Positions 1 through 20,640 of a stretch of DNA of 20,640 bases are shown here, piece after piece. The notes beneath the pieces are model-generated. The model made no database searches. It saw nothing but the letters and a program-made list of their open reading frames with translations, and was not told where the DNA came from. A program made the position numbers and the translations under genes. The first letter of the stretch is position 1; the number at the start of each line of letters is the position of its first letter. This DNA comes from a virus: positions 1 to 20,640 of IMG/VR virus record IMGVR_UViG_3300043425_000260. One strand, written 5' to 3'.

Positions 1-302
1 TTGCAAAAGCCAAAATGTTCGGCCTTGCGTTTCTCGATGTAGTCAAGGGCAGTCTGCACACGGGCTGCACGATCAGCGTCCACATGAAACGAACCTTCGT
101 GATCGGTCATCAACTGACCCACAAACGAGTGGGCACTATTGCCAGTCATGATGCACTTTTCAAGCAGCGTGTGCGAGTGTGTGCCATCGGCAGCAGCGGG
201 GCCGCTACCTTCGTCGGGGTACTTGGCCTCCTCTCGAATGCTGCCGGGGCACAAGGCCCAGCGGCTACGCTTCGATGGGGACAGCTTGGCGTGGTCGCTC
301 AC
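1..302 (-). CDS. DUF2800-family nuclease-like protein, partial (C-terminus beyond window)
   Basis: The open frame starts at a GTG (300-302) and runs off the left edge, leaving about 100 N-terminal residues. The N-terminus reads SDHAKLSPSKRSRWALCPGS, followed by EEAKYPDE, a DGTHSHTLLEKC segment and a helical AARVQTALDYIEKRK segment. This SPS...W..CPGS...GTxxH layout is what I know from phage DUF2800 proteins, which resemble PD-(D/E)XK/RecB-type nucleases. The catalytic part would lie outside the window. The GTG overlaps the TGA of the upstream gene (GTGA), so translation is probably coupled. The likely role is phage recombination or DNA processing. The family assignment is fairly firm; nuclease activity is inferred from the family. 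Confidence 0.8.
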   Translation of the reverse strand, partial: MSDHAKLSPSKRSRWALCPGSIREEAKYPDEGSGPAAADGTHSHTLLEKCIMTGNSAHSFVGQLMTDHEGSFHVDADRAARVQTALDYIEKRKAEHFGFC

Positions 303-709
303 TTCAGTGCCTCAACACCAGCGAACAACTGACCGTAGTGCTCGGGCTTCACATCGTTGATGTTTTGGTAGCCCATGCCTGTCAGGACGCCTTGGATCAT
401 GGCACCCTTTTGTGGACCAAGCGCCTTGTATGCGCCCATCACATAGTCAATCAGACCCTTGCCGTCAGAGAATGGTGCGCCACTGGCAACGGGTGCGGCC
501 ACAGGGGCTGTGAACACAGGAGGCGCTGGCATGGCGGGTGCAGCGGCCACGGGTGTATCCACGGCAGACACATGAACCGGGGCAGCTTGTACCACGGGTG
601 CGGGGGTTGGCGCAACTGGTGCAGGTGCTGCTACATTGCTGGACTCCAGCTTGGCAGTCAGGGCAACCACGGCAGCGGTCAGGGCATCAATTTTCTGTTC
701 GATTGACAT
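299..709 (-). CDS. Ala/Pro-rich phage protein of unknown function (136 aa)
   Basis: This is a 136-residue protein. A short N-terminal helix (MSIEQKIDALTAAVVALTAK) looks like an oligomerising heptad segment. It is followed by a low-complexity Ala/Pro/Val linker at about residues 27-80 and a compact C-terminal domain rich in Gly and aromatics (GKGLIDYVMGAYKALGPQKG, then GVLTGMGY). GGAGAA lies seven bases before the ATG, which fixes the start. Its 3' end overlaps the DUF2800 gene by four bases and its 5' end lies inside the upstream RHH gene. The helix-linker-domain layout recalls accessory replication or single-strand-binding adaptors, but I recognise no named family and assign no function. Confidence 0.8.
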   Translation of the reverse strand: MSIEQKIDALTAAVVALTAKLESSNVAAPAPVAPTPAPVVQAAPVHVSAVDTPVAAAPAMPAPPVFTAPVAAPVASGAPFSDGKGLIDYVMGAYKALGPQKGAMIQGVLTGMGYQNINDVKPEHYGQLFAGVEALK

Positions 710-896
710 AAAGTTTCTCCAGTTTACGGATTACAGGGGGTTGGATTGTGAGGCGATCTTCAACGAAAGCCTCGACGATTTCACGATGCACTTCGCTCGG
801 GGTTCCGACCTTCAGTGCCTTGTCATGAAACTTGGTGCGCGTCTTGTCTGTCACTCGGACAGTCATGAACGCTGATTTGGGTTGGTTGGTACGCAT
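687..896 (-). CDS. Small ribbon-helix-helix-like DNA-binding protein (69 aa)
   Basis: The 69-residue protein has the core MTVRVTDKTRTKFHDKALKV followed by GTPSEVHREIVEAFVED. This fits a short strand, then helix A, a GxPSEV turn and helix B, as in Arc/CopG ribbon-helix-helix regulators. The predicted N-terminal strand (residues 10-15) would contact DNA. AAGGAAA lies eight bases before the ATG at 896. A second ATG ten codons in is possible. The gene is first in the leftward unit and overlaps the next gene by 23 bases, so the next ribosome site lies inside its coding sequence. It sits next to a divergent promoter region, which suits a local repressor. That role is inferred. Confidence 0.7.
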   Translation of the reverse strand: MRTNQPKSAFMTVRVTDKTRTKFHDKALKVGTPSEVHREIVEAFVEDRLTIQPPVIRKLEKLYVNRTEN

Positions 897-913
897 GAAT
901 ATTTCCTTAACCG

Positions 914-944
914 TTGACGCAGTGTATCAGAGATGTGCTACGAT
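914..944 (+). promoter_or_regulatory. Candidate rightward promoter for the leader/HNH/primase unit
   Basis: TTGACG (914-919) is followed, after 19 bases, by TACGAT (939-944). TGC directly before the -10 forms an extended -10 (TGnTACGAT), which could compensate for the long spacer. It overlaps the candidate leftward promoter, so the two would compete for polymerase. It is about 80 bases upstream of the first plausible start codon (1026). Confidence 0.4.
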
Positions 945-951
945 TGTGCAA
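921..951 (-). promoter_or_regulatory. Candidate leftward promoter for the RHH-DUF2800 unit
   Basis: On the minus strand a TTGCAC (946-951) is followed by TACACT (921-926) with a long 19-base spacer; the alternative -10 GATACA (923-928) gives 17. The TTGCAC/TACACT pair is the same one seen upstream of the small terminase gene with an 18-base spacer. It is a weak consensus match, but it is well placed just upstream of the ribosome site of the gene starting at 896. Confidence 0.4.
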
Positions 952-981
952 CGTTTTTGAAAAATTATTTTCAGGCAAAGA

Positions 982-1010
982 AAAACCCCGTGGTTTGTGG
1001 ACCACGGGGC
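982..1010 (-). terminator. Strong hairpin with U-tract on the minus strand
   Basis: A perfect 9-bp stem, CCCCGTGGT (987-995) and ACCACGGGG (1002-1010), encloses a 6-base loop. On the minus strand it is followed by TTTTTC, giving an intrinsic-terminator shape for leftward transcripts. On the plus strand it ends three bases before the AAAGGAG ribosome site of the leader ORF and has no U-tract. No minus-strand gene lies directly upstream, so it either stops antisense read-through across the primase or acts as a 5'-UTR structure for the rightward messenger. Confidence 0.6.
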
Positions 1011-1025
1011 TTAAAGGAGAACTCC

Positions 1026-1073
1026 ATGAACGAAGTGTCGGCAACTGCAATTACCAACGGGTCCATTCTATGA
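1026..1073 (+). CDS. Putative 15-residue leader peptide upstream of the HNH gene
   Basis: This short ORF, MNEVSATAITNGSIL, has the best ribosome site in the region: AAAGGAG ending about six bases before its ATG. Its TGA overlaps the ATG of the HNH gene (ATGA at 1070-1073), while the HNH start itself has no convincing Shine-Dalgarno. This is the classic layout of translational coupling through a leader peptide. Alternatively it could be the remnant 5' end of a gene interrupted by the endonuclease. Coding status is inferred from signals only, because it is too short for any family match. Confidence 0.5.
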   Translation: MNEVSATAITNGSIL

Positions 1074-1546
1074 CGTATGAACTGATTGTCAAACCCAGTC
1101 TTGGGTGCATTGAGTGGAAATTTAAAAACGGGACTACGCGTGTCAATTTCGGCAGAGACAATGGACTTGGGTATCGACAAGTTCAAGTCAACAAGCGTTT
1201 TGTCTACATACATCGGTTGATTTGGCAGTTCGTGAATGGCTCAATACCTGACGATATGCAAATTGACCACATTGATGGCGACAAGTCCAACAACAAAATT
1301 GACAATTTAAGATTGGTTACAAAGTCTCAGAACATGCAGAACCAGCATCGTTCTCATCGACAGAGTAAAACGGGCGTTAAGGGTGTGTGGTTTGACAACA
1401 GCTGCAACCGCTACATTGCGTCAATTTCCATCAACAAAACCCGCATTAGGCTGGGATTGTTTTCTTCTATTGACGATGCTGCCGCTGCTTACAAACAAGC
1501 CGCTGCGACAGTGCACACTCACAACCCTTACGCTCAAGGTGTTTAA
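1070..1546 (+). CDS. HNH endonuclease with C-terminal AP2-type DNA-binding domain (homing-type)
   Basis: The 158-residue protein has two visible modules. Residues about 48-90 form an HNH_3-type nuclease: HRLIW, then IDHIDGDKSNNKIDNLR with His68 and Asn/Asp residues in the expected DHxDGxxxNNxxxNLR arrangement. Residues about 101-145 (TGVKGVWFDNSCNRYIASIS...RLGLFSSIDDAAAAY) match the AP2/ERF-like DNA-binding fold often fused to phage HNH homing enzymes. These enzymes make site-directed nicks or breaks that spread their own gene. I chose the ATG at 1070 rather than the TTG at 914 because homology-like sequence begins there and it overlaps the leader stop. It precedes the primase gene by one base after its stop codon, so it is probably a free-standing homing gene in the replication unit. 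Confidence 0.88.
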   Translation: MTYELIVKPSLGCIEWKFKNGTTRVNFGRDNGLGYRQVQVNKRFVYIHRLIWQFVNGSIPDDMQIDHIDGDKSNNKIDNLRLVTKSQNMQNQHRSHRQSKTGVKGVWFDNSCNRYIASISINKTRIRLGLFSSIDDAAAAYKQAAATVHTHNPYAQGV

Positions 1547-1547
1547 G

Positions 1548-4046
1548 ATGACAGCACCCCAAACTGTGCAATCTCACCCTGCATCAGTCGATGCGTACAT
1601 CAGACACGGCTGGAGCCTTGTGCCCATCCCAGCCAACACCAAGGGGCCACGCACCCCGGGCTGGAACTTGAAGCAAAACGCTCTCAAGAGCCAAGGCGAT
1701 CTGCCCCCGGGCTACGGCATCGGCTTGGCCCACGCCTACAGCGGTACGATGGCTCTGGACATCGACAACTGGACCGTGACAACCAGCCTGCTGGCAGAGC
1801 ATGGCGTTGACCTGAACGCCCTCTACGCAGCACCCGATGCCGTGGTCATCAACTCGGGCAAGCCCGGGCATGGCAAGCTGCTGTACACGATGCCCTTCGG
1901 CGCTGCCCTGCCATCGAAGAAGATCATGCACGGCGGCATCACGGCTTATGAGTTGCGCTGCGCCACTGTCAGCGGTGTCACGGTGCAGGACGTGCTGCCA
2001 CCCTCGATACACCCCGAAACGCTGCAACCCTACCAGTGGGCAGGACACGGCCACTGGACCCGCATCCCACCCATCCCCCAGCCCCTACTCGACTTGTGGA
2101 ACGGGCTTCTGGCGCAGGACCAAGAGCGCACCATCGCCACGGACGGCTCGATTGACGCATCGTGGGAGGAGATCAAGCAAGCCCTTGACGCTGTGCCTGC
2201 TGACTGCACCCGCGACGAGTGGATTGGCATCGGCATGGCGCTGCACTGGGCAGGCACTCAGACCGATCAGCTTGACCAAGCACTGATGCTGTGGAACGAG
2301 TGGAGCGCCACGGCGCAGACCAAGTACCCCGGGGAGCGCGAGATACTGACCCAGTGGATCAGCTTCAAGCCTGACAAGGCCACCGCTGTCAAGCTGGGGA
2401 CACTGTTTCACATCGCCAAGCAACACGGCTGGCAGCGGCCCATGCCCGATGCGTCCGAGTGGTTCAGCAAGGTTGACATCCCTGCAATGGAGCCGCTGGA
2501 TGTGCTGGACGGGCTGCGGCCCAAGCCGCCCGAGATGGACTTGTCACTGTGGCCCGATGTGCTGCGCAAACGCTCTCAGGAGATTTCAGAAAGCGTGGGC
2601 TGTGACCCTTTGGTCCCTTTGTTCGCTGGGTTGGCCGCTGTCTGCGGGGTAGTTGATGCCCGCATCCGGCTCGAACTCATGCCCGGGTTTAAAGTGCCGC
2701 CTGTGCTGTGGCTCATGACCCTTGGCGACCCAGCGGACAAGAAGTCACCCGGCTCACGTCCGATGTTGTCACCCTTGAAAAGCATCGAGGCAGAAGACCG
2801 CCCGGGCTACACCAAGAACCTGCTGGAGTGGGAGGGCAAAGAGGCGGCATACGCTGGCGCTAAGAAAGCGTTTCTCGAATGGTCAGCATCACCCGAGGCG
2901 CTGCTGGGCGCAGACCAAGCGCCAATGGTGCCCGATATGCCAGCGCAGCCCGTGCCCTTGAAGATCACGGTCAGTGACATCACGAGTCAGAAGCTGGTGC
3001 GCCAAGCGGCAGACCGGCCTCGCGGCCTGCTGTGCCATCTCGATGAGATGAATAGCTGGGTGCGCAAACTCACCGACAAGGCAAGCGGCGAGGATCGTTC
3101 GGCGTGGGTTGTCAGCTACGAGTCAGAGCACTATGAGATGGATCGGGTGGGCGCTGGCTCGATCTACTGCGAGAACCTCGCCGTGTCGATCTATGGGAAC
3201 ATCCAGCCGCAGGTGTTCAAGGCCAACCTTGCGGCGCTGTCTGCCGATGGTCTGCTCCAGCGGTTCATCCCCGCCATTCTGCGCGGCAGCAAGACCAAGC
3301 TGGGCCAGCCCATGCCCGACTACATGACCAGTGCAGGGGCGTGGGAGAACACGCTGCGTTTGACCTACGCCCTTCAGCCTCAGACGTACCAGTTGTCCAC
3401 AGACGCCTACACGGCGTTCCGGGATTTCCAAGCGTGGTACGAGGAGGCCAAGCAAGACGAGAGGGTGCTGGACAGCGGCACGGAGTACATGACAGCCTTC
3501 GGTAAGCTCGAAGGTCTTGCTGGCCGCTTGATCTTGATGTTCCACATCATCGAGTCACCGTTCAACCCCGTGGTGTCAGTTGATGTTGTCCACAGGGTCA
3601 CGGCACTGGTGCGGGGCTACGTGATCCCGGCCTACCGCTACGCACTGGGCGAGGTGGGTGGTGCGATTACAAACGATTTCGATCAGTGGATGATCGACTA
3701 CATCATCCAGATTTGCGGGGACACTCAGGTCGTTGACCTGCGTACCCTGAAGCGCTCGGCACGGCGTCCCCTTGAGGGTAAGACCGACTGGCAGAAAGAC
3801 CAGATGGTCATGGACGCCATGCTGGTGATTGAGCAAGCTGGCTGGGCTGTGCAGATAGAAAGCGAGTTGCACAAGCGCAAGGTGACGTGGATGATCCGGC
3901 CCGAGTTGCCCGAGATGTTCAAGACCTATCGGGATAAGGTCATCAAGGCCAAGCAGCGCCACGCTGATTACATCTACCGCTATGCCTACGACAAGGGGTA
4001 TGAGCGTAAGCTGGTCAAGGGGTACACCCCGGACATGGACGAATGA
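1548..4046 (+). CDS. Bifunctional primase-polymerase / DUF3987 helicase-like protein
   Basis: This is an 832-residue multidomain replication protein. Residues about 12-190 are a Prim-Pol domain: AYIRHGWSLVPIP opening, ALDIDNW with Asp71/Asp73 as likely metal ligands, and an SGKPGHGKLLY segment. Residues about 205-300 resemble PriCT_2 (EEIKQALDAVPADC...WIGIGMALH). From about residue 325 on there is a DUF3987 region with a P-loop-like GDPADKKS (about 393-400) and a Walker-B-like LLCHLDEMNSW (Asp499-Glu500). Known relatives prime and unwind phage DNA. The P-loop is atypical: the residue before the conserved Lys is Lys, not Gly. The ATG at 1548 follows the HNH stop closely and has AAGGTG upstream; an upstream in-frame extension to 1383 overlaps the HNH gene and looks spurious. 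A terminator follows directly. Confidence 0.88.
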   Translation: MTAPQTVQSHPASVDAYIRHGWSLVPIPANTKGPRTPGWNLKQNALKSQGDLPPGYGIGLAHAYSGTMALDIDNWTVTTSLLAEHGVDLNALYAAPDAVVINSGKPGHGKLLYTMPFGAALPSKKIMHGGITAYELRCATVSGVTVQDVLPPSIHPETLQPYQWAGHGHWTRIPPIPQPLLDLWNGLLAQDQERTIATDGSIDASWEEIKQALDAVPADCTRDEWIGIGMALHWAGTQTDQLDQALMLWNEWSATAQTKYPGEREILTQWISFKPDKATAVKLGTLFHIAKQHGWQRPMPDASEWFSKVDIPAMEPLDVLDGLRPKPPEMDLSLWPDVLRKRSQEISESVGCDPLVPLFAGLAAVCGVVDARIRLELMPGFKVPPVLWLMTLGDPADKKSPGSRPMLSPLKSIEAEDRPGYTKNLLEWEGKEAAYAGAKKAFLEWSASPEALLGADQAPMVPDMPAQPVPLKITVSDITSQKLVRQAADRPRGLLCHLDEMNSWVRKLTDKASGEDRSAWVVSYESEHYEMDRVGAGSIYCENLAVSIYGNIQPQVFKANLAALSADGLLQRFIPAILRGSKTKLGQPMPDYMTSAGAWENTLRLTYALQPQTYQLSTDAYTAFRDFQAWYEEAKQDERVLDSGTEYMTAFGKLEGLAGRLILMFHIIESPFNPVVSVDVVHRVTALVRGYVIPAYRYALGEVGGAITNDFDQWMIDYIIQICGDTQVVDLRTLKRSARRPLEGKTDWQKDQMVMDAMLVIEQAGWAVQIESELHKRKVTWMIRPELPEMFKTYRDKVIKAKQRHADYIYRYAYDKGYERKLVKGYTPDMDE

Positions 4047-4048
4047 AG

Positions 4049-4075
4049 AAAGCCCGGGTGACCGGGCTTTTTGTT
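4049..4075 (+). terminator. Rho-independent terminator between convergent units
   Basis: AAAGCCCGG (4049-4057) and CCGGGCTTT (4062-4070) form a 9-bp stem with a GTGA loop, followed on the plus strand by a U-tract. It lies three bases after the primase stop. On the minus strand the same stem is followed by TTTCTTC and could also end the opposing operon whose last stop is at 4079, so it is probably bidirectional, stronger rightward. Confidence 0.85.
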
Positions 4076-4078
4076 TAC

Positions 4079-4189
4079 CTAGCTGGTAAAGAATTTGCGC
4101 CAACACTGGGCGCATATCCATCGAGTGGGGGACATCTGCACCCCACCTTCGGGCAGTCTGTCGCGTTTGCAGTCGTTGCAGTGGGTCAT
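4079..4189 (-). CDS. 36-residue Zn-ribbon mini-protein
   Basis: A 36-residue ORF reads MTHCNDCKRDRLPEGG... and ends ...WICAQCWRKFFTS. Two CxxC knuckles (Cys4/Cys7 and Cys26/Cys29) form a complete four-cysteine zinc-binding set. GGAGAAG precedes the ATG, and the ATG overlaps the upstream stop (ATGA), so it is the last gene of the operon. It is very short, but signals and cysteine pattern agree. Function is unknown; phage Zn-ribbon peptides are often transcription or protein-interaction modulators, which here is only a guess. Confidence 0.7.
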   Translation of the reverse strand: MTHCNDCKRDRLPEGGVQMSPTRWICAQCWRKFFTS

Positions 4190-4377
4190 TTCTTCTCCTT
4201 CACCCACAAGCAGTCGAAACAGACCCGCATCATCCAACGCACAAACCAGTTCGGCTCATGCCCTTTTTGCGGGATGTAAGCAAAATACGGGCTGGACGGT
4301 CTGCTACCAAACAGGTAGCACTTCCATTCGGATTTCTCTGGCGTCTTCACGAATTCGTAATTGATTTCTTCATCCAT
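4186..4377 (-). CDS. Small hypothetical protein (63 aa), aromatic- and Cys-containing
   Basis: The ORF starts MDEEINYEFVKTPEKSEWKC and ends with a Trp/Arg/Met-rich WFVRWMMRVCFDCLWVKEKK that contains a single CxxC. The start at 4377 is chosen over 4419 because GGAGAAAAACA lies directly before it and because the longer form would overlap the previous gene heavily. It overlaps the stop of the upstream gene by eight bases and the start of the Zn-ribbon gene by four. I do not recognise a family. The C-terminal amphipathic aromatic segment could contact a membrane or a partner. Confidence 0.65.
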   Translation of the reverse strand: MDEEINYEFVKTPEKSEWKCYLFGSRPSSPYFAYIPQKGHEPNWFVRWMMRVCFDCLWVKEKK

Positions 4378-5086
4378 TGTTTTTCTCCTTGAGTTTGGTT
4401 TCGGTTGCGATGGCAACACAGGCTGGTGTCATGCTGTTGTTCACAATGTGCTCTCTATCCTCATCCGTCAGCCCAACCCATTGCCGCTGTGCTGCGGGTG
4501 TCAGAAGGCATTTACGCAGCGCGTTGAAGGCCTTTTCATTAAGTGCAAGCACCTCAGAGTAGCCATCCATTTCACGCTCGTTGTTTGGCTCACAGTCGTG
4601 CCAGTTGAACAAGAAGTCCCCACTTGCCGCGATTGCGTCCAACGCCATTGCCGCTGCCTTCTCTAGCTCCTGCACGGGTGCTGCCGCTTTGCACTTGTCG
4701 CAGTCGTGGTTTACACAGCCGATCTTTGGCATGTCGTCCTGCACAGGTGCTGGCTGTGCTGCTGGATAGCGCTTTGGCTTCATGTCGGCAGGGTCTAGAT
4801 ACACATCCAAACCAGTCACATACCCCTGCACAGGTGCTGCGGGTGGGGTGGTGTAGAGGGGGCGTACATCGCCCTGTACCGGCTTGCGGTAATACAGGTC
4901 GGTCTTGTCATGCACGCCCTGCCACGCCACAGGCTCCTGCACAGGTGCTGAACGGGCTTGCTTTATGGCGGTGATGGCATCAACACACTCGTTCCAATAT
5001 TCCACAGTCAAACGCTCTTGCTTAGCGTCTTCGAGCATGTGCTCCAACGCCTCCATCGCCAAGTCGAGTGCTTCGTCTTTGGTCAT
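4370..5086 (-). CDS. Repeat-containing accessory protein with APVQ linkers (238 aa)
   Basis: The N-terminal helical region (MTKDEALDLAMEALEHMLED...AITAIKQARSA) is followed by several short segments each introduced by APVQ or a variant: APVQEPVAWQG, KPVQGDVRPLYTTPP, AAPVQGYVTG, PAPVQDDMPK with a CxxxxCxxC motif, and APVQELEKAAAM. A C-terminal domain (about 165-238) is helical. Similar modular proteins with PVQEPVAW and RPLYTTP motifs are common in accessory regions of phages of proteobacteria, without assigned function. The DNA under the APVQ units carries a 15-base repeat. GGGAGAAA upstream supports the start at 5086 rather than 5143. Four-base overlap with the upstream gene. Confidence 0.78.
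   Translation of the reverse strand: MTKDEALDLAMEALEHMLEDAKQERLTVEYWNECVDAITAIKQARSAPVQEPVAWQGVHDKTDLYYRKPVQGDVRPLYTTPPAAPVQGYVTGLDVYLDPADMKPKRYPAAQPAPVQDDMPKIGCVNHDCDKCKAAAPVQELEKAAAMALDAIAASGDFLFNWHDCEPNNEREMDGYSEVLALNEKAFNALRKCLLTPAAQRQWVGLTDEDREHIVNNSMTPACVAIATETKLKEKNNG
4669..4950. repeat. Dispersed 15-base repeat CCTGCACAGGTGCTG (4 copies)
   Basis: Copies at 4738-4752, 4825-4839 and 4936-4950 are identical; that at 4669-4683 has one mismatch. A degenerate copy is near 4872. The core GCAC-AG-GTGC is an inverted repeat. Each copy encodes an APVQ unit on the minus strand, in phase, so the repeats probably arose by module shuffling or duplication inside the gene. Confidence 0.8.
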
Positions 5087-5319
5087 GTGTTTCTCCCAAA
5101 ATTTTGTTGCGCAAACTCTCTTACGATGTCTCGGATGTCGCACATAGCTTGCACTTGCATCCAGTTGGCTTCTTCGATTGTGCGAACATGGTTTTCGTAG
5201 TTCTTTTGGCGAATCAACTCAGCCTCAATAGGGGCAACCTGAATTGCGCCCTTGGCTCTCACACGTTGCCGCATTACCTCCATGCGGTGCATTGAAATTG
5301 CTTCTTTAATGCGGTTCAT
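5083..5319 (-). CDS. Small helical hypothetical protein (78 aa)
   Basis: A 78-residue, highly charged and mostly helical protein (MNRIKEAISMHRMEVMRQRV, then QVAPIEAELIRQKNYENHVRTIEE). The pattern suggests a coiled coil or helical hairpin. AAGGAGAA seven bases before the ATG gives it a near-ideal ribosome site. Its ATG overlaps the upstream stop and its stop overlaps the downstream start (ATGA in both cases). I recognise no family or function. Coding is supported by signals, overlap pattern and composition. Confidence 0.72.
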   Translation of the reverse strand: MNRIKEAISMHRMEVMRQRVRAKGAIQVAPIEAELIRQKNYENHVRTIEEANWMQVQAMCDIRDIVREFAQQNFGRNT

Positions 5320-5486
5320 GTGTTCTCCTTACTTTCTTTGTCCCATCGTTCCCAGCATTCAGTACAAGCCCACTCGCCACCTTCATCTGGTGTTGGATGG
5401 CGTTTGTCGTTGTAAGGCTGACCGCAAAAGTCGCATGACTCAGGGATACCACCGCGCAACTCAGCAATCATTTCAAGAATGTTCAT
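5316..5486 (-). CDS. 56-residue Zn-ribbon protein
   Basis: The ORF reads MNILEMIAELRGGIPESCDF then CGQPYNDKRHPTPDEGG and ends WACTECWERWDKESKENT. Cys18/Cys21 and Cys41/Cys44 form two CxxC knuckles with HPTPDEGG between them, a typical treble-clef/Zn-ribbon layout. GGAGAAACC lies before the ATG at 5486. The start overlaps the upstream stop and the stop overlaps the next start, each by four bases. Function is unknown. The short N-terminal helix plus ribbon could be a protein-binding regulator; this is inference. Confidence 0.75.
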   Translation of the reverse strand: MNILEMIAELRGGIPESCDFCGQPYNDKRHPTPDEGGEWACTECWERWDKESKENT

Positions 5487-5674
5487 TTGGTTTCTCCTTG
5501 ATTGAGTTCATCAAAATCAAACCACTCATGTATTTCGTTGAGCACTTCACGCACAATGGATTCATTGATGTCTGCCGTACTTGGATCATTGTTGTGTTTG
5601 TATGCTCGTGTATGTCCAAGCACCACTCCGTCAGTGATGCACTCTTCGAGCAATCGAATAAATTTTGGTGTCAT
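5483..5674 (-). CDS. Conserved small phage protein (63 aa)
   Basis: The 63-residue acidic protein MTPKFIRLLEECITDGVVLG...SIVREVLNEIHEWFDFDELN resembles short hypothetical proteins I know from accessory regions of other phages, with two helices around a GHTRAYKHN loop. The start at 5674 has GAGGAG upstream; the longer frame from 5734 lacks a ribosome site and covers the preceding small gene. It shares four-base overlaps with both neighbours. No function is assigned. Confidence 0.75.
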   Translation of the reverse strand: MTPKFIRLLEECITDGVVLGHTRAYKHNNDPSTADINESIVREVLNEIHEWFDFDELNQGETK

Positions 5675-5781
5675 AAACAACTCCTCAATGTCAACAGGCC
5701 CAGCATCAGCACAATGAATCCCACCAAGGCCCACACCAGTTGCCCGTCAGCCGGGGTTGGTTTGTTTTCGTCTTCGTTCAT
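5671..5781 (-). CDS. 36-residue single-span membrane peptide
   Basis: The ORF begins MNEDENKPTPADGQ and continues LVWALVGFIVLMLGLLTL before RSCL. A charged N-terminus, one hydrophobic span of about 18 residues and a short basic C-terminal tail are clear. Its ATG overlaps the upstream stop and its TGA overlaps the next ATG, as for its neighbours. The ribosome site (GAGGCAAGC) is moderate. It could be a small inner-membrane accessory or holin-like peptide, but no lysis genes are nearby, so I leave function open. Confidence 0.65.
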   Translation of the reverse strand: MNEDENKPTPADGQLVWALVGFIVLMLGLLTLRSCL

Positions 5782-6017
5782 GCTTGCCTCGCTTTCAGCA
5801 TGGCGTCGGCTATTGCATATACGTATTGCGCATCATCATCAGGATTAAAGTGCAAGGGATTTGACTTGTTTGCCATAAAACCCTGCATCGCCTTGGCTGC
5901 AAAGTAGTCGCGCAGGGTCATGCCACCAACAAAACCCTGATGAAGCTCTTGCCCCGCTGCGGCCACAATTTTTGTGTTTTGTGGAAACGCTGGCCCACCT
6001 GTGTTTGTGTTGCTCAT
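5778..6017 (-). CDS. Conserved phage protein with GMTLRDYFAAKAM motif (79 aa)
   Basis: The protein starts MSNTNTGGPAFPQNTK, contains GMTLRDYFAAKAMQGFMAN and ends YVYAIADAMLKARQA. This GGPAFP...GMTLRDYFAAKA...YAIADAML pattern is widespread in small phage and prophage proteins without assigned function. A good GGAGGA ribosome site precedes the ATG. It overlaps both neighbours by four bases. I am confident it is a real gene of that family and make no functional claim. Confidence 0.85.
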   Translation of the reverse strand: MSNTNTGGPAFPQNTKIVAAAGQELHQGFVGGMTLRDYFAAKAMQGFMANKSNPLHFNPDDDAQYVYAIADAMLKARQA

Positions 6018-6172
6018 TCTGCGTCCTCCAGTGATTCGTTAATTAGCTGCTGCTTGACAAGCTCCAGAACCCCAATCACGGTGGACATGTAGAGCGACTC
6101 GTCATACTTGTGCACAACCTCCAGCAGCTCATCCACCAGCCCTTGGGCCAACGCGCCTTGATTTAAATTCAT
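6014..6172 (-). CDS. Small helical acidic protein (52 aa)
   Basis: The 52-residue ORF MNLNQGALAQGLVDELLEVV...DESLYMSTVIGVLELVKQQL is predicted to be two or three amphipathic helices. GAGGA lies about eight bases before the ATG at 6172; the longer frame from 6376 overlaps two other genes and is rejected. Its ATG overlaps the Zn-ribbon stop and its stop overlaps the next start. No family is recognised. Confidence 0.65.
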   Translation of the reverse strand: MNLNQGALAQGLVDELLEVVHKYDESLYMSTVIGVLELVKQQLINESLEDAE

Positions 6173-6261
6173 TTGATGATCCTCATGAAAGCGCCGCAGC
6201 GGGCGCACTTGTAAATGGGTTGGCCCTCGACAGTCTCCCATTTGTGTTTGCAGTCGCTCAT
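6169..6261 (-). CDS. 30-residue zinc-knuckle mini-protein
   Basis: The ORF is MSDCKHKWETVEGQPIYKCA followed by RCGAFMRIIK. Cys4 and His6 with Cys19/Cys22 give a four-ligand metal site, and the CKHKWETVEGQPIYKCARCG pattern is one I know from tiny phage proteins. AAGGA lies upstream of the ATG at 6261. The ATG overlaps the stop of the HTH gene and the TGA overlaps the next ATG. Function is unknown; it is the third Cys-rich mini-protein of this operon. Confidence 0.72.
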   Translation of the reverse strand: MSDCKHKWETVEGQPIYKCARCGAFMRIIK

Positions 6262-6569
6262 GCTTCGATCCTTGTGGTTGACCTCTTGGTTCGGGATTTT
6301 TTGACATGACTCGATTCCACAGGCAAAAACGAGTTGTGCAGCGCAGGGGCCATCGCTTCGACCATGCCCAGCACATCGAGTAGGCGGCCCACAGCAGCGC
6401 CGGGCTGACGTTCGCCCGTGATCCACTTGCGCACGGTGAACACGGGAACGCCTAGGTATGCAGCGCCCCGGGGTTCGTCAAGGTTCAATCGTTCGAGGGT
6501 GTGTCTCACACGTTCAGCCAGTGACCCGGGAACGGGTGTTTTGAGGGGTTTTAGAGGGGTTTCGGTCAT
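6258..6569 (-). CDS. Helix-turn-helix (XRE-like) regulator, first gene of the accessory operon
   Basis: Residues 16-55 (SLAERVRHTLERLNLDEPRG...GVPVFTVRKWITGERQPGAA) form a Cro/CI-type HTH: helix, turn around AAYLGVPVFTV, recognition helix TVRKWITGERQP. The rest, LGMVEAMAPALHNSFLP plus a basic tail, resembles phage HTH proteins of about 100 residues. It heads the eleven-gene overlapping operon and sits just after a terminator, so it may control its own unit or be expressed by read-through. A degenerate copy of the ACCCANTGGGT element (8 of 11, at 6580-6590) lies in its leader. It is a candidate binder of the palindrome array, unproven. Confidence 0.78.
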   Translation of the reverse strand: MTETPLKPLKTPVPGSLAERVRHTLERLNLDEPRGAAYLGVPVFTVRKWITGERQPGAAVGRLLDVLGMVEAMAPALHNSFLPVESSHVKKSRTKRSTTRIEA

Positions 6570-6596
6570 GGGTAGGGGTGTCCTATGGGTAAGGGT

Positions 6597-6628
6597 TAAA
6601 AAATGCCCCTGAACGTTGATTCAGGGGC
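6597..6628 (-). terminator. Intrinsic terminator upstream of the HTH operon
   Basis: GCCCCTGAA (6605-6613) and TTCAGGGGC (6620-6628) form a perfect 9-bp stem with a 6-base loop. On the minus strand it is followed by ATTTTTTAA, a good U-tract. It lies just after the TM peptide ending at 6635 and 28 bases or so before the HTH start, so it separates the two leftward operons or attenuates transcription into the second. Confidence 0.85.
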
Positions 6629-6634
6629 TTGGGG

Positions 6635-6709
6635 TTACAGGTCGAGGAATCGTTCGATCAAGGGTAGAACGATAGCTCCGGCAATCGCGATTAAAACGGC
6701 GGTTATCAA
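6635..6709 (-). CDS. Putative 24-residue membrane peptide with TTG start
   Basis: Reading from a TTG that overlaps the upstream TGA (TTGA), the frame gives MITAVLIAIAGAIVLPLIER then FLDL and stops at 6635, right before the terminator. The sequence is almost entirely hydrophobic with an acidic C-terminus. GGGGGAGAAG lies at proper distance. The overlap, the ribosome site and the terminator placement make it plausible, but the non-ATG start and tiny size leave real doubt. Confidence 0.45.
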   Translation of the reverse strand: MITAVLIAIAGAIVLPLIERFLDL

Positions 6710-6978
6710 TCGGGCTTCTCCCCCAACGATTTGCGGATCATTTGAATCATTTTTTGCATTACCCGGGGCTTATAAACCCCATCTTCATCTTTCCAGTCTT
6801 CGAAAAAGGGCAGACACTGGATCAGAACATCCTTCAGATCTTCGATCTCCAACTCTTGAACATGGTTCAAGTGCTCAGCATCGGACAGTCGCGCATACAA
6901 GGCAGACACACCGGTAAAGCCCTCAGCGTAGGCCAAGCGTTCAGCGTCAACGGGGTCGAGTTTTGACAAGTCGATCAT
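6706..6978 (-). CDS. Small hypothetical early protein (90 aa)
   Basis: The 90-residue protein begins MIDLSKLDPVDAERLAYAEG and is acidic and helical (NHVQELEIEDLKDVLIQCLP), ending in a basic KPRVMQKMIQMIRKS segment. AAAGGTGAC lies before the ATG. The gap to the upstream gene is ten bases. I see no recognisable domain. It belongs with the upstream small early genes expressed from the 8006-8033 promoter. Confidence 0.72.
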   Translation of the reverse strand: MIDLSKLDPVDAERLAYAEGFTGVSALYARLSDAEHLNHVQELEIEDLKDVLIQCLPFFEDWKDEDGVYKPRVMQKMIQMIRKSLGEKPD

Positions 6979-6988
6979 GGGTCACCTT

Positions 6989-7333
6989 TCAAAAGGACAA
7001 ATAGACAAAACCGTCAGCAGTGTCACCGACAACAGAGGTGCGATCGCTCAGATAGTCAAAGACGATCTGGCGGCACTGGTCTGCGTAGTCGTCTGCCTCT
7101 GGGTCTGCATCGTTCAGGTCGATTGAGTAGTTCCGGGCAATCTCAGCCACAGTGTTTTCGGCGTAATCGCAGCATATGGCGATCACATCAAGCTCGATTT
7201 CTTCACCTATTGATGCTTCGAGTTCTTCAAAGTAATAGAACAACAGTTCCAAACCTTGACGGGAGAAACTGTCCAATCGCCCATAACGGCGGAATGCGTC
7301 TTGGAAATCCGGGAAATCAATAGTTACTTTCAT
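6989..7333 (-). CDS. Conserved phage hypothetical protein (114 aa)
   Basis: The protein reads MKVTIDFPDFQDAFRRYGRL then SRQGLELLFYYFEELEASIG, EEIELDVIAICCDYAENTVA and a C-terminal acidic FDYLSDRTSVVGDTADGFV. The FxDFxDAFRxYGR...GEEIELDVIAICCDY pattern is typical of a widespread short phage protein with no assigned role. AAGGACTG precedes the ATG. The high acidity is compatible with a DNA-mimic or inhibitor role, but this is speculation. Confidence 0.8.
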   Translation of the reverse strand: MKVTIDFPDFQDAFRRYGRLDSFSRQGLELLFYYFEELEASIGEEIELDVIAICCDYAENTVAEIARNYSIDLNDADPEADDYADQCRQIVFDYLSDRTSVVGDTADGFVYLSF

Positions 7334-7358
7334 GGTCAGTCCTTACAAGGGTTACGGG

Positions 7359-7502
7359 TTACAGGGAGAAAACGATAAAGGTTACAGCCCACAATGTGAG
7401 CATGAGTGCAGCGGCACCCAGCCAGATGGCAAAGCCCGAAGGCTCTGCACTGGTTACGGGTTGAGGGTGCAGGTCGATGTAGGTTAGTTGATGGCGGTTC
7501 AT
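7359..7502 (-). CDS. 47-residue single-span membrane protein
   Basis: The ORF reads MNRHQLTYIDLHPQPVTSAE followed by a hydrophobic span (FAIWLGAAALMLTLWAVTFI) and VFSL. The span covers residues about 24-45. GGAG lies eight bases before the ATG, which is three bases after the upstream stop. Single-span small membrane proteins are frequent in phage early regions. Function is unknown. Confidence 0.68.
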   Translation of the reverse strand: MNRHQLTYIDLHPQPVTSAEPSGFAIWLGAAALMLTLWAVTFIVFSL

Positions 7503-7505
7503 GGT

Positions 7506-7748
7506 TTACGCTCCAATGGTCAAAGGGTGATCGGCGCGAAAAGCCGCGCGGTTTTCTTGCACCAGTGCGGCGCGAAACGTGTCCAGATTGATAACGCGAA
7601 ATTGCTTGGCGGGAAACGCCTCGGCAAAGTAAGCCATTGACTTAACTGCATCGCGCTTGAGTGCGTGCGTTTCCAGCGTGATCCAGTTGCGGATCGTTGC
7701 CACGGGCGATTGTGGGTTATCGGTGTAGGTTTGAACGATGTATTTCAT
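7506..7748 (-). CDS. Small hypothetical early protein (80 aa)
   Basis: The 80-residue protein starts MKYIVQTYTDNPQSPVATIR and alternates strands and helices (NWITLETHALKRDAVKSMAY, then FPAKQFRVINLDTFRA). Its ATG overlaps the stop of the preceding gene (ATGA). It resembles short phage proteins of alpha/beta type without names. The coupled start and the good ribosome site of the first gene suggest both are made together. Confidence 0.7.
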   Translation of the reverse strand: MKYIVQTYTDNPQSPVATIRNWITLETHALKRDAVKSMAYFAEAFPAKQFRVINLDTFRAALVQENRAAFRADHPLTIGA

Positions 7749-7957
7749 ACGCTCACCGCCTTGGCAAAGTTAGGTTTAGTGCCGGGCACGAATCCGGCAA
7801 TGCGGAAAGAGTGAAAACCTTGAGCGCTTGCAGCTTGCTTGACCCGTTCGATGTTCTCATGGGCTTTGTCTGTTGCTTTGAAACATGCAAGCAAGTCTTC
7901 CATGTAGTCACGGGTTTCGCCTTGCTTGAGGCCATAAATCAGAATTTCAGTTTGCAT
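7745..7957 (-). CDS. Small hypothetical early protein (70 aa), first gene of the leftward early operon
   Basis: The protein begins MQTEILIYGLKQGETRDYME and continues DLLACFKATDKAHENIERVK and SAQGFHSFRIAGFVPGTKPN. It is a compact alpha/beta small protein with no known domain. AAGGA lies about ten bases before the ATG. It is the first gene after the consensus promoter at 8006-8033, about 45 bases downstream of the -10. Position suggests it is the most strongly controlled gene of the early set. Confidence 0.7.
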   Translation of the reverse strand: MQTEILIYGLKQGETRDYMEDLLACFKATDKAHENIERVKQAASAQGFHSFRIAGFVPGTKPNFAKAVSV

Positions 7958-8005
7958 GGTGTCGAATCCTTACAGTTACAGGGTTACGGGTTGTTGATGA
8001 GATCA

Positions 8006-8033
8006 ATTATAACCCATTGGGTCTGTGTGTCAA
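8006..8033 (-). promoter_or_regulatory. Consensus sigma70-type leftward early promoter with embedded operator
   Basis: On the minus strand, TTGACA (8028-8033) and TATAAT (8006-8011) are both perfect, spaced by 16 bases. The palindrome ACCCAATGGGT (8012-8022) fills most of the spacer and touches the -10. A protein bound there would block polymerase, so this looks like a tightly repressible early promoter. Confidence 0.85.
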
Positions 8034-8514
8034 GCACTCACACGAAAATATCTTCTAGGTGCTTTCCCTAACCCATTGGGTGATGCACTGGTGCATTGTG
8101 ACAGTTGTGCCTTTTGGTTCGAGGGGTTCATTTTGGTGAACTGCTTAATCTTTGTGCAATTTAAAAAGTCGTATCTTTTCGCCTTGCCTGCGCGAAAGGG
8201 ACACCTGTCATCGTCAGCGCCTGAAACTCAGATTTCACCCACTGGGTCAAGGATTCGCACTGACTCACTGACCCACTGGGTGCAACCTAATGACCCACTG
8301 GGTGCACTGACCCACTGGGTGCAACTGGTGCATCTTGACCCCTCAGACCCACTGGGTGCACTGACCCATCGGGTAACGGGGTGTTGACCCATTGGGTGCT
8401 CGGGGTGCGTTTGAATCCGGGGGGAGGGGGTGGGGCCGAGAGGGTCGAGGTCACGGCTACGTAGGCACCACAAAACCCGTGAAAATTTTTTCAAAAATCA
8501 AAAACCCAATGGGT
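8012..8514. repeat. Ten-copy ACCCANTGGGT palindrome array
   Basis: Copies at 8012-8022, 8071-8081, 8237-8247, 8271-8281, 8293-8303, 8310-8320, 8347-8357, 8364-8374 (one mismatch, ACCCATCGGGT), 8387-8397 and 8504-8514. Central base varies (C, T or A) while both arms are fixed, which is how an operator bound by a dimer behaves. Seven copies are packed in 8237-8397 at start-to-start distances of 34, 22, 17, 37, 17 and 23 bases. Three copies extend to the 16-mer TGACCCACTGGGTGCA. The function is inferred: repressor operators, replication iterons or a partition site. Confidence 0.9.
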
Positions 8515-8537
8515 TCACTACCCCCATTTTCCCCATG

Positions 8538-8567
8538 TTGCACACTTCACGTCACACGTAGTACACT
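8538..8567 (+). promoter_or_regulatory. Candidate rightward late promoter before the terminase genes
   Basis: TTGCAC (8538-8543) and TACACT (8562-8567) are spaced by 18 bases. The start point would fall only a few bases before the ATG at 8578, which has no Shine-Dalgarno, so the messenger would be leaderless or nearly so. A palindrome copy (8504-8514) lies about 24 bases upstream of the -35. Match to consensus is moderate. Confidence 0.4.
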
Positions 8568-8577
8568 CCTAGACACT

Positions 8578-9150
8578 ATGAATCAAGCAGACCCTCAATT
8601 CGTAGGCACGGTTGTCACCGGAGAATCACCGCTACCGTCTTGGCTTTCCGTGCCTGACCCTAAACCACCTCGCATGAGCAAGGAGGCACGAGCGTTGCTG
8701 CACCTCGAATATGAGCAAATCTTCGAGCGTGTGGTGGAGGACGTGTACCGGGGCAGATCGCTTCAGTCACTGATTGAGGATGACCACAGGGCCATCTCGT
8801 ATGAGGACTTTTTGCGCTGGGTCAAGCGTGAACCCACTCGCCACGAACGGTTCAAGGAAGCGCAGGAGATGCGCACGGAGTTTCTTGCCGGGGAAATCCT
8901 AGAGATTGCCGATGGGGTTGAAGCAGTTGACCCGCACTCCAACGATACGGTCAACCGGGACAAGTTGCGCATCGACACGCGCAAGTGGCTCATGAGTGCG
9001 CACAACAGGAAGCGCTACGGCGAGACAAAGCAGATTGAACTCGGCGGCACTATCAGCATCACCGAGGCGCTGGCGCAGGCCCAAGCTCGGGTGATCGAGA
9101 ATGAGGTGCTGGACGTGACTGACGTGACGCCAAGATTGGAGAACGACTGA
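8578..9150 (+). CDS. terS: Terminase small subunit, Sf6-like
   Basis: This 190-residue protein binds the packaging site on phage DNA and loads the large subunit. Residues about 50-90 (YRGRSLQSLIEDDHRAISYE...FLRWVKREP) form a DNA-binding HTH-like helical domain. Residues about 100-150 (EFLAGEILEIADGVEAVDPH...RDKLRIDTRKWLMSAHNRKRYG) match the conserved core of Sf6/P22-type small terminases. The tail ITEALAQAQARVIENEVLD is probably the large-subunit contact. I chose the ATG at 8578 because the upstream in-frame extension is repeat-derived and low-complexity; 8674 is an alternative. Its TGA overlaps the terL ATG. Confidence 0.87.
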   Translation: MNQADPQFVGTVVTGESPLPSWLSVPDPKPPRMSKEARALLHLEYEQIFERVVEDVYRGRSLQSLIEDDHRAISYEDFLRWVKREPTRHERFKEAQEMRTEFLAGEILEIADGVEAVDPHSNDTVNRDKLRIDTRKWLMSAHNRKRYGETKQIELGGTISITEALAQAQARVIENEVLDVTDVTPRLEND

Positions 9151-10691
9151 TGCAGAAGATGCGCTACTCACCCGAGGACGAGCAGACGCTGATGGCGCAG
9201 CTATGGAGTCCGTCGATCAAGGACGACCCAGAGGCGTTCGTTCTGTTTGCGTTCCCTTGGGGGCAGAAGAACACACCACTTGAGCACTTCAAGGCACCTC
9301 GCAGGTGGCAGCGGGACGTGCTGCGTGAGATTCGTCAGTTCATTGTGGACAACCGGGGCAAGCTCAACCAGCATGAGTTGATCGAGGCCATGCGCCAAGC
9401 GGTGTCCTCTGGCCGGGGGGTGGGGAAGTCAGCACTGGTTAGCTGGTTGATCCTGTGGATGCTGAGTACTCGGATAGGCAGTTCTGTCATCGTATCGGCC
9501 AACAGCGAGAACCAGTTGCGTAAGGTGACATGGGGTGAGTTGACCAAATGGGTCACGATGGCGCTCAACGCCCACTGGTGGGAACCCACGGCCACAAGCC
9601 TGAACCCAGCGCAGTGGCTGACCGAGTTGGTCGAGCGTGACCTGAGGAAAGGCACCCGGTACTGGGGCGCTGAGGGTAAGCTCTGGAGCGAGGAGAACCC
9701 TGACGCCTACGCCGGTGTGCACAACATGGACGGGATGATGGTGATCTTCGACGAAGCCAGCGGTATCCCGGACAGCATCTGGTCCGTGGCTGCGGGCTTC
9801 TTTACCGAGAACATCTTGGACCGGTACTGGCTGGCGTTCAGCAACGGTCGTCGCAACACGGGGTACTTCTACGAAGCCGTGGACGGTAGCAAGCGGGAGT
9901 TTTGGAGAAGCCGCAAGATCGACGCCCGGCAAGTCGAGGGCACCGACAAGAGCATCTACCAGCAGATCATCGACGAGTACGGCGAGGACAGCGACGAGGC
10001 CCGGGTCGAGGTCTACGGGGACTTCCCCAAGTCCGGCCAAGACCAGTTCATCGCACCTCACTTGGTCGATGACGCCATGAAGCGGGACAAGTACAAGGAC
10101 ATGACTGCGCCGATCGTAATCGGCGTTGACCCGGCCCGGGGCGGCATGGACAGTACTGTGATTGCCGTGCGCCAAGGGCGGGACATCGTGGCGATCAAGC
10201 GGTTCAAGGGCGAGGACACCATGAGCGTGGTGGGCCACGTCATTGACGCCATTGAGGAGTACCGGCCAGCGCTCACCGTGATCGACGAGGGTGGTCTGGG
10301 CTACGGCATCCTTGACAGATTGACCGAGCAGAAGTACAAAGTGCGCGGGGTCAACTTCGGCTGGAAGGCCAAGAACCCCATCATGTGGGGCAACAAGCGG
10401 GCTGAGATTTGGGGCGCGATGCGCGATTGGGTCAAGACGGCCAGCTTGCCGCCCGACCGGTTGCTCAAGAACGACCTGACCGGCCCGATGAAGAAGCCCA
10501 ACTCGGCAGGCACCATCTTTTTGGAAGGCAAAAAAGAAATGAAGTCAAGAGGCTTGGCATCACCCGATGCCGCTGATGCCATTGCCGTCACATTTGCCTA
10601 CCCTGTTGCAAGCCGGGGTGGATACAATAAACCCGAGCGCCGCATATCTTCTGAGCGCGGCATGGTTTCAACTGGATGGATGGGGGCTTAA
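9150..10691 (+). CDS. terL: Terminase large subunit (ATPase and nuclease)
   Basis: The 513-residue packaging motor couples ATP hydrolysis to DNA translocation and cuts the concatemer. The ATPase domain shows a P-loop SSGRGVGKS (86-94) and a Walker B MMVIFDE (196-202). The C-terminal RNase-H-like nuclease shows IGVDPARGGMDST with Asp327, VIDEGG with Asp379, and SPDAADA with Asp473/Asp476. Length and motif order match complete large terminases. Start overlaps the small-subunit stop (TGATG). All catalytic residues are present, so it should be functional. No sign of intein or frameshift. Confidence 0.96.
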   Translation: MQKMRYSPEDEQTLMAQLWSPSIKDDPEAFVLFAFPWGQKNTPLEHFKAPRRWQRDVLREIRQFIVDNRGKLNQHELIEAMRQAVSSGRGVGKSALVSWLILWMLSTRIGSSVIVSANSENQLRKVTWGELTKWVTMALNAHWWEPTATSLNPAQWLTELVERDLRKGTRYWGAEGKLWSEENPDAYAGVHNMDGMMVIFDEASGIPDSIWSVAAGFFTENILDRYWLAFSNGRRNTGYFYEAVDGSKREFWRSRKIDARQVEGTDKSIYQQIIDEYGEDSDEARVEVYGDFPKSGQDQFIAPHLVDDAMKRDKYKDMTAPIVIGVDPARGGMDSTVIAVRQGRDIVAIKRFKGEDTMSVVGHVIDAIEEYRPALTVIDEGGLGYGILDRLTEQKYKVRGVNFGWKAKNPIMWGNKRAEIWGAMRDWVKTASLPPDRLLKNDLTGPMKKPNSAGTIFLEGKKEMKSRGLASPDAADAIAVTFAYPVASRGGYNKPERRISSERGMVSTGWMGA

Positions 10692-10693
10692 TC

Positions 10694-10858
10694 ATGGCTA
10701 CAAAACCCGGACTGTACGCAAACATTCACGCCAAACGTGAGCGCATCGCCGCTGGCTCTGGCGAGAAGATGCGCAAACCCGGCGCTGCCGGTGCACCCAC
10801 GGCCAAGGACTTCAAAGAGTCGGCCAAGACGGCGAAACCCGCCAAGAAAGGCAAGTGA
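10694..10858 (+). CDS. Small basic conserved phage protein (54 aa)
   Basis: The protein starts MATKPGLYANIHAKRERIAA and continues GSGEKMRKPGAAGAPTAKDF, then Ala/Lys-rich. This KPGLYANIHAKRxRIAAGSGEKMRKPG pattern is common in small genes next to terminase and portal in podovirus-type phages. Its basic, disordered character suggests a nucleic-acid or virion-associated peptide, but no role is assigned. The start at 10694 has GGGGGC upstream; it lies two bases after the terL stop. Confidence 0.8.
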   Translation: MATKPGLYANIHAKRERIAAGSGEKMRKPGAAGAPTAKDFKESAKTAKPAKKGK

Positions 10859-11004
10859 TGCCACTGGTCAAGTCAAAATCCCCCGAGGCGTTCCGCAAAA
10901 ACGTCAAGGCCGAAGTAGCCGCTGGCAAGCCGGTTGCTCAAAGTGTGGCAATTGCCTACTCTGTCAAGCGCGAAGCTGCTAAACCACCTGCGAAGAAGAA
11001 ATGA
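10858..11004 (+). CDS. Small basic conserved phage protein (48 aa)
   Basis: The ORF reads MPLVKSKSPEAFRKNVKAEV followed by AAGKPVAQSVAIAYSVKREA and a lysine tail. The SKSPEAFRxNVxxE...GKPxxQxVAIAYSVKR motif is one I know from small proteins encoded beside phage terminases and portals. The ATG overlaps the preceding TGA and the TGA overlaps the next ATG, so the three small genes are translationally coupled. Function unknown; helical with strong positive charge. Confidence 0.82.
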   Translation: MPLVKSKSPEAFRKNVKAEVAAGKPVAQSVAIAYSVKREAAKPPAKKK

Positions 11005-11237
11005 AAGCACTGCAAAACTGCATCATCATCGAGCGTGACGTTGAAAAGCACGAATTGTTTGTCCTGCCACCCGGCGAGAAGCTGGGTACTGGCGTTGCAA
11101 CTGCCACTGGGCCGGACTGCAAAACGATAAAAGTAGGCGATAGGCTATACTTTGACGTAGGGCAGGAATTCACGCACAATGGTAAAGACTACGTGGTCAT
11201 GCGTGAGCCTCACGTTTTAGGAGTCTTTGATGGCTGA
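11001..11237 (+). CDS. Phage GroES-like co-chaperonin (Cpn10 family)
   Basis: The 78-residue protein has the beta-barrel layout of co-chaperonins: IIERDVEKHELFVLPP, then GEKLGTGVATATGPD, KTIKVGDRLYFDVGQEF and NGKDYVVMREPHVLGVF. The GTGVATATGP and VGDRLYFD segments correspond to GxVxAVGxG and VGDxVxF of GroES; the mobile-loop region is short. Phage GroES homologs help fold coat protein with host GroEL. It lies directly before the portal gene and overlaps its start. Assignment by motif is good; activity is inferred. Confidence 0.78.
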   Translation: MKALQNCIIIERDVEKHELFVLPPGEKLGTGVATATGPDCKTIKVGDRLYFDVGQEFTHNGKDYVVMREPHVLGVFDG

Positions 11238-13380
11238 CCCAACTGGCATGGTTGCCGCCGCCGCAGTAGCGAATGGCGGTAAACCCAAAAAAAGCGCGTC
11301 AGATGTTCTGGCTGTCGCCCGTGCCCGCCTTGATCTGGCGGTTTCGGCGCTTTCCGAGTCTCGGGAAGATGAAACAGACGACCTGAAGTTCTACGCTGGC
11401 TCACCTGACAACCACTGGCAGTGGCCCGCAGACGTTCTGGCGACCCGTGGTGCAGTGCAGGGTCAGACCATCAACGCCCGCCCGTGCCTGACCATCAACA
11501 AGCTGCCGCAGCACGTTCGTCAAGTGACCAACGACATGCGGCAAAACCGCCCCGGTGCCAAAGTCATCCCCGTGGACGACAACGCCGATGTGCAAGTGGC
11601 CGAAATCTTCAACGGCATGATTCGCCACATCGAGTACATCTCCGATGCTGACGTGGCCTACGACACCGCCTGCGAAAACCAAGTGGCCTACGGCGAAGGC
11701 TACATCCGGCTGCTGACCGAGTACTGCGACGACAACTCGTTTGACCAAGACATCAAGATTGGCCGCATCCGCAACAGCTTCTCGGTCTACATGGACCCGC
11801 TGATCCAAGACCCCACTGGCTCAGACGCCAAGTGGTGCTTCATCACCGAAGACGTGACGAAGGCTGAGTTTGAGCGCATGTACCCCGATGCCACCCCGAT
11901 AACGACACTTCAGTCGCTGGGCGTGGGTGACCAGTCAATCAGCAACTGGCTGAACGAAGACACGATCCGCATCGCGGATTACTACTACATCGACTACGAC
12001 AAAGCCACGCTCAACCTGTACCCCGGCAATATGACTGCGTTTGCAGGCACGCCCGAGGACAAGGAACTGAAGATCATCTACGGCAAGCCCCTGCGCAGCC
12101 GTGAGTCGGACCGTCCAAAGGTCAAATACTGCAAGATCAACGGCTACGAAATCCTTGAAGAACGCGAGTGGGCTGGCAAGTGGATTCCGGTGATCCGGAT
12201 TGTCGGCAACGAATTCGAGGTGGATGGCCGCTTGTACGTGTCGGGCTTGGTGCGTAACGCCAAGGACGCCCAGCGCATGTACAACTACTGGGTGTCGCAA
12301 GAAGCCGAGATGCTGGCGCTGGCACCCAAAGCGCCGTTTATCGGCTACGGCGGTCAGTTTGAGGGCTATGAAGAAAAGTGGAAAACGGCCAACACCAACA
12401 ACTGGCCGTATCTGGAGGTCAATCCAGACGTCACAGACGGTCAAGGCGCTATTTTGCCACTACCCCAGCGGGCACAGCCTCCAATGGCCTCCAGCGGCCT
12501 CCTGCAAGCCAAGGCGGGCGCATCTGAAGACATCAAGTCCACTACAGGTCAGTACAACGCATCGCTGGGCATGGGTTCCAATGAGCGTTCTGGCAAGGCC
12601 ATTTTGGCCCGTCAGCGTGAAGGTGACGTGGGCACGTACCACTACGGTGACAACTTGGCCCGTGGCGTGCGCCATGTGGCCCGTCAACTGGTCGATTTGA
12701 TCCCCAAAATCTACGACACGCAGCGAATTGCTCGAATCATCGGTGAAGACGGCGAAACGAAGATGGTCAAGATCAATCCTGACCAGCCAGAACCCGTCAA
12801 TCAGATCGTGAACGAAGAAGGCATCGTGATCGAGAAGATTTACAACCCCGGCGTGGGCAAATATGACGTTGTGGCGATCACTGGCCCCGGTTACGCCACC
12901 AAACGCCAAGAGGCGCTTGAGGCAATGGCCCAGTTGCTGCAAGGCAACCCACAATTGTGGCAAGTGGCAGGCGATTTGTTCGTCAAGAACATGGACTGGC
13001 CCGGTGCTCAAGAGATGTCCAAGCGTTTTGCCAAGACCATCGACCCCAAAATCATGGCCGACGACGACAAATCGCCGCAATTGCAGGCCGCAGAAATGCA
13101 GATTCAGGCGATGGGTCAGGAAATGGAGCAGATGTACCAGATGATCCAAAATGTGGGCAAATCCATCGAAATGCAGGACTTGGCACGCAAGGATTACGAG
13201 GCCGAAATCAAGGCATATGCCGCCGAAACACAGCGAATTTCCGCTGTTCAGGCCAGTATGAGTCCCGAGCAGATTCAAGACATCGTGATGGGTACAATTG
13301 CCGCAGCTTTGGACACTGGCGACTTGGTTGCTGGTGCTCCCGAGCCTCGGGAAATGCCTGAAATGGGGATTCAACAATGA
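11230..13380 (+). CDS. Portal protein, P22-like
   Basis: The 716-residue protein forms the dodecameric DNA gate of the head. The N-terminal part (QVTNDMRQNRPGAKVIPVDD...VAEIFNGMIRHIEYISDADV, then CENQVAYGEGYIRLLTEYCD) matches the P22/gp1-type portal clip and wing. The middle holds the stem (SGLLQAKAGASEDIKSTTGQ, ASLGMGSNERSGKAILARQR). Residues about 617-700 are long Gln/Met-rich helices, like the P22 barrel. Length is close to the 725 of P22 gp1. The start at 11230 has TTAGGAG nine bases upstream. Confidence 0.93.
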   Translation: MADPTGMVAAAAVANGGKPKKSASDVLAVARARLDLAVSALSESREDETDDLKFYAGSPDNHWQWPADVLATRGAVQGQTINARPCLTINKLPQHVRQVTNDMRQNRPGAKVIPVDDNADVQVAEIFNGMIRHIEYISDADVAYDTACENQVAYGEGYIRLLTEYCDDNSFDQDIKIGRIRNSFSVYMDPLIQDPTGSDAKWCFITEDVTKAEFERMYPDATPITTLQSLGVGDQSISNWLNEDTIRIADYYYIDYDKATLNLYPGNMTAFAGTPEDKELKIIYGKPLRSRESDRPKVKYCKINGYEILEEREWAGKWIPVIRIVGNEFEVDGRLYVSGLVRNAKDAQRMYNYWVSQEAEMLALAPKAPFIGYGGQFEGYEEKWKTANTNNWPYLEVNPDVTDGQGAILPLPQRAQPPMASSGLLQAKAGASEDIKSTTGQYNASLGMGSNERSGKAILARQREGDVGTYHYGDNLARGVRHVARQLVDLIPKIYDTQRIARIIGEDGETKMVKINPDQPEPVNQIVNEEGIVIEKIYNPGVGKYDVVAITGPGYATKRQEALEAMAQLLQGNPQLWQVAGDLFVKNMDWPGAQEMSKRFAKTIDPKIMADDDKSPQLQAAEMQIQAMGQEMEQMYQMIQNVGKSIEMQDLARKDYEAEIKAYAAETQRISAVQASMSPEQIQDIVMGTIAAALDTGDLVAGAPEPREMPEMGIQQ

Positions 13381-13739
13381 ACGCCGCTGATTTTGTAGGA
13401 ACGCTGTTTCTGGCACGGGATGTGGCCCATTCTGTGCATCTGAACACCCGTAGCTTTTCCAAGCACTCGGCCCTACAATCGTTTTACGACGAGGTAATTG
13501 AGTTGGCCGACAAGTTTGCTGAGGCTTACCAAGGTCGGCACGGTTTGATTGGTCCCATCAGCTTGATGAGCGCCAAGAAAACCAACAACATTGTTGAATT
13601 TTTGACCGATTCGATGAACGAAATCGAAAAATGCAGGTACGAGGTGTGCGAAAAAACGGACACCCCAATCCAAAACATCATTGACGAAATCGTTGGTCTG
13701 TACCTGTCTACACTCTACAAATTGAGGTTTTTGGCATGA
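13377..13739 (+). CDS. DUF5856-like ferritin-fold phage protein (120 aa)
   Basis: The protein begins MNAADFVGTLFLARDVAHSV and has HLNTRSFSKHSALQSFYDEV, ADKFAEAYQGRHGLIGPISL and a C-terminal IIDEIVGLYLSTLYKLRFL. The His/Glu-rich four-helix pattern resembles Dps/ferritin-like folds and matches the DUF5856 family that sits between portal and structural genes in many podovirus-type phages. The role is not established. Its ATG overlaps the portal stop (ATGA). Confidence 0.8.
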   Translation: MNAADFVGTLFLARDVAHSVHLNTRSFSKHSALQSFYDEVIELADKFAEAYQGRHGLIGPISLMSAKKTNNIVEFLTDSMNEIEKCRYEVCEKTDTPIQNIIDEIVGLYLSTLYKLRFLA

Positions 13740-14518
13740 CAGATTACGTTTCACAGACCCAGTACGGGAAATTTGAAGAATTCACGCTTCAAGTTGCCCG
13801 TGGTCAGATTCAAGGTCACCGAAACGTGACTGTTTTTGGCTTTAATCCCGATGTGGATCAGACTCAGGTGTCCGTGTGGCCCCTGCCAAGCCTGATCACA
13901 TTCCCATCAGCAGCGCTTCAGATGACGGTCAGTTCATCCAGCGCAAGCGACACCAGCGCAGGCACTGGCGCTCGGACAATCGTGGTGCAGGGCTTGGATG
14001 CCAACTACAACGAGATCAGCGAAACCGTCACCATGAACGGCCAAACGGCTGTGACGATGACCAACGCACTCTTGCGCGTGAATTACGCTTATGTGTTGAC
14101 TGCTGGCTCTGGTAACAGCGCAGCCGGTGACATCTACATCGGCACGGGCACTGTGACAACGGGCGTTCCAGCGACCGTGTACGATGTCATCAAATTCGAC
14201 TACAACAACACAACCACAGGCAGCTACACCATCCCTGCGGGGTACACAGCGTATCTTTCCCAAGGTCTTTTCTCTGCGGGTCAGGCCGGTGGTTCCAACC
14301 AAGTTCAAGGCAGATTGCTGTCCAGAGGTCCAGATAACATTCGCCGCACCGCAGCGATTACCAGTTTGAACAACGGCGTAGCCGACTACGTGTTTGAGTA
14401 TCCCCTTGCAGTGCCCGAGAAAACCACGCTTGAGGCAACAGCAGTCGGAAGCTCAAACAACAACGCCGTCTCCTCGATGTTCATTTTGGTTTTGGTTAAA
14501 AACTCCACAGGATACTGA
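13736..14518 (+). CDS. Putative virion structural protein (260 aa)
   Basis: The N-terminus (MTDYVSQTQYGKFEEFTLQV, ARGQIQGHRNVTVFGFNPDV) is followed by a beta-rich body full of Ser/Thr/Gly strands (SDTSAGTGARTIVVQGLDANYN, GDIYIGTGTVTTGVPATVYD) and a C-terminal TTLEATAVGSSNNNAVSSMF. It resembles beta-sandwich head or tail proteins found after the portal gene in aquatic podovirus-type phages. A connector, decoration or tail-tip role is possible. It overlaps the previous gene by four bases. Confidence 0.72.
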   Translation: MTDYVSQTQYGKFEEFTLQVARGQIQGHRNVTVFGFNPDVDQTQVSVWPLPSLITFPSAALQMTVSSSSASDTSAGTGARTIVVQGLDANYNEISETVTMNGQTAVTMTNALLRVNYAYVLTAGSGNSAAGDIYIGTGTVTTGVPATVYDVIKFDYNNTTTGSYTIPAGYTAYLSQGLFSAGQAGGSNQVQGRLLSRGPDNIRRTAAITSLNNGVADYVFEYPLAVPEKTTLEATAVGSSNNNAVSSMFILVLVKNSTGY

Positions 14519-14519
14519 T

Positions 14520-14786
14520 ATGTCCAATTACACCGCCATCACTGCCACTGCCCAGATCAAACCATCGGCAGGCAAGCTCAACGGAATTTTTGTCAGTGCT
14601 GCATCCAGCACACCCACCATTACGGTTTACGATTCGTTTGCGTCCAGCACATCGGACCCCGTGATACTGGCGACTTTCACACCAACGGCCAACACAAACC
14701 ACAATTTCTTCACTGGTTTGTACGCCAACAAAGGCATTTATGTCGTGATTGGCGGCACTGTTTCGGCAACCATTTCCTACGAGTAA
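14520..14786 (+). CDS. Small beta-rich structural protein (88 aa)
   Basis: The protein MSNYTAITATAQIKPSAGKL...GIFVSAASSTPTITVYDSFA...ATFTPTANTNHNFFTGLYAN ends in VVIGGTVSATISYE. The short alternating strands suggest a jelly-roll or Ig-like decoration or head-fibre domain. The start at 14520 is chosen over 14394, which overlaps the previous gene. It sits just before the fibre genes. Assignment to virion is by context. Confidence 0.7.
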   Translation: MSNYTAITATAQIKPSAGKLNGIFVSAASSTPTITVYDSFASSTSDPVILATFTPTANTNHNFFTGLYANKGIYVVIGGTVSATISYE

Positions 14787-14789
14787 TCT

Positions 14790-16316
14790 ATGGCAAACGT
14801 CAAAATTTCCCAGCTCCCATCGGCAACGACCCCACTGGCGGGCACGGAAGTTTTGCCGATTGTCCAAGGTTCCACGACCAAAAAGGTCAGCGTTGCGGGG
14901 TTGTTCACATCGCCTGTCATGGTTACGCCTGCTTTGGGCACACCATCAGCCGTCAATCTGACCAATGCGACAAATTTGCCCCTGACCACCGGCGTGACTG
15001 GCGTTTTGCCAGTCGCCAATGGCGGCAACGGCACAGCCACACCATCGTTGGTGGCAGGTGCAAACGTCACGATTACGGGCACATGGCCCAACCAGACCAT
15101 TGCTTCCACTGGCGGCGGTGGCGGCGGCGTGACATCGTTCAGCGCAGGTACAACTGGCCTGACACCGGCTACGGCTACCACAGGTGCGGTTACCTTGGCA
15201 GGCACGTTGGCCGTTGCCAATGGTGGTACAGGTACGGCCACACCCTCTTTGGTGGCGGGCACCAACGTGTCCATCACCGGCACTTGGCCCAACCAGACGA
15301 TCAACTCGTCCGGCGGCGGTGGCAGCATGGTTTACCCCGGCGCTGGCATTCCACTGTCTACCGGCTCGGCTTGGGGCACTTCGTACAGCACCACCGGCAC
15401 AGGCGATGTAGTTCTGTCCACTTCGCCCACGCTGGTAACCCCGCTGCTGGGCACACCCACCTCGGGCAACTTTAGCACCGGCACATTCACTTGGCCCACG
15501 TTCAACCAGAACACCACCGGCACTGCGGCCAACATCACCGCAACCAGCAACTCGACACTCACAACCCTGAGCGCATTGAGTTTGCCGGGTTCGCAAGTCA
15601 GCGGCAACATCTCGGGCAACGCTGCCAACGTCACGGGCACCGTGGCAATCGCCAATGGCGGTTCTGGGCAGACTACTGCACAACTGGCAATGAATGCTTT
15701 TGCGGGCGCTGTGACATCTGGCTCATATCTGCGCGGTAACGGCACAAACGTGGTCATGGCGACCATCCAAGCTGCCGATGTTCCTACGCTGAACCAGAAC
15801 ACCACGGGTACAGCGGCGGGATTGTCGGCAACACTTGCTGTTGCGTCAGGTGGCACTGGCGTTACGACTTCTACTGGTTCAGGCAGTGTGGTTTTATCCA
15901 CCAGTCCTACATTGGTCACCCCTGTTCTAGGAACTCCAACTTCTGGGACTTTGAGCAATTGCACGGTTGATGGCACCAATGAGGTTGGCTTTAAAAACAT
16001 TCCGCAAAACAGCCAAAGCGCGGCCTATACGCTAGTGTTGGCCGATGCTGGCAAGCACATTCTTCACCCTTCCACTGACGCCAATGCTCGGACGTTCACG
16101 ATCCCTGCAAACAGCAGCGTGGCTTACCCAATCGGCACGGCAGTCACGTTCGTGAACATGACAAGCCAAGTGGTGACGATTGCCATCACTTCAGACACGT
16201 TGACACTCAGCCCTGCTGGCACAACTGGATCACGCAGCTTGGCGCAGTACGGCTCCGCCACAGCGTTGAAGATCGGGTCTACACAGTGGCTTATCTCTGG
16301 GAGTGGTTTGACATGA
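14790..16316 (+). CDS. Repetitive tail fibre protein (508 aa)
   Basis: The N-terminus MANVKISQLPSATTPLAGTE is the short attachment motif common to many phage fibres. The body is built of repeated beta segments: ANGGTGTATPSLVAGTNVSI, ITGTWPNQTI, SPTLVTPLLGTPTSG (found twice), and FNQNTTGTAA (twice). The C-terminal 110 residues (YTLVLADAGKHILHPSTDAN...TFTIPANSSVAYPIGTAVTF) form a compact domain. Fibre trimers bind the host surface. Low-complexity Gly runs (STGGGGGGV, SGGGGS) act as hinges. The start follows a stop by a few bases. Confidence 0.85.
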   Translation: MANVKISQLPSATTPLAGTEVLPIVQGSTTKKVSVAGLFTSPVMVTPALGTPSAVNLTNATNLPLTTGVTGVLPVANGGNGTATPSLVAGANVTITGTWPNQTIASTGGGGGGVTSFSAGTTGLTPATATTGAVTLAGTLAVANGGTGTATPSLVAGTNVSITGTWPNQTINSSGGGGSMVYPGAGIPLSTGSAWGTSYSTTGTGDVVLSTSPTLVTPLLGTPTSGNFSTGTFTWPTFNQNTTGTAANITATSNSTLTTLSALSLPGSQVSGNISGNAANVTGTVAIANGGSGQTTAQLAMNAFAGAVTSGSYLRGNGTNVVMATIQAADVPTLNQNTTGTAAGLSATLAVASGGTGVTTSTGSGSVVLSTSPTLVTPVLGTPTSGTLSNCTVDGTNEVGFKNIPQNSQSAAYTLVLADAGKHILHPSTDANARTFTIPANSSVAYPIGTAVTFVNMTSQVVTIAITSDTLTLSPAGTTGSRSLAQYGSATALKIGSTQWLISGSGLT

Positions 16317-17158
16317 GTGGAGCACTTCAAGCGGTTTATCAAAACCATAGGACGTTTACCTACTTTGTTGAATATCTTGTAATCGCCGGAGGTGGCTCCG
16401 GTGGGGGTGACGGTGGTCGAGGTGGCGGCGGCGGCGCAGGAGGCTACCGGTCGTCTGTTGTGGGTGAAAGCTCTGGCGGCGGCGCTTCTGCTGAATCTAC
16501 TCTAAAGTTGGACGCCAACTCAAGTTACACAGTGACTGTAGGTTCGGGCGGCGCGGCTTCCGCAAATCCTGAAGCGGGGGCAAGCGGTTCTGATTCTGTT
16601 TTTGCCACAATTACGTCAACCGGAGGTGGTCGAGGTGGCGGCGGTCCGTCAGGCGCAAATCCTGTGGGTGCTACGGGTGGTTCTGGTGGTGGCGCTATTG
16701 CTTTCTATCCTGCGAGTGGCGCAGGAAGCGGCACTGCAAACCAAGGCTATGCTGGCGGCACATATGGAGGTAATTTTGTTTATGGTGCTGGCGGTGGTGG
16801 CGGTGCAGGCAGCATTGGCGGCAACGGGAACAACGACGACGGAGGCTCTGGGGGTTCTGGTGTTTCATCCAGTATTAACGGAACATCAACTGGCCGCGCT
16901 GGCGGTGGTGGCGGTGGCTTTACAGGTACGGGTGGAAGCGCAACAAGTGGAGGTGGCGCGGGAGTAAATGGTACTGGGGTTGCTGGAACTGCAAACACGG
17001 GTGGCGGCGGCGGTGGTGGCGGCATCGGCGGTAATGGCGGGTCTGGTGTAGTTATTATTCGTTATGCGGGTGCTCAAAAAGGCACAGGCGGCACTGTTAC
17101 AACATCGGGCGGCTACACCATCCACACATTTACATCTTCTGGGACGTACACAGCATGA
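16313..17158 (+). CDS. Glycine-rich tail/receptor-binding protein (281 aa)
   Basis: After MSGALQAVYQNHRTFTYFVE and YLVIAGGGSGGG the protein is dominated by Gly-rich runs separated by short motifs (AGGYRSS, YTVTVGSGGAAS, GSGVVIIRYAG), and it ends GGYTIHTFTSSGTYTA. This matches the Gly_rich_2 class found in phage adhesins, whose polyglycine-II-like lattices display variable receptor-binding loops. The ATG at 16313 overlaps the fibre stop. It is probably a host-range determinant with the preceding fibre. Confidence 0.82.
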   Translation: MSGALQAVYQNHRTFTYFVEYLVIAGGGSGGGDGGRGGGGGAGGYRSSVVGESSGGGASAESTLKLDANSSYTVTVGSGGAASANPEAGASGSDSVFATITSTGGGRGGGGPSGANPVGATGGSGGGAIAFYPASGAGSGTANQGYAGGTYGGNFVYGAGGGGGAGSIGGNGNNDDGGSGGSGVSSSINGTSTGRAGGGGGGFTGTGGSATSGGGAGVNGTGVAGTANTGGGGGGGGIGGNGGSGVVIIRYAGAQKGTGGTVTTSGGYTIHTFTSSGTYTA

Positions 17159-17556
17159 GCCAGTTTGCCCAAATAGACGAGAACAACATTGTTCAGCGCG
17201 TGTTGGTCATTGGTCAAGCTGAGATTGACACAGGCAACTGGGGCGATCCGGCCAGTTTTGTGCAGACCAGCTACAACACGCGGGGAGGTATTTACTACAT
17301 CCCCAACACCAACACGCCTGACCCAGACCAGTCCAAAGCCTTCCGCAAAAATTTTGCTGGTATTGGCTACACATGGTTGCCCGATGGTCCAGAAGGTGCA
17401 GGGTTTGTCCCTCCGAAGCCTTATCCGTCATGGGTGATGAATAGCTTTTCGTATTTGTGGGAAGCGCCTGTGCCAATGCCTGTGCCAAACAACCCACCTT
17501 TTTATGTGTGGGATGAAGCCACATTGTCTTGGGTACTCGCAGACCCTCAACCATAG
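17155..17556 (+). CDS. Tail-fibre-associated protein (133 aa)
   Basis: The protein starts MSQFAQIDENNIVQRVLVIG and continues with YNTRGGIYYIPNTNTPDPDQ and KNFAGIGYTWLPDGPEGAGF, FVPPKPYPSWVMNSFSYLWE. The RKNFAGIGYTWLPDGP...FVPPKPYPSW motif is common in short genes after phage fibre genes. Tail attachment or fibre assembly is likely. It overlaps the Gly-rich gene by four bases. Confidence 0.78.
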   Translation: MSQFAQIDENNIVQRVLVIGQAEIDTGNWGDPASFVQTSYNTRGGIYYIPNTNTPDPDQSKAFRKNFAGIGYTWLPDGPEGAGFVPPKPYPSWVMNSFSYLWEAPVPMPVPNNPPFYVWDEATLSWVLADPQP

Positions 17557-17564
17557 GATCAATT

Positions 17565-17918
17565 ATGTCTACCAAAACTTGGACCATCGAACAAATGCAG
17601 TGCTTCCCAAGCGTAGACGGCAAGCAAAATGTCGTCTATGTCGTCAACTGGCTCTTGACAGCCAAGCAAGGTGATCATACTGTTCAAATATACAATACGA
17701 CGAACCTTGAGTACGCTGCCGGTTCGCCGTATACTGAGTACGACAAACTGACCCACGAGCAGGTGCTCGGTTGGGTTAAAAACGCACTCGGCAACGATCA
17801 AGTGCAAACCTACGAAGTCGAAGCTGATGAAGCCTTGGCTAAGAAAGCAGCACCACAATTGGCTACGCCCGGTTTGCCTTGGGCAAAACAGGAATATGTG
17901 CCAATCAAACTGTACTGA
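17565..17918 (+). CDS. Small structural or accessory protein (117 aa)
   Basis: The protein begins MSTKTWTIEQMQCFPSVDGK and continues VVYVVNWLLTAKQGDHTVQI, YTEYDKLTHEQVLGWVKNAL. The WTIEQM...VVxxVxWxLTA...YD.LTxEQVLGWVKNAL pattern resembles DUF7936-type phage proteins encoded near tail genes. The start at 17565 has AGGA upstream; the ORF from 17529 overlaps the previous gene. Its role is unknown. Confidence 0.72.
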   Translation: MSTKTWTIEQMQCFPSVDGKQNVVYVVNWLLTAKQGDHTVQIYNTTNLEYAAGSPYTEYDKLTHEQVLGWVKNALGNDQVQTYEVEADEALAKKAAPQLATPGLPWAKQEYVPIKLY

Positions 17919-17931
17919 TGCAGTCCATCAG
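17915..17931 (+). promoter_or_regulatory. Small hairpin before the scaffold gene
   Basis: CTGATG (17915-17920) and CATCAG (17926-17931) form a perfect 6-bp stem with a 5-base loop overlapping the stop codon of the preceding gene. There is no U-tract. It lies about 23 bases before the scaffold ATG and could affect reinitiation or messenger stability. Confidence 0.35.
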
Positions 17932-17953
17932 GGAATCTCAGGATTCAAAATAA

Positions 17954-18745
17954 ATGACTGAAGAAGTCCAAGCCCTAGCGGAAGTAGACTCCGCGCCAAC
18001 CACGGATGTGACGGCCACACCTGAAGTTGTTGAAAGTACGCCGGAAGTCGCTGAGAATCAAATCGAACAGGCCGAGGAGAAGAAATACTCCCAAGCTGAG
18101 ATCGACGCGATGATTGGCAAACGCCTCGCAAGAGAGCAACGTAAGTGGGAAAGAGAACAAGCACAGCGTCAGTCTGAACAGCAGACGCTAAAAGCTGCGC
18201 CAACGGCCAGCGTTGATCAGTTTGAGTCTCCTGAAGCCTATGCGGAAGCACTGGCCCTCCAGAAAGCCGAAGAACTGATTGCCAAACGCGAAGCCGCCAA
18301 GCAGCAATCGGCAGTTCTCGAAAGCTATCAAGAGCGTGAAGAAGCTGCGCGGGACAAGTACGATGACTTTGAACAAGTCGCCTACAACCCCAAGCTGCCG
18401 ATCACAAACGTGATGGCTGAAACGATCCAGTCTTCGGACATCGGACCTGAGTTAGCGTACTACCTCGGCTCCAATCCAAAAGAAGCAGATCGCATCTCAC
18501 GCATGACGCCACTCGGTCAGGCGAAGGAAATCGGGAAGATCGAGGCCAAATTGGCCGCAGAGCCTCCCGTAAAACGAACCACATCTGCGCCAGCGCCGAT
18601 TTCACCTGTCACCGCACGCTCCTCTGGAGCACCGGCCTATGACACTACGGACCCACGGTCTATCAAGACCATGACGGACTCGCAGTGGATTGAAGCCGAA
18701 CGTGCAAGGCAAATGAAGAAGATGCAAGCACAGATGACCCGCTAA
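17954..18745 (+). CDS. Head scaffolding protein
   Basis: The 263-residue protein is acidic and disordered at the N-terminus (EVQALAEVDSAPTTDVTATP), then has a long charged helical region (QAEIDAMIGKRLAREQRKWE, EALALQKAEELIAKREAAKQ, YQEREEAARDKYDDF) and a basic C-terminus (WIEAERARQMKKMQAQMTR). Acidic N-terminus, helical middle and basic helix-turn-helix-like tail before the coat gene is the layout of phage scaffolds. It lies 19 bases upstream of the coat gene. Family by context and composition. Confidence 0.85.
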   Translation: MTEEVQALAEVDSAPTTDVTATPEVVESTPEVAENQIEQAEEKKYSQAEIDAMIGKRLAREQRKWEREQAQRQSEQQTLKAAPTASVDQFESPEAYAEALALQKAEELIAKREAAKQQSAVLESYQEREEAARDKYDDFEQVAYNPKLPITNVMAETIQSSDIGPELAYYLGSNPKEADRISRMTPLGQAKEIGKIEAKLAAEPPVKRTTSAPAPISPVTARSSGAPAYDTTDPRSIKTMTDSQWIEAERARQMKKMQAQMTR

Positions 18746-18764
18746 ACTTTGAAAGGACTTTGAA

Positions 18765-19964
18765 ATGTCAAACAGCATTCTCACGATCGACATGATCACC
18801 CGCAAGGCTCTGGAAATTCTGGAGAACAACCTTGTACTCACCCGCAACGTGAACCGTCAGTACGACGACAGCTTCGCTGTTGAAGGTGCCAAGATTGGTT
18901 CCACACTGCGTATCCGTTTGCCCGACCGCGCTCTGGTGACTGACGGTGCCGCCCTGCAAGTTCAGGACGACAACGAACAGTTTACAACCTTGACCGTTGC
19001 CAGCCAAAAGCACATCGGCGTCAACTTCACATCTGCTGAATTGACCATGCAGTTGGACGACTTCGCTGAACGTGTGCTCAAGCCTCGTATCAGCCAGTTG
19101 GCCTCCAGCATCGACGCTGACGTTGCCAACGCTTACAAGACCATCGGCAACTCGGTCGGCACACCCGGCACCACTCCTTCGACTTCTTTGGTGCTGTTGC
19201 AAGCCCAGCAGAAGCTGAACGAGAACGCCGCCGTGATGTCTCCACGTTACGCCACCGTCAACCCTGCCGCCAACGCTGGTTTGGTTGAAGGCATGAAGGG
19301 CTTGTTCAACCCCACCGACACCATCAGCAAGCAGTTCAAGAACGGCATGATGGGCACTGGCGTGTTGGGCTTCGACGAGATCAACATGTCTCAGTCGATC
19401 AAGCAACACACCACCGGCACTCGCGCTGCCACCGGCAATACCACCGGCGCTGCTGTGACTTCCGAAGGTGCAAGCACTCTGACACTGACCGTTGGCTCTG
19501 GTGAAACCATCGCCGTTGGTGACGTGTTCACCATCGCTGATGTGTATGCCGTGAACCCACAAACTCGTGAGTCCACTGGTTCGCTGTTCCAGTTTGTGGC
19601 CTTGTCTTCCTCGACTTCGTCCACAACCGCAACTGTGACCGTTGCTCCGATGTACTCGGCCAGCCACGCTTTGGCTACCATGACCAGCTTGCCTGCTAAC
19701 AGCAAGGCTGTCGTGTTCGTCGGCGCTGCTTCCAGCCAGTACGCTCAGAACTTGGTGTACCACAAGGATGCCATCACCTTCGCAACAGCCGACTTGCTGC
19801 TGCCACAAGGTGTTGACATGGCTGCTCGTGCCGTTCACAACGGTATCAGCCTGCGCGTTGTTCGTCAGTACGACATCAACAACGACCGTCTGCCTTGCCG
19901 TATTGACGTTCTGTACGGCTACAACACCATTCGTCCACAAATGGGTTGCCGCATCTGGGGCTAA
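18765..19964 (+). CDS. Major capsid protein, P22 coat-like
   Basis: The 399-residue protein starts MSNSILTIDMITRKALEILE and continues with NNLVLTRNVNRQYDDSFAVE, GAKIGSTLRIRLPDRALVTD and AALQVQDDNEQFTTLTVASQ, the N-arm and HK97-like fold of P22-type coats. Residues about 210-310 carry a Ser/Thr/Gly-rich insertion comparable to the P22 insertion domain. The end (GISLRVVRQYDINNDRLPCR) is conserved. GAAAGGA precedes the ATG, a strong ribosome site fitting high expression. Confidence 0.93.
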   Translation: MSNSILTIDMITRKALEILENNLVLTRNVNRQYDDSFAVEGAKIGSTLRIRLPDRALVTDGAALQVQDDNEQFTTLTVASQKHIGVNFTSAELTMQLDDFAERVLKPRISQLASSIDADVANAYKTIGNSVGTPGTTPSTSLVLLQAQQKLNENAAVMSPRYATVNPAANAGLVEGMKGLFNPTDTISKQFKNGMMGTGVLGFDEINMSQSIKQHTTGTRAATGNTTGAAVTSEGASTLTLTVGSGETIAVGDVFTIADVYAVNPQTRESTGSLFQFVALSSSTSSTTATVTVAPMYSASHALATMTSLPANSKAVVFVGAASSQYAQNLVYHKDAITFATADLLLPQGVDMAARAVHNGISLRVVRQYDINNDRLPCRIDVLYGYNTIRPQMGCRIWG

Positions 19965-19972
19965 ACCGAAAC

Positions 19973-19992
19973 GGGGGCTTCGGTCCCCTTTC
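19973..19992 (+). terminator. UUCG-tetraloop terminator after the coat gene
   Basis: GGGGGC (19973-19978), loop TTCG, then GGTCCCC (19983 on) forms a 6-bp stem with one G-U pair, followed by TTTCTCTC. The weak U-tract suggests partial termination, allowing some read-through to the decoration gene. Confidence 0.75.
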
Positions 19993-20021
19993 TCTCATCT
20001 CAATTTTGAAAGGAAATTATC

Positions 20022-20417
20022 ATGGCACTTCCAAACGGCGCAGGCGGTTACCAAGTAGGTGACGGCAATACAGGCGAAGCTCAACTGTTCGTGCAAGGCG
20101 CTCCCACAGCGCTGACTGCCGCAGCAACTCTGACCGCTGCTCAACTGGCAAATGGTCTGTTCACATACACCGGCGCAGCCGTCAACTTGACTTTGCCTAC
20201 CGTGGCATTGCTCGAAGCTGACATCAGCAGCGCTTCCAAAGTGAACGCAGCGTTTGACTTCACCATCATCAACATCGGTGGCACCAACGCCGCTACTGTT
20301 GTGGTTGGTACAGGCTGGACCATCGTTGGTGTGGCCGCTGTGTCTGCCAATACATCCGGTCAGTTCCGCGCCCGTAAAACCGGCGATGGCACTTGGACAC
20401 TGTATCGCGTGGCCTAA
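20022..20417 (+). CDS. Putative head decoration/head fibre protein (131 aa)
   Basis: The protein MALPNGAGGYQVGDGNTGEA then QLFVQGAPTALTAAATLTAA and FTYTGAAVNLTLPTVALLEA has an all-beta body (FDFTIINIGGTNAATVVVGT, SGQFRARKTGDGTWTLYRVA). The LTxxQLxNGLFTYTGAAVNLTLPT...DFTIIN pattern resembles head-fibre/decoration folds encoded after coat genes. GAAAGGAAA precedes the ATG. Flanking hairpins make it a monocistron-like, probably abundant product. Confidence 0.78.
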   Translation: MALPNGAGGYQVGDGNTGEAQLFVQGAPTALTAAATLTAAQLANGLFTYTGAAVNLTLPTVALLEADISSASKVNAAFDFTIINIGGTNAATVVVGTGWTIVGVAAVSANTSGQFRARKTGDGTWTLYRVA

Positions 20418-20424
20418 ACCTAAA

Positions 20425-20447
20425 CGGGGGCTTCGGCCCCTGTTTTT
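20425..20447 (+). terminator. UUCG-tetraloop terminator after the decoration gene
   Basis: CGGGGGC (20425-20431), loop TTCG, GCCCCTG (20436-20442) make a 7-bp stem with one G-U pair, followed by TTTTT. It is nearly identical to the hairpin after the coat gene but with a better U-tract. The AAGGAAA ribosome site of the next gene follows directly. Confidence 0.85.
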
Positions 20448-20459
20448 AAGGAAACAATC

Positions 20460-20640
20460 ATGTCAAATACCAAACCTGTTGGCGTAGCGTTCGCTGATCC
20501 TCTTTTGGATGACGCGCAATTTACGTTGTACACAGTTGCTCAACTGCCTCCTGCAAGTGCTGCCTTGGCTGGCACTCGCTCGGCTGTGAGCAACTCCAAC
20601 GCTGCATACTCTGGTAACGCAGGCGCTACCGTTGCTGGCG
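20460..20640 (+). CDS. Structural protein, partial (N-terminal 60 aa)
   Basis: The frame starts MSNTKPVGVAFADPLLDDAQ with AAGGAAA upstream and is open to the window end. It continues with FTLYTVAQLPPASAALAGTR and SAVSNSNAAYSGNAGATVAG. It lies after two coat/decoration genes, so it is probably a further head or decoration protein. The segment is too short for a family call, and the remaining sequence is outside the window. Confidence 0.7.
   Translation, partial: MSNTKPVGVAFADPLLDDAQFTLYTVAQLPPASAALAGTRSAVSNSNAAYSGNAGATVAG

Follow-up and report, generated by a model that had tools for sequence, protein, structure and literature searches.

A palindrome array between divergent early and late promoters as a probable early-to-late transcription switch in relatives of Phage DSL-LC05

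Why would a phage gather ten copies of one short palindrome in a single intergenic region, and which protein reads them? The question is raised by a window of 20,640 bases, the whole of IMG/VR record IMGVR_UViG_3300043425_000260, to which our within-genome motif counts are confined. The window covers part of the genome of an uncultivated, P22-like podovirus. Its terminase genes match those of a relative, Phage DSL-LC05 (accession OR003940, from Dishui Lake, with a circular genome of 37.6 kb), which was placed by its authors in a proposed new family (PMC10611076). As relatives we used 80 viral loci from a scan with the large terminase (TerL); repeating the scan with TerL from a relative without such an array (L043) as query returned a nearly identical set. 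Rfam and tRNA scans gave no match, and a genome scan for a host matched three metagenome-assembled contigs only, so no host is assigned. Our answer, which we consider probably correct, is that the array controls a switch from early to late transcription, in which a small early helix-turn-helix (HTH) protein would turn an early promoter off and a late promoter on.

The array and the two promoters that it spans

The features on which the argument rests are as follows (sites without a stated strand are palindromic or unassigned).

4370 to 7957, minus strand: leftward early genes, HTH gene included, downstream of PL; gene order as in Phage DSL-LC05
6258 to 6569, minus strand: small HTH protein (XRE/MqsA-HigA type) of 103 aa in the early leftward gene string; proposed array binder
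8006 to 8033, minus strand: PL, leftward early promoter, TTGACA (8033-8028), 16-bp spacer, TATAAT (8011-8006); 12/12 sigma-70 consensus
8012 to 8022: site 1, ACCCATTGGGT, proposed early-promoter operator, exactly in the -35/-10 spacer of PL
8071 to 8081: site 2, ACCCATTGGGT, its centre near -77 relative to a PL start inferred at 7999
8237 to 8397: middle cluster, sites at 8237, 8271, 8293, 8310, 8347, 8364 (one mismatch) and 8387
8482 to 8503: conserved A/T tract, AAAATTTTTTCAAAAATCAAAA, adjoining the last site; perhaps an UP element or a bend
8504 to 8514: site 10, ACCCAATGGGT, proposed as the activator site of the late promoter, its centre 53 bp upstream of the -10
8538 to 8567, plus strand: PR, rightward late promoter, weak -35 TTGCAC (8538-8543), -10 TACACT (8562-8567)
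8578 to 10691, plus strand: first late genes, terminase small subunit (TerS, Sf6-like) and large subunit

The initial annotation had described a cluster of ten palindromes, nine exact and one with a mismatch, and no full copy elsewhere in the window. Both statements hold: nine exact copies of ACCCANTGGGT start at 8012, 8071, 8237, 8271, 8293, 8310, 8347, 8387 and 8504, the tenth, at 8364, is ACCCATCGGGT, with a single mismatch, the cluster extends from 8012 to 8514, and there are no other exact copies in the 20.6 kb. With up to one mismatch allowed the window holds 12 matches where 0.82 are expected, a number reached by none of 100 shuffles; the two further matches (2349 and 9543) are single-mismatch copies within genes. 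Exact copies in near-complete genomes of relatives are likewise concentrated in one stretch, almost exclusively the array region (one such genome of 37 kb has seven within about 520 bp), and the wider pattern ACCCRNYGGGT adds few single copies outside it. In the literature searched we found no direct match to the motif.

Mycobacteriophage L5 is the familiar case of a phage genome with many copies of a short repressor site, its stoperators being asymmetric and scattered through the genome. The suggestion that the present array might be stoperator-like does not fit, because in the near-complete relatives the sites, palindromic here, are concentrated in one region and not spread genome-wide.

That region lies between divergent genes, the minus-strand genes extending to 7957 and the small terminase gene starting at 8578, and in most relatives too the array is found directly upstream of TerS, between leftward early and rightward terminase/late genes. 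Could it be where the small terminase binds for packaging (a pac site)? Its position beside that gene speaks for this, but TerS of the array-less relatives L032 and L043 is 71% identical whereas relatives with TerS of only 44-65% identity have full arrays, and the spacing rule at PR that we describe below is not expected of a packaging site. We give this explanation hardly any credence.

No promoters had been placed here by the initial annotation; the array in fact spans one early and one late promoter. A scan of 7700-8700 found PL as a single promoter-like match, on the minus strand, with site 1 filling its spacer. Across the group we listed strong leftward promoters (at least 10/12 matches), which gave 39 distinct sequences: a site lies at the same 5-6 offset in 26 of them and overlaps the -35 box in six more (L005, L024, L038, L052, L054, L082). 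The distance from site 1 to site 2 is 58-60 bp in 21 of the loci counted, and a strong PL match is missing in several relatives. The putative repression at PL is the strongest part of the proposed switch.

Other blocks in the intergenic region are also conserved. Between sites 2 and 3 (8091-8215), GTGACAA..CCTTTT, TTTTCGCCTTGCCTGCGCGAAAGG and TTGTCA are kept in nine aligned relatives, parts of them also in the array-less L032 and L043; they are possibly the sites of another regulator or an origin. A G-rich stretch at 8418-8437, CCGGGGGGAGGGGGTGGGGCC, is kept in relatives and could form a G-quadruplex. A DNA hairpin at 8160-8230 was considered and set aside, since folding there is no better than in shuffles (z -0.16).

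Does the region, then, hold a replication origin, with the palindromes as initiator-binding repeats (iterons)? A long non-coding region with an A/T tract, a G-rich stretch and further conserved blocks, in a phage with its own primase-polymerase, would suit one. Against this, the iterons that had been proposed are a poor fit, for the sites are palindromes and not regularly spaced direct repeats, their spacing is irregular and unphased, they are tied to promoters, L032 and L043 keep the primase but not the sites, and the cumulative GC skew of the complete relative L001 has no clear turning point at the array. We therefore consider an origin reading of the array very unlikely, while an origin could coexist with the switch in the same region. 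A partition site had been suggested as well; the annotation of the complete relative contains no partition genes.

The spacing rule at the late promoter

At the right-hand end of the array, PR is weak. In relatives the sequence upstream of the TerS start has an extended -10-like element, TGnTAnnAT, followed by CACTATG, and the -35 is poor in most. The inferred start of PR, at 8574-8575, is 3-4 nt ahead of the TerS ATG, and a start at 8574 would centre site 10 near -65. As a separate observation, in the window (8562-8580) about 10 nt separate the end of the PR -10 from the TerS ATG, and relatives are similar; the terminase mRNA may be nearly leaderless.

How is the last site placed relative to PR? 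Measured from its centre to the -10, the last site lies 32-33, 42-44 or 51-54 bp away in every locus where a site falls within 60 bp (for L008 the -10 was set as in its near twin L009). We grouped spacer sequences so that identity between clusters is below 65%; 35 clusters have a site within 60 bp of the -10, and all 35 fall in the three spacing classes. Their phasing at 10.5 bp is R=0.92 (Rayleigh p about 1e-13), a value reached by none of 200,000 uniform random sets; this period was set in advance, the in-phase length classes being taken from the data. The TerL tree requires at least 23 changes of spacing class, which means that common descent alone is insufficient to explain the rule, although some of these changes could be non-independent through recombination. 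The rule may be read as an evolutionary record of contact between activator and polymerase, in which the helix face was kept through at least 23 changes on the tree.

Loci that depart from the canonical arrangement were also considered. The last exact site lies at 91 and 105 bp in L045 and L072, outside the spacing rule; in L048 and L072 degenerate sites retain a spacing of about 52 bp, counted by eye; and in L071 and L077 no site adjoins PR, apparently due to inserted genes. Was the phased element the A-tract, rather than the site? In 17 loci with a shifted A-tract, picked for that shift, phasing was weaker for the A-tract (R 0.67) than for the site (R 0.94; paired p=0.002), and we rejected this possibility.

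In our reading of these sequences, steps of one turn are what an activator in contact with RNA polymerase would leave behind, and on the basis of the spacing rule activation at PR by an array-bound protein, though predicted, is well supported. Precedents exist in class I activation by CRP, with its periodicity of about 10.5 bp (PMC6301791), and in the Mor activator of phage Mu, centred at -43.5 (PMC4390567), close to our shortest class at about -44. At CRP class I/II promoters and at the Mor promoter, as here, an activator site lies upstream of a weak promoter, and CRP shares a helical spacing rule; they differ in that the proteins are unrelated by annotation and that here the three turn positions occur as natural variants in one phage group. 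If the switch is real, this phage family provides natural variants in which the activator site stands at three consecutive helical turns from the same promoter type.

Many small HTH proteins of phages only repress. Might the protein do nothing else here, the sites being operators of PL and PR whose many copies allow cooperative or looped silencing of both arms? Site 1 does occupy the PL spacer and the array does lie between both promoters, as this explanation would have it; but the last site is clear of the PR -10, its inferred positions of about -44, -55 or -65 advancing by one helical turn in an activator arrangement, and the spacings between neighboring array sites are unphased (R=0.17, n=153), which does not favor rigid looping. 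We judge pure repression unlikely. Ten near-complete relatives contain no tyrosine integrase that we could find, which makes a lysogeny repressor less likely. Repression at PL combined with activation at PR is the arrangement that we prefer.

The candidate binder

It had been argued initially that the array implies a sequence-specific dimeric DNA-binding protein and an operator system, and comparison of sequences gives this idea good support. Two proteins had been named for testing, and they fared differently. The HTH protein encoded at 6258-6569 is the best candidate, and that it binds the array is a good inference from sequence. Nearly all relatives carry its gene on the early strand. Its AlphaFold model is a five-helix domain (mean pLDDT 84), and its best PDB profile match is the HTH domain of MqsA (E=0.00095; HMMER alignment). 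The model aligns to HigA2 and MqsA with Z of 6.8-7.4, values near 7 being common for small helical domains and no proof of kinship, and a Foldseek search with it gave no match below E 0.001. MqsA reads an 11-bp palindrome, 5'-ACCT(N)3AGGT, via Asn97 and Arg101 (PMC4901048), and the array palindrome has the same 11-bp ACC-N5-GGT geometry.

Diverged relatives carry variant motifs, ACCCGCTGGGT/ACCCAGCGGGT among them, and in some relatives a change in the protein goes with a change in the motif. By our reading of the HMMER alignment, Asn97 and Arg101 of MqsA correspond to Phe44 and Lys48 of the HTH protein, and Lys48 is altered in L048 and in L075 and L076, whose motifs differ. The recognition helix RNW of L048 pairs with a non-palindromic half-site array, ACCCATTG, variant half-sites of which, read by eye, lie in the same promoter; the helix RHW of L075 and L076 pairs with ATCC-type sites. 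HTH gene and array are both missing from L043, the whole genome of which was searched, and neither was found in L032 or L002, an association of presence and absence that comprises just these three HTH-negative relatives.

In L043, at 8760-9160, an unrelated AAACATC/GATGTTT repeat array occupies the same place, around a TTGACA-16-TACAAT promoter of the PL kind which, read by eye, is flanked by this motif. This relative, which lacks the HTH protein, seems to have exchanged regulator and sites as a unit.

The other protein initially named, the ribbon-helix-helix (RHH) protein at 687-896, probably does not bind the array, since relatives without the array conserve its TVRVT-type strand as well. 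It is found, with that strand conserved, in most relatives holding the region, and perhaps has a site of its own near the primase promoter. TerS and the primase were rejected as binders, both being conserved in L032 and L043.

Would another protein work the same switch, for instance a regulator of the host or an early phage protein that escaped recognition? In six HTH-positive relatives (L040, L041, L072, L075, L076, L081) the canonical array is weak, variant or undetected, as this would allow. Yet the HTH gene is missing from array-less relatives whereas RHH, primase and TerS persist in L032 and L043, and the 11-bp geometry is one that MqsA-type HTH domains recognise; a different binder seems to us quite unlikely.

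The proposed switch and its precedents

With the HTH protein as binder, the switch would proceed as follows. The leftward early operon would be expressed and yield the HTH protein, which would bind as a dimer to the ACCCANTGGGT sites. At site 1, in the -35/-10 spacer of PL, it would block RNA polymerase and so shut off the early operon along with the gene for the HTH protein itself; when bound to the rightmost site, on the helix side that faces polymerase, it would recruit polymerase to the weak PR and turn on the terminase/late operon. The middle sites, which differ between relatives in number and spacing, may adjust cooperativity or timing.

The switch most likely works like that of phi29 protein p4, by analogy and not by homology. 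Protein p4 controls the early-to-late switch at promoters A2c/A2b and A3 (PMC3100819), and it resembles the present case in that several inverted-repeat sites lie between early and late promoters and the regulator is an early phage protein (here, the candidate). In both, sites overlap early promoter elements, here with the conserved site 1 over the PL core, and one site serves a late promoter with a poor -35, here in polymerase register by the 32/43/53-bp rule. The phi29 system differs in the unique N-hook fold of p4, its 5'-CTTTTT-15-AAAATG sites and its partner, the nucleoid protein p6, whereas here the candidate is an HTH of XRE/MqsA type, the palindrome is 11 bp long and present ten times, and the early promoter points away from the late one.

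The antitoxin-type repressors MqsA and HigA (PMC4901048, PMC4894380) seem to share with our candidate the HTH domain, by profile and fold, and the ACC-N5-GGT palindrome (ACCT-N3-AGGT), and they repress their own promoters by binding within them, as we propose here. Unlike them, the 103-aa phage protein has little beyond its HTH domain and no adjacent toxin partner was recognised, its neighbors having no named toxin match in Pfam or PHROG; activation of a late promoter is additionally proposed. We suggest tentatively, as a possibility worth entertaining, that in a freshwater phage family a single-domain MqsA/HigA-like HTH protein came to serve both as early repressor and as late activator, and that the regulator and its whole array can be lost or swapped together. 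An antitoxin-type HTH would then be acting as an activator. For most uncultivated phages the control logic has yet to be worked out, and here comparison of sequences by itself has led to an early-to-late switch that can be tested.

Two minor observations concern the neighborhoods of these genes. Between the RHH gene and the primase, an ORF at 914-1546 of the window resembles, by eye, an HNH endonuclease carrying a second DNA-binding domain. Upstream of TerS in L012, L025 and L095, a 33-bp insertion (AAATGCTTCTACGAACCATTGACCCC...) displaces the last site and supplies a new one at an in-phase distance (53, 42, 33).
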